This document shows positions 1 to 57,977 of a DNA stretch of 57,977 nucleotides, piece after piece. Under the pieces are notes generated by a model. It had not been told where the DNA came from, ran no database searches, and saw nothing but the letters and a program-made list of their open reading frames with translations. Position numbers and translations under genes: made by a program. Each line of letters starts with the position of its first letter. The first letter of the stretch is position 1. The DNA is taken from the IMG/VR virus record IMGVR_UViG_3300006810_000004, positions 1-57,977 of that record; one strand, given 5' to 3'. The DNA comes from a virus.

Positions 1-94
1 TCTGCAAATGCAGGTACGTCTGCACCTTCTTGGTAACCCCAAATATAGTAATTTGTACTATCTTTAGCTAAAATATTAATTTCAAACAAACCAA
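1..94. repeat. Terminal overlap of circular contig, left copy
   Basis: These 94 bases are identical to 57884-57977. Reading the minus strand off base 1 and continuing at 57883 completes an open frame to a stop at 57877-57879, so the two ends join in frame. The likely meaning is an assembly overlap from a circular or circularly permuted genome. A genuine short terminal repeat is less likely because it lies inside a coding sequence. Confidence 0.95.
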
Positions 95-500
95 AGTCTG
101 TAAGAGTTAAGCTTGAGTTAGAGTTTCCATCTGAATAAACAGATACGTTGTCAGCATTTGAATCTAAGTGAACAATACCGCCAATGAAAAAATTAGTATT
201 ACCAGGTGTTAAAATAATTAAATTTTCTGCTTCTTCTGCAGCTCCACCGTAAATTAATTTGTAAGATTGACCTGCAACCGGGGCAGGTAAAGTAATTGTT
301 CTATTAGCTGCAAGTGCAGGAACTACAAGAGTTCTTCCACTGTCAGTTGCTGCATCAAGAGTTTTGTTTTCATCACCTAGTGCTACAGGTGCATCACCCA
401 TAGTTATAATTTCAGTAATCACTCCTGTAGAAGTGTTTTTACTAACTGTTTTAATTGTGCTTTCAGATCTAACTGGACCTGAAAAAGTTGAATTAGCCAT
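1..500 (-). CDS. Putative virion structural protein, 168 aa, crosses the contig join
   Basis: ATG at 498-500. The frame runs to base 1 and, across the join, to a TAA at 57877-57879, giving 168 aa. The protein starts MANSTFSGPVRSES and ends GADVPAFADQ. It is rich in Thr, Ser, Gly and Asn with alternating hydrophobic residues, as in beta-rich virion proteins, and has no signal peptide or membrane segment. It sits directly after the major capsid gene and is bounded on both sides by UUCG-loop hairpins, so it may be a separately and strongly expressed head or decoration protein. I do not recognise a named family; the structural role is inferred from context. Confidence 0.8.
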   Translation of the reverse strand, partial: MANSTFSGPVRSESTIKTVSKNTSTGVITEIITMGDAPVALGDENKTLDAATDSGRTLVVPALAANRTITLPAPVAGQSYKLIYGGAAEEAENLIILTPGNTNFFIGGIVHLDSNADNVSVYSDGNSNSSLTLTDFGLFEINILAKDSTNYYIWGYQEGADVPAFA

Positions 501-581
501 TTTTATTTACCTCGTAGTTATTTATATACTGTCTCTACGTCGTCTGCTAGGTCAGTCAGTATATTAGTTTTCCTAGTTTTG

Positions 582-603
582 TATGGGGGCCGAAGCCCCC
601 ATA
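582..603 (-). terminator. UUCG-tetraloop hairpin after the major capsid gene
   Basis: A 9-bp stem (582-590 with 595-603) closes a four-base loop that reads UUCG on the minus strand. It lies between the capsid stop (614) and the next gene start (500). No clear T run follows, so it could be a weak terminator, a 3' mRNA stabiliser or an attenuator. Two other hairpins in the window share the same loop and closing bases. Confidence 0.7.
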
Positions 604-613
604 TTAAAGTTTA

Positions 614-814
614 TTATGCTCCAGGGGAACCGAAAATACCTCTAAAGTCTGAGAATCCAAATGAATATCTCTCTCTAGCTTTGTATTTCACGTTGCCTGT
701 TTCAAAGTCGCCTTCCATTTTAGTTTGGATGGCTGCTCTTTGAAAGTGCTTTAACCCGTTAGGTGCATCAGTCTTGATAAAGAACGCGTCTGTATCAGTT
801 AAGTAGTTATTCAC
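614..814 (-). CDS. Major capsid protein, C-terminal part (separated by an in-frame TAA)
   Basis: This segment continues the upstream capsid frame without any shift: after the TAA at 824-826 come codons for G-Y-V, then a GTG at 812-814 that could be taken as a start. It has no convincing ribosome-binding site. The 66 aa from the GTG (NNYLTDTDAFFIKTDAPNG... ending FRGIFGSPGA) look like the normal end of an HK97-fold-type capsid subunit, with 'KYKARERYSFGFSD' just before the C-terminus. I read it as the tail of the capsid gene rather than an independent protein. With one sense codon in place of TAA the whole product would be 301 aa. Confidence 0.75.
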   Translation of the reverse strand: MNNYLTDTDAFFIKTDAPNGLKHFQRAAIQTKMEGDFETGNVKYKARERYSFGFSDFRGIFGSPGA

Positions 815-823
815 TACGTAACC

Positions 824-1519
824 TTATGGAATCATTCCCATGCTTCCAACTGCGTTGATATGGTTATCTGAAGTTCCTACTCTTTGATTAGACTTCATAA
901 GTCTTTCAGCAGTGAATTGAAGATTAACTGGAATAATTAATTTACTACCGTTAAGAGCGACTTTTAAGCCTCTGTCATCAGTAATTCCAGCAATGTCAAT
1001 TAATGCTTGCTCAAGAGATGTCTCGTTAAGATCAGCTGCAGTAGCTAACTCATTCGATACAGTTCCGCCAGTTGTAGGGTGGTCAGTAGCACAAAGCTCT
1101 ATACCATCTCCACCTGTAAAGCTACTGTTAAACGCATTATTTAATACGTTAGCTGCTTTAACTTGCTTGGCGTTACTCATTGAACGGGCTAATGCCTTAG
1201 TGTAACGAGAACTGATTTTGTCATAAAGGTTATCCTCTACGGCTTCCTCAGTAATTGCGAAAGCTAATGCTACAGTTTCGTGTGTATAGCGAGCAGTGAA
1301 AGACTCAGTAGCGTCATCAAAATTAACTGATCCACCTTCTGGTTTTACCTGTGCTGAACCGAAACCGGAAAGCATTACTTCTTCTTCAAATGCACGATCA
1401 GAAGTTTCTGTATCAAAAATTTCTGTGTGCTGGTTTTCATATCGGTCATACTCTAACCCAAACAAAGCGTTAAGGCCTGGTTCAAGTTCTTTGACCAATT
1501 GTGATCTAGATATTGCCAT
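824..1519 (-). CDS. Major capsid protein, N-terminal 231 aa (premature TAA)
   Basis: Begins MAISRSQLVKELEPGLNALF and reads 231 aa to a TAA at 824-826; the same frame then continues 69 more codons. An early acidic segment, a central helix-rich part ('RYTKALARSMSNAKQVKAANVLNNAF') and a late 'SKLIIPVNLQFTAERLM' stretch fit phage major head proteins, and the position after scaffold, with terminase and portal upstream in the same operon, supports the call. The TAA is one substitution from AAA, GAA or CAA. It may be a sequencing or assembly error, a strain polymorphism, or real readthrough giving short and long subunits. A capsid lacking the last quarter would probably not assemble. Confidence 0.85.
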   Translation of the reverse strand: MAISRSQLVKELEPGLNALFGLEYDRYENQHTEIFDTETSDRAFEEEVMLSGFGSAQVKPEGGSVNFDDATESFTARYTHETVALAFAITEEAVEDNLYDKISSRYTKALARSMSNAKQVKAANVLNNAFNSSFTGGDGIELCATDHPTTGGTVSNELATAADLNETSLEQALIDIAGITDDRGLKVALNGSKLIIPVNLQFTAERLMKSNQRVGTSDNHINAVGSMGMIP

Positions 1520-1531
1520 GTTATTCTCCTA

Positions 1532-2098
1532 TTACGCTAATGCTGTGGTTAATAAATAAGAATGCTCACCAGTGTTAGGTATAACGTAAACATTAACGTT
1601 TGCTGCACCTGTATCACTGTTGCTTGGATCCTTAGAAATACCAATTTGTTTAAATTGTCCGGATGTTGTTACTGTAGAAGTATCTAACTCTTGAGTTGAT
1701 CTGCCAGAAAGGTCACTTCCACCTGTATTGACTAGATCAAAACCACCAAAGTTCATAGCTGCTGTACCAGTTCCATCATGTTGGACTTCGAAGACGATTC
1801 TTGGATCGTCGTACACAAATGCAACAATATCAGAAGCATTTGTGCTTGCTGGATAATGATTGCTAAATGTTGGTTTACCAGTAGTAGGGTGTGTGAAAAA
1901 ACATCCACCAAAAATACCTAAAACTACGTTACCTGCTGCTGCGGCTTCAATACCACCAGCAGTCACGGCAAGAACAGCTTGACCTTGATAGATCGATGTG
2001 CCGTAGTTCGCTGCAATTTTGTATTCGTTTGTTCTTACTTCCCCACCACTAAGATGTCTTACCGGTTTAAAACCGAAAGCTGCGTCTTTATTTGCCAT
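1532..2098 (-). CDS. Putative head decoration or minor capsid protein
   Basis: 188 aa, starting MANKDAAFGFKPVRHLSGGE. Gly, Ala, Thr and Asn dominate; the protein looks mostly beta, without membrane segments. It ends 12 bases before the capsid gene and follows a 160-aa protein after the scaffold. Small beta-rich proteins of this kind next to the capsid gene are often head decoration or stabilisation proteins. That role is inferred from position; no catalytic motif is visible. Confidence 0.75.
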   Translation of the reverse strand: MANKDAAFGFKPVRHLSGGEVRTNEYKIAANYGTSIYQGQAVLAVTAGGIEAAAAGNVVLGIFGGCFFTHPTTGKPTFSNHYPASTNASDIVAFVYDDPRIVFEVQHDGTGTAAMNFGGFDLVNTGGSDLSGRSTQELDTSTVTTSGQFKQIGISKDPSNSDTGAANVNVYVIPNTGEHSYLLTTALA

Positions 2099-2144
2099 CT
2101 TGTTATGTCTCCATTTATATAGTTAGTCCGATGGCAGAAAAAAT

Positions 2145-2627
2145 TTAATCGTCTTTTCTGTTACCACCGAAGGTTACACGACTTTGCCTTTCAGGTTTAC
2201 TGATTGGCATACTAGGGTGTTGTTCTCTTAAGAGATCGTTTTCTAAAGCTGTTTCCTTATCTCGTGTTTGTTGTTCGAAATAAGCTTTACGCTCTGCTAC
2301 GATTTCTTCTGGAATCTTAGCTAGTATTAAACCACCAACTCCTATTACACCTTTATATTTGCCTTCCTGTATAGTTGGATATGAAGCTGAATGAGCATCT
2401 GCTCTTACAAGTTCAAAGCCTTCTCTTAATCGAGCAGAAAGATTTTTGTTATCTTCTTGCCCTAAAGTTTCGGCTCTTATCCATCTGTGTTTATACCCAT
2501 CTGGTGCAGGCGGTGCATCAAGTGATGACGGGGGTGCCCAAGGTTTCCTTCGAGTCGTTTGTTCTCTGGATTGAGCAGCGCGTGGAGTCTTATTGTTTGT
2601 TTCTTTTGTTATATCATTCATATGCAT
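2145..2627 (-). CDS. Hypothetical protein between scaffold and head-decoration genes
   Basis: 160 aa, hydrophilic. Its ATG overlaps the scaffold stop as TAATG (2627), implying translational coupling; a second ATG two codons later (2621) is also possible. The N-terminal ~35 residues are basic and Pro-rich; the middle (about 40-115) contains 'GYKHRWIRAETLGQEDNKN' and a 'GVIGVGGLILAKIPEEI' strand; the end is charged and probably helical. I recognise no domain. Its place in the head operon suggests a capsid-assembly or minor head role. Confidence 0.7.
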   Translation of the reverse strand: MHMNDITKETNNKTPRAAQSREQTTRRKPWAPPSSLDAPPAPDGYKHRWIRAETLGQEDNKNLSARLREGFELVRADAHSASYPTIQEGKYKGVIGVGGLILAKIPEEIVAERKAYFEQQTRDKETALENDLLREQHPSMPISKPERQSRVTFGGNRKDD

Positions 2628-3571
2628 TACTCCTTCACGTATTTCGCATATTCTTCTAGTGGCACACCTAATTTTTTAGCTATTGCTACCTGAGAGGGTG
2701 TGAGTCTAACAGTTTTGCGTCCAGTTCTTGAGGTCCTAGTAGCGGATGCAACAGTCTGAACGGGTTTGTTGCTTCCCTGGACTTCCCCACCATCATTAAA
2801 TTTGTGAGGGAATTCTGTTCTGATGCGTTTATCAACTTCATCATAATACTCATCTGAAGTAGGATCATATCCTTCTTGTTCGACAAGTTTTTTGTGGATA
2901 CCGAATGAAGCATAAGTCATTGTTTCATCTTTACCAAACCATTCGTTCTTTTCAGCCCAAGCTTCAGCACGAGGGTCTGGTTTCGGTGTCGCTACATTAT
3001 TTTGTACAGGTTGTTGCACTACTTGTCCAGCGTTATCTGCTTGATCAGCGGTGGTTTTTCTTTGTACTTCAGTAGCTTTAATACGTTCTTCTTCAATTGC
3101 TAACTTAGCAAGAAGCTGATTAGCACTTACTTGAGCATCAATATCTCCTTTAGCTACAGCATTTTTTAAATTGTTTTTTGCTGATTCTAATTGAGATTGT
3201 ACTCTTCCTGTAAACTCATTAACGTATCCGTCATCTAATTCTTTAAATTTACCTTCAAGAGAATCTTTTTCTTCTTTAATCTTTTGAGCAAACTGAACTG
3301 CCGCTTGTTCTCTTCGTTCTGCTTCACGAATTTTATAAGTTAAACGATCAATTCTTTTTTTAACTCCATCGCTATATTCTTCTCTTTCGTCTTTTACTTC
3401 TTCTTTAGCTTCAGTGTTTTCTTTTACTTCAATTGCTTCTGATTTTGTTTCTTCAACTTTAGAAACATTTTCTTTATCTTTTAACTCAATATCAACAGAG
3501 TCTCCTCCGGTATCTAATTCTACCATAGGGTCTGCCTTATTGGTTTCTATTTGTGTTTGTGGTTGTTGCAT
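2627..3571 (-). CDS. Capsid scaffolding protein (putative)
   Basis: 314 aa, strongly acidic in the first ~70 residues (VELDTGGDSVDIELKDKE...), with a long predicted coiled coil from about residue 70 to 180 (RIDRLTYKIREAERREQ and on), then a Gln/Pro linker and a basic C-terminal segment near 'RTSRTGRKTVRLTPSQVA'. An acidic, coiled-coil, low-aromatic protein with a basic C-terminal clamp directly upstream of head genes is typical of phage scaffolding proteins. A 'FNDGGEVQG' stretch matches the Gly-Gly box seen in other virion-module proteins here. The call rests on architecture and gene order. Confidence 0.75.
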   Translation of the reverse strand: MQQPQTQIETNKADPMVELDTGGDSVDIELKDKENVSKVEETKSEAIEVKENTEAKEEVKDEREEYSDGVKKRIDRLTYKIREAERREQAAVQFAQKIKEEKDSLEGKFKELDDGYVNEFTGRVQSQLESAKNNLKNAVAKGDIDAQVSANQLLAKLAIEEERIKATEVQRKTTADQADNAGQVVQQPVQNNVATPKPDPRAEAWAEKNEWFGKDETMTYASFGIHKKLVEQEGYDPTSDEYYDEVDKRIRTEFPHKFNDGGEVQGSNKPVQTVASATRTSRTGRKTVRLTPSQVAIAKKLGVPLEEYAKYVKE

Positions 3572-3586
3572 GGTAATCCTTCCATG

Positions 3587-4006
3587 TTAGTGAGTTACTG
3601 CTGATAAAATATCTTCCGGACTATTTACTGTCCCTAGTATTTCATCATCATTAAGTATGCGCAATTCTCCTCCATCTATATTAAGACGAGAACCAGCGTA
3701 TCGGGCAAAAATCACCCAATCTTTTTCTTTGCACCAAGGTCCGTTTGGATATTTAATTTTATCATCATAAGCATCTGGTCCAACAGCCATAACTAAACCT
3801 ACGTTAGTTGCAATCTGACTATCTTCTACAGTTTTATCTGATAATAAAATACCGCCTTTAGTTTTACTTTTAACTTTGTAAGGTAATACTAAAATACGCC
3901 ATCCTGTTGGTACGGGTAATTTTGATTTTTCTAAGACTTCTTCTTGTTCGGCTTTTTCTTTCGCACGTCTTTTAGCAACGTGCTCTGGTAGTATTAAGTT
4001 AGTCAT
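3587..4006 (-). CDS. GroES-like (Cpn10) co-chaperonin
   Basis: 139 aa. After a charged ~28-residue N-terminal extension the sequence follows the Cpn10 plan: 'PTGWRILVLPYKVKSKTKGG' (beta strands leading to the mobile-loop region, 'TKGGILLSD'), then 'VGLVMAVGPDAY', 'KEKDWVIFARYAGSRLNIDG', and 'LRILNDDEILGTV'. Cpn10 rings cap GroEL and assist folding; phage versions (T4 gp31 type) adapt host GroEL to fold capsid proteins. The position directly upstream of scaffold and capsid genes supports that role. No GroEL partner is encoded in the window, so the host chaperonin would be used. The start overlaps the previous gene end by 8 bases. Confidence 0.85.
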   Translation of the reverse strand: MTNLILPEHVAKRRAKEKAEQEEVLEKSKLPVPTGWRILVLPYKVKSKTKGGILLSDKTVEDSQIATNVGLVMAVGPDAYDDKIKYPNGPWCKEKDWVIFARYAGSRLNIDGGELRILNDDEILGTVNSPEDILSAVTH

Positions 4007-4196
4007 TTTGCTCCTGTTTCTTTTTTAGCAGGTCCGAGAGTTCCTGTTCTAAGTAGTTTAATGTATCAAGTTGACCTAAATGATTTTGATAATCATTCCA
4101 GTCCTTGACTTGATTACTAATTATTATATCAGTAATTTGTTTTTGTCTAGTTCTAATTAAACGAAACATTTTGTCCGCTAAATAAATACTATCCAT
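3999..4196 (-). CDS. Small hypothetical protein, helical
   Basis: 65 aa, starting MDSIYLADKMFRLIRTRQKQ, charged and probably all helical. Its ATG overlaps the holin stop (TAATG) and its end overlaps the GroES gene start. No membrane segment or known motif. In this holin-to-GroES stretch it could be a lysis regulator or a head-assembly helper; the sequence does not decide. Confidence 0.65.
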   Translation of the reverse strand: MDSIYLADKMFRLIRTRQKQITDIIISNQVKDWNDYQNHLGQLDTLNYLEQELSDLLKKKQEQND

Positions 4197-4582
4197 TATT
4201 TTTTAAACAGCTTTGCAGCTCCTTGTGCTCCCTTAATACCAAAACTGGCAGAAATCGCAATATATAATAAATTGTGATAATACGATGGTAAATCTTGTAA
4301 GGCGAGAAAGCCTTTATGAATATGTTCTTGCCAAGGCGTGAATACTAATACGGCAGGTAAAAGTAAAACTATTAAACTTACCTCGTCTTTCCACGATCCT
4401 TTCATTTGGTCTACTGCAGATGCTTCCCAAGCAACTTTACCTGCGATTTGATCTTCTTTTAATTTCTGAGTTGCTTTTATAGTTGTAAGTTTTAATTCTG
4501 TCTTAGCTTTTTTAGTTTCTATGTATCCACTGACGGCGTTGCTAGCAACGCCCATCAATGGTTTTAATAAAAGAGATAACAT
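4196..4582 (-). CDS. Holin, 3-TM GTA-release type
   Basis: 128 aa. The first ~20 residues (MLSLLLKPLMGVASNAVSGYI) are hydrophobic or amphipathic, followed by a charged helix to about residue 55, then 'AWEASAVDQMKGSWKDEVSL' and membrane segments around residues 69-86 and 105-122. The 'WEAS...SWKDE' signature before the membrane helices is what I associate with the Holin_3TMs family found in gene-transfer agents and marine phages. It would make the inner-membrane lesion that releases the endolysin; the lysozyme gene lies far away at 18364. It follows a 41-aa membrane peptide with TAATG overlap. Confidence 0.75.
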   Translation of the reverse strand: MLSLLLKPLMGVASNAVSGYIETKKAKTELKLTTIKATQKLKEDQIAGKVAWEASAVDQMKGSWKDEVSLIVLLLPAVLVFTPWQEHIHKGFLALQDLPSYYHNLLYIAISASFGIKGAQGAAKLFKK

Positions 4583-4707
4583 TAACTAAGTATCTTTGAT
4601 AAGATTACTACAACGACTACAGCAACAACACCGGCTTTAATCCAGTCTGACATACCCCAGTCATTCCATTCTTTAATCCATCCCCAAATATCTTTTAATA
4701 GTTTCAT
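4582..4707 (-). CDS. Small single-TM membrane protein next to the holin
   Basis: 41 aa starting MKLLKDIWGWIKEWNDWGMS. The N-terminal half is amphipathic and Trp-rich (five Trp by residue 22), followed by one hydrophobic helix (AGVVAVVVVVILSKIL). The stop overlaps the holin ATG as TAATG, so the two are probably translated together. Size and topology fit a holin partner or antiholin; no family was recognised. Confidence 0.65.
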   Translation of the reverse strand: MKLLKDIWGWIKEWNDWGMSDWIKAGVVAVVVVVILSKILS

Positions 4708-4712
4708 TTTAC

Positions 4713-4751
4713 TTACCTTCCTAAACACTGACCATCACAACATTCACACAT
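4713..4751 (-). CDS. Candidate 12-aa cysteine-rich microprotein (MCECCDGQCLGR)
   Basis: A 12-codon reading frame with four Cys (C2, C4, C5, C9) preceded by a very strong Shine-Dalgarno-like run, GAGGAGGAACTGAT directly before ATG. The next gene starts 5 bases after its TAA. Such a strong site before such a short frame is unlikely to be idle: it may encode a metal- or thiol-binding peptide, or act as a leader that feeds ribosomes to the downstream membrane-protein genes. Coding status is inference. Confidence 0.45.
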   Translation of the reverse strand: MCECCDGQCLGR

Positions 4752-4764
4752 ATCAGTTCCTCCT

Positions 4765-4983
4765 CTAATGAACAGTTACTCTTGCATATGACACTTCTGC
4801 ATCATTTGCAAATAATTCTAACATTGTTTTTGTTTCTTTCACACCTAAATTATCCTGATAAATTTTCTTAGCAGCTACAATTAAAGCAGCACTAAGTAAT
4901 AAAGGATCTCCTACGTATTGTTCAATAAACTCATCTACTTCATCTAATGCCGATTGTTGTTCAATCATAGTTTTCTTTATCAT
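4765..4983 (-). CDS. Small hypothetical protein
   Basis: 72 aa, starting MIKKTMIEQQSALDEVDEFI; ATG follows the stop of the previous gene directly. It has an acidic N-terminal helix and a hydrophobic 'PLLLSAALIVAAKKIYQ' helix at about 27-43 that is too interrupted to be a sure membrane span. No family recognised. It lies in the portal-to-holin stretch of the head operon. Confidence 0.7.
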   Translation of the reverse strand: MIKKTMIEQQSALDEVDEFIEQYVGDPLLLSAALIVAAKKIYQDNLGVKETKTMLELFANDAEVSYARVTVH

Positions 4984-5172
4984 TTATTTACCTTTTGATT
5001 TTTTACCTGCTTTTTTCTTATTTATCATACCGCCATCTTTAGCATAAGTAGGTACGGAGGTTCCTTGTAGCTTTTTCTTTACATTTTTAACATTATCTAC
5101 TTTAAATCCCATTTTTTTTCCATATTTTTTCTTTAGTGCTTTTCTTAAGCTTGCGGACATTCCATTTGACAT
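4984..5172 (-). CDS. Small Lys-rich protein with Gly-Gly box
   Basis: 62 aa, very basic (KALKKKYGKK; NKKKAGKKSKGK at the end). Residues 45-50 read K-D-G-G-M-I, a copy of the short Gly-Gly box found in many proteins of this virion module. It lies three bases after the portal gene. Charge and context suggest a DNA- or head-associated minor protein; function unknown. Confidence 0.7.
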   Translation of the reverse strand: MSNGMSASLRKALKKKYGKKMGFKVDNVKNVKKKLQGTSVPTYAKDGGMINKKKAGKKSKGK

Positions 5173-5175
5173 ATT

Positions 5176-7584
5176 TTAACCTCTTTTCCCTGCTAAAGCA
5201 GTTTCAGAACGCAACATTGCTATATCTTCTTCACTTTTTAGCTTCTCTTGTTCTGCTTGATCCTTTTGTTCTAGTTTTTCTCCCTCAAAACCTAGCTTTG
5301 CAACGTCTAATTGTATTTTTTGCTCTGCTAATTGTCTATTTTGGTCAATTTCTTGTGCTCTTAAGTTAATTTCTTGTTGTTTTAGGTCAATAAGAGGGTC
5401 TTCGTCTTTTCTATTCATAAAGTCTTGCTCTTCAGCAACCATATCGTTAGTCATTTCAGTAATTTTATCTGCAATTTCCTTCTCATTCTGCATTTGGAAC
5501 TGCTGCATTAACTCTGGAGGTAGTTGACCACCGAATTGCGCTGCTTGTTCTTCCATAAGTGGAGCATTCTTTGCTTCAATCTCTTCTCTTGCCATTAATG
5601 ATATATGTTCTGATATATGAGATTGCAAGACACCCATTGTAGGAGGGTTGTTAGCAACTAAAAAGGAACTCATAAACGCTCTGTGAGCATTAATGTGTGC
5701 TTCGTGTGCCTGACCAGGAAAGGCTTGAAGTTTCATCATCTGTAAAGCCTTAGAATTCTCCATACCGGGATCTTCAGGTTGCGGTTGAGCAGGTTTTTGT
5801 AATAATTTGTCTACATCTCTTACTCCTAGTGCATCATACATACGTCTGTAAGCTTCATACATGTTGTGCATTTCAGGATTAGAAGTTGCCATTTGTAATT
5901 GCGTTTGAGCAAGGGTAACTCTTTGAGACATAGAGAATATATTTGGATCTGATACAGGTAAGATATCTACTCTCTCATCAAAGTCTGCTTGTTTAATTGT
6001 TCTGTTACCACCTAAAACTGCATAAGGATATTCCTGTGGAAGACTCTCAGCAAAAACTTTTGCTAGTAATTTAAACTCTAACTTTTGTCCGTGGTGTAAT
6101 CTTTTATGAATAGCATTCATAACTTTTGTACCACGTTCCATGATAGCCATGGTAGTACCAACAGGATTAGCTTGTGAACCTTCGCCCATCTTGTTATCTG
6201 CAATCGAAGCAAATCTTCTACCTGCATCTACAACAAATCCTAGTAGTGCAAATAAAGTTTGACTTGGCTCTTTATAAGGAATCAACATTAAGGATTCACG
6301 AATAGCACCACCCGGTGCATCTACATCTCTAAACTCACCAGGCTGTAAAGGTTGATCGTCATCTCTAACTCTAAGTCCTCTCGCTTTAAAACCTGCAGGT
6401 AAGTTTGATAAGGTACCAGCATCAATAAGTTGTCTAAGCGCAGACGTTGCTGTTCTTGATAGACCACCCAACATATGAATAAGACCAAAGCCATAAAATC
6501 CAAGACCCGGTAAAAATTTATAATGAACAAAGTATTGTATTTTTTTACGAAGAGGATCACCTTCTTTGTAGTTTCTATATATAGCTAAAACTTTGCCAGA
6601 CCCTTCATCAATAGTTACAACATAAGGAAGTCTAATACCTGTAGGCTCTCCTGTTTTTTGATCTTTATCTTCAAAGCCAATTATGTCTAAGTCACAGTGA
6701 AATTCTAAAATAGAAATCTCTTCTGCATTGAGAGGCTTATCGACTCCATCTAACTCGTTGTATTTATCTTGAGCATCGGATACAGAATCATCATAAGATG
6801 TTTGAATATCTATATCTCTATATAGTCCACTGAACTGTTTCTTACGTAACTCATTGCTCATCATCTTCACAACGTGCACAAGTCTTTCACAAGAATTTAA
6901 ATCTGTAGTTCCGTAAGGTACAACAACTTCTTCTGCAGGTACAAATTTAGAAACTGCTCTTCCTCTAACTTCATCGTAATAAACTTTTTTGAAGGCACTT
7001 CCGGCTAACGGTAAATGAAATAACATTTGATCTAAATCTTGATCGTACTCTTCCATCTCATAAGAGATTTGATAGTTCATAAATTCTTTAACACGTTGCG
7101 ATTGTGCTTCTGACTCAGGAGTTATCTCTCCTACAATTTGTGTACGAACAGGTCCTTCTGGTGGTAGTAGTTCTTTGTAAGCTTGCGCTTGAAATTGTGT
7201 TACTGTTTCTGCAAGGAGAGGATGAGTAACACCTGATGCGTTAGCAAAAGGTTTTGTTCTATCTTCATATTTAAATCCTAATAAGTCTAATCCATCTGTA
7301 TAAGTTTTTAACCAATCACTACGAGCATCTTTATCGTGGTCATAGTCACTTGTAAGACTTGATGAGATTTGACTTAGTTCACCGTCTTCTAAAAGTTCTG
7401 CAAGGTTAGCGTAGAATGTTTCTTGGTCCGCGGCCTCTGGAGCAGGGTTCACGATCGCCGAACCATCGTCCAGCATCATCGCACCAGCTTCCATCTCAAC
7501 CCCAGGAAGTTCTATTTGAGATTCGTTACCTGCCTCTATTTCTAATTCTATATCTTCGGTAGGGTTGTTTTTTTCTATAGCCAT
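5176..7584 (-). CDS. Portal protein (podovirus-like, 802 aa)
   Basis: Long portal with an acidic N-terminus and 'DWLKTYTDGLDLLGFKYEDR' and 'PFANASGVTHPLLAETVTQF' in the first ~130 residues, the wing/stem core in the middle ('HLPLAGSAFKKVYYDEVRG', 'KIQYFVHYKFLPGLGFYGFG'), and a long Gln/Glu-rich helical barrel region to the C-terminus. It forms the dodecameric DNA gate at one capsid vertex and docks terminase and the tail adaptor. The length matches the long P22-like portals of short-tailed phages. It overlaps the upstream gene by one base. 'NPVGTTMAIMERGTKVMNAI' is a conserved-looking patch in the crown-proximal part. Confidence 0.9.
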   Translation of the reverse strand: MAIEKNNPTEDIELEIEAGNESQIELPGVEMEAGAMMLDDGSAIVNPAPEAADQETFYANLAELLEDGELSQISSSLTSDYDHDKDARSDWLKTYTDGLDLLGFKYEDRTKPFANASGVTHPLLAETVTQFQAQAYKELLPPEGPVRTQIVGEITPESEAQSQRVKEFMNYQISYEMEEYDQDLDQMLFHLPLAGSAFKKVYYDEVRGRAVSKFVPAEEVVVPYGTTDLNSCERLVHVVKMMSNELRKKQFSGLYRDIDIQTSYDDSVSDAQDKYNELDGVDKPLNAEEISILEFHCDLDIIGFEDKDQKTGEPTGIRLPYVVTIDEGSGKVLAIYRNYKEGDPLRKKIQYFVHYKFLPGLGFYGFGLIHMLGGLSRTATSALRQLIDAGTLSNLPAGFKARGLRVRDDDQPLQPGEFRDVDAPGGAIRESLMLIPYKEPSQTLFALLGFVVDAGRRFASIADNKMGEGSQANPVGTTMAIMERGTKVMNAIHKRLHHGQKLEFKLLAKVFAESLPQEYPYAVLGGNRTIKQADFDERVDILPVSDPNIFSMSQRVTLAQTQLQMATSNPEMHNMYEAYRRMYDALGVRDVDKLLQKPAQPQPEDPGMENSKALQMMKLQAFPGQAHEAHINAHRAFMSSFLVANNPPTMGVLQSHISEHISLMAREEIEAKNAPLMEEQAAQFGGQLPPELMQQFQMQNEKEIADKITEMTNDMVAEEQDFMNRKDEDPLIDLKQQEINLRAQEIDQNRQLAEQKIQLDVAKLGFEGEKLEQKDQAEQEKLKSEEDIAMLRSETALAGKRG

Positions 7585-9107
7585 TATCTAATCTTTCTTG
7601 TCAATTGATTGATGTCCATAATACCGCCTTGATTCATTTCTGTAAAGGTTCCGTTTTTTCTTGGAATCATAGTAGGGGTATATGTTTCATCAATATATCT
7701 TTGTTCTCCAGGTGAAATGTATTTAGGTATGAACTCTACTTCTACATCATCTCTACTGCCAAAAGTATTGTTTTCTACATATTTTGTTCCTAGATATTTA
7801 TCGAACATAAAAGGTGTAGCTTTAAATGTAATACCATCAGGTGTTGTTATATAAGCTCCTGATTCAATTAATTCTTCTTTTCTGACTCCAGATGCATTAA
7901 GCCTATCCAAAGGTAAAGGATTTTCTATTGTTCCTAAATTTCTATCTTTAGTTAAAAAAGATGTTACTTTTTCCATAATACCTTCAGGGTCAGCTTTTCT
8001 TATTATCTCTCTTACTTCTAACTTTTCTTTATCTCCTACTAAAGTTCCATTACGCGTTCCTTCTTGATAACCCATAATAGGTCTTGTCATTTTGTTAATG
8101 TCCATCATTCCTCCTTGGTTCATTTTATTTTTCATCATTGCAATTTCATTAATTGCTTCTGTGTCTCCTTCAGCTAATTTTTCACCAGCCTCTTCAAAAG
8201 CTTTCTTGTTTGATTTAGTTCCTTTATACATGTCGAATCCTGTACTAACAACCCCAAGAGGCCCCGCAGCTTTTGCTATCACAGGCAGACTACTTACTAA
8301 TGCAGCTAATATAAGTCTTGCTCCTACTTTATCACCTATTCTAGCAAGCCTTTGTGCTTCATTCAGCATTATATTTTTTACAAACCCTGCTTTACCTGTT
8401 AACTTGCCACCTGCTTCTTTTAATTCTCTATCAACAGCTTTAACAAAATTTTTGGTATCTCCTTTAACAACATATCCTGAAACTTTTTCAAAAATAGGAT
8501 CAAAGACTTTTGTGTTTAATTTATACTTTTTGCCATCAATAACTAATTTGGATTTATCTTTTTCTCCGGCTTCAGTAAACATAGTTTTTAATACATTTTG
8601 ATTACCTGCCATAGCTTCAGAAACATATTTACTTCTTAGTTTTTGATAATCGGGATTAGCTCCTAAAAAAGAAGCACTTTGAGTAGCTGATGAAGCGGCA
8701 TCATCACCTAATGATCTAGCATAATTGATGACATTATCTAAGTAGTTCTTTGCTCCTTTAGCACCAGAGCCTTCTTTTAACTCAGGCATTCCTGAACCTA
8801 CATTAACTGTTTTTACTCTTCCTTTGTTTTTAATCTCTATCTCATCGTCTGCAACATATTTTCTATTTACATCTCTATCTACATTATCATAAGCAGCTGA
8901 TCTTCTTGAACCAGGTTGTTCAGACTGAGCATCTTCAAGTCCAGGGCCTACCTGATCTGGTCCCATACCAACAGAAGAGGTGCCTCCTCCTAATTCATTA
9001 ATTAATGATCCAAGATATTTATTATCTTTAAACATATCGAGAGCTGACTTAACTTCACCACCAGGTGCCATTTTGATAGGCGACGTCATTTCGAAAATAC
9101 TTTTCAT
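7584..9107 (-). CDS. Large hypothetical virion-module protein, three Gly-Gly boxes
   Basis: 507 aa between terminase and portal. A Gly-Gly box lies at residues 15-19 (PGGEV), a second near residue 335 (NQGGMMDINKMTRPI) and a near-copy at the very end (491-507, NQGGIMDINQLTRKIR). The middle is helical with a hydrophobic stretch near residues 265-290 ('ARLILAALVSSLPVIAKAAG'). It lacks catalytic motifs I can name. The near-duplicate MDIN-x-x-TR segments suggest a binding module used twice. Possible roles include internal or ejection protein. Confidence 0.7.
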   Translation of the reverse strand: MKSIFEMTSPIKMAPGGEVKSALDMFKDNKYLGSLINELGGGTSSVGMGPDQVGPGLEDAQSEQPGSRRSAAYDNVDRDVNRKYVADDEIEIKNKGRVKTVNVGSGMPELKEGSGAKGAKNYLDNVINYARSLGDDAASSATQSASFLGANPDYQKLRSKYVSEAMAGNQNVLKTMFTEAGEKDKSKLVIDGKKYKLNTKVFDPIFEKVSGYVVKGDTKNFVKAVDRELKEAGGKLTGKAGFVKNIMLNEAQRLARIGDKVGARLILAALVSSLPVIAKAAGPLGVVSTGFDMYKGTKSNKKAFEEAGEKLAEGDTEAINEIAMMKNKMNQGGMMDINKMTRPIMGYQEGTRNGTLVGDKEKLEVREIIRKADPEGIMEKVTSFLTKDRNLGTIENPLPLDRLNASGVRKEELIESGAYITTPDGITFKATPFMFDKYLGTKYVENNTFGSRDDVEVEFIPKYISPGEQRYIDETYTPTMIPRKNGTFTEMNQGGIMDINQLTRKIR

Positions 9108-9109
9108 AA

Positions 9110-9610
9110 TTATTTTCTAGCTTTGCCGTATCCTCTTTGTGCTAGTCTACCAGCTACTTTAGATTTTTTCTTTTTAACTTCTCCACCGTGCTTGTACTTT
9201 TGTACAGCTTCAGAGTCACCTTTACGTACTGCTCCACCTTTATTTAGAAGTTTTGGTTTTACTCCACCAGTTATTGGTTTTCCGTTTTCATCAAATCTTA
9301 AAACAGGAAATCCTACACCAGGTTTTTTTTCCTTTAGTTCTTGAAATTTTTTTTGTTTTTCCATCTTCTTTTCTTCTGCAGGTACTAAACTTTTTAGTTT
9401 TTCCAGAGTTTCCTTAGAAGGTGCTTTTCTCCTTGGATCCCCTGTAGCAGGATTTGATTCAAATTCTTTTATCTTTTCCATAGACTCCTTTATAGACTCT
9501 TTAAGTGCTTTTATATCAAAGGCACTGGCTTGACCTCCTACTTCCTTAAGTCTTTCTCTAAGGTTTCCTAATTTTTTTTCTTCTTTTAATTTTTTTGCGT
9601 TTTCACTCAT
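9110..9610 (-). CDS. Basic, coiled-coil protein between terminase and portal
   Basis: 166 aa, Lys/Glu-rich, helical over the first ~100 residues, with a strongly basic C-terminus (VKKKKSKVAGRLAQRGYGKA). Two Gly-Gly boxes occur near the end (NKGGAVRKG and KHGGEVKKK). The one-base overlap with the terminase stop implies coupling. Role unknown; a packaging accessory or DNA-associated virion protein is a reasonable guess. Confidence 0.65.
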   Translation of the reverse strand: MSENAKKLKEEKKLGNLRERLKEVGGQASAFDIKALKESIKESMEKIKEFESNPATGDPRRKAPSKETLEKLKSLVPAEEKKMEKQKKFQELKEKKPGVGFPVLRFDENGKPITGGVKPKLLNKGGAVRKGDSEAVQKYKHGGEVKKKKSKVAGRLAQRGYGKARK

Positions 9611-11052
9611 TAGTAATACTCCATTGGTTCCTTGATCCGTGGTTCATCGTGATAGTCATCTGGGAGTTGTACAAAGTTTCCTTGTCGGTATCGCATAAGA
9701 GCTTGAGTTGTTGAATCAACGTAGTCATCATGATCTCCAAAAGGGAATGCCGCACATTCCTCTATTACTTCTTCAGCCCACCTTTCATCAGGATACCACA
9801 CTTGTCCTGACTCAAACATAGGCGCAACTGAGTTAACTCGTACGTGTTTATCTTGTCCTCTACTAGGAGTATAATTCACGACGGGTATTCCGATGGATCT
9901 TAACTCATCTGTAAGAGGAAGTCCAGAGGCTTTTGCTTCAATAATCACGGTCTCCGGTTCCCAGTATTTGTACTTTTCTAAAGCTCTTTGTTTTAATTCT
10001 ATAAAGTCCCAACGACTTTTTTCTGCATCTAGTAATATTATTTGCGGGGTTCCTTTTTTTGGATGACTGAACACGCCCCATGTTGTGATCGCTGAGTAGT
10101 CCGCGCTTTCTTTTTTACTGAACGCGGTATCATAAGATTGGATCACGTGCATAAGATCAGGGATGTCGTCTTCTTCCCACATCTGCCACCATTCTCTTTT
10201 GATAATAGATCCTTCTTCAGATGTGGGATTTTGTTGCCACTGTGCTTGCCATTTTTGCTCGGTTAACGAAGCACGGGTAGCTTCCAAAGATTCAATATCC
10301 CAATATTCTGGCCAAATAGGTTTGTTACTAGGTAGGATTGCAGGAAATTCTACAACCTCCCATTGGTCTGCCTTGGGATCTTTTGATTGTGCATCAATCA
10401 ATTTACCTGTTAGATCTTTCGTGGACCACCGTGTCATTACAATAACGATTGCTCCACCTGGCTGTAAACGTTGACGAGGACCAGAAGTGTACCACTCATA
10501 AGCATTGTCCAGAGCAGTGGCAGAAAGGGCGTCTTGCTCACTGTGCGGATCATCAATGATAAGTAAATCTGCACCACGACCAGTAATAGCACTGCCAACA
10601 CCAGCAGCGAAATATTCTCCACCATGATTTGTTTCCCATCTTCCAGCAGCTTTACTGTCTGCGGATATTTGAACTTTGTCAAAGAGTTGTTGAAAGAGTA
10701 CGCTGTCAATTAGATGTTTCATCTTTCTACCGAATCGAACAGCTAGTTCAGTTGTGTGTGTAGTCTGAATAATCTTGAGCTTTGGATTATTTCCAACTAG
10801 CCACGCCGGTAGGAGGTAAGATGCAAACTCTGACTTAGTATGCCGGGGAGGCATGTTGACAATAAGTCGGTTTGTTTTTTTATTCTTGATTGCTTCAAAA
10901 TGTTTGGCAATACTTTTGTGATGGTACCCGGAAATAAATTCTGGCCACACGTGTCTGACAAAAGGGATAAAGTTCTTCTCGGCAGCTTCTAGTTTTTTAA
11001 GATGCTCAACAATTAGCTGTTCATGTAATTCGGCTTCACTTTGACTAGTCAT
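9610..11052 (-). CDS. terL: Terminase large subunit
   Basis: 480 aa ATPase-nuclease that pumps DNA into the prohead. ATPase: Walker A-like 'NMPPRHTKSEFAS' at residues 66-78, Walker B 'LLIIDDPH' at 163-170 with the acidic pair D167/D168, and the coupling motif 'MTRWSTKD' near 206-213. RNase H-like nuclease: D308 in 'QSYDTAFSKKES', E372 in 'VIIEAKASG', and an acidic cluster 'GDHDDYVDS' at 439-447. Length is normal. A recognisable promoter sits just upstream, so terL probably begins the late head operon. The small subunit is about 6 kb away at 17073-17504. Confidence 0.95.
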   Translation of the reverse strand: MTSQSEAELHEQLIVEHLKKLEAAEKNFIPFVRHVWPEFISGYHHKSIAKHFEAIKNKKTNRLIVNMPPRHTKSEFASYLLPAWLVGNNPKLKIIQTTHTTELAVRFGRKMKHLIDSVLFQQLFDKVQISADSKAAGRWETNHGGEYFAAGVGSAITGRGADLLIIDDPHSEQDALSATALDNAYEWYTSGPRQRLQPGGAIVIVMTRWSTKDLTGKLIDAQSKDPKADQWEVVEFPAILPSNKPIWPEYWDIESLEATRASLTEQKWQAQWQQNPTSEEGSIIKREWWQMWEEDDIPDLMHVIQSYDTAFSKKESADYSAITTWGVFSHPKKGTPQIILLDAEKSRWDFIELKQRALEKYKYWEPETVIIEAKASGLPLTDELRSIGIPVVNYTPSRGQDKHVRVNSVAPMFESGQVWYPDERWAEEVIEECAAFPFGDHDDYVDSTTQALMRYRQGNFVQLPDDYHDEPRIKEPMEYY

Positions 11053-11061
11053 TGTATCTTT

Positions 11062-11089
11062 TTTATATATTATTAATTGGGAGAGTCAA
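11062..11089 (-). promoter_or_regulatory. Promoter for terL and the late head operon
   Basis: On the minus strand: TTGACT (11084-11089), 16-base spacer, TATAAA (11062-11067), with the terL ATG about 10 bases past the -10. The spacer starts CTCCCAATTA, close to the TATCCCAATTA element of the early promoters. This is a predicted sigma-70-type site. Confidence 0.6.
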
Positions 11090-11360
11090 CGTTTGAAATT
11101 TTTATAATTTTTTTTAAGAAATCAATAGGGGGCCTATTTCCTGTATTTAGGGTCCGTATGATTTTGGACGGTAGTGTTTGTCTGGAACAGGGGGTATAGT
11201 AAAAAAAATTAAGAACCTATTATTCTATTTAGGGGGCGCGGGGGGCGTGTACGGGGGTCATTCATATATGAGTACCTGGAATTCATATATGAAAGTTGCC
11301 TGGACGAACCTGGGGGACAAACAACCAGGAATAAAAAACCCCACAGCTCCGACCACGCAT
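11090..11360. other. Non-coding stretch upstream of terL with G-rich runs and a short tandem repeat
   Basis: No convincing gene in 11090-11360; a plus-strand frame here is G-rich and runs through the terminator. The stretch holds several G5-G6 runs (for example 11232-11257) and a 12-bp direct repeat, ATTCATATATGA, at 11260-11271 and 11281-11292, itself containing the palindrome TCATATATGA. Position next to terL makes a packaging or regulatory site possible, without direct evidence. Confidence 0.4.
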
Positions 11361-11396
11361 AAAAAAACCCCGCATGAAATTAATCAAGCGGGGTTC
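11361..11396 (-). terminator. Rho-independent terminator after the DUF3846 gene
   Basis: On the minus strand an 8-bp GC-rich stem (AACCCCGC at 11366-11373 pairing with GCGGGGTT at 11388-11395) is followed by seven T. It lies just past the stop of the 11424 gene and before terL, separating early from late transcripts. Confidence 0.85.
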
Positions 11397-11423
11397 ATGT
11401 TCCTTAATTAAAGGTTATTGATA

Positions 11424-11669
11424 CTACCAGTTGCGACCGCAACCTGATGCAAAGTAAATAGCATTACCCATTATTGTTTGACCCGCAATAAGGGACGCGC
11501 CAATATTAAGAGGCAGACCTTTAAGTAATCCCTCTTCGTCTACCAGTAACTTACCTAGACCTTTAGGTAATCTTACTACTTCAACATAACCGCCAATTAT
11601 TTCTTGGGCTTCGCGTAGATCGATCTTTTCCTTTTTATCTTCTACTACTTTTAAGATAGCTTCTTGCAT
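11424..11669 (-). CDS. DUF3846-like protein
   Basis: 81 aa from the chosen ATG at 11669 (MQEAILKVVEDKK...). An earlier in-frame ATG at 11684 would add MENIT, but it is part of the GGAG Shine-Dalgarno for the inner ATG and lies almost at the predicted transcription start, so the inner start is preferred. The 'GGYVEVVRL' strand, 'LVDEEGLLKGLPLNIGAS' and a final 'MGNAIYFA' strand fit the DUF3846 pattern common in phages; biochemical function is unknown. It has its own promoter and terminator, so it is a single-gene early unit. Confidence 0.75.
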   Translation of the reverse strand: MQEAILKVVEDKKEKIDLREAQEIIGGYVEVVRLPKGLGKLLVDEEGLLKGLPLNIGASLIAGQTIMGNAIYFASGCGRNW

Positions 11670-11694
11670 AGTTATATTCTCCATTTCTATAATA

Positions 11695-11722
11695 ATTATA
11701 TATTAATGAGATAGTGGAACAA
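11695..11722 (-). promoter_or_regulatory. Early promoter with TATCTCA spacer element
   Basis: Minus strand: TTGTTC (11717-11722), 16-base spacer CACTATCTCATTAATA, perfect TATAAT (11695-11700). TATCTCA occupies spacer positions 4-10, the same place as in the promoters at 12945, 13515 and 15855. Confidence 0.7.
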
Positions 11723-11733
11723 GGATAATATAA

Positions 11734-11861
11734 CGGTGGTGCCTCTCCACCGAACAAGGCTAATATTACGACGAGCTCCGCGATATGCTTTTTGTAAATT
11801 TTGAATAAGGTTAGAGCTGGGGGTAGAGCGAGGCTTAGAGCTGGGTCTAGACCCAGCTCTA
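11734..11861. other. Non-coding gap with hairpin and 26-bp perfect palindrome
   Basis: Between the DUF932 gene end and the next promoter. A hairpin has stem CGGTGG/CCACCG (11734-11739 with 11747-11752). At 11836-11861 lies a perfect 26-bp palindrome (13-bp arms, no spacer; core GGGTCTAGACCC), with a partial extra copy of the arm, TTAGAGCTGGG, starting near 11811. No T run follows on the minus strand, so it may be a terminator stem, an mRNA 3' end or a dimeric protein site. Confidence 0.55.
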
Positions 11862-11875
11862 TGATTATTAGTTAA

Positions 11876-12919
11876 TTAAGCAACAAGAGATAAGGCAGTA
11901 TTCATAGCCTTAGTTTTTACATTGTCGATACCATTGCTAGTAAAAGTATTTTTTAATCTAGCGCTAGTGTTATCGATACCGCCTCTTAAATGATCTTCAT
12001 TATAAGTAACACAATTAAATGCTTTCCATAATGTATCATTACGAACCGCGTTCCCTGTATTTTGAAGTTTGAGAGTTTTACCGTTGCTCTCAATGCAATC
12101 ATTCCAAATACCGTAACATCTTTTTATTTGTTGATTACCTGATAAACCATTAAAAAAAGAATAATCTTTTTTACCGTGTTTATCGAACTCAGATACTAGC
12201 TCTTTGTTCCCGTAAACCAAAATAAAATACTTTAATAGATCTTGCTCTTTAAGTTGAACTCCATCAAGAGCTAGAGCTTGGTCTTTGTATTCTTCATTTG
12301 ATTTAAGCGCCATATCAATTCTATTTTTAATCAAGTTTTCAAGATTAGAATTAAATTCTATTCTATGAGTAATTGAAACCATGAATTGATCATTATCTTT
12401 AAGCGCCTGCATATAAGTATTGGAACACCAAATAGAGATATTAGTGGTATTAATTTTGGTTTTATCTCTACCAGTGTGAAAGTTGCTAAACATTAAATAG
12501 TTTTTAACAACATCATCACCAATATTAAATGAACCGTTTGTATTAGCTAAAAAAGTAATAGCTTTGTCATTGTCATAACTAAAACAATGTTCAAAATGAA
12601 TACCAGCTTTTTTAGAAAAATGATCTCCCATTTCTGCAAGTTTGTTATTTTGCATTGGGTGATACTGATTAGTTAAACCGCCAACTAAAATTTCTTTTTT
12701 ATCTTTTACAAGATTAAAGAATTTGTCAGATGTGATTGTTTCACCATCGTGAGTAGATTGAGCTGGGGTCATTTGAACATTCCAATCCAATCCCGCATTA
12801 TTCATAAGTTGTGAACAATCCATTTTTTCACCGACGGCGCTAAATTGAGACAATCCCTTTTTAGTTAAATCTAAAAGAGATGTCCATTTGTAGTTTTCGA
12901 TTTTTTGGTTCATAGGCAT
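11876..12919 (-). CDS. DUF932 phage/plasmid-like protein
   Basis: 347 aa from the ATG at 12919 (MPMNQKIENYKW...). An upstream ATG at 12934 would add MENIT but overlaps the GGAG ribosome site, exactly as in the 11424 gene, whose 23-base leader is identical. Typical DUF932 features are visible: 'LVGGLTNQYHPMQNNKLAEM', then 'IGDDVVKNYLMFSNFHTGRD', and 'NTTNISIWCSNTYMQALKDN'. The family is widespread in phages and plasmids; its molecular role is not established, though it often lies near replication or early genes. It has its own promoter. Confidence 0.8.
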   Translation of the reverse strand: MPMNQKIENYKWTSLLDLTKKGLSQFSAVGEKMDCSQLMNNAGLDWNVQMTPAQSTHDGETITSDKFFNLVKDKKEILVGGLTNQYHPMQNNKLAEMGDHFSKKAGIHFEHCFSYDNDKAITFLANTNGSFNIGDDVVKNYLMFSNFHTGRDKTKINTTNISIWCSNTYMQALKDNDQFMVSITHRIEFNSNLENLIKNRIDMALKSNEEYKDQALALDGVQLKEQDLLKYFILVYGNKELVSEFDKHGKKDYSFFNGLSGNQQIKRCYGIWNDCIESNGKTLKLQNTGNAVRNDTLWKAFNCVTYNEDHLRGGIDNTSARLKNTFTSNGIDNVKTKAMNTALSLVA

Positions 12920-12944
12920 AGTTATATTCTCCATTTCTAATAAG

Positions 12945-12972
12945 ATAATATATAATTGGGATACTATTGCAA
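12945..12972 (-). promoter_or_regulatory. Early promoter of the DUF932 gene with TATCCCA spacer element
   Basis: Minus strand: TTGCAA (12967-12972), 16-base spacer TAGTATCCCAATTATA, TATTAT (12945-12950). TATCCCA is at spacer positions 4-10. The predicted start of transcription near 12938 leaves a short leader with GGAG before the ATG at 12919. Confidence 0.75.
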
Positions 12973-12981
12973 GTATTATTT

Positions 12982-13248
12982 AACGGTCGTAGAATAATGA
13001 TTATAGTTAGAATGATCGTGATGATACGCGCTACATATCTTCTACTACCCTCGCAAACCAAGATCTCTCTATTTTTAGCAAACTTATAAACTCTATAGCG
13101 TTTACAAATCGTTTTCTGAGTATATATCATTTCAACTCAACCACTGGCTTCATGATTTCGGGCTCACCGTTCACGATCATTCTAATTATAATATCGAAAC
13201 ATTTTCTATTTTTTCAAGTTTTTATTCAACGGTCGTAGAATAATGATT
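12982..13248. repeat. Intergenic repeat block: 21-bp direct and 21-bp inverted repeats
   Basis: Two perfect 21-bp direct repeats (12982-13002 and 13228-13248; core ACGGTCGTAGAATAATG) enclose a 21-bp inverted repeat with one mismatch (13000-13020 against 13172-13192; core GATCATTCTAA). The interior has a weak minus-strand frame starting at 13130 (MIYTQKTICKRYRVYKF...) that runs through the next promoter, so I do not call it. The 313 bases between the two flanking genes may hold a structured RNA, operator or former gene. Confidence 0.6.
13188..13217 (-). promoter_or_regulatory. Possible promoter reading into the repeat block
   Basis: Minus strand: TTGAAA (13212-13217), 18-base spacer, TATTAT (13188-13193). 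It would produce a transcript through the inverted-repeat region. There is no spacer TATCCCA here, unlike its neighbours. Confidence 0.4.
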
Positions 13249-13508
13249 TATTTTAAAACGGGATTGAATTTCTTAATATTAAAACTATCTATCAAAGATT
13301 GCATTTCTTTTTTTTTTTCTTCATCTTCCATAGTTTTAATGACGGTCGCTAGATCAGATATTGCTTTTTGATATCCGCCTAAATAAGACTCATTATTTGA
13401 ATAATCTGTATGATCATAATGTCTATCATCTTTATTATCCATTATTTCTTCTTCCGCTAATAGATTATTTTTCATTCTATTTATAAGTATTGCTAATTTT
13501 TCGTTCAT
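13248..13508 (-). CDS. Small early hypothetical protein, candidate leaderless gene
   Basis: 86 aa, hydrophilic and helical: MNEKLAILINRMKNNLLAEE, an Asp/His/Tyr-rich middle (DDRHYDHTDYSNNESYLGGY) and a charged C-terminus. The predicted -10 box ends six bases before ATG, so transcription would start at or just before the initiation codon and there is no Shine-Dalgarno. No family recognised. Its TAA lies in one copy of the 21-bp direct repeat. Confidence 0.65.
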   Translation of the reverse strand: MNEKLAILINRMKNNLLAEEEIMDNKDDRHYDHTDYSNNESYLGGYQKAISDLATVIKTMEDEEKKKEMQSLIDSFNIKKFNPVLK

Positions 13509-13514
13509 GGTTTT

Positions 13515-13542
13515 ATAATATATAAATGGGATATTAAATCAA
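13515..13542 (-). promoter_or_regulatory. Early promoter with TATCCCA spacer element, leaderless layout
   Basis: Minus strand: TTGATT (13537-13542), 16-base spacer TAATATCCCATTTATA, TATTAT (13515-13520), then AAAACC and the ATG of the 13248-13508 gene. Confidence 0.75.
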
Positions 13543-13557
13543 GTTTTTATTTTGGAG

Positions 13558-13593
13558 ACCGCGATCAGACTATGCAAGAAAACTGACCGCGGT
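13558..13593. terminator. Hairpin between the 25-aa membrane gene and the next promoter
   Basis: An 11-bp stem (13558-13568 with 13583-13593; ACCGCG at its base), one G-T pair, 14-base loop. It ends the small operon starting at 14033. The minus-strand flank is AT-rich but lacks a clean T run; the plus-strand flank is T-rich. Confidence 0.55.
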
Positions 13594-13606
13594 TATTGGT
13601 TTGATT

Positions 13607-13684
13607 TTAAATTAATAAATAAAGGATTGGTGCAAATACGGCGGTCATGATAACCACCGCTATTAGTAATTCGCTATTGTCCAT
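13607..13684 (-). CDS. 25-aa single-TM microprotein
   Basis: MDNSELLIAVVIMTAVFAPI and five more residues: a short acidic start and one uninterrupted hydrophobic helix. Its ATG overlaps the previous stop as TAATG. The 21 bases around this junction are repeated at the preceding junction (13677-13697 and 13826-13846), so the initiation region itself appears duplicated. Function unknown; small early membrane peptides often act in exclusion or host-membrane interference. Confidence 0.55.
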   Translation of the reverse strand: MDNSELLIAVVIMTAVFAPILYLLI

Positions 13685-13833
13685 TATTTATCACCGTTGG
13701 GATCTTCTTCTTGTGTCCAATATTCATACAACTCGTCTATAGTTTTTGTATCTGCTTTCGATATCCATTTCCAAGAATTGTTGTGTTGCTTTTCTTGTTT
13801 TACTATAAAATCAATTTTTTGTTTTTTGTCCAT
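13684..13833 (-). CDS. 49-aa early hypothetical protein
   Basis: Starts MDKKQKIDFIVKQEKQHNNS and ends EEDPNGDK. TAATG overlaps link it to both neighbours. Helical, with a Trp-containing middle (SWKWISKADTKTIDELYEYW). No family recognised; the stop-start coupling on both sides is the main support that it is coding. Confidence 0.65.
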   Translation of the reverse strand: MDKKQKIDFIVKQEKQHNNSWKWISKADTKTIDELYEYWTQEEDPNGDK

Positions 13834-14033
13834 TATTTATCACCGTCGGACTTTTCTAAATGCTCGTAAGTATAATCATAATTATGGTTTGATATATTAA
13901 TTATCCTATCCTGTGAGCTTTGCATTTTTTCAACGTCTTTTAAAATACCCTCAAGTACCTTGCCTAGTGAATTAATGCCGTGTTTTTCTTTTGCTTCTTT
14001 TTCTTCTTGCCATAGTGCTTTAATATTTTTCAT
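13833..14033 (-). CDS. 66-aa early hypothetical protein
   Basis: Starts MKNIKALWQEEKEAKEKHGI and ends EKSDGDK, helical. It begins about 30 bases past the -10 of a strong promoter, with GGAAGGAC upstream of ATG as ribosome site, and leads a three-gene coupled set of microproteins. No recognised domain. Confidence 0.7.
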   Translation of the reverse strand: MKNIKALWQEEKEAKEKHGINSLGKVLEGILKDVEKMQSSQDRIINISNHNYDYTYEHLEKSDGDK

Positions 14034-14062
14034 TTTTTAAGTCCTTCCTATATTATCCCATA

Positions 14063-14091
14063 ATCTTATTACTTAAATAAGAAATTGTCAA
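14063..14091 (-). promoter_or_regulatory. Early promoter with TTATGGGATAA downstream of the -10
   Basis: Minus strand: TTGACA (14086-14091), 17-base spacer, TAAGAT (14063-14068), directly followed by TTATGGGATAA (14053-14063). The -35 lies inside the end of the nuclease gene at 14069. Here the TATCCCA-like element is inverted and near the transcription start. Confidence 0.75.
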
Positions 14092-14470
14092 GCGCTTTAT
14101 AATTATATTTTACACCGACCGTCGGAGAAATATCCAACAAACAGGGAACACGGTCAACGGGACTTGATGAAAGGTCAGCGCCTTTGTCACCGTCGTACAG
14201 TTTGATCGTTCTTCGTTCGATGTGCTTGATCAAGTAATAATTTTTACCACCGTTGGAAAAGTTGTTATAATTCCATGATATTTGCAACGGTGATATATTA
14301 ACCGAATTCATTTTGATACATTTTAATTCAAGCCATATAGGTCTTTTATTCTTAATTCCATATAAATCAGGAACGCCCCCGCCGTGGCGGTTTTCTACTC
14401 GTTGCCAAAAAGCGCCTTTGATATTTTTAATAATATCACGCCCAAAAAGGCTTTCAGGCTTGACCGTCAT
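14069..14470 (-). CDS. PD-(D/E)XK nuclease, VRR-NUC-like
   Basis: 133 aa. The catalytic pattern is clear: 'GGVPDLYG' with P34-D35, then 'PIWLELKCI' with E48-x-K50, and an upstream helix 'FWQRVENRH'. This is the layout of VRR-NUC and Holliday-resolvase-like nucleases. Likely roles are DNA recombination, host DNA degradation or branched-DNA processing. The ATG overlaps the Cys-protein stop by four bases, so the two are co-translated. Phages of this size often carry two such nucleases; the other is at 23865. Confidence 0.75.
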   Translation of the reverse strand: MTVKPESLFGRDIIKNIKGAFWQRVENRHGGGVPDLYGIKNKRPIWLELKCIKMNSVNISPLQISWNYNNFSNGGKNYYLIKHIERRTIKLYDGDKGADLSSSPVDRVPCLLDISPTVGVKYNYKALDNFLFK

Positions 14471-15156
14471 TTCCCAATATCTCCCGCTATATGATGCCTT
14501 ACAAATTGCCCATAAGGTAAAGTTTTAACCCATTGTGTTAATTTCACGGCGTCGGTTCTATCCTGTTTTTGCTTTGAAGTATCCGACCAAGCAAAGCGGG
14601 TGAAACCTTGCCCCGCATAACAACCGCCCTTTTCAGATTTTCCTACTTTCTTTTTTTGGCTACCGTGAGCAACAAACTTAATAATATAATTTCTTTTTAT
14701 CCTAGCGCAAAGAGGTTCACCACTACCGCAATTTTGACAAGTGATTTTTTTATTATCTTCGGCGGGACATTTTACAAACTTAACGCCGTTAATAATATCA
14801 ACTTTGTCGGACATTGTAGCGGGTGCTGTATAAGTAGTTTGGTGACCGTTATGGAAACTGTTTAGAGCTTGAACGACTGTATCAGCAGAATAATTTATCA
14901 CCGTTTTATTTTCTTGATTGCTTGGAATATTTTTATAATCAAAATGAGTATATGTCCACGCCTTGCCCCTTTTTGGGACTGCATTAATTAAAGCGTTTAA
15001 ATATTCTTTGTCTATTTTATTTGATGAATTGTCAGCGTCAGGGTTTAAAGAACACGAAGCGGGACAAGTTGAGTACATAGAAGCCCCCGCCCTGTATGTG
15101 GTCGCGATAGCCCCCGTTTTTCTATTAGATGATAAATTAACTAATTTTAAAGACAT
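14467..15156 (-). CDS. Cysteine-motif protein (TCPxxC / CxxC / GCYA family)
   Basis: 229 aa. Cys residues are arranged as C31-x3-C35 ('STCPASCSLNPDADN'), C130, C140-x2-C143-x6-C150 ('ITCQNCGSGEPLC'), a following 'FVAHG', and 'GGCYAGQGF' with C179. This set recurs in phages and plasmids of diverse hosts and probably binds a metal or iron-sulfur cluster; to my knowledge its role is not settled. His/Tyr-rich 'WTYTHFDYK' lies at 67-75. It is driven by the promoter at 15188 and coupled to the nuclease downstream. Confidence 0.7.
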   Translation of the reverse strand: MSLKLVNLSSNRKTGAIATTYRAGASMYSTCPASCSLNPDADNSSNKIDKEYLNALINAVPKRGKAWTYTHFDYKNIPSNQENKTVINYSADTVVQALNSFHNGHQTTYTAPATMSDKVDIINGVKFVKCPAEDNKKITCQNCGSGEPLCARIKRNYIIKFVAHGSQKKKVGKSEKGGCYAGQGFTRFAWSDTSKQKQDRTDAVKLTQWVKTLPYGQFVRHHIAGDIGK

Positions 15157-15187
15157 GGTTTTTTATTCCTTTCTTAATTATCCCATA

Positions 15188-15215
15188 ATCTTATTATTAT
15201 ATGATAACTTGTCAA
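15188..15215 (-). promoter_or_regulatory. Early promoter with TTATGGGATAA downstream of the -10
   Basis: Minus strand: TTGACA (15210-15215), 16-base spacer, TAAGAT (15188-15193), followed by TTATGGGATAA (15178-15188). It is near-identical in layout to the promoter at 14063. Confidence 0.75.
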
Positions 15216-15220
15216 GCCAT

Positions 15221-15427
15221 TTAATAATATATTTTTGTTTTTTCTTCGACTTCAATAAGTTCTTTAGAAAGATCATCACAAAAAATTTCAATGTTAGCTT
15301 TTTGCAACGGGTTTAGTGTTGGGTTATTTATAACTATATTTAATTTTATTAAAGCTTCTTCTATTTCATCATATAATTGTGAATTGTCGTCAATTTCTTG
15401 TTGTATTAATTCGCTTACTTTTCCCAT
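15221..15427 (-). CDS. Small early hypothetical protein
   Basis: 68 aa, starting MGKVSELIQQEIDDNSQLYD, acidic and all-helical, with AAGAAAGGAC before the ATG. No recognised motif. It is followed directly by the promoter at 15188-15215 and preceded by an untranslated stretch of about 130 bases after the interrupted frame. Confidence 0.65.
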   Translation of the reverse strand: MGKVSELIQQEIDDNSQLYDEIEEALIKLNIVINNPTLNPLQKANIEIFCDDLSKELIEVEEKTKIYY

Positions 15428-15555
15428 TTTTGTCCTTTCTTAATTGTTTATTTATAAAGAGATGAAGGGCTTTTAATTTGACATAGCTAATAGCTTTTTA
15501 ACCTACTTCAAAAACCTTTGGAGCGAATTTAAAAGGTATAACCCTACACACTCTC
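15428..15555 (-). other. Untranslated stretch between interrupted ORF and the 68-aa gene
   Basis: No gene seen. A 9-bp inverted repeat, AAGAGATGA (15457-15465) against TCATCTCTT (15556-15564), brackets it, so the transcript could fold into a long stem-loop covering the whole stretch. The second arm overlaps the stop of the interrupted ORF. Confidence 0.4.
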
Positions 15556-15798
15556 TCATCTCTTAACATAAACACAGATCAACCTTAACGCCACACCTAG
15601 AGGGTTAATTAAGTAAGTTCCACCGTCAGTAAAGACGGGTGCAGTCGTGCCATTACATTCTGTGTTCATTATAGAATACAAACCTAACACTTTCGCCACC
15701 TAGTCGCACACCTTACAAATTCTCGCCGTCATGTGTTCAGCAACGCCACTTATGTAAGTAACGCTAGGCTTGGTTGCTACTAAAGATTTAATATTCAT
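15556..15798 (-). pseudogene. Small early ORF of 80 sense codons interrupted by an in-frame TAG
   Basis: From ATG at 15798 the frame gives MNIKSLVATKPSVTYISGVA... up to codon 32, a TAG at 15700-15702, then 47 more codons, including 'GTTAPVFTDGGTYLINPLGV', before TGA at 15556-15558. Both halves look protein-like and stay in one frame. The TAG is one change from TGG or CAG. It may be an error, a decayed gene, or readthrough. The promoter -10 abuts the ATG, so it could be leaderless. A structured non-coding RNA is the alternative. Confidence 0.5.
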
Positions 15799-15832
15799 AT
15801 CTTATATATATGAGATAAAAGTAAAATGTCAA
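15799..15832 (-). promoter_or_regulatory. Early promoter abutting the interrupted ORF
   Basis: Minus strand: TTGACA (15827-15832), 18-base spacer containing TATCTCATA, TATATA (15803-15808). Alternatively TAAGAT at 15799-15804 is the -10, which restores the six-base distance to TATCTCA seen elsewhere. It diverges from the plus-strand promoter at 15855. Confidence 0.6.
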
Positions 15833-15854
15833 CCCTTAAAATAAAATTATTTTA

Positions 15855-15882
15855 TTCTTGTATTATCCCATATTAATATTAT
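15855..15882 (+). promoter_or_regulatory. Plus-strand early promoter with TATCCCA spacer element
   Basis: TTCTTG (15855-15860), 16-base spacer TATTATCCCATATTAA, TATTAT (15877-15882). TATCCCA is again at spacer positions 4-10. A TTGTAT/TATATA reading shifted by three bases is also possible. It drives the coupled set at 15978-17020. Confidence 0.65.
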
Positions 15883-15977
15883 ATAAATAATTAAGAAAAT
15901 GTTTTCTAGGGGTAAGTAATAAACGGAGTTATTCGGCTTACTTATCCCGACCGCGTAGAAATTAGAAAGGACTAAAA

Positions 15978-16148
15978 ATGAGTGATTTACAAATGGAAGA
16001 ATTTAAAGAGCATATGCAAAATGAATTAGCTGATATGACGGTTAATGATTTTACTAATCTAATAGATAAACATGATTTAGGAATAGCAGAACTTGATGCA
16101 ATGTTTTATGACTTACTAGAGATACTAGTAAAAGAAAGGTCTAAATAA
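15978..16148 (+). CDS. 56-aa acidic early protein
   Basis: MSDLQMEEFKEHMQNELADM..., ending VKERSK. Acidic, all-helical. AGAAAGGACTAAAA precedes the ATG and the stop overlaps the next start as TAATG. First gene of a plus-strand set of five short coupled frames. Function unknown. Confidence 0.65.
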   Translation: MSDLQMEEFKEHMQNELADMTVNDFTNLIDKHDLGIAELDAMFYDLLEILVKERSK

Positions 16149-16450
16149 TGAATAGAAAGGAAAGTATTATACAAGACATAAGAGATTTAAGAGACGATGA
16201 CTCTCATGTATGCCCCGCTGATAAAGATGATTACTTAGAATGTACTTGTACAAAGTATGATCATGTTATTGACAAGTTGGAGAACTTTACAACTGAACTT
16301 AAAGATAAAATAATTAATTTAAGTATATCAGTTGCTTGTATGATTGATGACATAGATGAGGTCAAACAAAAAGATGTAGAACATATACAAGACTTAACAA
16401 CTCAACTTGAGAATATAGTTGACTCTAATACAGAAAAGAGGTGGGACTGA
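16148..16450 (+). CDS. Early hypothetical protein
   Basis: 100 aa starting MNRKESIIQDIRDLRDDDSH. Acidic, with 'CPADKDDYLECTCTK' (three Cys) near residues 21-35 and a long amphipathic helix after it ('TTELKDKIINLSISVACMID'), probably a coiled coil. TAATG overlap upstream and TGATG overlap downstream. The Cys group might bind metal but is short of a standard motif. Confidence 0.65.
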   Translation: MNRKESIIQDIRDLRDDDSHVCPADKDDYLECTCTKYDHVIDKLENFTTELKDKIINLSISVACMIDDIDEVKQKDVEHIQDLTTQLENIVDSNTEKRWD

Positions 16451-16566
16451 TGAAGATTGAACCTAAATCAAAAGACTGTGTCTATATAACAATTAATGGT
16501 TGGGTTTATTATATTGATGACTCGACAGGTGATAGAATAATGAAAAAATGGAGGGACAAAGAATGA
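16450..16566 (+). CDS. 38-aa early hypothetical protein
   Basis: MKIEPKSKDCVYITINGWVY..., ending WRDKE. It looks like a small beta-sheet fold ('CVYITINGWVYYIDDSTGD'). TGATG overlap upstream, ATGA overlap downstream; the overlaps and codon pattern support coding. Confidence 0.6.
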   Translation: MKIEPKSKDCVYITINGWVYYIDDSTGDRIMKKWRDKE

Positions 16567-16973
16567 CTAACAAAGATAGAGCAGAAAAAATACAAAGATT
16601 ACTTGGTCTACAAGATGACGGTAAAGCAGAGTATGCAAGAGTTGCAGACGTAATTTGCGATTTAAGACATTATTGTGATTTGCATAAAATTGATTGGCAA
16701 GATGAAAAGTCTATGTCATATGATTTTTATGACGCAGAGACTTATCAAGAAGTACCTTTGACTAAAAAAGAAAGCATAATTATAGCTAGTCAAGACTATC
16801 TAAGGGTTCGTTTGCCTTTTGATTATGACACATGGACAAAAGAGGTACTTCTAAAATATATACAATCTAATTTATTTGGTGAAACCTATAAACCCACTAC
16901 TGAGGATGCAGAAGAATTTTGGGAAATTATTTTAGACAAGGCAAATTGGTATGAAAAAGGGGTGCAAGAATGA
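16563..16973 (+). CDS. Early hypothetical protein
   Basis: 136 aa from ATG at 16563 (MTNKDRAEKIQRLLGLQDDG). An earlier ATG at 16548 is in frame but forms part of the GGAGG ribosome site, eight to nine bases before the preferred start, and would lengthen the overlap with the previous gene. Aromatic and acidic ('KSMSYDFYDAETYQEVPLTK'). No recognised domain. ATGA overlap with the next microgene. Confidence 0.65.
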   Translation: MTNKDRAEKIQRLLGLQDDGKAEYARVADVICDLRHYCDLHKIDWQDEKSMSYDFYDAETYQEVPLTKKESIIIASQDYLRVRLPFDYDTWTKEVLLKYIQSNLFGETYKPTTEDAEEFWEIILDKANWYEKGVQE

Positions 16974-17020
16974 TTGAGTGGATTATGGAATTATTAAAAG
17001 ATCTTATTGATGGGGATTAA
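16970..17020 (+). CDS. Candidate 16-aa microprotein
   Basis: MIEWIMELLKDLIDGD: an amphipathic acidic helix. Starts by ATGA overlap and its stop lies inside the palindrome at 17009-17028. Coding is supported only by the coupling. Confidence 0.35.
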   Translation: MIEWIMELLKDLIDGD

Positions 17021-17028
17021 TCCCCATC
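17009..17028. terminator. 20-bp perfect palindrome between convergent operons
   Basis: GATGGGGATT joined to AATCCCCATC with no loop, containing the stops of the plus-strand and minus-strand microgenes. It likely works as a bidirectional terminator stem, although neither side has a long T run. Confidence 0.6.
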
Positions 17029-17073
17029 ATGCTCTATGGTAGTGACTTCCATACCGATAGATTCACCGTTCAT
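17017..17073 (-). CDS. Candidate 18-aa microprotein after terS
   Basis: MNGESIGMEVTTIEHDGD. Its ATG overlaps the terS stop as TAATG and its own stop lies in the shared palindrome. Acidic. Low-confidence call that rests on coupling only. Confidence 0.3.
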   Translation of the reverse strand: MNGESIGMEVTTIEHDGD

Positions 17074-17504
17074 TATGTTTTGGCTACAACTTCTTTTAGC
17101 TTTGCTTCAAGTTCGGGCCTCGACATATTATCTAGAGAAGCAGTTACAACTTCCTTTCGATCTACATAAAATCCTGCCAACTGACCACGTCGGTATTCTG
17201 CTACAATCGCAGGACCTAGTTGACCATTCTCAACTGCTTGTTCTCTTAGTCTAGCTAATTCTCTAGCGTGTTTAACAAAATCAATTTTACTAGCCTCCGC
17301 ATATTCTTTTTGCAAAAATTCAATCGCTTCTACAACTTTAGGAAACATCTTAGGATTGCGTAAGTTACAAGCCATTTGAGTCGCTGAGTTCTCAGAGTAA
17401 CCCGCTTGTTTTGCACAGTCAGTAGGAGTCATCCTCCCATTTTCTTTTACAAAAGTAAGAACAAAAGCTCTTTGTTTTGGTGTTAATTGTTTATCAATAT
17501 CCAT
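17073..17504 (-). CDS. terS: Terminase small subunit
   Basis: 143 aa. The N-terminal 'LTPKQRAFVLTFVKENGRMT' and 'PTDCAKQAGYSENSATQMAC' form the helix-turn-helix that recognises the packaging site, and 'NLRNPKMFPKVVEAIEFLQK' follows, as in the Terminase_2 family. The middle helices would oligomerise and the end contacts the large subunit. The gene is about 6 kb from terL, on the same strand, separated by early genes. A dense repeat block lies just upstream (17590-17726), a possible pac site or origin. Confidence 0.85.
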   Translation of the reverse strand: MDIDKQLTPKQRAFVLTFVKENGRMTPTDCAKQAGYSENSATQMACNLRNPKMFPKVVEAIEFLQKEYAEASKIDFVKHARELARLREQAVENGQLGPAIVAEYRRGQLAGFYVDRKEVVTASLDNMSRPELEAKLKEVVAKT

Positions 17505-17534
17505 AATTATTATTTACTATATATACATAGAAAG

Positions 17535-17563
17535 TAAATATATATAAAAAAAATGTATTTCAA
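17535..17563 (-). promoter_or_regulatory. Promoter of terS (weak match)
   Basis: Minus strand: TTGAAA (17558-17563), 17-base spacer, TATTTA (17535-17540) in a very AT-rich stretch, about 30 bases before the terS ATG. Confidence 0.45.
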
Positions 17564-17589
17564 TGAAAAAACCTCAGTCTGTAAGACTG

Positions 17590-17705
17590 CTACTATTGTT
17601 GTATATCAACTATTCTAGAAATCATCTATCCCAAGGTTACGTAACCTGAAACACAGACGTAACCTAAAACGTAACCCTACTATTGTTGTATATCAACTAT
17701 TCTAG
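17590..17705. repeat. 29-bp perfect direct repeat pair
   Basis: Copies at 17590-17618 and 17677-17705, 87 bases apart start to start. Each contains the near-palindrome GTTGTATATCAAC. They enclose the GGTTACGT iterons. Confidence 0.9.
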
Positions 17706-17726
17706 CCTAAAGTTACGTGGTTACGT
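17635..17726. repeat. Iteron-like GGTTACGT cluster: candidate origin, pac site or operator
   Basis: Six copies of GGTTACGT or its complement ACGTAACC (one as AGTTACGT) in 92 bases: 17635-17642 and 17639-17646, which together form the perfect palindrome GGTTACGTAACC, then 17657-17664, 17669-17676, 17711-17718 and 17719-17726. It is non-coding and lies between the divergent terS and 17802 genes. Clusters of this kind bind an initiator, a terminase or a repressor; which one is unknown. Confidence 0.7.
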
Positions 17727-17767
17727 CAAATTCACGATATTTCAGAAATATTTTTTTCATTTTACTT

Positions 17768-17795
17768 TTGAAACATCTATATAAACTGATAATAT
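17768..17795 (+). promoter_or_regulatory. Plus-strand promoter, leaderless layout
   Basis: TTGAAA (17768-17773), 16-base spacer, TAATAT (17790-17795), then GTAACC and the ATG at 17802. Transcription would start at or next to the ATG. Confidence 0.6.
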
Positions 17796-17801
17796 GTAAC
17801 C

Positions 17802-18065
17802 ATGAATAGAAATGAAATAGAAGAATTTTACGGGGACGACGAACCAGATATACTTTTTGCAGATGGATTTGACTCTGCAATTTTGGGCGTGGTCCAAGAT
17901 CCGTGGCACGAGAACACTACACGAGTTCTCTACAGTATAGAACTTATATTAAAAGAACTTATGGGCGATAATGAAATGACCTATGAAGATGCATCAGAAT
18001 ACTTTGAATTTAACATCAGAGGCTCTTATATGGGAAAATACACACCTTTATTTCTAGATACATAA
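17802..18065 (+). CDS. Acidic hypothetical protein, candidate leaderless gene
   Basis: 87 aa starting MNRNEIEEFYGDDEPDILFA. Acidic, with 'GVVQDPWHENTTRVLYSIEL' and 'MTYEDASEYFEFNIRGSYMG'. No Shine-Dalgarno and the -10 box ends six bases before ATG. First gene of the plus-strand set that includes the lysozyme. No family recognised. Confidence 0.7.
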   Translation: MNRNEIEEFYGDDEPDILFADGFDSAILGVVQDPWHENTTRVLYSIELILKELMGDNEMTYEDASEYFEFNIRGSYMGKYTPLFLDT

Positions 18066-18071
18066 CTAATC

Positions 18072-18362
18072 ATGAGCGAAAAATTCAAAAATCCAATTTC
18101 GGCCCCGTTAGTCTTAATCGAATGGTTTGATGCAAAAGATGGAGATACAGGTTGGCATCCTGTAGAAGAAATCTTTCTTGAAGAATTAGCCACTTGCCAA
18201 TCGGTCGGTTGGCTGATAAAAGATACAAAGTCCCAAATAACTATTATGAGTGATTACTGTGAATACAACGAAGAGAAAGATGGCGGTAGACACATAACCA
18301 TTCCGGGAAGTTGGGTAAACAAGATTATATATTTAGAACAAAAAAAGGAGACAGAGAAATAA
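18072..18362 (+). CDS. Hypothetical protein
   Basis: 96 aa starting MSEKFKNPISAPLVLIEWFD. Mixed alpha/beta, with 'SVGWLIKDTKSQITIMSDYC' in the middle and 'RHITIPGSWVNKIIYLEQ' near the end. No known domain. It lies six bases after the previous stop and one base before the lysozyme start. Confidence 0.7.
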   Translation: MSEKFKNPISAPLVLIEWFDAKDGDTGWHPVEEIFLEELATCQSVGWLIKDTKSQITIMSDYCEYNEEKDGGRHITIPGSWVNKIIYLEQKKETEK

Positions 18363-18363
18363 G

Positions 18364-18798
18364 ATGGATATGACAAGACTTTTAAAATCAGTGCGTGACC
18401 ATGAAGGGTATCGCAATAAGGTGTATTTAGACACGCTAGGCAAGAGAACTGTGGGCGTCGGCCACCTTTGCGTGGAAGACTTTTGGGAAGATGATAAAGA
18501 GTACGACGAAGAGTTTTTAATGGAGACTTTAGAAAAGGATTTAGAGAACGCTATCTCAGGTGCAGAAGAATTGCTTGGTGAGTACACGGTCCATGATCAG
18601 TGTAAAGAGCTTATTGTAGAAATGGTATTTCAAATGGGTAAAACAGGTGTGTCTAAGTTCCCTGCTATGTGGAGAGCGCTCAAAGAATCTACACCGCCAG
18701 ATTATAAAACGGCGTCAGTTGAGATGCTTGACTCCAGATGGGCCAAACAAACTCCTCAAAGAGCCAAAGCCATGGCTAAAAAGATGTCTCAATTATGA
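18364..18798 (+). CDS. Endolysin, T4-type lysozyme (GH24)
   Basis: 144 aa muramidase that cuts the peptidoglycan glycan chain at lysis. 'VRDHEGYRNKVYLDTLGKRT' and 'VGVGH' hold the catalytic triad E14, D23, T29, with exactly the E-9-D-6-T spacing of T4 lysozyme (E11, D20, T26). No signal peptide or SAR-type membrane anchor is visible, so it should be a cytoplasmic, holin-dependent lysozyme; the holin is at 4196. The stop overlaps the next ATG by four bases. Confidence 0.9.
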   Translation: MDMTRLLKSVRDHEGYRNKVYLDTLGKRTVGVGHLCVEDFWEDDKEYDEEFLMETLEKDLENAISGAEELLGEYTVHDQCKELIVEMVFQMGKTGVSKFPAMWRALKESTPPDYKTASVEMLDSRWAKQTPQRAKAMAKKMSQL

Positions 18799-19049
18799 AA
18801 AAATTTATACATATAAATCAACTTAAAATAAGATCAAATAAAAAACACAACACTAACGAACCTGTCATTACTTGTAAGACCTATAAGTCAAATGACTATG
18901 CTCATAACTTAGAAATCAAAGACAAAGACGATGTCACCGTGGCTAAAATAGTTTACTCACCTGAGAAGCCACTGTCTTGTGGTGCAAAAGTGTGGATTGA
19001 AACTAATGAAAAAATTGTTTTAGACAACGGTTTGTGTTTGGATAAATAG
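18795..19049 (+). CDS. Hypothetical protein after the lysozyme
   Basis: 84 aa starting MKKFIHINQLKIRSNKKHNT. Basic N-terminus, beta-rich, with 'VITCKTYKSNDYAHNLEIKD'. ATG overlaps the lysozyme stop (ATGA). The next gene starts directly after its stop. No recognised family. Confidence 0.65.
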   Translation: MKKFIHINQLKIRSNKKHNTNEPVITCKTYKSNDYAHNLEIKDKDDVTVAKIVYSPEKPLSCGAKVWIETNEKIVLDNGLCLDK

Positions 19050-19688
19050 ATGTCCTTTTTAGTAGCAAACGTACCACCTGTAAAAGTATGGATTAAAAAA
19101 CAATATCTCTACGATCATCAAAAAGGCCACGGAGAATATGTAGAAGGCGTTTGGGCAACAGTCAAATCTATACAAGGCAGAGCATTATACTTTGAAACAT
19201 ATATACCTGAGTACGCTGCGTTGTATGACAAGTTACCTATTAGTGCTTTTGTAAGTTCTCCTGATGTCAAAGAAGATTTACCTTTAGAAGAATTAGAACT
19301 ATGGGACGCGTTCAGTTATCATATCACAGTGATAGAAAAAACAACTGTACCTCCAAGAGCAAAGTATTTGTCACCTTCTAAAAATTGGTATAAGGGAGAA
19401 TATTTGTTTACGATAGATAACTGTCACGCTGATCATAACTTACCTAATATCAATTATTCGCAAGTGCCAGAAGAACATAAATCATTTAATATTCTAGAAT
19501 TAGAAAACGGCCACTTCGCCGCTCAACCTAACAATAGAACACTATTTTATGACAAGTCCTTGACTCCATCAGAACCAAAGCAACCTGACTTTAAAGTATC
19601 TACAATAGAATATAATGTAGAATCAGTTAGTAAGTGGACGGCGGGCGATGATTCTAATTACTTCTACACATTTAAAGAACAGAAGTAA
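19050..19688 (+). CDS. Hypothetical protein, 212 aa
   Basis: Starts MSFLVANVPPVKVWIKKQYL. Aromatic, beta-rich, soluble. Patches that look conserved: 'YLYDHQKGHGEYVEGVWATV' near the start and 'YLSPSKNWYKGEYLFTIDNC HADH' near residue 110-132. I think similar proteins occur in other marine phages, but I know no function. Last gene of the plus-strand set, convergent with 19691. Confidence 0.65.
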   Translation: MSFLVANVPPVKVWIKKQYLYDHQKGHGEYVEGVWATVKSIQGRALYFETYIPEYAALYDKLPISAFVSSPDVKEDLPLEELELWDAFSYHITVIEKTTVPPRAKYLSPSKNWYKGEYLFTIDNCHADHNLPNINYSQVPEEHKSFNILELENGHFAAQPNNRTLFYDKSLTPSEPKQPDFKVSTIEYNVESVSKWTAGDDSNYFYTFKEQK

Positions 19689-19690
19689 AA

Positions 19691-19885
19691 TTACATACTT
19701 CTTCTTTGATAAGTCTTTGGAAACTCATTATAGCTTAGATATTCTTTTAAAGCCCAACGCCAATCTTTACCATATTCTGCCTTACAATAGTTAATAAGGT
19801 CCTGTTGCGGGTCCTTATTGTCAGCAAACAAGTTGCTAAAGAAGTTTAGAAAGTGGTTCTTAGCACTGTTTGTGAGATTCATCAT
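19691..19885 (-). CDS. Small hypothetical protein
   Basis: 64 aa, MMNLTNSAKNHFLNFFSNLF..., with either of two ATGs possible. Aromatic and helical; 'YCKAEYGKDWRWALKEYLSY' in the middle. No promoter of the TATCCCA type seen upstream. Convergent with the plus-strand 19050 gene. Confidence 0.55.
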   Translation of the reverse strand: MMNLTNSAKNHFLNFFSNLFADNKDPQQDLINYCKAEYGKDWRWALKEYLSYNEFPKTYQRRSM

Positions 19886-19950
19886 ACAAGAGAATATAGG
19901 TATGAATTTTTAATTTACTTTTGTTATTTTGATATAGCTGATGTGTTATT

Positions 19951-21957
19951 TTAAAATTTTATAAAGTCATCGTCATTTGAAAGCTCATCTTTTTTGCCAC
20001 CTAATCTAGTTTTATCACTAAATTTAAAAAGCTCTTTGTCTACAAGTTGACCCTTTGTAGCATCTTTAATCATTTCTCCTGTGAAAGGATCAAACACACG
20101 AACTGTGTCTGTGTCTAATTTTTTAGTATTAACAACGATTTCATTCTCAGCTTCTTTTCCTCTCATTACTAAATCTTTAGCGTTGATGTAAACTTCTTGT
20201 AAAACTAAATTATTTCTATTTTTACCTAAACCTTCACTGTAATCTATTAAATTATGAAGACTTAAAGCCCGTTCAGGATCTAATGAATAAGAATTTATAT
20301 CTTTTTCTAATGAAGGCATACCTTTTCTGTAAGCTTCCATATCACCACGAACTAAACGATAAGCCGGAAATGTTTCTCCTAAATGTTCTTTTGCAGATTC
20401 TTGAATTAATTTTTTATACTCAGGGTAATAAGAAAGTTTCTTTAGCTTTTTAAAAGCGTCTGCATTTCCTAAATCTCCGACTCCTCCATGATATTGATTT
20501 TCATAAAATTCATGAGCGGGTATGTTTTGTCCATACTCATATTTTTGATTTTCTGGTTTATTTAATTCTTTAATGTCAAACATTACATCAATATTATTAG
20601 AAGCGTCATAAAAAGATTCTTTTGCCTCTTCTGTACCAAAATATGTTTCTTTTTCTTTATTTTGAATTTGTGATTCTAAAATATCTTCTAAAGGATTTTC
20701 AGTAGTCTTTTTTGGTTCAACTTTTTTACCATCCCCCTCATATCCAAGAAATTTTATTCCTGATGCAAAGCCACCATCTTCATTTTGAAATAAACTTGTT
20801 TTCATTAATTTTTCTCCTAAATTTGCAATAGATTGACCGTGAGTATAAGAACCTTGTGTATAATCAATATATTCTTGTGATTCTACACCATCTGGTATAT
20901 TTATAACACTTGCCTTTACATGAACAGGAATATATTTATCAGGATCTAAATTTTCAAAATATTTAGCTCTATGTCTTCCTTCATGATGCGTCACTTTAAA
21001 GTCTCCAGTATTAAAATCTTCGTGCATATCTAATGTAGGAATTGAAATACCTGTTTTATTTTTTTCATATAGTTCAAATGCTCGGTCATTTCTGTCTATC
21101 ATTTCTTCTTCCGAAAAGGATAAACCTTTAGCTAATCTTAAAAAATCTCCAGGTTTCATGTAAGTTAGAACATATTTAGCTGTATTGGTATATGCTCCAG
21201 GAAAACTATCACCCGACTCTGACCAAAAATTGTTTGCATAAGGGGCATCAAGAACAAACTGTCCTCTTTTTTTATCTTTTTCTCTGTAATCTATATTAGG
21301 ATCTCCTACACTTCTTTCTAAAGCTTCTCCAAACACTGCGTCACCTAAATTTTTATCTTCTTTAAGTTTATCGATTACCATTTGATTATAATTTTCTGCC
21401 ATATTAATAAATTTATCATTTATATCTTCTTCTGACTTTTGTATAAAATCAGAAACCTTAGGTGGTGCAGGCATAGGTGTAACATTACTGTAGTCTATGT
21501 TTTTTTCTTCAGGGGTAGATAAAAGTCCTGGAAGTTTTTCAGGGACAGGTGTTATTAAAGGGTCTGATTTAATATCATCAGCAAAAGTAGTTTGTTTCCC
21601 TAATCCTCTATTAAATTCTGCTTGTCTATCAATATCATCTTGATCAGGTGAAGACCAAATTCCCCTTGGTGTACTAGTAATTTTATTCAGAATAGAGGTC
21701 AGATTACCCCCTCTTAAAATACTATAGATATCGTCAATCGGAATGTTTATTAATTTATTATCATCTTCTATTTTACTTTCTAAAATATCTTCTAAAGGAT
21801 TTAAAGAATAGGAAGCAGGATTTATTAAGGATGACAAGCCCTCTTTTAAGTATTCTAGACCTTTAGGATCTGTTTGAGAAGCTACGGCTGCTCCTCCTGC
21901 TAATAAAGGAAGATATCTAGCTATTCCTTGTAATGGTAATGATACTAATGGCCCCAT
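19951..21957 (-). CDS. 668-aa protein with ADP-ribosyltransferase-like C-terminal domain
   Basis: N-terminus hydrophobic and Gly/Ala-rich to about residue 27. Two near-identical NPLEDILES linkers (53-61, 421-429) separate parts. The middle part (about 220-360) has 'VTHHEGRHRA' at 322-331 followed by 'YIPVHVKASVINIPDG', a motif I have seen in phage polyvalent-type proteins. The C-terminal part (about 500-625) shows the R-S-E layout of ADP-ribosyltransferases: 'AYRLVRGD' with R534, 'NSYSLDPERA' with S556-x-S558, and 'EAENEIVV' with E604-x-E606. It may modify host proteins, perhaps after injection. No close gene partner; a 120-base gap precedes it. Confidence 0.65.
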   Translation of the reverse strand: MGPLVSLPLQGIARYLPLLAGGAAVASQTDPKGLEYLKEGLSSLINPASYSLNPLEDILESKIEDDNKLINIPIDDIYSILRGGNLTSILNKITSTPRGIWSSPDQDDIDRQAEFNRGLGKQTTFADDIKSDPLITPVPEKLPGLLSTPEEKNIDYSNVTPMPAPPKVSDFIQKSEEDINDKFINMAENYNQMVIDKLKEDKNLGDAVFGEALERSVGDPNIDYREKDKKRGQFVLDAPYANNFWSESGDSFPGAYTNTAKYVLTYMKPGDFLRLAKGLSFSEEEMIDRNDRAFELYEKNKTGISIPTLDMHEDFNTGDFKVTHHEGRHRAKYFENLDPDKYIPVHVKASVINIPDGVESQEYIDYTQGSYTHGQSIANLGEKLMKTSLFQNEDGGFASGIKFLGYEGDGKKVEPKKTTENPLEDILESQIQNKEKETYFGTEEAKESFYDASNNIDVMFDIKELNKPENQKYEYGQNIPAHEFYENQYHGGVGDLGNADAFKKLKKLSYYPEYKKLIQESAKEHLGETFPAYRLVRGDMEAYRKGMPSLEKDINSYSLDPERALSLHNLIDYSEGLGKNRNNLVLQEVYINAKDLVMRGKEAENEIVVNTKKLDTDTVRVFDPFTGEMIKDATKGQLVDKELFKFSDKTRLGGKKDELSNDDDFIKF

Positions 21958-22010
21958 AATTTACTTTTAGCATAAAATATAGCAATTGACTATCCTATAT
22001 ATAAAAGAAC

Positions 22011-22038
22011 TTGATCCCATGGCCGTGATCGTTATATA
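22011..22038 (+). promoter_or_regulatory. Plus-strand promoter for the 55-aa Cys protein
   Basis: TTGATC (22011-22016), 16-base spacer, TATATA (22033-22038). The leader then forms a hairpin, ATAGTG (22036-22041) with CACTAT (22050-22055), before AAGGAGATACC and the ATG. Confidence 0.55.
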
Positions 22039-22076
22039 GTGGTCGCTTTCACTATTCACAAAATTAAGGAGATACC

Positions 22077-22244
22077 ATGACCGAAAAAGACTTGCACAAA
22101 ATGATTTGTTACCTAGCAGACAAGGTAGAAAAACTAGAAAAAAACCAATGTAAATGTCAATCTACAGACGAAGCAAAGCCTAGCCCTGTTCAATATACAA
22201 CAAATTATGATGAAAACGACGAGTGTGTAAGCTGTTCTGCCTAA
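22077..22244 (+). CDS. 55-aa protein with paired Cys motifs
   Basis: MTEKDLHKMICYLADKVEKL... then 'NQCKCQ' and, near the end, 'ECVSCSA'. The first half is a helix or coiled coil; the CxC and CxxC pairs could bind zinc. Excellent ribosome site (AAGGAG). It stands alone on the plus strand and its stop overlaps the stop of the convergent Arg-rich peptide gene. Confidence 0.6.
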   Translation: MTEKDLHKMICYLADKVEKLEKNQCKCQSTDEAKPSPVQYTTNYDENDECVSCSA

Positions 22245-22339
22245 CGATTTCTGCGTAATCGACGACGGTTGCGTCTTTTCTTAGACCCTACCTTACGACG
22301 ACCTTTATGATTTTTTCTTTTAAGAACTGCCTTGCTCAT
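22241..22339 (-). CDS. 32-aa Arg/Lys-rich microprotein
   Basis: MSKAVLKRKNHKGRRKVGSK followed by KRRNRRRLRRNR: about 18 of 32 residues are Arg or Lys. ATG overlaps the preceding stop (ATGA), so it ends the replication operon. The composition implies nucleic-acid binding, similar in spirit to ribosomal protein L34-like peptides. Possible roles: DNA condensation, RNA binding or host translation interference. Confidence 0.55.
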   Translation of the reverse strand: MSKAVLKRKNHKGRRKVGSKKRRNRRRLRRNR

Positions 22340-22530
22340 GTATTAGGAGTATTACCCAATGCATAATTTTCTACTACAATGAGCGCTCTAAAATAATCTT
22401 TTTCCTTAATAGGTAATCTTTCCCAATCATCGTATCTAAATTTTTTACTGACACTGATAAACCGTAGGCGTTTGGCCCGTTGATCGAGATCAGTCTTTTG
22501 AGGATACTGAGGATGAATATCTGTAATCAT
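22336..22530 (-). CDS. Small hypothetical protein
   Basis: 64 aa, MITDIHPQYPQKTDLDQRAK..., with 'RLRFISVSKKFRYDDWERLP' and 'YFRALIVVENYALGNTPNT'. Coupled by ATGA overlaps to the oxygenase upstream and the Arg-rich peptide downstream. No recognised domain. Confidence 0.65.
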   Translation of the reverse strand: MITDIHPQYPQKTDLDQRAKRLRFISVSKKFRYDDWERLPIKEKDYFRALIVVENYALGNTPNT

Positions 22531-23189
22531 CCATGAACACCTTTAATAGGCACACTAGAATTAAACTGTATGTTAAAAGCCATGGATCGTCTTTCTCCTT
22601 CACTTCTAAATGGGTAGACTTGATGAGCTAACCAACTAGGAAACAAATAAAAATCTCCTACTTCCGGTTTTACTAAATAACTATGCCTTGAGAAAGTATG
22701 AGGAAGAGATCCTAAGAACTCTAAACATCCGACGGTGGCATGATGATCTTCTTGAGCGTATTCTTCTTCTAACTTATCGGGAACTTTTAAAAAAGCTACA
22801 CCTGAAAGATTAGAGTCATGAATGTGAATAGGATTAAAGTCTCCTTGATATTGACTAACAACCCAACTTGTAAGAGATAATGAAGTCCCTGATGGAACTG
22901 CACCAGGTACAATTTTATTGACATACTCTTGAGCTAAAGCTACATAAAATTGCTTGAGTCCCGGAATCTTATCTTCTGAAATCTTTATCTCTTTTTTAAC
23001 GTTACCTGCTAGATTTTGACTGTAGTCATACTCTTTGGATAAGTCTTCACTATTTAAAATCCTATCAGATTCTTTATTTATATTTTCTACGTAAAAAGCA
23101 GGGAGTTTCGTTTTTAGTATACTAGGTCCAAATGGTTGATAAATTTCATAACTTAATTTGTCGTCACTTTTCTTTTTTTCTTCAGTCAT
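22527..23189 (-). CDS. 2-oxoglutarate/Fe(II)-dependent oxygenase (TehpiQ-like)
   Basis: 220 aa. The double-stranded beta-helix signature is visible: 'NPIHIHDSNLSGVAFLKVP' supplies the first iron ligands, 'VGDFYLFPSWLAHQVYPF' the distal His, and 'GERRSMAFNIQF' the Arg that binds 2-oxoglutarate. This matches the putative 2OG-Fe(II) oxygenase family (2OG-FeII_Oxy_5) frequent in marine phages, where it is viewed as an auxiliary metabolic or DNA/protein-modifying enzyme; the substrate is unknown. It overlaps its neighbours by 4-8 bases in the replication operon. Confidence 0.8.
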   Translation of the reverse strand: MTEEKKKSDDKLSYEIYQPFGPSILKTKLPAFYVENINKESDRILNSEDLSKEYDYSQNLAGNVKKEIKISEDKIPGLKQFYVALAQEYVNKIVPGAVPSGTSLSLTSWVVSQYQGDFNPIHIHDSNLSGVAFLKVPDKLEEEYAQEDHHATVGCLEFLGSLPHTFSRHSYLVKPEVGDFYLFPSWLAHQVYPFRSEGERRSMAFNIQFNSSVPIKGVHG

Positions 23190-23400
23190 CTAATCTACTT
23201 AAATCCCTTCGTAGTTCTGTAATCTCATCTGCATGTTGTATCCAAAGTTTTCTTCCTTCGGTTACAATCATGTCCCACTCTTCCGCAAGAAAGATTTTGT
23301 CTTCGCCTTCCAAATAGGAAACGCGGACGTGTTTACGGTCATCTTTTTTAAAGCGTATAACTGCACTAACTATTTTGTTTGTAACGTCCGTTGTTAACAT
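23182..23400 (-). CDS. Small hypothetical protein
   Basis: 72 aa from ATG at 23400 (MLTTDVTNKIVSAVIRFKKD); a TTG three codons earlier is possible but the ATG is preferred. Beta-rich start, charged helical end ('WIQHADEITELRRDLSRLDD'). It overlaps the RHH gene by 35 bases and the oxygenase gene by 8. No family recognised. Confidence 0.6.
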   Translation of the reverse strand: MLTTDVTNKIVSAVIRFKKDDRKHVRVSYLEGEDKIFLAEEWDMIVTEGRKLWIQHADEITELRRDLSRLDD

Positions 23401-23545
23401 CTTGTTCAAATCTATCTACTAAAAATAGTATTAGACCACCCATGGATAAATGCTTTAATTCAGGCACTTTTGCTTTAACTTCGTTTGCTAGTTCGTAGGC
23501 TTCTTTCTTGACGGCCACAGATTTATATTTTGTAATATCTGTCAT
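23366..23545 (-). CDS. Ribbon-helix-helix-like small DNA-binding protein
   Basis: 59 aa. 'YKSVAVKKEAYELANEVKAK' gives a short strand and helix, then 'SMGGLILFLVDRFEQD' a second helix, the arrangement of Arc/MetJ-type RHH repressors. It follows directly a promoter at 23592-23620 whose spacer carries a CCCAT element, so it may autoregulate or act on early promoters. It overlaps the next gene by 35 bases. Confidence 0.6.
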   Translation of the reverse strand: MTDITKYKSVAVKKEAYELANEVKAKVPELKHLSMGGLILFLVDRFEQDVNNGRYKQNS

Positions 23546-23591
23546 TTTCTTCCCTTCTACTACATATAGTATGTATTTTCATATAAGCCCA

Positions 23592-23620
23592 TATATATAG
23601 GAATAGTATGGGAAAATCAA
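23592..23620 (-). promoter_or_regulatory. Internal promoter in the replication operon
   Basis: Minus strand: TTGATT (23615-23620), 17-base spacer starting TTCCCATACT, TATATA (23592-23597). The CCCAT in the spacer resembles the TATCCCA element. It drives the RHH, oxygenase and small downstream genes. Confidence 0.6.
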
Positions 23621-23628
23621 GGACTAAT

Positions 23629-23865
23629 TTAAGCTCTTTCTCCGGTTAAAATATCCTCTATAAGGTAGGAAGACACACAAGTAAATTCTACGGCGGTTTT
23701 CGTATCTTTATTTAGATCTGAAAACTCTTCTTTATAGATTTGTATCTGTTGAAAACAAGTATCATAGTTGTAGTAAACTATTTCTGAGGCCATTCTTACA
23801 CATTGATCTTCTACATTCAAAGAACCTTGAATACATAAAAATCCTATCATAAAAAATTTAAGCAT
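23629..23865 (-). CDS. Small exported protein with four cysteines
   Basis: 78 aa. A short signal peptide is likely (MLKFFMIGFLCIQGSLNVED), then three Cys in the mature part that could form a disulphide in the periplasm (DQCVRMAS, DTCFQQIQ, FTCVSSYL). ATG overlaps the nuclease stop by one base. A secreted or membrane-tethered early protein; superinfection exclusion is possible but unproven. Confidence 0.6.
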   Translation of the reverse strand: MLKFFMIGFLCIQGSLNVEDQCVRMASEIVYYNYDTCFQQIQIYKEEFSDLNKDTKTAVEFTCVSSYLIEDILTGERA

Positions 23866-24134
23866 TAGTCCTCCTTATCAATATAAATTAGTTCAACTTT
23901 AAGTTTGTTCTGTTCCGTGGTCGTTGTTCTATTAATCTTTGTCCCTACCTTACGATAACTGATAGTCTTGACATCAATAAATCTTACTTCCCCTGTCTCT
24001 TGATTTACTAAAACTAAATCAATTGGACCTATGGCTGACATATTTTTAAATACCATATAGCCTTCTTTCAAAAACTTTATGACAGCTTTAAATTCGCTTA
24101 TGTCTCCGATTACTTGCTTTGGATCTCTCCCCAT
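23865..24134 (-). CDS. PD-(D/E)XK nuclease, Holliday junction resolvase-like
   Basis: 89 aa. Catalytic layout: E14 in 'GDISEFKAVIKFLKEGY', D39 in 'AIGPIDLVLV', and D54-x-K56 in 'VRFIDVKT'. Small, as in archaeal-type Hjc resolvases and many phage homologues. It overlaps the DNA polymerase gene by 25 bases, so it probably resolves branched intermediates during replication or before packaging. Confidence 0.8.
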   Translation of the reverse strand: MGRDPKQVIGDISEFKAVIKFLKEGYMVFKNMSAIGPIDLVLVNQETGEVRFIDVKTISYRKVGTKINRTTTTEQNKLKVELIYIDKED

Positions 24135-25975
24135 GACGGACCTATCTCCATATCCACTTTCAGTGGTACTTTAAGTTCAACCGTTTCTTCCATCATTTTC
24201 CTAATCTTGATGGCTTGCTCTTCACTTTCAATTGATACATTCAATTCATCGTGAACTTGTATATGTGATACTATACCTTCTTTATATAAATCAACCATAG
24301 CTTTTTTTGTCATGTCCGCAGAAGACCCTTGAATCAACCTATTTAAAGCTTTATAAGTCCATGCTCTTTTAAGGTCTTTTCCATATTCTCTCTCAGCGTC
24401 TGCTAAAGATAGTGACTTATGTATACCAAATGCTCTCGGTTCCCATAAATCAAAACGACATTTTCTACCTAATAAAGTTCTAAGATATCCTACACTGTCC
24501 GCTTTCTTCGTAGCTTCTTGCATAAGTTGTTTTACGAAAGGAACGTTACCATGAAACTTAGCAAACAAATCTTCTGCTTCATCTGGATTTAAACCCAACT
24601 GACTAGCAAGTTTACCTTTACCCATTCCGTACATCATACCTAAATTAATTGTTTTAGCAGAGGATCGATCAATCCCTGCCATGTCTGCAACTGCTTGATG
24701 AAAGTCAGGGTCCTCTGTTTTGTAAGACTCAATAACTTTATCAGCACCTTTTAAACCACCTTGTGTCAAAGCTGCAAAATGCACTAACACTCTTGGTTCT
24801 TGTTGTGAATAATCAAAACAACCCCACGTACAGTCTTTCTCAGGAACAAAAATAGATCTAATCATTGGTCCGAGTTCCTTGTTTCGTGCAGGAATTTGTT
24901 GAAGGTTCGGGTTACTATAACTAAATCTACCCGTGACTGTACCACCTTCATCACTTCTCATTTGATGTATCTCTGCATGAATCTTACCTTTGTAAGAATG
25001 CTTTAAGATTGTATCTATAAAAGTTGTTCTCGCTTTGTTAATCTCTCTCGCATTAGCTACAATACGTGCAAAAGGATTCCTATGTGTTACTAAAAAGTTT
25101 TTATCAAACTTAGGTTGACCAGACTTTTCTGTTCTTTCATAAGGTATGTTGAGTTTATCAAAAGCTTTAGCGATACTTTTTGCTGCCCATATATCTACCT
25201 CAAATCCGCTGTCCTGTTTAATGCGAGACAGAAATGTTTTCTCTCTTTTCTCTAAACTTCTTTTGATAGAATCAGCCTTCTCAAGATTAACACAAACACC
25301 TTTCCATTTCATATCTAACAAACAAGGAAACAACTCTGTTTCTAAATTAAAGACACTTGTCAATTCTTGTTTAATAATTTCTGTTTTGAAGTATTGCCAT
25401 AGTTTCAAAGTCAGATCGGCATCTTGTTCTGCGTAAGGACCGACATACATAGGCGGCAACTTATACATTTCACCTTTAGCATCGACACCCCATTCCTTTG
25501 CCGCTTCATACAATAAACCTTCTGACTTTGAATCTTGTAAGTATTCTTTTCCTAATTCATTTAAAGAATATCTAAATCTATTTTCATTAATTAAAGGTGC
25601 AGCAATTAAAGTATCTATAATTCTTCCTTTGACTTCTAATCCCCACCAACGTAACCAACCTACGTCATACATAGCATTGTGAAAAACTTTATCACAAGGC
25701 AAGTCTAATATCTTTTTTACCTGTCTTTTAATGATGTTCTCATCAAAATTACCACCACCTTCATGACGTATAGGGAAGTAACCTTTCCAACCTTCTACAG
25801 CAATAGCAATACCTGCAATGTAACCATTACCAATCGCCCAACCTGGCCCCATACTTTTAATACCTGGATCATTTGTTTCTAAGTCAATTGCAATTTCTTT
25901 TGCATCAGATAAATCCGGAATATTTTCTGGAGGTAGCCATTCACTTGGCGGTTGAAATAAAGGTATCTGTGTCAT
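24110..25975 (-). CDS. DNA polymerase, family A with 3'-5' exonuclease domain
   Basis: 621 aa replicative polymerase. Proofreading domain: Exo I 'IAIDLETND' (D31, E33), Exo II 'FHNAMYDVGWL' (N100, D104), Exo III 'YAEQDADLT' (Y181, D185). Polymerase: motif A 'GCFDYSQQEPRVL' (D388), motif B 'RSSAKTINLGMMYGMG' (R437 to G450, with K441 and Y449), motif C 'IQVHDELNV' (H575, D576, E577). All key residues are intact. No 5'-nuclease domain, as usual for phage Pol I. At the residue after E of motif A-type helix it reads Pro ('QQEPR'), a common phage variant. Works with the neighbouring primase and helicases. Confidence 0.95.
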   Translation of the reverse strand: MTQIPLFQPPSEWLPPENIPDLSDAKEIAIDLETNDPGIKSMGPGWAIGNGYIAGIAIAVEGWKGYFPIRHEGGGNFDENIIKRQVKKILDLPCDKVFHNAMYDVGWLRWWGLEVKGRIIDTLIAAPLINENRFRYSLNELGKEYLQDSKSEGLLYEAAKEWGVDAKGEMYKLPPMYVGPYAEQDADLTLKLWQYFKTEIIKQELTSVFNLETELFPCLLDMKWKGVCVNLEKADSIKRSLEKREKTFLSRIKQDSGFEVDIWAAKSIAKAFDKLNIPYERTEKSGQPKFDKNFLVTHRNPFARIVANAREINKARTTFIDTILKHSYKGKIHAEIHQMRSDEGGTVTGRFSYSNPNLQQIPARNKELGPMIRSIFVPEKDCTWGCFDYSQQEPRVLVHFAALTQGGLKGADKVIESYKTEDPDFHQAVADMAGIDRSSAKTINLGMMYGMGKGKLASQLGLNPDEAEDLFAKFHGNVPFVKQLMQEATKKADSVGYLRTLLGRKCRFDLWEPRAFGIHKSLSLADAEREYGKDLKRAWTYKALNRLIQGSSADMTKKAMVDLYKEGIVSHIQVHDELNVSIESEEQAIKIRKMMEETVELKVPLKVDMEIGPSWGEIQSK

Positions 25976-26268
25976 TTATTTTCTTTATTTATTTTTGACA
26001 CTCTATCATCTATTTCAATCTCTGCTGCAATAGCTGCATATCCTGCAATATCTATATAAGAATCTTCTTTATGTTTTGTCTTCAATCTAGCTATCTTAAG
26101 TAATATCATACAAATAGCTACATCATGTGCTGAAACAGGGTGCCCTAAGTATTCACTCCATAGATTAGCTATGTTTGTGTGAGTTGTAATTTTGTTACCA
26201 TAATCACTAGCTCTATCACCTTGTATAAGTTCTTTTGCTATCTTTAATATATTATCACTCACTGACAT
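25972..26268 (-). CDS. DUF6378-like protein
   Basis: 98 aa, all helical: 'AKELIQGDRASDYGNKITTH' then 'IANLWSEYLGHPVSAHDVAI' and 'MILLKIARLKTKHKEDSYID IAGY'. This 'GDR...DYG...H..IA..W', 'MxxLKIAR' and 'DxYxDIAGYAA' pattern is the one I associate with DUF6378 in phages, which resembles MazG-like nucleotide-handling folds. Function not established. It overlaps both neighbours by a few bases. Confidence 0.7.
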   Translation of the reverse strand: MSVSDNILKIAKELIQGDRASDYGNKITTHTNIANLWSEYLGHPVSAHDVAICMILLKIARLKTKHKEDSYIDIAGYAAIAAEIEIDDRVSKINKENK

Positions 26269-26437
26269 CGTTTGACTCCTTTATGTTTTGTATATCTTGT
26301 TTAAGTGTCCTTAGTTCTATCTTTAAAATTTTTAAACGGTCTAAGATTTCTTCTTTTGTTAATGTAAAAGATAGAGATAACAAAATAGTCATTTTTTTAT
26401 CTGTTACTTCTAACTGTTTTAGTAATACGTCTTTCAT
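26255..26437 (-). CDS. 60-aa helical hypothetical protein
   Basis: MKDVLLKQLEVTDKKMTILL..., then 'LDRLKILKIELRTLKQDIQN'. A coiled coil is likely. One-base overlap with the SF1 helicase stop and 14-base overlap with the next gene; no domain recognised. Confidence 0.6.
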   Translation of the reverse strand: MKDVLLKQLEVTDKKMTILLSLSFTLTKEEILDRLKILKIELRTLKQDIQNIKESNDVSE

Positions 26438-27969
26438 TAAAATGCCTCCGAAAACTCTCTGTTTGTTTTAGATCTAACTATGTTGAGACTTTTCTTTGCT
26501 CTTGTCATACCAACATAAAAGACTCTTCTTTCTTCGTCTTTATCTTTCCAATAAGACTCATCTGTTCTACGAGATAAATCAGTCAACAACATAACGTTGT
26601 CTGCCTCTCCACCTTTGGCTCCGTGTATCGTGGACAGTTTAATCTTCGGAGAGTAATCCAGATTCTGTCCACGACGGAGTACCGCGCGAATATAGGAGGA
26701 CTTAATGCGCGGAATACTGTCTAATGCTTCAAACCAAGGTAAGTTACTATCAACTTTTAATCCGTGATTCGTGGTCAGTGTTTCGTAGTCATACAACGCT
26801 TCTCTGTCTGCTTTTTGCAGTGTCTTATGACCTTTCTCTACTGACTTATCTACATGTAAAAAATAATAAAATTGTTTTACTTCTTTATAGGTAATCTTTT
26901 CACCTTTACGAATACTCTCCCAAGATTTAATACCTTTTAATACTCTGCTATCTACAGAAGTAGTATTATTCCTGGAGTAGTAATAACCATTTAATTTTAA
27001 ATTTTCTTCTAACTTATCAAGAGTATATTTATTACGAGCAAGAACCAACCAATCACCCTCTGTCAACTTATTCAACTGCTCTGTAGGGTAATAATTAATC
27101 TCTCCTTCTTCTTCTCTAGCTGACCATTGCTTATCTACACGTTCTTTTACTCTAGAAATAAGATCAGTTGCTTTCTTTTGAATTTTTAAAGGTAGTCGAT
27201 AAGACTTATCTAATATCTTTCTTTCGCCCTTCATGTTAATTAAAAACTCAGGTCTAGCACCTGCCCACTTAAATATGGCTTGGTCATCGTCTCCTGCAAT
27301 ATAAACTCTCTTTGTTCTTTGTGCTATTCTGTCTACCATTTGCCACTGTAACCAACTTAAGTCTTGTGCTTCATCTATAATAACAACATCAAACTCAGGC
27401 ATCAAGTCTACATCTCTTTTATTAAACTGAATAAGCATATCAGTGTAGTCATATTTCTTTCTTGGAAAGATACCACCAAACTTATACTCATATAGACCTC
27501 TTTCTATATAATCTAATTTTAACCAACCACCTGGTAAATGCCCCGTCGTGGGATTATCAAACTGTTGCTTTGCCGGAATACCGTTAATTTTTGACAGATC
27601 TATTATTCTTGTAAAGACATCATCAGGTAGGCCTGCTCCATATTTTTCTACTTTTTTATTAGGGTTACTTAATTTAATTTGCAATTTATTTGACAAAAAA
27701 GAATAGTCATCATCATTCATAACATCTTCTTCTCTCAAACCTAGTTCTCTATATGCCAAACTGTGAAGTGTTCTAAAGTGTCTAAAGTCTTTTGTGTCGT
27801 AGTTAAAAGTATTAGCAGCTCTACTAAGAGCTTCCTCTGCTGCTTTTTTTGTAAATGCAAAGTAACCAATCTTGTTAGGTGCTACTCCATTCTTTAATTC
27901 TTTTTCTACTAATTGTAATAGATAAGTTGTTTTACCTGTTCCTGGAGGACCAAAGATTATATTTCTCAA
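26437..27969 (-). CDS. Superfamily 1 DNA helicase, UvrD/Rep-like
   Basis: 510 aa. Walker A 'FGPPGTGKTTYLL' at 6-18; motif Ia region 'FAFTKKAAEEAL'; Walker B 'VVIIDEAQDLSW' at 195-206; motif III 'GDDDQAIFKWAGA' at 226-238; motif V 'STIHGAKGGEADNV'; motif VI 'VFYVGMTRAKKSL' near the end. A 3'-5' ATP-dependent helicase that would unwind DNA for the family A polymerase. Overlaps the primase gene by four bases. Confidence 0.9.
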   Translation of the reverse strand: MRNIIFGPPGTGKTTYLLQLVEKELKNGVAPNKIGYFAFTKKAAEEALSRAANTFNYDTKDFRHFRTLHSLAYRELGLREEDVMNDDDYSFLSNKLQIKLSNPNKKVEKYGAGLPDDVFTRIIDLSKINGIPAKQQFDNPTTGHLPGGWLKLDYIERGLYEYKFGGIFPRKKYDYTDMLIQFNKRDVDLMPEFDVVIIDEAQDLSWLQWQMVDRIAQRTKRVYIAGDDDQAIFKWAGARPEFLINMKGERKILDKSYRLPLKIQKKATDLISRVKERVDKQWSAREEEGEINYYPTEQLNKLTEGDWLVLARNKYTLDKLEENLKLNGYYYSRNNTTSVDSRVLKGIKSWESIRKGEKITYKEVKQFYYFLHVDKSVEKGHKTLQKADREALYDYETLTTNHGLKVDSNLPWFEALDSIPRIKSSYIRAVLRRGQNLDYSPKIKLSTIHGAKGGEADNVMLLTDLSRRTDESYWKDKDEERRVFYVGMTRAKKSLNIVRSKTNREFSEAF

Positions 27970-29480
27970 AATGGTGCTTCCTGTTCCAAACTTGGTAAAT
28001 CTAAAGATTGATCTTCTTTCTTTTTATAAGGCACATACCACATATACACTGTTTTATTCTTAACTTTCTTTCTTGTGTCCCCACCACCTAGCTCTCTAAT
28101 ACGAGCACTCATTTGAGTTGTAGAAAAATCTTTAAATCTTTTCTTATCTAAAAAATCTTGCAAAGAGTCCATTCTAAAAAAGGCGCTTTCATTTTCAAAC
28201 CATGCTTTACCTATAAATATTTCATCTATATCCATAGCCGCTCCTTGATCATCTAAGAATGATTCTAGTAAGGTGTCAAACCTACCTTCTTTTCTAATTT
28301 CTTTAGGCATCTCTATAACTTCTACGTCGTTAAGAAGTTGTTGTAATCGTCTAGTCCAATCATTACCATTCATAGGATTAGGAATAATATTAAGATGATC
28401 CATACAAGCTTTCCTAAATTTGTTTTGATCAAACAACTGATCTGTTTCTAATACAATTCTTTTACCGTCTACATTTAAAAACCAAACTGATTGATCACTT
28501 TGATATTTTGTTAAATCAGAAAAACTATGTTCAAAAGAATCACCTATACCAAACTTTCTAGTTTTACAAACTATAGGAGAACAAACAGAACACATAGGTT
28601 GGTCTTTGCATTTAAATTGATAATCTTTCTTTTCGTGTTGTCTAACTGTCTTCTGTACTTGATCTGATCCTAAAGGATTCTCCATATATTTATAATTAAA
28701 TTCATCTATTTTCTTTTTCCATTCATCCGGCCACTTCTTTTTTGCGTATACTGCATATTGATATAAAGTATTATCTCTTCCACCTTCAGGAATACCTTGA
28801 GACATCAACGTTGCTAAACAAGGAGGACCATCATCTAACTGACTAACTTCTTTTTTTCTTTTTACTTTAAAAGCTACTAAGTCTTCTTCATTAGTACAAT
28901 GAGTATCATAGAGTTCATAAAACTCTTCTACAGTGGCGGCTGTTCCGTCGTCCTTGAATGCATATCTATTACTATCATCACCGTTGTGGTAAGGTAAGTT
29001 TAGAAAATTACCTGTATCTCCTCTATCTGCTTTGATCTCTATTTGTTTTGGAAATATTTCACAATTTGCATATCCTATTTCTGCAGACCATTCTAATAAT
29101 TTATCTCTAACTAATCTTGCTTGAACAGGTTGTTTTAAAAATATAAATACATGTGCTCCTCCACTTTTTGAACGACACATAACTAAAGGTAGTTTAAGAT
29201 TTCTTATACCTGTAACAATTTTTTTATAATCTAAAGGATAGACATCTATATCTATACAACCCCACCTACAAGTGGAGTCATCCATAATAGGTATAATACC
29301 TAAACTGGGGTCTTTACCTGCTAAATGATCAACCCACAATCCATCAGTGACTTCTTGTTTTGTTATAAAAGCTTTACCGGATACCTTGCCGTTATCTTTT
29401 TGTCCTTCACTTTTATACTGACCATAGGCTCGTTCCAACCCACTAAAAATCTTTTTAAATTTGTTTACTCTCTCATCCAT
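27966..29480 (-). CDS. Archaeo-eukaryotic-type primase (AEP, TOTE-primase-like)
   Basis: 504 aa. Metal site 'WGCIDIDVYPLD' with D77-x-D79; nucleotide-binding 'CRSKSGGAHVFIFL' with S106-GGA-H110; then 'ADRGDTGNFLNLPYHNGDD', all characteristic of AEP primases of the type first described in TOTE conflict systems and also found in phages. A Cys cluster follows near residue 290-305 ('FKCKDQPMCSVCSPIVCKTR') that could bind zinc. The C-terminal third resembles a winged-helix region. It would prime replication for the adjacent polymerase. A strong terminator lies just upstream of its start. Confidence 0.85.
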   Translation of the reverse strand: MDERVNKFKKIFSGLERAYGQYKSEGQKDNGKVSGKAFITKQEVTDGLWVDHLAGKDPSLGIIPIMDDSTCRWGCIDIDVYPLDYKKIVTGIRNLKLPLVMCRSKSGGAHVFIFLKQPVQARLVRDKLLEWSAEIGYANCEIFPKQIEIKADRGDTGNFLNLPYHNGDDSNRYAFKDDGTAATVEEFYELYDTHCTNEEDLVAFKVKRKKEVSQLDDGPPCLATLMSQGIPEGGRDNTLYQYAVYAKKKWPDEWKKKIDEFNYKYMENPLGSDQVQKTVRQHEKKDYQFKCKDQPMCSVCSPIVCKTRKFGIGDSFEHSFSDLTKYQSDQSVWFLNVDGKRIVLETDQLFDQNKFRKACMDHLNIIPNPMNGNDWTRRLQQLLNDVEVIEMPKEIRKEGRFDTLLESFLDDQGAAMDIDEIFIGKAWFENESAFFRMDSLQDFLDKKRFKDFSTTQMSARIRELGGGDTRKKVKNKTVYMWYVPYKKKEDQSLDLPSLEQEAPF

Positions 29481-29484
29481 GTTT

Positions 29485-29510
29485 TATAAAAAAAGGGGGC
29501 CGAAGCCCCC
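29485..29510 (-). terminator. Strong UUCG-loop terminator after the SSB-like gene
   Basis: Minus strand: GGGGGC, loop UUCG, GCCCCC (29495-29510), followed directly by seven T (29488-29494). It should end most transcripts carrying the SSB-like gene before the primase; readthrough would feed the primase-polymerase genes at a lower level. Confidence 0.9.
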
Positions 29511-29517
29511 TAAATAT

Positions 29518-30300
29518 TTAAAATGGTGTGCTTGCTGAAGAAGGCGCGTCTTCTTCATACTTAACTTTACTTTCACCTTTGCTTACACTCTCGTCAAATA
29601 ATTTTGCCTCAGAGTAATAATTAGCATTCGTTAGTTGCTCTTCAATAGTGATTTCCCAACCATGCCAATTACCTTTATCGTTTCCTTCTTTAACAGTTTT
29701 TAATCTGTAAAAGAAAGCGTAAGAAGGAGGTGTAAATAAGCCATTCTTACCTTCTAGTTTTTGTGTTTGTCTCACGGTGTTCCACTTCTTAGACTTTTTA
29801 AGTTGTGTACCCTTCATAGTAATAACTGCCGGAGTTGTGACACCATTTTCTCCTACTACAAGAATAAAATGATTACCACAAGTTTCGATATAATTACCGT
29901 TTTCTAAACGATCTTTATTGTTATCATCGCGAGTTGTTTTGGTAAGAATGTCACTGCTTGCACCATAAATATTTACAGGTGCACTTGTGCCTTGACCTCT
30001 ATCTGTCCATTCTACGTACTGTCTTTCGTAAGCGCAGTGTAGAACTCTAATGCCTTTTAATCCATCGTACAGTTCATTAGTCACTGTATTATAAATCATA
30101 CCTGCTTTTGCACCTTCAATAGTCTCAATCTCAGGTGACAAAGCCATAAGGACTTTTATTCTAGGTGTCGCTAGATCATCTTGTGTAAGATTTTCTAGAC
30201 CCTTACTTGCATCTTTTTCCATCATAGAAATATCCAATGCAGGTAATTTACTTTCGGCTTTCTTTGCAACTGCTTGTTGCGTTGGTTCTTGGTTCGTCAT
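29518..30300 (-). CDS. Putative single-stranded DNA-binding protein
   Basis: 260 aa. Core beta-rich, with 'LATPRIKVLMALSPEIETIE', 'LKGIRVLHCAYERQYVEWTD', and aromatic patches 'YAFFYRLKTV' and 'NWHGWEITI'. The C-terminus is acidic and ends in Phe (EEDAPSSASTPF), as in SSBs whose acidic tail recruits partners. It lies first upstream of primase, helicase and polymerase and has its own strong terminator, consistent with the high expression an SSB needs. No fold assignment possible here. Confidence 0.6.
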   Translation of the reverse strand: MTNQEPTQQAVAKKAESKLPALDISMMEKDASKGLENLTQDDLATPRIKVLMALSPEIETIEGAKAGMIYNTVTNELYDGLKGIRVLHCAYERQYVEWTDRGQGTSAPVNIYGASSDILTKTTRDDNNKDRLENGNYIETCGNHFILVVGENGVTTPAVITMKGTQLKKSKKWNTVRQTQKLEGKNGLFTPPSYAFFYRLKTVKEGNDKGNWHGWEITIEEQLTNANYYSEAKLFDESVSKGESKVKYEEDAPSSASTPF

Positions 30301-30312
30301 TATATGCTCCTT

Positions 30313-30870
30313 TTACTTTTTACTTATTTTGGTTTCGGCGCCAACGAAGACTCCGAAGGTTTCCATGGGCAACTCACTACCTTTAGTGACTTGCTCACGC
30401 ACGAACGCTTTTAGTGTCATAGGTTCTACCCAAACTTTTTGTTGTGGTTGTAACCCTAACCCTTCGACTTTATTTAAAAAGTCAGAGGCAGCATTGTCTT
30501 CCCCTTTTCCGAACGTAGCGGAAACTTGATTTTTGATAAGATCACCATGACCGTTATCACGTAGCCACTGAAAAGCTACTTCTCTATGTTTGACAGGTAT
30601 AGAAGCTTGTATCAGTTGTTTAACTTTTATAACTTCACCACTGTCTAAGCTAATACTCTCTAATCCTAATTCCGACATTTTAGCAGGAATTATTTCTTGT
30701 GACAATTTTCTTTTAAGATTAGATTTAGACTTCAACTGTAACTCTAGCTGATCAATTTCTTCATCTATTCTCACTTGTTGAGAGCATAACTCTGATAACT
30801 CTTTTAAAGAGTCATCTTTAATATTAGGTGATTTTATGTCACCCTCCATTTGGTCTAATAAACTATCCAT
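30313..30870 (-). CDS. Early hypothetical protein with coiled coil
   Basis: 185 aa from ATG at 30870 (MDSLLDQMEGDIKSPNIKDD); a TTG one codon earlier is less likely. Residues about 20-70 form a coiled coil ('QVRIDEEIDQLELQLKSKSN'). The second half is alpha/beta with 'HREVAFQWLRDNGHGDLIKN' and 'KAFVREQVTKGSELP'. I believe similar proteins occur upstream of phage SSB-like genes, but function is unknown. Confidence 0.7.
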   Translation of the reverse strand: MDSLLDQMEGDIKSPNIKDDSLKELSELCSQQVRIDEEIDQLELQLKSKSNLKRKLSQEIIPAKMSELGLESISLDSGEVIKVKQLIQASIPVKHREVAFQWLRDNGHGDLIKNQVSATFGKGEDNAASDFLNKVEGLGLQPQQKVWVEPMTLKAFVREQVTKGSELPMETFGVFVGAETKISKK

Positions 30871-31189
30871 CAATTTCTCCTTTCTGATATAAGTCTACTT
30901 CTACGGGATAATATTTAAATTCCATCTTATCCCATTTTAAACATTTAAAGAATCCTCTATTATTATCAGCAGCGATAGAACAGGCTATGCCTATTACAAC
31001 AGGATCACCTGCTAATAATAAATAGTCATCATCATTAAAATCTTTTAATTTCTTTTTTAGTCTCTTAGTTGTAGGTCCTGAACTCAACACTACTTGAGAA
31101 CCCTCTGGCATAAGTAATTGTAACTTACCAAAACGTTCAGCGTCTAATACATTTCTGCCTCTAACTTCTTGGACAACGTATACAGTCAT
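30863..31189 (-). CDS. Early hypothetical protein, first gene of the replication operon
   Basis: 108 aa from ATG at 31189 (MTVYVVQEVRGRNVLDAERF). A longer frame begins upstream but its first codons precede the predicted transcription start near 31206, and AAGGAGAAAGA sits just before this ATG. Beta-rich ('GSQVVLSSGPTTKRL', 'LLLAGDPVVIGIACSIAADN'). No named domain; possibly a nucleotide- or DNA-binding early protein. Confidence 0.7.
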   Translation of the reverse strand: MTVYVVQEVRGRNVLDAERFGKLQLLMPEGSQVVLSSGPTTKRLKKKLKDFNDDDYLLLAGDPVVIGIACSIAADNNRGFFKCLKWDKMEFKYYPVEVDLYQKGEIDG

Positions 31190-31212
31190 TCTTTCTCCTT
31201 TGTATTTATCCC

Positions 31213-31241
31213 AATATAATGATTGACAAAACAAATTGCAA
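31213..31241 (-). promoter_or_regulatory. Main promoter of the replication operon
   Basis: Minus strand: TTGCAA (31236-31241), 17-base spacer, TATATT (31213-31218), followed directly by GGGATAAATA, matching the GGGATAA placement of the promoters at 14063 and 15188. Confidence 0.7.
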
Positions 31242-31251
31242 GTATTATTTT
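31223..31251 (+). promoter_or_regulatory. Divergent promoter for the SF2 helicase
   Basis: TTGACA (31223-31228), 17-base spacer, TATTTT (31246-31251). It overlaps the minus-strand replication promoter face to face, so the two may compete. Confidence 0.5.
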
Positions 31252-31277
31252 TAAAATAATTCTAAGAAAGGAATAAA

Positions 31278-32729
31278 ATGGATTATAAATTTAAAACAGA
31301 GCCTTATGAGCATCAATTACAAGCTTTAGGGGCTTCACATAATAAAGAAAATTTTGCCTTACTTATGGAAATGGGTACAGGTAAATCTAAAGTATTAGTA
31401 GATAACATAGCTATGTTATATGACAAAGGTAAGATTGATTCTGCTTTGATTATTGCACCTAAAGGTGTTTATAGAAACTGGGAAAAGCAAGAGATACCTA
31501 TTCATTTACCTGATCATGTAAAACATCAAATGATTATTTGGTCACCTAATAAAACTAAAAAACAAGAAAAAGAACTTAATAAATTATTTAAGCATGAAGA
31601 AGAACTTATGATTTTTATTATGAACATAGAAGCTTTTAGTACAAAAAGAGGTACAGAAATGGCTGAGAAATTTTTGTTAAGTCATCATTGTTTAATGGCT
31701 ATAGATGAGTCTACTACTATTAAGTCTACCACAGCATCAAGAACTAAAAATATTTTAAAGCTAAGAAAATTAGCTAAGTATAGAAGAATTCTTACAGGTT
31801 CTCCTGTCACTAAAAGTCCTTTAGATTTGTTTACTCAATGTTATTTTTTAGATCCTTATCTATTAGATTTTCAATCTTATTATTCTTTTAAATCTAGATA
31901 TGCTGTTTTAAAAAGACAACATATGGGAAGTCATTCTTTTGATCAAATCATAGGGTATCAAAGATTAGATGAACTTAATCATAAGTTAAATCAATTTTCT
32001 TTTAGGGTTTTAAAAAAAGATTGTCTTGATTTGCCTGAAAAAGTTTACACAAAAAGATATGTAACTATGACTACAGAACAAAATCAAATATATGATCAAA
32101 TGAAAAATCATGCTTTATCTCATTTAAAAACAGGGGAAGTTGTAACTGCAGCAAGTGCTTTAGCACAAATGATTAAGTTACATCAAATAACTTGTGGTCA
32201 TATAACTACAGATTTGGAAGAGCATGATATTCGTATTCAAGAAATTCCTCACAATAGAATCAATGTTTTAAAAGAAACTTTACAAGAAGTTGATGGTAAA
32301 ATTATTATATGGGCTACATATATACACGACATACAAAAGATAAAAGAAACTTTGGAAGAAGAGTATGGAGTCAATTCAGTTGAAACATTTTTTGGTGGTA
32401 CTGCATCTGACGACCGTCAGGAAATAGTAGGTAAATTTCAAGACATGGATAGTGAACTTAGGTTCTTAGTAGCAAATCCTAGAGTAGGTGGCTATGGATT
32501 AACTTTGACAGCTAGTCATACAGTTATTTATTATTCTAATAATTATGATTTAGAAGTCCGAATGCAATCGGAAGATAGAGCGCATCGAATAGGGCAAGTA
32601 AATAAAGTTACTTATATAGATCTTATGGTAGAAAAAACTGTAGATGAGTTAATTATAAAGTCTTTGAGAAATAAAATTAATTTAGCTAGTCAAGTCTTAG
32701 GTGAAGAGTTTAAAAAATGGTTGGTATAA
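31278..32729 (+). CDS. Superfamily 2 helicase, SNF2-like
   Basis: 483 aa. 'LLMEMGTGKSKVLVDN' (Walker A near 29-44), Ia 'ALIIAPKGVYRNWEK', DEST box 'MAIDESTTIKS' (143-146), motif III 'ILTGSPVTKSPLDLF', and the second lobe 'NPRVGGYGLTLTASHTVIYY' then 'QSEDRAHRIGQ' (motif VI). The 'RAHRIGQ' signature is typical of SNF2-type DNA translocases in phages. Only plus-strand gene between 22.3 kb and the window end; preceded by AGAAAGGAATAAA. Its role may be fork remodelling or displacement of DNA-bound proteins. Confidence 0.9.
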   Translation: MDYKFKTEPYEHQLQALGASHNKENFALLMEMGTGKSKVLVDNIAMLYDKGKIDSALIIAPKGVYRNWEKQEIPIHLPDHVKHQMIIWSPNKTKKQEKELNKLFKHEEELMIFIMNIEAFSTKRGTEMAEKFLLSHHCLMAIDESTTIKSTTASRTKNILKLRKLAKYRRILTGSPVTKSPLDLFTQCYFLDPYLLDFQSYYSFKSRYAVLKRQHMGSHSFDQIIGYQRLDELNHKLNQFSFRVLKKDCLDLPEKVYTKRYVTMTTEQNQIYDQMKNHALSHLKTGEVVTAASALAQMIKLHQITCGHITTDLEEHDIRIQEIPHNRINVLKETLQEVDGKIIIWATYIHDIQKIKETLEEEYGVNSVETFFGGTASDDRQEIVGKFQDMDSELRFLVANPRVGGYGLTLTASHTVIYYSNNYDLEVRMQSEDRAHRIGQVNKVTYIDLMVEKTVDELIIKSLRNKINLASQVLGEEFKKWLV

Positions 32730-33209
32730 TTATTTCATGTTAGCTAGTGGATTAGCTAAAGTTTTTTGAATGGTATCCCTTACTTTTTCTTCTAATTCAA
32801 CCATGTCTTCTTTAATATCTTTAATTGCATTCTTAATATCAGCTTGATTCTCACGAGAATCTTGTTTTTGATTTTGCTCTACGTCTTCAATTATAGATTC
32901 AACTCTTCTTAAATCTGTACGAAGATCATTTTTTAATTCGTTGGCTACGTCAGAAACAAGTGAAACTTCACTTAGTAACATAGTCATTTCTTGCATAATC
33001 ATATCTACTTCGGTTTGTAAGACTTCTAATTTTGTCTCAAATCCACTTAGGTCAGGAGCAGAATAATTCAACATGGTTTGCTTCATGTCTTGATAATCCT
33101 TGAACGCAACAAAGCCTCCGTACAAAGAACCAATAAGAGTTCCAAGAGCAAGTAAGATACCAAAGACCTTACCTCCCTTAAATTTTAATCCACCAAATTC
33201 AGCTTCCAT
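32730..33209 (-). CDS. Membrane-anchored coiled-coil protein
   Basis: 159 aa. One membrane segment near residues 15-36 ('VFGILLALGTLIGSLYGGFV') followed by a long coiled coil from about 55 to 150 (VEDVEQNQKQ-type heptads). Convergent with the SF2 helicase gene with no gap. TAATG overlap with the 45-aa basic gene. The design, TM plus periplasmic or cytoplasmic rod, recalls spanin-like or haemolysin XhlA-type lysis proteins; this is inference. Confidence 0.65.
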   Translation of the reverse strand: MEAEFGGLKFKGGKVFGILLALGTLIGSLYGGFVAFKDYQDMKQTMLNYSAPDLSGFETKLEVLQTEVDMIMQEMTMLLSEVSLVSDVANELKNDLRTDLRRVESIIEDVEQNQKQDSRENQADIKNAIKDIKEDMVELEEKVRDTIQKTLANPLANMK

Positions 33210-33346
33210 TATTTACCTTGTCCTCTGTATTTTTTGTATGAGCGTCTTTTATGTTTGTTCATTGCTGACATTTTCATACGACCGTTACCAATAGAAGTTC
33301 CTTTAGGCTTGTGCTCTAAATTACTTACTATAGTTTGTTTTGCCAT
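33209..33346 (-). CDS. 45-aa basic microprotein
   Basis: MAKQTIVSNLEHKPKGTSIG..., ending KKYRGQGK. Strongly basic in its second half ('MNKHKRRSYKKYRGQGK'). TAATG overlaps at both ends make it part of a tightly coupled operon. Likely a nucleic-acid-binding or head-associated peptide; function unknown. Confidence 0.6.
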   Translation of the reverse strand: MAKQTIVSNLEHKPKGTSIGNGRMKMSAMNKHKRRSYKKYRGQGK

Positions 33347-34929
33347 TATTTATATTGTGCGTCTATCATTTGATCGTAAACAGTTTTACTACCGCCAAAT
33401 AATACGTATCCAGCTATATTATTATCAGAAATCGCTGTGTCAGGCAATGTATCATTATTAAAAAAACCCTCTATATTAGGTATGCTTTGTTGTACATCAA
33501 AAAAGTCTTTTGAATTACTTAATATATTCATAACTATTAAAGTTTTAATTTGATTACCTGCCTCGTATCTGCCTTTGTCACCCATGTTTTTAACTATTTT
33601 TGTAGCTGCTTTTTGTTTAGCTGTAGGTTCTTTTTTAGGTTCCTCAACTTCTTTCTCTACTTCTTCAGGCTCGGGTTCTTGTTCTGGTTCGGTTTCAATT
33701 TCTTCTGCCTCTTGTTTTGTTTCTTCAGGTTCTGCCTCCGGTTCGGGTTCCGTGGTCTCTGGCTCAGGTTCCATTTCAGGCTCTTGTATGTCTTCTTGAG
33801 CGGTCTCGGGTTCAGGTTCAGTAGACTCATTATCCATAGTAGTCTCCACAATAGGCTCTTCTGTTGACTCAATATTTACTACCTCCATTTGTTCAGGTTC
33901 TGGAATATCCATCTCCATTTCAATATCCATTTCAACTGAAGCCACTGTTATTTCCATAGGCATTTCCATATCCATGTCCATGTTTGTAGGCACCATAACA
34001 ATGTCAGGCATATCATATTCCATATTCATATCCATATCCATTTGAAAATCCATTTCAAACTCTTGCATTTCCATTTCTACAGACTCAAAAGAAAATTCTT
34101 CTACAGGTGCTTCTATAGCTTGAAAGGTAAAATCATCTGTAACTTCATTATTATCAAATATCATTTCTGCAACATCGTTAGCATCTTGACCGTAGTCTAA
34201 AACTAAAAACTCTTCAAGTTCTTGTATCTGTTGATTAACAATTGTAGTTACCACGTTGTAAAGTATATTGATCGAAACGTCATCAAAGACTGGTCCTACG
34301 GCAAGAGAAATATCACGCCCTCCTACCTCAACTATAATTTTATTTAGAAAGCCAGAGAAATCGAAACTACCGGAATACTGTTGGTAGCCTGATGTAACTC
34401 CAGATTCAGATAAGATATCAGTTCCTGTAAAAACTTCAGTATTTCCATATTTTCCTGTTACATGCATATAGATACGATCAGAGGGATCTTGTTTATCTAC
34501 TTTAATTGTATAATTAGTTTCACCACCATGTGTAATTGTTAAATCAGATATGTCAATAGTATTGATAAAAGTTGTACCCATACCTGTAACACCCATAGTA
34601 GAAGTTGTATTTCCACTACCTGTAATTTGTGCACATTTATCAGTACCTAAACCATAACAAGAATTACCTGTAGGCATACTAGCAGGTCCTTCGCCTCCCC
34701 AATCAGAATCCATATCACCTTCTTTAGTAGAAGTTACATAACCATTAGAGCCATCTAATAGGTCTCCTGAATCTTGATGAGTAACTATAGTGTCTGTTAT
34801 TTCTGAGCCTGATGCTTCACTAGTTGTACCTGGCGTACAAAGACCAGTTGTTTCTGTAGTGCAAACTGCGTAAAGATTAGAATAGAAGCAGGAGAGTAAT
34901 ACCACCAAGAATATATTTCTTAATATCAT
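33346..34929 (-). CDS. Exported acidic protein with Met/Asp/Glu-rich repeats
   Basis: 527 aa from ATG at 34929 (MILRNIFLVVLLSCFYSNLY, then A-V), chosen because AAGGACAT precedes it and a signal peptide begins there; the longer upstream frame overlaps the previous gene further. The N-terminal half is Thr/Ser/Gly-rich and beta. Residues roughly 275-345 alternate Met with Asp/Glu ('MDMDMNMEYDMPDIVMV'), followed by a Glu-Pro-rich tract ('EPEPE' units) and a basic-acidic C-terminal domain. No family recognised for the repeats. It may be a secreted or envelope-bound protein, perhaps metal-binding. Confidence 0.65.
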   Translation of the reverse strand: MILRNIFLVVLLSCFYSNLYAVCTTETTGLCTPGTTSEASGSEITDTIVTHQDSGDLLDGSNGYVTSTKEGDMDSDWGGEGPASMPTGNSCYGLGTDKCAQITGSGNTTSTMGVTGMGTTFINTIDISDLTITHGGETNYTIKVDKQDPSDRIYMHVTGKYGNTEVFTGTDILSESGVTSGYQQYSGSFDFSGFLNKIIVEVGGRDISLAVGPVFDDVSINILYNVVTTIVNQQIQELEEFLVLDYGQDANDVAEMIFDNNEVTDDFTFQAIEAPVEEFSFESVEMEMQEFEMDFQMDMDMNMEYDMPDIVMVPTNMDMDMEMPMEITVASVEMDIEMEMDIPEPEQMEVVNIESTEEPIVETTMDNESTEPEPETAQEDIQEPEMEPEPETTEPEPEAEPEETKQEAEEIETEPEQEPEPEEVEKEVEEPKKEPTAKQKAATKIVKNMGDKGRYEAGNQIKTLIVMNILSNSKDFFDVQQSIPNIEGFFNNDTLPDTAISDNNIAGYVLFGGSKTVYDQMIDAQYK

Positions 34930-35434
34930 TATGTCCTTCTTTTTTAGGTTCTTCTTTATTTTTTTGTTGTTCTTCTGTTTTAGCCATAGCTGCAAATACT
35001 TGACTACCTTCAGGTACCATGTGAGGATTATCTAACCAACCTTGTTTGGCTGAGTCGCCTATGGAACCCATGTACGGACAAAAACTGGCTGACATCCACA
35101 TTGCATCAAAAATTCTAGGGTCTGCGCAGAGCGTAGCAACCGCAGCTACTCGCATATTCATACCAAATAAACTACGAGCTAGCTTAATCATTTCACAATT
35201 TGTGTCTTTGATTGTTATACCTGAACTAATACCTAAGACTTGAGTTTGTACACTTCCTGAATATCCACTCGTACATACATCACTATTATTAACCACAACA
35301 CTTGGGCTATTTGCTGTAGGCGGTGTATTGTTTGTTACAACGGTTGATGATACGGTATTTGAGTCTGCTGCATGTAAATCTACAAAAGTAGCTGTTGCTC
35401 CAAATACAAATAATATAGTTAGTAATAGCTTCAT
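34877..35434 (-). CDS. Exported protein with C-terminal membrane segment
   Basis: 185 aa. Signal peptide 'MKLLLTILFVFGATATFVDL', then a Thr/Val/Asn-rich part and a Cys-containing domain ('DVCTSGYSGSVQTQVLGISS', 'MIKLARSLFGMNMRVAAVAT', 'FCPYMGSIGDSA'). A Glu/Lys linker leads to a C-terminal hydrophobic helix ('YILGGITLLLLF'). I think proteins with this 'SGYSGSVQ...KLARSL' pattern occur in marine myoviruses and podoviruses; role not known. It overlaps the next gene by about 53 bases. Confidence 0.65.
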   Translation of the reverse strand: MKLLLTILFVFGATATFVDLHAADSNTVSSTVVTNNTPPTANSPSVVVNNSDVCTSGYSGSVQTQVLGISSGITIKDTNCEMIKLARSLFGMNMRVAAVATLCADPRIFDAMWMSASFCPYMGSIGDSAKQGWLDNPHMVPEGSQVFAAMAKTEEQQKNKEEPKKEGHNDIKKYILGGITLLLLF

Positions 35435-35589
35435 GAATTAAAAGATATTCTTTCAAATGTAATCATAAATAGAATCCAACAAACAATAAGTAATGTTATT
35501 AAAGAAGCTACAGTGTCCATTTTTTTAATATTTTCGATTACCTCGTATATAAAAGTTATACATTTATGAACAAATATTGAAATTTCCAT
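35431..35589 (-). CDS. 52-aa single-TM membrane protein
   Basis: MEISIFVHKCITFIYEVIEN..., with 'MDTVASLITLLIVCWILFMI' as membrane segment. Starts directly after the previous stop and ends with an ATGA overlap. Topology and neighbourhood fit a small holin-like or anchor protein. Confidence 0.6.
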   Translation of the reverse strand: MEISIFVHKCITFIYEVIENIKKMDTVASLITLLIVCWILFMITFERISFNS

Positions 35590-35799
35590 CTATCTAATAG
35601 GATCTTCAAGAACTTTGATCATATACTCTTCCATCCATATAATTTTTTCTTTTATAATAGCTACGTCTGTTTTCATGTCTGCTATATTACTGACTTCTTT
35701 TTCTAAAGCTTCAATTTTGTTATTAAACGTTCCGTATAAAACTCCGACGGCGAGTATCATAGGGAAAAAAGAAACTATGTACCTAACATCAACTTTCAT
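35590..35799 (-). CDS. 69-aa TM plus coiled-coil protein
   Basis: MKVDVRYIVSFFPMILAVGV then 'YGTFNNKIEALEKEVSNIAD': one membrane helix followed by a coiled coil. Similar in plan to XhlA-type lysis accessory proteins and to the 32730 gene product of this window. Starts one base after the previous stop region. Confidence 0.6.
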   Translation of the reverse strand: MKVDVRYIVSFFPMILAVGVLYGTFNNKIEALEKEVSNIADMKTDVAIIKEKIIWMEEYMIKVLEDPIR

Positions 35800-35800
35800 T

Positions 35801-37186
35801 TTATCTCCTTGTTGTGTTAAAGAATTGATTTAAATAATTATAGTAGTCTCCAAAATTACCGGGTGCAAAACCTCCTGGTAAATTAGGTGCAACCTGAGGT
35901 ATTCCTAGTTGTGTGTATTGATTTGTTTTTTGATCTCCTGAAATAATAGGCAAAGTACCTGTTATTGGATTACCTGCTGTTGGCGGAGGAGTAGGAAGTC
36001 CAGGTAAAACAGGAGAAGGAAAAGGTTTTGCACCTGGAGGTGGAAGAACAGGAGATGAAGAAGCTGTTGCAACAGGGAACTCTCTACTTTCTCTACGTAA
36101 AGTTTCTCTAGCTCTTGCAATTTCTCTTACTAAACCTTCATTACCTGCGTTAGAACCTATATCCATTTTTGCTAGTGTTTCTAATTCTTGTTGCGTCCTT
36201 GGTTTAAAACCAAATCCACTTTCAGCAACATCACCATAATAAGTTGATGGATTAAATGTTTGTAAAGATCCTACTCCAGTTTTACCTAAAAGTTTCATTG
36301 CATCTGTTTGAGATAAGTAATCATCTGGCATTCCAGATAAACCAATACTTTGCAAAAAATTATACTCAGGGTTATTTTGTACTTGTTGTAAAATATCTTG
36401 TATGTATTGATCTTCAAAGTCTCCTATGCCTCCTCCTTCAGAAGTACCAACATTTGGTAAAAAGGTATCTTTTGCGATGTCTAATTTTTTTTGATCTTCA
36501 TCACTTAAACCCTCTCTCCAATCATCACTACGAGTTAAATAATACGTTAAACTTGATTGCTCTTGAATATTTAAATTTTTACCATCTTTTAATTTTTCTT
36601 CTAAATTTTTAAAAAACTCTTTCTGATTAGCACCAGAAAAAGCACCAATTAAATTACTAAATACTTTAGAATAGGTTGCACCTGGAAGTAAGTCTTGCCA
36701 ATTAAATTTAGATTGTTGACTTGGTAATATTCCATATTTAGCTAAGTTTGTTTCATTTAAAGTGTTTGCAGAACCACTTAGATCTTCTAAAAAATCATCT
36801 GATAAATTATCAGAACCTCCAGCAATAATTCTTTGTTGTGATTCAGGTTCTGATACTACACTAGACCCTGTTCTATCTCTAAACTCTTGTCTTTTATCTC
36901 TACCTGATTGTTTTGAAGTATCTATACGACTGGATGGTGTTTTAAAATTTTTTACTTTTTCAGAATAGGCTTCCTCTTTTCCTCCACCATCAAGACTCAT
37001 AATACCTTCTGGACCTTTATTAGGTTTACCTTTCATAGATCCGTGTATGTTTGCTTTTACAAGCATGTCTATTTCTGGTTGAGTTATATAAGCTAATTTA
37101 GTTGGTGGTGATTCAGGGCTTGACTGCCATTCTCTTGGAGCAGTTACTTCTTGAACTTTTTTTTCTAAATAATTAATTATACTCAT
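35801..37186 (-). CDS. Large hypothetical virion-module protein, Pro/Gly-rich end
   Basis: 461 aa, hydrophilic. N-terminal 'WQSSPESPPTKLAYITQPEI' and 'GIMSLDGGGKEEAYSEKVKN' (a variant Gly-rich box near residue 65), a helical middle with 'YLTRSDDWREGLSDEDQKKL', and a Pro-rich C-terminus (about 375-430). One-base overlap with the 1130-aa gene. No catalytic motif. Could be an internal or ejection protein, or a tail-associated linker. Confidence 0.6.
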   Translation of the reverse strand: MSIINYLEKKVQEVTAPREWQSSPESPPTKLAYITQPEIDMLVKANIHGSMKGKPNKGPEGIMSLDGGGKEEAYSEKVKNFKTPSSRIDTSKQSGRDKRQEFRDRTGSSVVSEPESQQRIIAGGSDNLSDDFLEDLSGSANTLNETNLAKYGILPSQQSKFNWQDLLPGATYSKVFSNLIGAFSGANQKEFFKNLEEKLKDGKNLNIQEQSSLTYYLTRSDDWREGLSDEDQKKLDIAKDTFLPNVGTSEGGGIGDFEDQYIQDILQQVQNNPEYNFLQSIGLSGMPDDYLSQTDAMKLLGKTGVGSLQTFNPSTYYGDVAESGFGFKPRTQQELETLAKMDIGSNAGNEGLVREIARARETLRRESREFPVATASSSPVLPPPGAKPFPSPVLPGLPTPPPTAGNPITGTLPIISGDQKTNQYTQLGIPQVAPNLPGGFAPGNFGDYYNYLNQFFNTTRR

Positions 37187-40100
37187 TACAATACCCTCTG
37201 TGTTGCTTTCATCGTGTTCATTATACCACCTTTTGCAGCGAATGTAATCTCTCTTGGATTATTACCAAAGAGCTGTTGTCCACGGTTCATGGTGCTTGGA
37301 TTCACAGCAGCCATTCCTGGTGCTGAGTTCATTACAGGACCCGCTGAAGAACTTCCTATTGAAGAAGGTGAGACTGAAGAACTTCCTATTGAAGAAGGGG
37401 GCATTGTATTGATTTTAGACACTGGTGAAATTACATTTGTATTAGATAAACTAGATTGTGGATTTACATTAAGTAATTTTTTTTCATTTTTATTGTTTAT
37501 CGCTTCTTGTATAAGACTATCATTTTCATCAAAACCTTTTTCTGACTGAGTTCCTATTGTACCATTCATCTTAGCAAGGTATCCATAAAGGTATTGAAGA
37601 TCACCCATAGAGGCTTCTCCTCCTTTAGTCATTTTAGCTATAATGTTACTTAATTCAGGTTCATATATCATATCTTTTAATACTAAGTTATAATTTTTCT
37701 TTCCAAGTGTATTAAAAAAACGCCCTAATGTTTCTGCAACTACAAAGTTAATACCTGTTCTACCTGAAGCTACAGCGAAACTACGAGACATAACTGCAGG
37801 AATGTCTGTTCCAAAAGTTTCTTTCATTTGTGTTGCAGGAGCTGGAAGAGCGGAGCCTGTTGGTTTATCTACCAAATTAACTTTCTTTAAACCTTTTAAA
37901 ATTAATTGTAAATTTTTATATTGATCTTTATAAGCAGGGCCTGCTTTGTTAAATAATACTTCTAATGATTTTTTGTTATCAATTAAAAAATTATTAAGAT
38001 TTCTAAGCTCTGTAGTATCAATTGTTCCTGTTTTTTTATTGATTCTTAATTTTGTAAACTGTTCTAAAACAGATTTAACCCAAGCATCTCCTGCTTCAAA
38101 TTTCATTACTTGCTCTGTTACATTTTTCATAACATTAGGATCTTTAATAGCCGCTTGAACATATTCATCTGCTGATGAAAAATTAAGTTTTTTTGAACCT
38201 GTTTGTCCTAAATATGAAAAAGCTTCTTTTAATTGTTCTTGATCAACATATTTTTTTCTATTTTTTAAAGTATTTAATCTTGTTGCAATATCTGTAATAG
38301 CTTTTGGAGAATTTCTAAGCATTGACACAAACTCAGGAGCAACTTTACTAAAACTTTCTAACACTGACCCATGCAATACTAAAAATCTTTTAAGTTTATC
38401 TGTATTTATTAAATTTGTTTTAGGATCTAATGATTTACTAATAATACGATCAAGAATTGAATTTTGCATATTAGTAATAGCGTCTGCGTTGTCAGAAAAA
38501 ACTTTAGTAAATGTGTCCATTGCTTCAACATTATTAGCTTGAAAAAATGAATCTGCTACAGCCTCATCTTTAAGTTGATAGCCTGTATTAGTTTGATTTT
38601 TACTTTTAACTAAAACACCTTTTTCAAAAGTATTTATATATGTATTTAAATTATCAAAGAATGTTTCTGTCGCTCTTGAAAACTTATCTCCAGATTCTCC
38701 TGAACCTTTTTGAGTTAAAAAAGGAAGTTTAACGTCTTGTAAAGTATCTTGTAAATTTTTCTCTAGCTGATTTTTTAACAAACTTCTCATTTCTGTAATT
38801 TTTGATAGTTTAATTGTATTCTCTATTCCAGATTTTCCAAGTAAACTTGATTCTTCTTTACCAAGAGAAAGCCAAATATCAAACATATCTTGATTTGTAA
38901 AATTTTTTATTGGAGGAATAACTTCAGTACCTGTGATATTTCCTAAATCATCAAAAATAGCTCTTTCAGTAGGAAAATAATCTTCCATTATTTTAGTAAT
39001 AGGGTTTATACTAGAAGGATCTGTACCTGTTTGAAATTCTCTTGATGAGGATATACCCACCAAATCATCTAAAATTTTAGGATCAGCATTTAATTTTGCA
39101 GCTGGAATTTTATCTAAAGAATCTAAAACAACTTTAGCTTCGCTATCTGCTGTAGTTTCTATAATATTTCTTAAGTTACTTCCACTTTCTTTTGCAGTTG
39201 TGCTAGGTAATAAAGATTCTGTTTCTTTAACTTGATCTGTTTCCTTAGCTAAAATTTGTTCTCCTATTTTTTTTGAAGTTTTATTAAGTTGTTCTTTTTT
39301 AACATCAAGAATATAACTTATATTTTTTTCAGTTTCAGGTATTTGTTTGTCAAGTGTTTCGTCCAATATATCGACATTTTTAGTTCTTCTAACTATAAGA
39401 TCATCTAATTCTTTACCCACTGCATCAGCTTCTATTTTTGATTGTGTTACAATAAGAGAAGGAGACTCTGACTGTTCAGCAATGCTTAATTTAAGATCCC
39501 CTGTCTCAGTTTTTTTTGTTAAGTCACTTATTTCCTTAGACTCATTTAGATTTTTTGTAAATTCTGTTTCAGCTTTTTTAACAGCATCATCAAACTCAGC
39601 TTTAGTAGTAAGAGCTTGATCACTAAATAAACTTTCTTTAATAAACTTTATTGCTTTTCTTTCTTGTTTTTTCTCACTACGTGTCTTAAGTTTTTTTATT
39701 ATAGCTTGAGCACCTTTAAAAGGATTTAATACTGATGTAACTGCATTTATAGTTTTTTTAGGAGAAAAAATAAAAGGGAGTGTCGCTGTCGTAGCACCTG
39801 CTAATCCTCCTGTAAGATCTAAAGGAATCACATCCAAATACCCTGGTGCTCCTGTTTCACGAGCAGCATCCTGTATTGCTGTACCTACATTCTCACCTGC
39901 AGCATAGCCAGTTATTGCAGCAGCGTCTGTTGCCACGGCTCTACCAGGATTTTTAACATAAGTATTTAAAATATTCTTAACACTATTATTTAATACAGTT
40001 CCTAATTCTTTTACTTTACCACCGGCTACATTCATCACTGGTTGAAAACCTTGAACACCTTTTCCTAAAGCAGTTGCAGAAGGAGCAAACATCAGTGGTA

Positions 40101-40578
40101 AGAATTTTACCAATTCTTCGCCTGCTTGATCTGCTATGCTTTGTCCTAAACCTTCAGGTGTAAAATTCGGATCTACAAAAGCATCTTGTCCAGGAATTAT
40201 TTTTTTTGTAAATAAATCTTCAATTGTATTCGAAACTTTTAATTTTAGGTTTTTTTCTTTTTGAAGATATTCATCTAAATCTCCCACAAAAAAAGATGTC
40301 ATATCAAGCGTGTTGGCTATTTCAGGAATAACAGCTTGTAAAATGTTTTTAAATTCTTTATTAAAACCATTTGTAAAAGCTGCAAAATTACTTTTCTTTT
40401 TATCGCCATTAGCTTTTAAATCATATTGTGTTAAACCTTGAGTAGTTAAATATGTTTCAATATCAGTTTGAAGATCACCCATATCCATATTTTTTTCTTG
40501 AGCAACCGTTGCCATTTTTTTAATAACTTCTTTAGCTGTAGTAACTTTAGCTTTTAACTCGTTGTCTTGTTCAGCCAT
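37186..40578 (-). CDS. Very large internal/ejection-type virion protein (1130 aa)
   Basis: Mostly helical, Lys/Glu/Asn-rich with a hydrophobic Gly/Ala region near residues 165-285 ('EELVKFLPLMFAPSATALGK', 'AAAITGYAAGENVGTAIQDA', 'LTGGLAGATTATLPFIFSPK'), as in podovirus ejection proteins that cross the host envelope. The end has a Ser/Pro repeat ('MPPSSIGSSSVSPSSIGSSS') and a final Gly-Gly box 'AAKGGIMNTMKATQRVL'. A tape-measure role is less likely because no long-tail genes are seen. It overlaps its neighbours by one base on each side. Confidence 0.65.
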   Translation of the reverse strand: MAEQDNELKAKVTTAKEVIKKMATVAQEKNMDMGDLQTDIETYLTTQGLTQYDLKANGDKKKSNFAAFTNGFNKEFKNILQAVIPEIANTLDMTSFFVGDLDEYLQKEKNLKLKVSNTIEDLFTKKIIPGQDAFVDPNFTPEGLGQSIADQAGEELVKFLPLMFAPSATALGKGVQGFQPVMNVAGGKVKELGTVLNNSVKNILNTYVKNPGRAVATDAAAITGYAAGENVGTAIQDAARETGAPGYLDVIPLDLTGGLAGATTATLPFIFSPKKTINAVTSVLNPFKGAQAIIKKLKTRSEKKQERKAIKFIKESLFSDQALTTKAEFDDAVKKAETEFTKNLNESKEISDLTKKTETGDLKLSIAEQSESPSLIVTQSKIEADAVGKELDDLIVRRTKNVDILDETLDKQIPETEKNISYILDVKKEQLNKTSKKIGEQILAKETDQVKETESLLPSTTAKESGSNLRNIIETTADSEAKVVLDSLDKIPAAKLNADPKILDDLVGISSSREFQTGTDPSSINPITKIMEDYFPTERAIFDDLGNITGTEVIPPIKNFTNQDMFDIWLSLGKEESSLLGKSGIENTIKLSKITEMRSLLKNQLEKNLQDTLQDVKLPFLTQKGSGESGDKFSRATETFFDNLNTYINTFEKGVLVKSKNQTNTGYQLKDEAVADSFFQANNVEAMDTFTKVFSDNADAITNMQNSILDRIISKSLDPKTNLINTDKLKRFLVLHGSVLESFSKVAPEFVSMLRNSPKAITDIATRLNTLKNRKKYVDQEQLKEAFSYLGQTGSKKLNFSSADEYVQAAIKDPNVMKNVTEQVMKFEAGDAWVKSVLEQFTKLRINKKTGTIDTTELRNLNNFLIDNKKSLEVLFNKAGPAYKDQYKNLQLILKGLKKVNLVDKPTGSALPAPATQMKETFGTDIPAVMSRSFAVASGRTGINFVVAETLGRFFNTLGKKNYNLVLKDMIYEPELSNIIAKMTKGGEASMGDLQYLYGYLAKMNGTIGTQSEKGFDENDSLIQEAINNKNEKKLLNVNPQSSLSNTNVISPVSKINTMPPSSIGSSSVSPSSIGSSSAGPVMNSAPGMAAVNPSTMNRGQQLFGNNPREITFAAKGGIMNTMKATQRVL

Positions 40579-42353
40579 TATTCAATATCCACAGGAACGA
40601 TGGTTGCATCTTTACCCTCTGGAAAGGGTAAAGCTCCGTAATCACCAAAGTTTATGCCATATGTGTTACCTAATTCAATAAGTATCTCATCATTGTTTTT
40701 TAACATAGAAGGTTTATTCTCAGTTTTCCATTTTTTAATTTTTGCATCCATTTCAGCATAATTATTACTGGTTTCAGCAAACAATACTCTTTGTTTTTTA
40801 AGATCGTTAATATATTTCATATTTTCAAAAGCTAATGCATTAGCTTGTGGGTTTTTATAAATACTAAACAAAGATTTTAAAAGCATTTGTTGTTCAAAAT
40901 TACTAGCATTACCTTTTATAGTTTCTTGCATTGCTATCGCTACTGCGTTTTGCAGTCTAACCATTTCGGTTCCTTCTACTGGGTCTAATAAAATATCTCT
41001 ACCAGGAAATAATTTATTAGCTATTGCAGGAATATTCACACCTGAAATATCCATAAATACATCAAACACAGGTTTTATAGCTCCTCTAACAGGACCAGTA
41101 CCTGAATTTTTATTAAAAGTTGCTTGAGCAAGTTCTAATTGAGTAGAATAATCCTCAATAAAACCAACATCTTCTCGTATAGTTGCTACAAAATCCGACC
41201 AGTTTTTTGCGTCCTCTTTTGCTCCTGGATCTACTAGCATTAACTTTCTTAAATAATCAGCTCGATCTACTGCATTTAATGATTCAAGATCAAATTCTCC
41301 ATTTTCTAATAGCTTCATTCGTGATTCATATAAAGATATTGCTTTTAACAGTCTTTCATCACCTGTCTTATCACTGTGAAATGCATTCAGAGTTTCTTCC
41401 ACTGTAGAACCTCTAGCTATTAATTTACCGTTAGAATCATAATATTCTTCACCAGGACTTAAAGTTGCATACTTTAGCTCTAATTTTTCTTTAGCATCCA
41501 ATTGAGCAATAACTTCTCCAGTTGAACTAAAAGCTGTTTCGCCAGGTTTTAGTTTAATAATTTTGTTAGTGTCTGTTTTATTTTCTGCTAATATGGTTTC
41601 ACCATCAGAGCTATAAGCTATTTCGCCAGGTTTTAATTTAATAACTTCATCATTAGGATTAGGAAGATAAGTAATTTGTTCTCCTTTATCATCGTATAAA
41701 GCTTCTCCGGGATTTAATGTGTATAACTTTGAAATAGTGTTATCAACTCCTTGAGCAACAAGAGTACCATCACCATCTACTAATTTTACATTAGGGTTAA
41801 CTGTATATAATTTTTTATCTTTTTCAATTGATTGAGTTTCATACTTTTTTTCATATTGTCCTGTATCAGGATTGTACTGCAACAAACTTTCACCTGCCTT
41901 CATTACAATAGGGTCTATTGTTTCGGGTTTCTCAAAAGCTTTAGTTAATGCTAAATTTTTTATAGCAGCTTCGGGGTCCGTGGCATCATACTCTTGTTTA
42001 TTTTTTAAAGCTTGAGCAAATAAAGGACTTGAAGATTTAAGACTTTCACCAGCAATTTCTAATCCTCCACCTAGTCCACCTTGCATAGATTTACCAGACA
42101 TCAAACCTCCAAAAAAGTCTAAGGCCGCAGGAGCTATGTTTTGAAATTTGTTAAAGGGTTGTCTTTCTTGTACAACGTCCATAGAACGTAACTCATCTAA
42201 ATAAGTATTGTATCTATCTACTCTATTTGATGCTTCTCCACCTTTATCAAACTTTTGTACAGGTTGATTGACTAGACCAGATGTAATACCGACACCTCTT
42301 GAAGACATTACTCGTCCACCTCTATTAAATAATCTTCTGTTTAATACACTCAT
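40578..42353 (-). CDS. Internal virion protein with repeated YS/DG-type motifs
   Basis: 591 aa. N-terminus carries two Gly-Gly boxes ('FNRGGRVMSS', 'FDKGGEASNRV'). Residues about 150-330 contain five or more copies of a roughly 25-35-residue repeat with the core 'L-x-PGE-x-x-Y/F-S/D-x-x-G-E/K' ('LKPGEIAYSSDGETILAE', 'LKPGETAFSSTGEVIAQL', 'LSPGEEYYDSNGKLIARG'). The rest is helical. The repeats look like short beta-hairpins, perhaps a binding stalk. Coupled to neighbours by one-base overlaps. Role unknown. Confidence 0.65.
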   Translation of the reverse strand: MSVLNRRLFNRGGRVMSSRGVGITSGLVNQPVQKFDKGGEASNRVDRYNTYLDELRSMDVVQERQPFNKFQNIAPAALDFFGGLMSGKSMQGGLGGGLEIAGESLKSSSPLFAQALKNKQEYDATDPEAAIKNLALTKAFEKPETIDPIVMKAGESLLQYNPDTGQYEKKYETQSIEKDKKLYTVNPNVKLVDGDGTLVAQGVDNTISKLYTLNPGEALYDDKGEQITYLPNPNDEVIKLKPGEIAYSSDGETILAENKTDTNKIIKLKPGETAFSSTGEVIAQLDAKEKLELKYATLSPGEEYYDSNGKLIARGSTVEETLNAFHSDKTGDERLLKAISLYESRMKLLENGEFDLESLNAVDRADYLRKLMLVDPGAKEDAKNWSDFVATIREDVGFIEDYSTQLELAQATFNKNSGTGPVRGAIKPVFDVFMDISGVNIPAIANKLFPGRDILLDPVEGTEMVRLQNAVAIAMQETIKGNASNFEQQMLLKSLFSIYKNPQANALAFENMKYINDLKKQRVLFAETSNNYAEMDAKIKKWKTENKPSMLKNNDEILIELGNTYGINFGDYGALPFPEGKDATIVPVDIE

Positions 42354-43330
42354 TAGCCCATCAATGCTCCGAGGCCTACGCCAGCACTACCAATAGCGCC
42401 CGCTGCTTGTAAATAAGGATTACTTGTTGGCATTGGAGCTACAGTTTGTGTTGCTGTACCTATTCCTGGTGTTAGCTGTTGTAGTGTTTGTGAACCAAAT
42501 GATAATCTTCTGTAAGGCTCCATCATTGCATTAAGTTGATTTTGATAACCTGTGTTAGCAGAACTTTGAGCTAACTGTTGTTGTAATCCACCAATGCCTA
42601 ATAAACCAGAAACATCTGTTGCCTGTTGTTGCTGTAGCTGACTACCTAACCCTGCCATTTGACCACCAATACCACTTGTTGCTTGACCTAGTTGACCAAA
42701 AGCAGATCCTGCTTGAATACGTTGTGTATTAGCTGCTTGACTTGCCGCTTGAGCTTGTTGATAATTTTTAGATAAGTCTTCAAATATTCTTCTTGATTTT
42801 AAATCTTGTGTATTTCTTTGTAGCTCTGATTCTTGTAAAGCGTATCTTTCATTTCCGAAAGCACCTACTTTATTAGCTTGAGCAGCAAGCCCTTGACCAG
42901 CCATGGCTGATTGTCTATCAATTTCTTTTAGTGCTTCATTAGTAACGAGCTTTTGATAAGGGTCCATGAACTGAGACATACGATCTGCAGTTGGTTCAAA
43001 TTGAGCACCACCTATTGTCTGTACACCTGCGCCTAATGTTCCGAGAGCCGCGGTCTGTCCTGCTTGGCCCGCTTGTAAAAATGGTTGATAAGATCCTAGT
43101 CCTTGACCTTGTAAATTAAAAGCTGCTTGTTGAGTTGGTGTAAAACCAGCCACCTCTTGTCCAGGTATTTGCATAGGAGCTTCTAAAGTTCCTGTTACAG
43201 GAGCAGTATAATCTGCATCCCCTTCTTGACCAACTTGTTTAACTCCAAATAAAGTATTTAATAATTGTTGTTGCCTGTCTGTTAAAAACTCAGGGTACTT
43301 TTGTTGTACTATTTGTTCTTGTGTTGCCAT
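42353..43330 (-). CDS. Gln/Ala-rich virion protein, ejection-like
   Basis: 325 aa. Gln, Ala and Gly make up much of the sequence ('QLGQATSGIGGQMAGLGSQL', 'QQQQATDVSGLLGIGGLQQQ'), with a long amphipathic helix region. 'MDPYQKLVTNEALKEIDRQS' near residues 123-142 is a conserved-looking patch. Gln/Ala-rich helical proteins before the large internal proteins are typical of short-tailed phage ejection sets. The role is inferred. Confidence 0.65.
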   Translation of the reverse strand: MATQEQIVQQKYPEFLTDRQQQLLNTLFGVKQVGQEGDADYTAPVTGTLEAPMQIPGQEVAGFTPTQQAAFNLQGQGLGSYQPFLQAGQAGQTAALGTLGAGVQTIGGAQFEPTADRMSQFMDPYQKLVTNEALKEIDRQSAMAGQGLAAQANKVGAFGNERYALQESELQRNTQDLKSRRIFEDLSKNYQQAQAASQAANTQRIQAGSAFGQLGQATSGIGGQMAGLGSQLQQQQATDVSGLLGIGGLQQQLAQSSANTGYQNQLNAMMEPYRRLSFGSQTLQQLTPGIGTATQTVAPMPTSNPYLQAAGAIGSAGVGLGALMG

Positions 43331-43331
43331 A

Positions 43332-44510
43332 CTACGCTACTCTTCCTTCAAATTGATCCATCATTTCATACATTCTTTTTGCTCCTTCTCGGCGATCTCC
43401 ATCACCAGCTCCTCTAACCGCTTGAGCAGTCATTACAAATTCACCGTCACTTAGCATAGCAGGAATAGAATCAGAAGTCTCTGTTCCCGGTCCTTCAGAC
43501 ATACCACCATCAGCTCTTAAATCCATCACTCCACCATCAGCTGCATATTTTATTGTTGCAGGAGCATCATATCCTGGACCTAAAGTATCGCTTATTCTTG
43601 CCACAGAAAAGTCTTGTGATTGTTGTTCGTCGTCTGTTGTTTGATCTATTAGTAAACCAAGAGCCGCGGTGCTTAGTCCGTAGAGAGATGCTAACTCTCC
43701 TATAGACATTCCTCCAAGTAATCCTTTTTTAGCTTCTTTTCCTATTAATTCTTGAATATTTATTCTCTCTTGTGCGGTAAGAGTTTTAGGGTCTATACCC
43801 ATTTTTGTAGCGTAATCATCTATACCTTGAGCTGAATTATTACCGAAAGCAGTATCAGTGCCATCAGAAAAAGGATTAGCTTTAAAGTTATCAAAAAAAT
43901 CCATTCCTGATTTTGTACCTCCCCCATCAGACTTCATACCTAAAATTCTTTTACCTATATTCAAAGGATTATAAGATCCTTCTCCTTCCATACCATAAGC
44001 GCCTCTAGCTCCTGTACCTTTAAATAAGCCTTGTCCGCTCGCATAATTAGAAGCTACACCAGATAAACCACCACGTAGTCCCATTTGTAATGCTTGATTA
44101 GGATCACCAGGGTTTTCTCTTTTAAATGAGCCAAGTCCAGCACCTACTGCGGCACCCGCAACTGGACCAAACATAGCACCTGCAATAGGTGCTGCATAGC
44201 CAGAGATATCTCCAGCTGCTTTCTTAAGTCTTTTAACAATTTTGTTTAAGAAAAATTCAGGTTGTCCTGTAACAGGATTGATAGAGTTGAGTTCGTTACC
44301 TACAATATAACGACCGGGATCAATGCCCATATCTACCATACTTTTAAATAATCTTTTTTTGAGAACTGGGTTACGATCAAGAACTTCCATTGGAACAACT
44401 GTCTCACCTTCGGCAGCATGCACAATATATGTATCTTCATATCGGCCTAGTCCGCCAATATTAGAAACAAACTTTTGAAAGTCTTTTAATGATTCTAGTC
44501 CCTGCTGCAT
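43332..44510 (-). CDS. Virion protein with 'SDSIPAMLSDGEFVM' motif
   Basis: 392 aa. 'HAAEGETVVPMEVLDRNPVL' near residue 32, a Gly/Ala-rich hydrophobic part about 95-125 ('YAAPIAGAMFGPVAGAAVGA'), and a C-terminal 'ETSDSIPAMLSDGEFVMTAQ' followed by 'AVRGAGDGDRREGAKRMYEM'. The latter motif recurs in structural proteins of many marine phages. Gly-Gly boxes at 'ADGGVMDLRADGGMSEG'. Probably an internal or tail-hub protein. Confidence 0.7.
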   Translation of the reverse strand: MQQGLESLKDFQKFVSNIGGLGRYEDTYIVHAAEGETVVPMEVLDRNPVLKKRLFKSMVDMGIDPGRYIVGNELNSINPVTGQPEFFLNKIVKRLKKAAGDISGYAAPIAGAMFGPVAGAAVGAGLGSFKRENPGDPNQALQMGLRGGLSGVASNYASGQGLFKGTGARGAYGMEGEGSYNPLNIGKRILGMKSDGGGTKSGMDFFDNFKANPFSDGTDTAFGNNSAQGIDDYATKMGIDPKTLTAQERINIQELIGKEAKKGLLGGMSIGELASLYGLSTAALGLLIDQTTDDEQQSQDFSVARISDTLGPGYDAPATIKYAADGGVMDLRADGGMSEGPGTETSDSIPAMLSDGEFVMTAQAVRGAGDGDRREGAKRMYEMMDQFEGRVA

Positions 44511-44511
44511 G

Positions 44512-44745
44512 TTACTTCATGACCTCTCCAAATATATCTAGGCTATTAACCTGTATTGCGACATCTTTTTTAATATCGTCTTTTTTAGTGGAAGTTGCAG
44601 GATTCTGAATGTCAGCTTCTGCTTCAGCATCATCTTTATATTCGTTTCCTGTTTGCGCATTGTAGACTTTTTCAGTAGATTTAACCTTAATATTATCAGG
44701 TGTTTTCTTACCCGCTACAACAATCGTATCCTCATTTGTACCCAT
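44512..44745 (-). CDS. Small acidic protein
   Basis: 77 aa from ATG at 44745 (MGTNEDTIVVAGKKTPDNIK); AAGGAG lies six bases upstream, so an upstream TTG start is less likely. Hydrophilic, acidic ('EYKDDAEAEADIQNPATSTK'). No domain recognised. It ends just before the 392-aa gene. Confidence 0.6.
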   Translation of the reverse strand: MGTNEDTIVVAGKKTPDNIKVKSTEKVYNAQTGNEYKDDAEAEADIQNPATSTKKDDIKKDVAIQVNSLDIFGEVMK

Positions 44746-44770
44746 TTTTTGCTCCTTTTGCAATATAATT

Positions 44771-45052
44771 TTAGCAGTTCCACTTTCGTAAAGACTTGTT
44801 AATCCTTGAGTTCGGATCCTTTGCAGTCTTGGAACTAGTTAGTTTTTTCTTCATGCCAGTCATTCTAGCACAAAAAGATTTACGTCTACTAGCAGCTTTT
44901 GAGCCTGCTTTCAGTTTAGACGGTTTAGTTGTAACAGCAGTTTTTAGTTTTGATCCGGGGTTCGCGGCACGATAAGAAGCAACACCTTTGCGATTTAAAC
45001 CGCCAGATTTACTTTTACCTTCTTTACGTTGCCATGCTGCTGTCTTAGCCAT
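44771..45052 (-). CDS. Small basic DUF6321-like protein
   Basis: 93 aa, Lys/Ser-rich. 'TAAWQRKEGKSKSGGLNRKG', 'VASYRAANPGSKLKTAVT' and 'SRRKSFCARMTGMKKKLTSS' fit what I recall as DUF6321, a basic protein with Cys-containing 'RRKSFCARM' found in phages and large viruses. Likely DNA-bound in the virion, or structural; no activity known. One-base overlap with the preceding gene. Confidence 0.7.
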   Translation of the reverse strand: MAKTAAWQRKEGKSKSGGLNRKGVASYRAANPGSKLKTAVTTKPSKLKAGSKAASRRKSFCARMTGMKKKLTSSKTAKDPNSRINKSLRKWNC

Positions 45053-45318
45053 TATGTTTTTTTTGTCCTTTTCTTAGCAAATGTTGCGGCTCTTGATGGT
45101 GTAGGACCAGTATTTGATTTAGCTTGTTTTCTTCTTACTGCTCCTGCTTTTTGTCCTTTTGACATCGCCCTAGCTTTAGCTATAGGTACACACTTAGGAT
45201 ACTTTTTTCTTTTTTCGCCACCACTTCTACCACATTTAGGAAAAGACCCATCGGACTTTTTATTGGCTATATCTACCCAATTTTCTTTGACCCAAGATCT
45301 TAATCCTTTTTTAGCCAT
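45052..45318 (-). CDS. Small basic DUF5872-like protein
   Basis: 88 aa. 'RSWVKENWVDIANKKSDGSF' then 'PKCGRSGGEKRKKYPKCVPI', 'AKARAMSKGQKAGAVRRK'. The 'NWVDI..K..DG.F..CGR', 'YPKC.P' and 'AVRRKQ' pattern matches what I recall as DUF5872. Two Cys pairs and many Lys/Arg suggest nucleic-acid or metal binding. One of four tandem short basic genes. Confidence 0.7.
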   Translation of the reverse strand: MAKKGLRSWVKENWVDIANKKSDGSFPKCGRSGGEKRKKYPKCVPIAKARAMSKGQKAGAVRRKQAKSNTGPTPSRAATFAKKRTKKT

Positions 45319-45590
45319 TACGCTCTTTTAGTTTTTTTACGTTTCTTTTTCATAATAGCGCCACACCCTTTAGCTATTCCGCCTTGACTGTAACTAGAAA
45401 CTTTTTTTCTATCTTGTGATATTTTATTAAAGTCAACGACTTCACCGCCTGCTGCCATTTTTTTCTTTTTTCCTCCTGGTTTAATTTTTCCTGAACAAAC
45501 ACGACTACCATACATATTAGCATAAGCTGAAGGATAAACATCAAACTTACGTTTTGCTGCGGCTTTACCTTTTGCACATAATTTAGCCAT
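45318..45590 (-). CDS. Small basic protein with 'KRKFDVYPSAYAN' and Gly-Gly boxes
   Basis: 90 aa. 'LCAKGKAAAKRKFDVYPSAY', 'ANMYGSRVCSGKIKPGG', then 'MAAGGEVVDFNKI' and 'YSQGGIAKGCGAIMKKKRKK'. The 'KRKFxVYPSAYAN' start is frequent in marine viruses. It links the Gly-Gly box to a strongly basic tail. One-base overlaps with both neighbours. Function unknown. Confidence 0.7.
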   Translation of the reverse strand: MAKLCAKGKAAAKRKFDVYPSAYANMYGSRVCSGKIKPGGKKKKMAAGGEVVDFNKISQDRKKVSSYSQGGIAKGCGAIMKKKRKKTKRA

Positions 45591-45784
45591 TATTTTTTCT
45601 TTTTCTTTTTCATCTTAGCAGCAGTGATAATATCACCTCTGGTTATTTTTTTAGGATCTCCATACATAGCAGCAAGTTTTTTGTTTTTTACTTTTGTAGT
45701 TTTTTTAGCTTTACCACCATCTTTGTACATCATTCCGCCACCCATCATTTTTTTAGGCATCTTCTTTTTTTTCATTTCATTCAT
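45590..45784 (-). CDS. Small Lys/Met-rich protein with Gly-Gly box
   Basis: 64 aa. 'MNEMKKKKMPKKMMGGGMMY' and 'KDGGKAKKTTKVKNKKLAAM', ending in a Lys run. AAGGAG precedes the ATG. Charge suggests DNA contact in the head. First of the four tandem basic genes. Confidence 0.65.
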   Translation of the reverse strand: MNEMKKKKMPKKMMGGGMMYKDGGKAKKTTKVKNKKLAAMYGDPKKITRGDIITAAKMKKKKKK

Positions 45785-45799
45785 AGTTTACTCCTTTGA

Positions 45800-46180
45800 T
45801 TAAGCATTAGTTATTTCTAATACACTTATTATAATACTCAAGTCTCCACCGTTTTGCGCTTGAGCTTTTATAATTTCTGATTCTTTTACTATTAGTGGAG
45901 TTGATGCCGCCACTACACTATCAGAAGTGTCTTGTGCCATATTACCGGTCGCAAGAAGTTCTTGAGATCGTTTAGCTTCTATTGGTCTATCTGTTTCTAA
46001 ATTATAACTGACGCCACTACTATCTACAAGAGATAAAGACACAGTACAGTTATTATTAATGTCTTTGTTAGATACACGAATAGATTTAACAATAGCTGAA
46101 GTTGCAGTAGGTACTGTATAGACAGAAGTCAAGGCTGTGGTGCTTAAATTGACTTTATAATTTGTATAATTATTTGCCAT
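45800..46180 (-). CDS. Small beta-rich structural protein
   Basis: 126 aa starting MANNYTNYKVNLSTTALTSV. Thr/Ser/Val-rich with strand-like alternation ('VYTVPTATSAIVKSIRVSNK', 'DLSIIISVLEITNA'). It looks like a jelly-roll or Ig-like virion protein; genes of this kind near tail genes are often fibre or tail accessory proteins. No catalytic motif. Confidence 0.65.
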   Translation of the reverse strand: MANNYTNYKVNLSTTALTSVYTVPTATSAIVKSIRVSNKDINNNCTVSLSLVDSSGVSYNLETDRPIEAKRSQELLATGNMAQDTSDSVVAASTPLIVKESEIIKAQAQNGGDLSIIISVLEITNA

Positions 46181-46351
46181 TTAAGAAAGAAACCAAGTAA
46201 TCTGTTCGTCTTCGTTGCGAAGAGTTTCTGAAGTATATGTATTATTTAACACAAATATCATTTGTTCTAGTGTTTGAATAAGAGTAGCCATTTGAGATTG
46301 ATTATACTCTTGAGTAGCTTGAGGTAATATAGGTGTTGTAATTTTAGCCAT
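46181..46351 (-). CDS. 56-aa hypothetical protein
   Basis: MAKITTPILPQATQEYNQSQ..., ending ITWFLS; helical with a Gln-rich middle ('MATLIQTLEQMIFVLNNTYT'). TAATG overlap with the 622-aa gene. Possible tail-assembly helper. Confidence 0.6.
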   Translation of the reverse strand: MAKITTPILPQATQEYNQSQMATLIQTLEQMIFVLNNTYTSETLRNEDEQITWFLS

Positions 46352-48219
46352 TAACTACCTCTTTTTCCATCAGGTTGCATATCAACTCTTAATGTTCCAT
46401 ATCTCCAATTTTCACCAGTAGCATTACTTTCAAGTTTTAAAGAAAGTTGTCTTCCTCTAATTCTTGTATCTTGTTTAGTTGTACTAGTTGTAATTTCAAA
46501 AGGACCATGGGTTGTTTGAGTAGCTGAAGGATAAGGTCTTGTTTGCATTGTAATATCTACATTACCTACTTGATTTTTAAAGTCAGGTAGAATTCTTCTT
46601 ATTGACATAAAGTTATCTCCTTCTCCTATATCAATATCACCAGATTCTATAAAAGCTACCATTGCACTACCGTCGTCATCAGTGCCTGTTTCTTGAGCGT
46701 AGATAAAACTACGACCTGTTTTAAGACCTTGAACAGTAGGAGTTGCTGTAGCAGAACTGCCTGCAACAAATTGAGAAGCATAAGGAACAGAATAAATACT
46801 ACTATTACTCCATGTAGTTCTATCCAAAGATCCTACATACCATAAATTTTCTAAATAATTATATACAACTTGTTTATTAATAACGTTAGAAGTTGAATCT
46901 GCATAGAACCACATAACTTCATTATAATCTGCGTTTGAAGCACAATAAACTTCTGTTAGAGAAGAAGGTGAAATAGAATCAAAAACATGATCTTGCACAC
47001 TACAAGGTATTTTTTTAACAGCACCATCATATAAGAAGAAAGAATCATTACCCATCCAATAAGCAATACCGTTTACATCAACTGCTGCGTTTAATCCTAC
47101 AGCACCACAATTCGAACCTAATTGTTTAAAACCAAAAGTAAGAGGAGGACCAATAAACTGCATTTGATACAAGGCAGTATCTGTCCAAATAAGAATAGCA
47201 CCTCTACTTCTTACAGCTGCTTGAATTTGATTACCTGCTGTTAGTCTGTGACTACCTGCAGTGTTAATAGAAGAAGGAGTCCATTCGTTTTGATTTTCTT
47301 GAGTAGACCATCGAATAAACATACTATCTTGAGTAGAGGTATCTCCAATAGTTGTTTCTGTTCCTAAACAAATAACGTGACGATCATCACCTGAAACTAA
47401 CATTAATCTAGTTTTTGTAGGAGCTGTAGAAACCTCTGTTACAGATGATCTATTGCTTGATAAACCAGCTGAAGTATCCCAATAAGACAATCCACCATTA
47501 AATTGTTGTGATAAAACATCTTCTCCCCAGTTGTCCAAGGACCATTTTCCTGCTTCCAATAACACACCAGAAGCGCCTGTCAAACCTTCTCTAGATGTAT
47601 CCCAAGTTGAGTCTCCCCAAGTACCAGCACCCCAACCATATCCTAGTAAAGAAGTTGCAGGACCTGTATTAAATTGATAGGAAGCATTAGCAGTGGCTCC
47701 TGTAGCTGTTGAAGTAGCTGCGGCAGGTGCTTCTATAGTATATGTATCCGTAGTGGGGACAGTTAATATTTCAAACTCTCTTTGTAAATTAGCTTGAGTT
47801 ATTCCCCCTACAGCAGCACTCACAGTTGCAATCGTTACAAAGTCCCCTATGAGCGCCCCATGAGACGCGTCTGTCACAGTGACAGTAGATGATTCATCAG
47901 TTACAGCAAACTGTGTAATGTTGCCCGTGCCTGAAGCACGTATAGGGGAAATGTCAGCATAGTTATTTTCAGAATATGCATACAACTTTTTATTAGTTCC
48001 ATACACAGCATATTTAACACCATCTAAACTTGAATAAGTTAGAACAGCTCTTACTGCTCCAATGATTCCGTCTTGTGTTACTTTAGACCAGCCACCTATT
48101 TTTTCAGGTAGTCCATAACGAAATCTTACGTTGTCACAATCCGACCATTTACCCTCTGCGCCGTATTCAGTATTCTGCTTATCTATACCTGGTGCAAATT
48201 GCAGTTTTGTTAACGGCAT
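46351..48219 (-). CDS. Tail/head-completion protein, stabilisation-protein-like beta-propeller
   Basis: 622 aa. Starts 'MPLTKLQFAPGIDKQNTEYG' and 'WSDCDNVRFRYGLPEKIGGW'. The repeating 'YSSLDGVKYAVYGTNKKLYA' and later blade-like segments ('GSHRLTAGNQIQAAVRSRGA', 'ILIWTDTALYQMQFIG', 'IAYWMGNDSFFLYDGAVKKI') resemble the P22 gp10/T7 gp12-type tail proteins that seal the portal vertex. It follows the fibre cassette and is the largest late tail gene. Assignment is by sequence character and order. Confidence 0.65.
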   Translation of the reverse strand: MPLTKLQFAPGIDKQNTEYGAEGKWSDCDNVRFRYGLPEKIGGWSKVTQDGIIGAVRAVLTYSSLDGVKYAVYGTNKKLYAYSENNYADISPIRASGTGNITQFAVTDESSTVTVTDASHGALIGDFVTIATVSAAVGGITQANLQREFEILTVPTTDTYTIEAPAAATSTATGATANASYQFNTGPATSLLGYGWGAGTWGDSTWDTSREGLTGASGVLLEAGKWSLDNWGEDVLSQQFNGGLSYWDTSAGLSSNRSSVTEVSTAPTKTRLMLVSGDDRHVICLGTETTIGDTSTQDSMFIRWSTQENQNEWTPSSINTAGSHRLTAGNQIQAAVRSRGAILIWTDTALYQMQFIGPPLTFGFKQLGSNCGAVGLNAAVDVNGIAYWMGNDSFFLYDGAVKKIPCSVQDHVFDSISPSSLTEVYCASNADYNEVMWFYADSTSNVINKQVVYNYLENLWYVGSLDRTTWSNSSIYSVPYASQFVAGSSATATPTVQGLKTGRSFIYAQETGTDDDGSAMVAFIESGDIDIGEGDNFMSIRRILPDFKNQVGNVDITMQTRPYPSATQTTHGPFEITTSTTKQDTRIRGRQLSLKLESNATGENWRYGTLRVDMQPDGKRGS

Positions 48220-48227
48220 TGAAGCTC

Positions 48228-49229
48228 CTAGTTAGTTGCGTAGAATGGCATCCAGTAATCAGTGCCATTAATATTGACACGGATATGTCCTGTTAAAGAT
48301 CCTACACTTGTATCAGTTGTAATACTCTTAGTTTGATCTGAAGCACTTGTGCCATCAAATCTAATAAACTCTTGATCTGTATCATCTTGGTCTAATGTTA
48401 AACAAGCTATAGCACCAGAAGTGTTTGCTTGACTGACTGTTACTAATGCACTTGTTGGTGAGCTTGTGCCAAAACCAATTTTATCTGCTGACCCATCTAT
48501 AAAGAAAGCATGTGTTAAAGTATTTGTTTCTGCTCTAAAATCTACTGAAGCACCTGAATCATTAAAAGTAAACCCACCCCCATCAAAGTCAATGGCTCCT
48601 GTTGCTTTTACACCACCAACAACATGTAGTTCTGTTGAAGGAGAAGCTGTTTTTATACCTACTCTATCATTACCTGCATCAGTGAAAAATAAGTTTGCAT
48701 CACCATTACCTTCAATACGAAAGTCTAAGTCAGCACTTGATTCGTTAAAGACAAAAGTACCACCGTCGAGAGAAGTGTTACCTGACACTGTTAATGTTCC
48801 ATTAGCTTTCAAATTACCAGCGTCGGCCAAAACATCAAACATTGTAGAACCGTCGGAATAAAGTATATGCTTAGATCCTGCTACTAAATTTGTTGCTGTA
48901 CCGCCCGCAGGTTTAAAACCTAAACTGTGAGTTCCCATAGTGGTTGCGTTATCGACTATATACCAAGTCTCTACAGCTTCGCATTGCATTGTTGTATTAC
49001 CTGATAAGGTACCTGTTAATTTTATAATAGCATTACTTTGTTCATCTGCAGTCGTACCATCAGAGGCAGTTAAAGAATCAGTTGTGCTTGCGACTGCAAC
49101 AGCTACATATCCTTTAATTGCTGATTCTACTTTTTGTAAATTATTGTTTGTAATAGTACCCCAAGTTCCAGAGTTTTCTCCAGTCGCTTGAATTTCTAAA
49201 TTTAAAATTGATGAATACGTTGATGCCAT
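48228..49229 (-). CDS. Tail fibre-like protein with DRVGI-type repeats
   Basis: 333 aa. Two repeats of a phage-fibre neck unit: 'DFRIEGNGDANLFFTDAGND' followed by 'RVGIKTASPSTELHVVGG', and 'DFRAETNTLTHAFFIDGSAD' followed by 'KIGFGTSSPTSALVTV'. Thr/Asn/Gly-rich, beta-structured, as in trimeric fibres. N-terminal 'NNLQKVESAIKGYVAVAVAS' probably attaches to the tail. No intramolecular chaperone domain (S74) is visible. Confidence 0.75.
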   Translation of the reverse strand: MASTYSSILNLEIQATGENSGTWGTITNNNLQKVESAIKGYVAVAVASTTDSLTASDGTTADEQSNAIIKLTGTLSGNTTMQCEAVETWYIVDNATTMGTHSLGFKPAGGTATNLVAGSKHILYSDGSTMFDVLADAGNLKANGTLTVSGNTSLDGGTFVFNESSADLDFRIEGNGDANLFFTDAGNDRVGIKTASPSTELHVVGGVKATGAIDFDGGGFTFNDSGASVDFRAETNTLTHAFFIDGSADKIGFGTSSPTSALVTVSQANTSGAIACLTLDQDDTDQEFIRFDGTSASDQTKSITTDTSVGSLTGHIRVNINGTDYWMPFYATN

Positions 49230-49238
49230 ATTTTAATC

Positions 49239-49706
49239 CTATCCTACGTCATCCAATAATGCAGCTACAATACAAGTAGCACTTGCATCTCCTGCATCAC
49301 CTATATCTGAACTAATAGCATGGATGTCTGCTACAGTTGCGTTAGGTAATCTTCCAAACCATGATTGACTTGGTCCTATAAATATTCCATCAGCTAGATT
49401 ATTAGCTGCTGTTCCTGCATCTATTGATAACATAATGCCGTCTGTGGTGCTAGTATTTTTAACAAATAAAAATTTAACTTTGTCTCCTGTGGCTATTGCT
49501 GTCGGAGCTGTATCTTGATCTACTGCCGTATAATCTAAAAAATGACCTGCTATGAGGTCAGCACTTGTCGTGGTTACTTCAGTCTTCTTATAATACCATT
49601 TATCATTGACATCATCAGGGGTAACTGTCATAGATCCACTAATTGTGGTAGCTATCTCATCTGGTAATAATGTTACTGATAAGCTTACTGTTGCGTCATT
49701 GGCCAT
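49239..49706 (-). CDS. Small beta-rich structural protein
   Basis: 155 aa, MANDATVSLSVTLLPDEIAT..., with 'LMVKNTSTTDGIMLSI'-like strands ('KFLFVKNTSTTDGIMLSIDA') and 'NLADGIFIGPSQSWFGRLPN'. An Ig-like or jelly-roll fold is likely. In the fibre cassette, one-base overlap with the next gene. Common in marine phages; function unknown. Confidence 0.7.
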   Translation of the reverse strand: MANDATVSLSVTLLPDEIATTISGSMTVTPDDVNDKWYYKKTEVTTTSADLIAGHFLDYTAVDQDTAPTAIATGDKVKFLFVKNTSTTDGIMLSIDAGTAANNLADGIFIGPSQSWFGRLPNATVADIHAISSDIGDAGDASATCIVAALLDDVG

Positions 49707-50095
49707 TAATCTGTGCTCCCTGGTTCTACATCAATCCATGTAGCGTCTGCTGTGTCGTCTACTTCATTCCATAAGAAAAAATTAGGTGATCCTACAGAAA
49801 ATGAAATTAAATTTTGAAATGCATCACCAAATGCTGTTTCATCTCCCAATCCTACAGTAATTTGTCCTGCAGTGCTAGTAGTAACATTAGCATCAGCAGC
49901 CACAGTTTCAGTGCCTATCGTAAAGCTTGCTGATACAGTAGTAACTGCAAATGTTGCCGCGCCTATTACAGATCCTAAATCATCAACACTAGCACTTAAA
50001 GAAACACCACTAACAAATGGTGATCCTACATTTTGAACTGCTCCTCCTCTAACTGAGGCAATTCCAAACTCTGATATTGATCCGTGACCTAACAT
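49706..50095 (-). CDS. Small fibre-module protein
   Basis: 129 aa, MLGHGSISEFGIASVRGGAV..., Ala/Thr/Val/Gly-rich, beta, with 'LISFSVGSPNFFLWNEVDDT' and 'WIDVEPGSTD' at the end. No membrane segment. Probably a fibre or tail-spike subunit; no known domain. Confidence 0.65.
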   Translation of the reverse strand: MLGHGSISEFGIASVRGGAVQNVGSPFVSGVSLSASVDDLGSVIGAATFAVTTVSASFTIGTETVAADANVTTSTAGQITVGLGDETAFGDAFQNLISFSVGSPNFFLWNEVDDTADATWIDVEPGSTD

Positions 50096-51157
50096 TTATC
50101 TTGCCGTTGTCGGCACTCCTTTACTACTAACAAATGGGTTCTCTGCAAAAGCCATGTAAACAAATGTTTGACCATTTGTATTATAACTTGCACCATCACT
50201 TCTTACTTTAAAACCATTACTACAAAAATCACCAAAGGTACTAGTTGCTTCAGCATCAGTTGCTTCTGCTTTAACATATTTACTAAATGGGTTAGTGGGG
50301 TTTCTTGTACCATCAAATATAAACCATTCTCTACCACTAGATGTTCCTTTTATCATGACCCAAGCAGGTTTAAATCCTGTATACACAAATGGTCCGTTTG
50401 TACTACCATTACCAACATAGCTGCCGAATTTTGAGTAGCCTTGTTTTTCTGCAAAACTATAAAATACATATGAGCCACCATTTGTATTTAATCTATCGTT
50501 ATTAGTTACACCACCTACAGTAAAGACACTTGAAGTTGGAGATGTATCTCCATAAAAACCAAAATCTTCTTTAGCATCTGTATTATTTAATCTTAATCCA
50601 TGTGTATTTCCAATAGATTCATGATAGACATTCCAAGCATCTGCTGCATTTAACTTTTTTGTAATATGTAATTTAGGTACTGCACCTAATCCATGTCCTA
50701 CTGTTAATTCACTACCTGTACCTGTATATGTTCCAATACTAAATCCTGCTTCTTGATTTACTTGTAGATTAACAGTAATAGAACCATCATCATTATCAGC
50801 TTTTGTTCCGCCATTACACTTCCATTGCCATGCTACAAAGGTTTGACTATCACCATTAGTATTTCTTTGATTTGCAGGACCTACTGTAAAACCATCAGTA
50901 TCGAAAGAAATAAGGTCTTTAGCAGTATCTGCAGTATTAAATTCTGCAACATCTGCTTCACTACCTAAACTTTTTGCTCTACCTCTTGTACTATCAAACA
51001 AAGCATGAGTTGATGTTGAACTTCTTCTTTTTATCCAAATCCAATCAGGTGCTATAGTAGCATTACCTTGACTAGTTACTGCTAGGGTAGAACTATTACC
51101 ACTATAAGCTGCTGCTTGAAAATATTCTGATGGGTCGTCTATATCTGTATAAGCCAT
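50096..51157 (-). CDS. Fibre-module protein, WIWIKRR/DUF7483-like
   Basis: 353 aa. 'SQGNATIAPDWIWIKRRSST', 'THALFDSTRGRAKSLGSEAD', 'LISFDTDGFTVGPANQRNTN' and 'DSQTFVAWQWKCNGG' form a pattern seen in many marine phage receptor-binding regions, which I recall as DUF7483. A second copy of the same unit follows: 'FKPAWVMIKGTSSGREWFIF', 'CSNGFKVRSDGASYNTNGQT', 'FVYMAFAENPF'. Probably a carbohydrate- or surface-binding fibre component. Confidence 0.75.
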   Translation of the reverse strand: MAYTDIDDPSEYFQAAAYSGNSSTLAVTSQGNATIAPDWIWIKRRSSTSTHALFDSTRGRAKSLGSEADVAEFNTADTAKDLISFDTDGFTVGPANQRNTNGDSQTFVAWQWKCNGGTKADNDDGSITVNLQVNQEAGFSIGTYTGTGSELTVGHGLGAVPKLHITKKLNAADAWNVYHESIGNTHGLRLNNTDAKEDFGFYGDTSPTSSVFTVGGVTNNDRLNTNGGSYVFYSFAEKQGYSKFGSYVGNGSTNGPFVYTGFKPAWVMIKGTSSGREWFIFDGTRNPTNPFSKYVKAEATDAEATSTFGDFCSNGFKVRSDGASYNTNGQTFVYMAFAENPFVSSKGVPTTAR

Positions 51158-52539
51158 TATCCAAACTCCGCTAAATTTTTAGTGTTAAGTGCAAAATAAC
51201 CTGATGGTGGTGCATATTTAAATAAACCTTCACCATTAGCATCTGTATTTCCTGCTGAAGAAATTTCTCCTGCAAAAGTATCGTCTGCACCAAAGTTAGT
51301 ATTGTAGGTTACTGTTGAACTTCCTTGACCATTACTTTGTGCAAAAACATAAAGAGCATTGTCAATATCAATTGTTCCTTGACTTGCGTTATTTTTATAA
51401 AATGTAACAGTATTTTGTGCTGTGTCTAAATCTAGTGCTATTGCCATTATGTCATCTACTGCCCAAGTTGCACCATAAGAAGCACCTCCCGGAAGTTTTG
51501 TAGCATTCATTACATAACCATGACCAGAGCCACCATTTTGTGATTCATCTAGTTGTCTCTGACCATCAAAACCATCTACAGTAGATATACCTATCATTGC
51601 ATTACTTGCTGTTTTTGCTGTGCAAATCATTTCAACATACCATTTACCCTTTTGTACTGCTATGGAACTTCCTGCTGTACTTGCGTTAGTACAAACTGTT
51701 TTTAAATTACCTTCACTAAATGCAACTGTAGTTGTGTCTGTTAATAAAGGATTCATAGTAGCAAAATTATTAGTAGGTGTATCTATCATTACATCTGTTG
51801 CTGCAAGATTAGTTACTGCCCAATGATGGTCATTACCTGAAGTATCTGCACCTATACCACTAGAGTTTTGACTTGTACCTGTTTCTTTAAACTCTAAATA
51901 AAAACCATTAGTCCCATAACTACCTGTGTAGGCTTTTGGTATCCAAACACCATTGTCATCAGTCTCAGCGAAGTCTGTTGGTGCTTTTGCAGCACCATCT
52001 ACAAGATGAACTTCTGTTAGGTATGCATCAAGGTAGCTACTTGAATTATAAGATGACTGACTTCCTATAGTATGGGGAGCTGTATTATTAACCGCAAAAT
52101 CATCATTTTGACTAGGATTATTTCTTTGAGAAAAATCTGTAATTTGTGTTCCGTTTACATATAACTTTATTCTGTCATTAGCAGTGCCATTAGTTGTATC
52201 TATTGCAAGAACAATATGATACCAAGCACTTGGGTCACGAAAAAGTCCTGTTGTTAAGAAGTGATTATAAGTCCAACCAGTAAGACATAACTGGTCATTA
52301 ACAAAAGCTAAACCTTGCCAACCTGTATTAGCATTTGCTCCATAAGCTAGAAAAATCATTTGATTTCCTGATGGTGATAGATTTGCTCTTTTAAGCCAAG
52401 TGCTAAAGGTAAAAGTTTTACGATTACCAGCACTAGATGGAGTTCTTCTTAAATCAGCACTATCATTATCATTAAACCTAAGAGAATTATCTATTTCATA
52501 TCCACCACTAACTGAATTAGCACCTAAGATATTAACCAT
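51157..52539 (-). CDS. Receptor-binding-type protein with LamG and SPRY domains
   Basis: 460 aa. Residues about 15-200 form a LamG/concanavalin-like jelly roll ('RTPSSAGNRKTFTFSTWLKR', 'SAWYHIVLAIDTTNGTANDR', 'IKLYVNGTQITDF', 'YLDAYLTEVHLVDG'). From about 270 a SPRY-like domain ('QKGKWYVEMICTAKTASNAM', 'IGISTVDGFDGQRQLDES', 'DDIMAIALDLDTAQNTVTFY'). It ends 'GLFKYAPPSGYFALNTKNLA', the usual end of this marine phage family. Strong candidate for host recognition. Confidence 0.8.
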   Translation of the reverse strand: MVNILGANSVSGGYEIDNSLRFNDNDSADLRRTPSSAGNRKTFTFSTWLKRANLSPSGNQMIFLAYGANANTGWQGLAFVNDQLCLTGWTYNHFLTTGLFRDPSAWYHIVLAIDTTNGTANDRIKLYVNGTQITDFSQRNNPSQNDDFAVNNTAPHTIGSQSSYNSSSYLDAYLTEVHLVDGAAKAPTDFAETDDNGVWIPKAYTGSYGTNGFYLEFKETGTSQNSSGIGADTSGNDHHWAVTNLAATDVMIDTPTNNFATMNPLLTDTTTVAFSEGNLKTVCTNASTAGSSIAVQKGKWYVEMICTAKTASNAMIGISTVDGFDGQRQLDESQNGGSGHGYVMNATKLPGGASYGATWAVDDIMAIALDLDTAQNTVTFYKNNASQGTIDIDNALYVFAQSNGQGSSTVTYNTNFGADDTFAGEISSAGNTDANGEGLFKYAPPSGYFALNTKNLAEFG

Positions 52540-53153
52540 TATACTACCTCGTCTGGAAATTCTCCAAGTGGTCTTGATGTAACTCCATCACTATCTGTTG
52601 TGTATTCTAATAAAGTAATTAAGGCTTCAACATTTGCACAACCATCTATAGCTGTTTCCATAGCATTAACTTTTGTTCTTACTGCTGCTCTATAAGTTGC
52701 AATATTACTTGGTACAGAATAATCAGAAACATCTGCTGCTTTGATTACATACCAATCAGTATTTGATAATAGTCCTGCTGCTTGTGCGTTGAATTGATTT
52801 TTATAATTAGTCTTTAATCCATAAGTAACAATTTGGTTTCCGTCACTATCTAATAATGGGTCGCCATCTTCATCTACTTCATTAACATCTGCAATAGCTT
52901 TAGCAGTTGCTGTTCCATAACTACCTGTAACTTTACCACTACCAAACGCATAAGTTATATTTGTATTAATATAGAATGTTTCATCTTTTCTATTTGTTTC
53001 ATCTATCTCTACAGTATAGATACCAATGGCATTTCTTTCTGCCTCTGTCCATAAACTATAAATAGCTTTTGGATATAAATTATCCCCTATTTGTATTCCT
53101 TTATTTCCTTTTGGGAAACTTGTTATACTTCCTGATATTACTTGTGCAAACAT
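52539..53153 (-). CDS. Tail fibre assembly-like protein
   Basis: 204 aa. 'QIGDNLYPKAIYSLWTEAER' with 'AIGIYTVEIDET', then 'SNTDWYVIKAADVSDYSVPS' and 'IATYRAAVRTKVNAMETAID'. The 'LSNTDWYVIK', 'V...I..YR.A.R' pattern near the C-terminus is typical of fibre assembly or DUF4376-like proteins in phage fibre cassettes. It lies between the two large fibre genes. Confidence 0.65.
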   Translation of the reverse strand: MFAQVISGSITSFPKGNKGIQIGDNLYPKAIYSLWTEAERNAIGIYTVEIDETNRKDETFYINTNITYAFGSGKVTGSYGTATAKAIADVNEVDEDGDPLLDSDGNQIVTYGLKTNYKNQFNAQAAGLLSNTDWYVIKAADVSDYSVPSNIATYRAAVRTKVNAMETAIDGCANVEALITLLEYTTDSDGVTSRPLGEFPDEVV

Positions 53154-53160
53154 ATTACTC

Positions 53161-55098
53161 CTATGATAAAGTTAAATTTAAATTTCTACCAACTTCTAAC
53201 CATTTAGAACCATTGTATCTAAATACAAATAAATCCCCTTTGCTAGCTGTTGTTGTTAATGTGGGTGCTGTGTCACCTGTAAATTCATAGACTGCGTTCC
53301 ATGTAATTGTTCTTGAACCTGTACCATCTTGTATTAATAGTAAAGATACAAACTGTCCTGCTGCAGGTGTAGTACCACTTGGTGCAGATATAGTTCTATT
53401 ACCTGCCATTGTTAATTTAGCTACAGGAGATGCAATAACATCCCAAGCAACAGTCGCTCCATCAGTTAATGTATCTTCTGTATAAAGTGCTGCTCCAGAT
53501 ATTTTTGTTAATCCATTAGCATCTGCTGTATAAACTTTAGAAGCTGCTGTTGTTCCTAATGTAGCTAAGTCTGAATAATTTAATTCTGCTGCTGTTGATG
53601 TAACATTTGTACCACCAATATCAAGAGTAGTCATTTGAACTTCTCCTGCAACAGTTACTAAGTTAGCCGCTACAGTTATTAAATCAGTATCATCAGCATG
53701 TCCTATTGTTGTGCCATCAATTAAAACATTGTCAATATCTAATGAACCACCACTAATTAATCCTGTAGTTGTTATCGTTGATGCACCTGTATCTATAGTA
53801 CCAAATCCTGAAGTTATAGAACCAGAGTTTAATGCTCCTGTTGTTACAATATTTGAACCACCTACATTATGTCCTGCAAAATAAGTAGAAACAGTATCGA
53901 CATTGGTCATACGCATTGTACCTGCGTCATTAATTAATATACCATCTCCACTTGCTACTGCTGTAGTGCCTCTTGAAGTACCACCATCAATTAAATTTAT
54001 TTCTGTAGCTGTTGATGTTACTGCTACATCTTCATTTATTTTTGGTGAAGTTAAAGTTTTGTTTGTTAAAGTATCTGTTGTTGCTTTACCTACTAATGTA
54101 TCAGTAGCTGCTGGCAGTGTTAAAGTAACATTACCAGAAAAAGCTGAGTGAGCAGGAGCTTGAATTTGTGCATAGTGTGCGTTTGATGATTCACAGTAAA
54201 ATCTGACTACAGACTGTGCTCCAGCGTTTTTAACATCAAGAACACCACCATTAACTGTTAGATCGTCTCCAACACTTATATCACCAGTGACTGTTAAAGA
54301 ATCTACAAAAGCATCTTTCCATCTAACGCCTGTAGATCCTAGATCTACATCACTATCTGATTGTGGACCAAATATATTGTCACCAAGATAAACTTGTTCT
54401 ACGTTTGCTGCATAAAAATGTATTTCATCGGCAGTTTCAAAATCTATTTTTGTTTGATCATCTTCACCTATTTTAATATCTGTAGCTAGTAAAGATGTGA
54501 TTGTAGTTTGAGCTGCACTAAGAGCTAAATCAATTGTATTATCGGCATCTTGATATGTGACTGTAATACCTGTTTCAGTATTACTACTAAACATAGCACC
54601 TGTTGTATCTGATATTACTTCAGCTAAAGTTGTACCATTAACTGTTATAGCATCCGCTTCTAATGTGCCATCAATGTCTGCATTACCAGAAATATCTAAA
54701 GTTGCTGCATCTAATTCACCAGATGCTGTAAGATTTGTAACACCTGTTACAGCACCACCAAAAGCAACATTATTACTTCCATCTTCAAATATTAATTTAC
54801 TTGCAGGTAGAGTACAAAAAACATCTTTAGTGCCTGAACTAAAATTAACAGCACTATCACTGTTAGAGCTAGATATTACAGTAGTTCTTGCTAAATCAGA
54901 ACTGTCTCCATCTAAAGTTCCAAGTCCTACTTCAAACTCTGCCTGGTCTTGGTGTGCTATACAATAATATACTGTATTAGAATTACCAATACCTGCAGCA
55001 AAAGTTTCAAAACCTGTTACAGCGCCACCAAGAGATACAGTTCCTGTACCTGTAGTGGTTGTTGTTTCTTTTACACGATCATTAATGACTAATGCCAT
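53161..55098 (-). CDS. Long tail fibre protein
   Basis: 645 aa. N-terminal ~100 residues ('MALVINDRVKETTTTTGTGT', 'YCIAHQDQAEFEVGLGTLDG', 'TVISSSNSDSAVNFSSGTKD') are the conserved attachment part found at the start of fibres in many marine phages. The body is a Thr/Asp/Gly beta repeat region with 'LEADAITVNGTTLAEVISDT' and 'VGTLTNKTLTSPKIN'-type units ('DTLTNKTLTSPKINEDVAVT'). The C-terminal ~100 residues ('VAWDVIASPVAKLTMAGNRT', 'FRYNGSKWLEVGRN') close the fibre with a jelly-roll-like unit. Confidence 0.8.
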   Translation of the reverse strand: MALVINDRVKETTTTTGTGTVSLGGAVTGFETFAAGIGNSNTVYYCIAHQDQAEFEVGLGTLDGDSSDLARTTVISSSNSDSAVNFSSGTKDVFCTLPASKLIFEDGSNNVAFGGAVTGVTNLTASGELDAATLDISGNADIDGTLEADAITVNGTTLAEVISDTTGAMFSSNTETGITVTYQDADNTIDLALSAAQTTITSLLATDIKIGEDDQTKIDFETADEIHFYAANVEQVYLGDNIFGPQSDSDVDLGSTGVRWKDAFVDSLTVTGDISVGDDLTVNGGVLDVKNAGAQSVVRFYCESSNAHYAQIQAPAHSAFSGNVTLTLPAATDTLVGKATTDTLTNKTLTSPKINEDVAVTSTATEINLIDGGTSRGTTAVASGDGILINDAGTMRMTNVDTVSTYFAGHNVGGSNIVTTGALNSGSITSGFGTIDTGASTITTTGLISGGSLDIDNVLIDGTTIGHADDTDLITVAANLVTVAGEVQMTTLDIGGTNVTSTAAELNYSDLATLGTTAASKVYTADANGLTKISGAALYTEDTLTDGATVAWDVIASPVAKLTMAGNRTISAPSGTTPAAGQFVSLLLIQDGTGSRTITWNAVYEFTGDTAPTLTTTASKGDLFVFRYNGSKWLEVGRNLNLTLS

Positions 55099-55111
55099 TT
55101 AAATTTTTCTC

Positions 55112-55543
55112 CTATGCTAATCTTAGTATAGCGTTACTTGCATCTGCAGTTGGAAACTGAATTGTAAAAGTTCCACTTGTAGATGTCTTGTCTCCACCAA
55201 AATCTAAAACAGCTACTGCTTTGTTAGAATCAGAGCTATTATAAATTAAAGCTCCCCTTGCAGTAATTGTTGCAGATGTAAATGATATATCAGCAAAATC
55301 ACAAATTGCAGTAGTACCTGATGTTGTCGGAGTTACACTTGTTAGTGTTCCACCACCAGAACTATATGTTCCAGAATTAGATACTTCATTACTTGTGCTA
55401 AATGCTGTTGTTGAAGCATCTAAAGAAGCTGAACTTGTGTAGAGCGCGATTTTAAAAGTGTCACCCGAGGTTGCAGTAAAATTATGCGTACCCACAAGTA
55501 ACTCTTGTTTAAAACTTGTGCAAACAGCTTGAGTTATTGACAT
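55112..55543 (-). CDS. Small beta-rich structural protein, fibre-associated
   Basis: 143 aa, MSITQAVCTSFKQELLVGTH then 'NFTATSGDTFKIALYTSSAS'. Strong Ser/Thr bias. This 'CxSFKxELLxGxHNF' start with 'DTFKIALYTSSA' is common in marine phage structural proteins near fibre genes. Function not known; likely decorates tail or fibre. Confidence 0.75.
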   Translation of the reverse strand: MSITQAVCTSFKQELLVGTHNFTATSGDTFKIALYTSSASLDASTTAFSTSNEVSNSGTYSSGGGTLTSVTPTTSGTTAICDFADISFTSATITARGALIYNSSDSNKAVAVLDFGGDKTSTSGTFTIQFPTADASNAILRLA

Positions 55544-55555
55544 TGTTTATCCTCC

Positions 55556-56236
55556 TTATGGATTTTTTGATTGCAAAGGTGTTCTTAAAGCACCGTGCAT
55601 GTATTCATCTCGTCTGTGTCTTCCTTGTTGCTCAATAACAAGTTCTTGAAGAGCACGTTGATAAGATTGTTCATATAATTGTAGCATTTCTGCCGGGCCT
55701 TTTAAAAATTTAAAGGCTTCTGCAAGACATCCGTATAACAAACAACTAGGAGCATTATTTCCTAAAAAACTTGTTGTATTACTAGAAGATAGTCTTGTAG
55801 GTAATCTAGTAATTCCTAATTCGATATTATAAGCAAGATCTGGCGTAGGCGCAACATAAATTGTGTTGTGATCCCACCAAGCCCAATATCTTGGAGCGGC
55901 GGTTTCAGTTCTATCTGGCCAATATTCATTCATATAAGTTATATCTCTTTGTTCCAAAAAAGATCTAACAGTGGAACTTGTTGAAAAAATATTAACACTT
56001 CTAACAGTACCTAAAGAAGTAGGATCTGGAGTCAGTCCACCAGGTAAAGATAAAAAAGCATTACTTGCTACTAAATTGGCGGATTGATTGGACTTAAAAA
56101 CATCTAAGTCTACATCTCGAAATATTCTATTTTCTGTGTGTTCAATAAAATCATTAACAATAACATCTGTTAAAACAGTGTTATCTACTTCACAATACTC
56201 TCTTATCTGTGTAACTAATTCACTATAGGTTGTCAT
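55556..56236 (-). CDS. Head-to-tail adaptor-like protein
   Basis: 226 aa. 'MTTYSELVTQIREYCEVDNT', 'VNDFIEHTENRIFRDVDLDV', central 'RYWAWWDHNTIYVAPTPDLA' and 'YNIELGITRLPTRLS', and C-terminal 'LLYGCLAEAFKFLKGPAEML', 'QLYEQSYQRALQELVIEQQG'. This is the helical-plus-beta plan of T7 gp11/P22 gp4-type adaptors that bind under the portal. Its start overlaps the previous gene by four bases. A second, related adaptor is at 56556. Confidence 0.7.
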   Translation of the reverse strand: MTTYSELVTQIREYCEVDNTVLTDVIVNDFIEHTENRIFRDVDLDVFKSNQSANLVASNAFLSLPGGLTPDPTSLGTVRSVNIFSTSSTVRSFLEQRDITYMNEYWPDRTETAAPRYWAWWDHNTIYVAPTPDLAYNIELGITRLPTRLSSSNTTSFLGNNAPSCLLYGCLAEAFKFLKGPAEMLQLYEQSYQRALQELVIEQQGRHRRDEYMHGALRTPLQSKNP

Positions 56237-56556
56237 GATACACTCACTAAAACTTTTCCTAAATTAACACCAACTATTGTCGAAACTTTACTTTCAGGTA
56301 TCATTGAATCATTATATTCAAAAAACCCAGAACCACCAACAAAAACTGTGGTAGGCTCAATTCTTGATGGTCTTGCGTTTTGAAGACTTTCTTTATCTAT
56401 AGATTTTTTGGTTCTTTCTAATTGAGGATGTTTAGATTCAAACTCGGATTTATGTACGAATAAACCATTCCATTCTTTTACCATTTCTTTGTAAGGAAAT
56501 TCCATACCACTTCTATCTGAAATAGCTTTTGCATATTTACCTACTGCGTGGCCCAT
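56233..56556 (-). CDS. Hypothetical protein between the two adaptor genes
   Basis: 107 aa. 'MGHAVGKYAKAISDRSGMEF', 'YKEMVKEWNGLFVHKSEFES', then a basic region 'KHPQLERTKKSIDKESLQNA' and a beta end. The pattern 'GKYAKAISDRSGMEFPYKEM...EWNG..V...E.E.KHPQL' recurs in phage head-tail regions. Possible head completion or closure protein. One-base overlap upstream, four-base overlap downstream. Confidence 0.7.
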   Translation of the reverse strand: MGHAVGKYAKAISDRSGMEFPYKEMVKEWNGLFVHKSEFESKHPQLERTKKSIDKESLQNARPSRIEPTTVFVGGSGFFEYNDSMIPESKVSTIVGVNLGKVLVSVS

Positions 56557-57224
56557 TAGATATAGCCTCTCTCAGGTGTTGCATAAAAACTAGAACGAGG
56601 TCTATCTTCTTCGGAAGCACGTTGCCATTCTTCATCATAAATTTGTTTTAATAAAGGAGTTCTTTCAGGAGATTTTTTAACAGAAAGATAATAAGCTAAT
56701 CCTGAAACGAGACATGGTAAAAATCTAGTAGGGACTTCTAATTCGTTAGTATAATTTCCTGCATCTTGCATTTTAGTCAAAGCATAATATTTAAAACTAT
56801 GCGCTCCATCCGGAGTAGGGTATAAATATAAAACTGGAGCAGAAACATTTCTTTCTACAAAAAATTGTACTGGAGTTCCTCCTGTAGATTTATTAGATAT
56901 ATTTAGATATTCTGCTCTGCTAATACGATCTACTTCTATATCATTACTTGTATTATTTTCAGTAAAAACTACAGCTTCTAAAATATCAATAACATCTGTT
57001 CCTAAAGTGTAGTTAGTTGTGTTAGCTGTTAAAGTTTGAGTTCTAAGTTCTACGGTCCAAAGATTAATACCTCTATTAGACCATTCAGCTAACATTATAT
57101 TTAAAGATCTTCTAGCCGTTTTTAAATCATATCCTGAACGTGAGTTTAAACCACATCTTTCAAAAGACTCTTCTATTACCTCATCGACATCTAAATCAAA
57201 TGCATTTGTTCCTGAAGTAGCCAT
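56556..57224 (-). CDS. Head-to-tail adaptor-like protein, second copy type
   Basis: 222 aa. 'LDVDEVIEESFERCGLNSRS', 'GYDLKTARRSLNIMLAEWSN', 'RGINLWTVELRTQTLTANTT' then 'VPTRFLPCLVSGLAYYLSVK' and 'LLKQIYDEEWQRASEEDRPR'. The same general plan as the 55556 product: helical hairpin, beta module, C-terminal helix. Probably a tail-tube or connector ring below the portal. TAATG overlap with the 51-aa basic gene. Confidence 0.7.
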   Translation of the reverse strand: MATSGTNAFDLDVDEVIEESFERCGLNSRSGYDLKTARRSLNIMLAEWSNRGINLWTVELRTQTLTANTTNYTLGTDVIDILEAVVFTENNTSNDIEVDRISRAEYLNISNKSTGGTPVQFFVERNVSAPVLYLYPTPDGAHSFKYYALTKMQDAGNYTNELEVPTRFLPCLVSGLAYYLSVKKSPERTPLLKQIYDEEWQRASEEDRPRSSFYATPERGYI

Positions 57225-57379
57225 TATTTACCTACTTTTTTCATTGCTTTTTTATGAGCTTTTGCAAAAGTCTTACCTTTTTTCATATCTTTTTTCATAG
57301 AAGACATGTGTTTTTTAGTATGCTTTTTAGAATGTTTTTTTAAAGTTTTCTTTTGACCTTTAGATATTTGTTGAGGCAT
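57224..57379 (-). CDS. 51-aa Lys/His/Met-rich microprotein
   Basis: MPQQISKGQKKTLKKHSKKH..., ending KAMKKVGK. About 20 Lys and five His in 51 residues. Good ribosome site (AGGAGATC) and TAATG overlap with the adaptor gene. Likely DNA- or RNA-binding, or a counter-ion-like head protein. Confidence 0.65.
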   Translation of the reverse strand: MPQQISKGQKKTLKKHSKKHTKKHMSSMKKDMKKGKTFAKAHKKAMKKVGK

Positions 57380-57399
57380 AGAAGATCTCCTAATCATTA

Positions 57400-57819
57400 T
57401 TAATAGATTTTTTGAAACTCTGCTATTATTGTATACATGTTACCTGAATCAGCGGCTCCTGGTACCACAAAATTAACATCACTTTGATTACTATTACTAG
57501 ACTTGTCTGCTGGTATTCCACCAAATTCTCTAAAATCCCAATAACCTGCTCCTGTTAAACCAATGATAGGAATATCACCATCTGAATCTTCTTCATCCAA
57601 ACGAGCATAAGAGTCTCCTCCATCTCCGCCTTGACATGAATACCAAACTCTAAGTAATCCTAAATGTGCCACTGCAGTTCCATCTTGTCTAGCAGTCAAT
57701 GCTGATACATCACCAAAAACTGTAGTGGAACCTGTTCCGTCTGATTGATTGACTATTTTAATTACGACACGATTGTCGTTTTGTTGTAGGATTGTTGGTC
57801 CTGTTACTGTGTCTGCCAT
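57400..57819 (-). CDS. Structural protein of unknown role
   Basis: 139 aa. 'MADTVTGPTILQQNDNRVVI', 'KIVNQSDGTGSTTVFGDVSA', 'LLRVWYSCQGGDGGDSYARL', 'GLTGAGYWDFREFGGIPADK'. Beta-rich, soluble, a family present in marine cyanophage-like and other phage structural modules. Strong ribosome site (AAGGAGGG). It follows a UUCG hairpin, so it is the first gene of the adaptor-fibre group. Confidence 0.75.
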   Translation of the reverse strand: MADTVTGPTILQQNDNRVVIKIVNQSDGTGSTTVFGDVSALTARQDGTAVAHLGLLRVWYSCQGGDGGDSYARLDEEDSDGDIPIIGLTGAGYWDFREFGGIPADKSSNSNQSDVNFVVPGAADSGNMYTIIAEFQKIY

Positions 57820-57844
57820 TTGTTTCCCTCCTTAATTAAGAAAC

Positions 57845-57866
57845 AGTGTGGGCCGAAGCCCACACT
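57845..57866 (-). terminator. UUCG-loop hairpin after the 168-aa structural gene
   Basis: Minus strand: 9-bp stem (57845-57853 with 57858-57866, GGGC at the loop side), loop UUCG, then TGTTTCTT. It lies between the stop at 57877 and the next gene start at 57819. Same loop and closing bases as the hairpins at 582 and 29495. Confidence 0.8.
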
Positions 57867-57876
57867 TTAGTTAATG

Positions 57877-57977
57877 TTATTGATCTGCAAATGCAGGTAC
57901 GTCTGCACCTTCTTGGTAACCCCAAATATAGTAATTTGTACTATCTTTAGCTAAAATATTAATTTCAAACAAACCAA
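57877..57977 (-). CDS. C-terminal end of the 168-aa structural protein (same gene as 1-500)
   Basis: The last 94 bases repeat 1-94, and the frame ends ...GADVPAFADQ with TAA at 57877-57879. On the circular molecule this is the 3' end of the gene that starts at base 500, not a second gene. Confidence 0.85.
   Translation of the reverse strand, partial: GLFEINILAKDSTNYYIWGYQEGADVPAFADQ
57884..57977. repeat. Terminal overlap of circular contig, right copy
   Basis: Identical to 1-94 over all 94 bases. Removing one copy gives a 57,883-bp circle. Confidence 0.95.

What the first reader, a model, noticed from the sequence alone, without database searches (positions are those of the whole stretch)
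19951..21957. ADP-ribosyltransferase-like domain in a 668-aa phage protein
Seen: 'AYRLVRGD' (R534), 'NSYSLDPERA' (S556-x-S558) and 'EAENEIVV' (E604-x-E606) in the right order within about 75 residues, plus an upstream 'VTHHEGRHRA' (322-331) and two NPLEDILES linkers. Known: R-S-E ADP-ribosyltransferases carry an Arg in strand 1, an S-T/x-S motif and a catalytic E/Q-x-E; phage examples (T4 Alt, ModA, ModB) modify host RNA polymerase or ribosomal proteins, and Alt is injected. Inference: this is a host take-over enzyme, perhaps virion-delivered given its hydrophobic N-terminus. The combination with the HEGRHRA-type domain may be undescribed.
Basis: partly seen in the sequence, partly recalled or inferred. 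Interest (0 to 1): 0.75.

Follow-up and report, generated by a model that had tools for sequence, protein, structure and literature searches.

The report
Modular phage ADP-ribosyltransferase–ParB effector protein
A phage related to those that infect the ocean's commonest bacteria encodes a multi-part protein joining a ParB/sulfiredoxin-like part to a probable ADP-ribosyltransferase that no family database recognises; it is one of a set of mix-and-match proteins that these phages probably inject to take over the host.

Summary
In detail: a 668-aa ORF (minus strand, 19951-21957) holds R534, S556-x-S558, E604-x-E606 and VTHHEGRHRA (322-331), as stated. The motif alone is weak (it turns up in about 5% of shuffles), so I tested conservation and fold. 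Thirteen ART-region sequences from IMG/VR phages, in three groups only 29-38% identical to the window's across groups, keep R534, S556, E604 and E606 without exception; 558 is S or T. An AlphaFold2 model built on these places R534 in a first strand, SxS in the next strand and E606 at the start of a later strand; its best PDB matches include ADP-ribosyltransferases (TreX/TreTu entries, Vis). The HEGRHRA part is a widespread phage ParB/sulfiredoxin-fold domain. Homologues show a modular family: shared N-termini with swapped ParB, ART, GNAT or methyltransferase parts, often encoded between terminase and portal. This matches the 'polyvalent protein' theme (injected multi-domain effectors), but published polyvalent ARTs were H-Y-D, and R-S-E ones were stated to be absent from genuine polyvalent proteins. 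So: probable R-S-E ART, probably virion-delivered, a new variant of a known kind. Catalysis, target and packaging are untested. Profile comparison with T4 Alt/ModA/ModB was not significant.

The parts
19951..21957 (-). whole gene, 668 aa modular (polyvalent-type) protein
   Evidence: 100% identical IMG/VR copies L001/L002
21739..21957 (-). residues 1-73: hydrophobic N-terminal module shared by family members that carry different domains
   Evidence: 85-97% identical in L003, L005, L007; recognisably similar in L065, L152, L153
21382..21744 (-). residues 72-192: linker region 88% identical to the terminase-portal slot protein L006 and absent from L003/L005 (mosaic junction)
20788..21255 (-). 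residues 235-390: ParB/sulfiredoxin-like (HEGRHRA) domain; modelled core about 262-352
20965..20994 (-). VTHHEGRHRA motif (322-331); H325 E326 G327 R328 R330 A331 invariant in the 57 sequences that cover it
21775..21801 (-). NPLEDILES linker, copy 1 (53-61)
20671..20697 (-). NPLEDILES linker, copy 2 (421-429)
20020..20616 (-). residues 448-646: ADP-ribosyltransferase-like domain
20356..20358 (-). R534, predicted NAD-binding Arg of strand 1 (model strand 529-537)
   Evidence: invariant
20284..20292 (-). S556-x-S558 (model strand 554-558); 556 invariant, 558 S or T
20140..20148 (-). E604-x-E606, predicted catalytic ExE (E606 starts strand 606-610)
   Evidence: invariant

Best explanation
A multi-domain phage effector of the polyvalent-protein kind. 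SHOWN by computation: a hydrophobic N-terminal module shared by relatives with different domains, a ParB/sulfiredoxin-like domain, and a C-terminal domain whose model has the ART order of strands with invariant R, S and E-x-E positions. INFERRED: it is made late, packaged in the capsid and ejected with the DNA into a Pelagibacter-like host. INFERRED: the ART part uses NAD+ to put ADP-ribose on a host protein; the E-x-E form (rather than Q-x-E) suggests arginine as acceptor, from general knowledge of R-S-E ARTs. INFERRED: the ParB-like part binds or hydrolyses a nucleotide, or nicks DNA, as other members of that fold do. The host target is unknown; transcription or translation factors are the precedent (T4 Alt, ModA, ModB).
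For: R534, S556, E604 and E606 are invariant in 13 sequences, the other groups being 29-38% identical to the window's, while only 30 of 199 positions are invariant. AF2 model from 68 aligned sequences: mean pLDDT 72, with 10-residue blocks of 84-93 over most of the ART core and 85-90 over much of the ParB core; R534 in strand 529-537, SxS in 554-558, E606 at 606-610. Foldseek against PDB: top matches TreX/TreTu toxin entries (best E 2.3e-3, prob 0.97), Vis ART (4xzk), IcmQ and heat-labile enterotoxin A chain on the ART side; sulfiredoxins and Osa on the ParB/Srx side. BFVD matches named ParB/Sulfiredoxin. Full-length homologue L065 with the same architecture at 36% identity. Modular relatives with GNAT (7e-7), methyltransferase (3e-4), ART-PolyVal (2e-13). 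Gene between TerL/TerS and portal in L006, L010, L024, L048, L110, L142, L150. dN/dS 0.13-0.55 for the ART domain. Literature: ARTs are frequent in polyvalent proteins predicted to be injected, and phage ARTs are often encoded next to terminase/portal (PMC5512222; PMC9503650).
Against: No Pfam match and no significant PHROG match for the ART part. No PDB structure match reached E<=0.001. The chain matched in the TreX/TreTu entries was not checked to be the toxin rather than its immunity protein. hhalign with T4 Alt and ModA/ModB profiles gave probabilities near 0.2%, the same as the negative control, on very shallow profiles. The first AF2 run on close relatives only was poor (pLDDT 40). In this window the gene lies between replication genes and the TerS/lysozyme region, not beside portal, so late expression and packaging are not shown.
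Confidence: 0.72

Rival explanations
1. Same ART enzyme, but made inside the infected cell rather than packaged, working like T4 ModA/ModB.
For: In this window and in L003-L005, L065, L152 and L153 the gene is away from the portal; ModA/ModB are phage ARTs that, unlike Alt, are not injected (T4 annotation; PMC5512222).
Against: Homologues with the same ART sit between terminase and portal with large polyvalent-type architectures; the hydrophobic N-terminus is conserved while the cargo changes.
Confidence: 0.25
2. ART fold without ADP-ribosylation: an inactive NAD-binding or binding-only domain, as in IcmQ.
For: IcmQ (4eyy) is among the structural matches; low sequence similarity to any active ART.
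Against: All four predicted catalytic positions are invariant while most of the domain has diverged.
Confidence: 0.12
3. Not an ART: the R, SxS and ExE are coincidental in an unrelated fold.
For: The loose motif occurs in about 5% of shuffles; no family match; profile comparison with T4 ARTs not significant.
Against: Conservation of exactly those residues, their placement on strands in the model, ART structures among the best PDB matches.
Confidence: 0.1
4. It belongs to the known polyvalent ART family (ART-PolyVal, Tox-ART-HYD2) with an H-Y-D active site.
For: That family occurs fused to the same HEGRHR domain in L053.
Against: No PF18760 match for any of 13 members at E<=10; the invariant residues fit R-S-E, with R at the strand-1 position.
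Confidence: 0.04

Closest known systems
Polyvalent proteins of phages (Iyer et al. 2017, PMC5512222)
   Same: Several effector domains in one phage polypeptide: ART, ParB/Srx, GNAT; homologues beside terminase and portal; predicted to be injected.
   Different: There the ARTs are H-Y-D (Tox-ART-HYD2) and R-S-E ARTs are stated not to occur in genuine polyvalent proteins; here the ART residues fit R-S-E. The ParB-like part is not matched by a Pfam ddrB-type ParB model.
Phage T4 Alt / ModA / ModB (Alt/VIP2 and Mod families, R-S-E)
   Same: Y-R, S-x-S-L-x-P and E-x-E-[IV] motifs look alike by eye in Alt; phage ARTs acting on the host.
   Different: No significant profile similarity; Alt has no ParB-like domain that I know of.
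MuF- or portal-fused phage ARTs (PMC9503650)
   Same: R-S-E (Alt/VIP2) ARTs fused to head proteins and probably injected.
   Different: No MuF or portal domain was detected here; joined to a ParB/Srx domain and an N-terminal hydrophobic module.
Osa / sulfiredoxin / ParB fold (PFIN, ParB_N)
   Same: The HEGRHRA domain shares the fold and a G-x-H-R-like motif.
   Different: Too divergent for Pfam recognition in most members.

Membership tests
ADP-ribosyltransferase superfamily, R-S-E clade | Invariant R (strand 1), S-x-[ST] (strand 2), [EQ]-x-E (later strand) | tested here: met
ADP-ribosyltransferase superfamily, R-S-E clade | ART split beta-sandwich fold | tested here: inconclusive
   AF2 core confident and ART structures among the top PDB matches, but best E 2.3e-3 and the query had two domains
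ADP-ribosyltransferase superfamily, R-S-E clade | NAD+-dependent ADP-ribose transfer | not testable with these tools
   needs an assay
T4 Alt/VIP2 or Mod family | Significant profile similarity | tested here: not met
   hhalign probability about 0.2%, equal to the negative control; profiles shallow, Neff about 2
ART-PolyVal (PF18760, H-Y-D) | Match to the Pfam model / H-Y-D triad | tested here: not met
   no match for 13 members
Polyvalent protein | Two or more effector domains in one phage polypeptide | tested here: met
   ParB/Srx + ART here; + GNAT in L003/L142; methyltransferase in L048
Polyvalent protein | Packaged in the virion and injected | not testable with these tools
   only genomic context
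ParB/sulfiredoxin superfamily | Fold and conserved Arg-containing motif | tested here: met
   Foldseek to sulfiredoxins and Osa, E 0.016-0.45; ParB/Sulfiredoxin-named viral models, best E 2.2e-6; phrog_26754 1.6e-5 in one member; motif invariant in 57 sequences
DdrB-like ParB (polyvalent ParB family) | Match to a ddrB-type Pfam model | tested here: not met
   no such match among 60 members at E<=0.1; that Pfam-A holds such a model is from memory

The most novel reading that the evidence does not exclude
HTVC023P-type marine phages carry a combinatorial, virion-delivered effector system: a constant N-terminal packaging or translocation module with interchangeable ParB/Srx, R-S-E ART, GNAT and methyltransferase cargo, held at two loci that exchange modules through repeated linkers, the ART being a family not previously described.
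Probability: 0.35. Interest if true: 0.65.

Novelty: new variant of a known kind. Interest (0 to 1): 0.5.

Why it matters
SAR11 bacteria and their phages are among the most abundant organisms in the sea, yet how these phages take over the cell is little known. A defined, domain-sized, probably NAD-using effector with named catalytic residues makes this testable, and it would extend polyvalent proteins to R-S-E ARTs, which the original survey said they lacked.

Tried and rejected
Pfam, PHROGs, PDB sequence search and phage-genome tblastn with the whole protein gave nothing significant. AF2 on close ART relatives alone failed (pLDDT 40); a deeper mixed alignment worked. A first mixed alignment (A10) put ParB tails into the ART columns and was discarded. 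A genome-contig scan found no relative. hhalign with T4 Alt and Mod profiles was not significant. R537 was considered as the catalytic Arg and rejected: R534 is the invariant one. H-Y-D ART-PolyVal membership rejected. The phrog_16216 match over 594-633 (E 0.003-0.016) was not followed further; that family has no known function. The promoter and terminator scan around the gene found no more sites than shuffles.

Full report
What is there. The window is a virus record of 57,977 bases; its terminase large subunit is 67.5% and 65.7% identical to those of phage 023Pt_psg01 and Pelagibacter phage HTVC027P, so it is close to the HTVC023P-type marine podoviruses described in PMC9599517. The host is inferred from that relationship.

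The motif by itself is weak. A loose R / SxS / ExE pattern of this spacing appears in 4.85% of shuffles of the protein and in 3 of 40 long stop-free stretches of the window. No Pfam model matches the protein even at E<=10, and PDB sequence and phage-genome searches found nothing significant; the only PHROG match is weak (E 0.003-0.016, phrog_16216, unknown function).

Conservation. IMG/VR scans gave three groups of homologous domains: the window's group; L065, L142, L143, L144 and L150; and L152, L153. The other two groups are 29-38% identical to the window's domain. In the 13-sequence alignment 30 of 199 positions are invariant, among them R534, S556, E604 and E606; 558 is S or T. R537 is not conserved. 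dN/dS between members is 0.13-0.55, so the domain is under purifying selection.

Fold. A first AlphaFold2 run on close relatives failed (pLDDT 40). A second run, residues 235-646 with 68 aligned sequences, gave mean pLDDT 72 and pTM 0.54, with confident cores. R534 lies in strand 529-537, S556-x-S558 in strand 554-558, followed by helix 561-574; E606 starts strand 606-610. Foldseek against the PDB lists, as its best matches, the TreX/TreTu Rhs toxin entries (E 2.3e-3 to 2.2e-2), human sulfiredoxin, the ART Vis, IcmQ, and further down Osa and the heat-labile enterotoxin A chain. Two folds are therefore recognised, ART and ParB/sulfiredoxin. Cautions: no match reached E<=0.001, the query had two domains so TM-scores are low, and I did not check that the matched chains of the TreX/TreTu entries are the toxin rather than the immunity protein.

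The HEGRHRA domain. The domain occurs in short proteins and in proteins of up to about 3,500 aa. In a 60-member alignment H, E, G, R, R and A of the motif are invariant. Evidence for ParB/Srx: the only PDB profile matches are SbnI, a protein I know as ParB-like (E 0.3, not significant alone); ParB_N and PFIN matches in a few members; phrog_26754 'ParB-like partition nuclease' in one (1.6e-5); sulfiredoxin and Osa by fold; ParB/Sulfiredoxin-named viral models. No ddrB-type ParB Pfam match was seen.

Architecture and context. The family is modular. L003/L004 have a GNAT inserted before the ART (PF00583 7e-7); L005 lacks the ParB part; L065 has the same order as the window at 36% identity; L048 has ParB plus methyltransferase; L142 has GNAT plus ART plus a long C-terminal region; L012 has ParB alone, just upstream of terminase. 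The window gene is itself a mosaic: residues 1-73 and 404-668 are 97% and 92.5% identical to L003, while 72-192 is 88% identical to L006 and missing from L003. NPLEDILES linkers are repeated within the gene (27 nt at 89%, 49 nt at 78%), which could serve as recombination junctions (inference). In L006, L010, L024, L048, L110, L142 and L150 the gene lies between terminase and portal, or directly beside the one of the two that the contig still holds; in the window, L003-L005, L065, L152 and L153 it lies elsewhere, mostly near the lysozyme gene.

Comparison with the literature. Polyvalent proteins were defined as multi-domain phage and plasmid effectors predicted to be injected; [quoted passage not shown] A later survey reports R-S-E ARTs fused to MuF head proteins, and phage ARTs encoded near terminase and portal (PMC9503650). 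The window protein combines a ParB/Srx domain with an ART whose invariant residues fit R-S-E. A HEGRHR domain fused to the polyvalent ART family occurs in L053 (ART-PolyVal 2e-13), so the pairing of these two kinds of domain is not unique; the R-S-E pairing was not found described in the papers searched. hhalign of the ART alignment with T4 Alt and with ModA/ModB relatives was not significant and equal to a negative control; the profiles were shallow (Neff about 2), so this neither files it in nor excludes it from the Alt/VIP2/Mod clade.

Verdict. Probable R-S-E ADP-ribosyltransferase in a modular, probably virion-delivered effector: a new variant of a known kind. Catalysis, acceptor, target and packaging remain to be tested.

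Noticed in passing
window 7584-9107 (two sites); L006, L029, L114, L142 C-termini; L017 DSL-LC04 PcfJ-like protein: A short GG-x-[MV]-D-I-N-x-[LMI] motif, often followed by T-R, recurs in terminase-portal slot proteins, mostly at the extreme C-terminus; possible packaging or processing signal.
   Followed up: partly
L152:2895-4337, L153:3306-4571: An extra roughly 110-aa C-terminal domain follows the ART; L152 has no Pfam match.
   Followed up: no
L144: Contig carries long minus-strand ORFs at its start that read like DNA gyrase subunits beside a truncated ART gene; probably a chimeric assembly.
   Followed up: no
window 22527-23189: 2OG-Fe(II) oxygenase (phrog_81, E 9e-33) just upstream of the effector gene; also present at the same place in L001, L003, L004, L005 and L007.
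   Followed up: no
window 33346-34995: 549-aa ORF with a long acidic M/E/P-rich low-complexity stretch, no clear family.
   Followed up: no
L048:2962-5217: ParB-like domain joined to a methyltransferase (PF13489 3e-4, below the Pfam cut-off) in the terminase-portal slot.
   Followed up: partly
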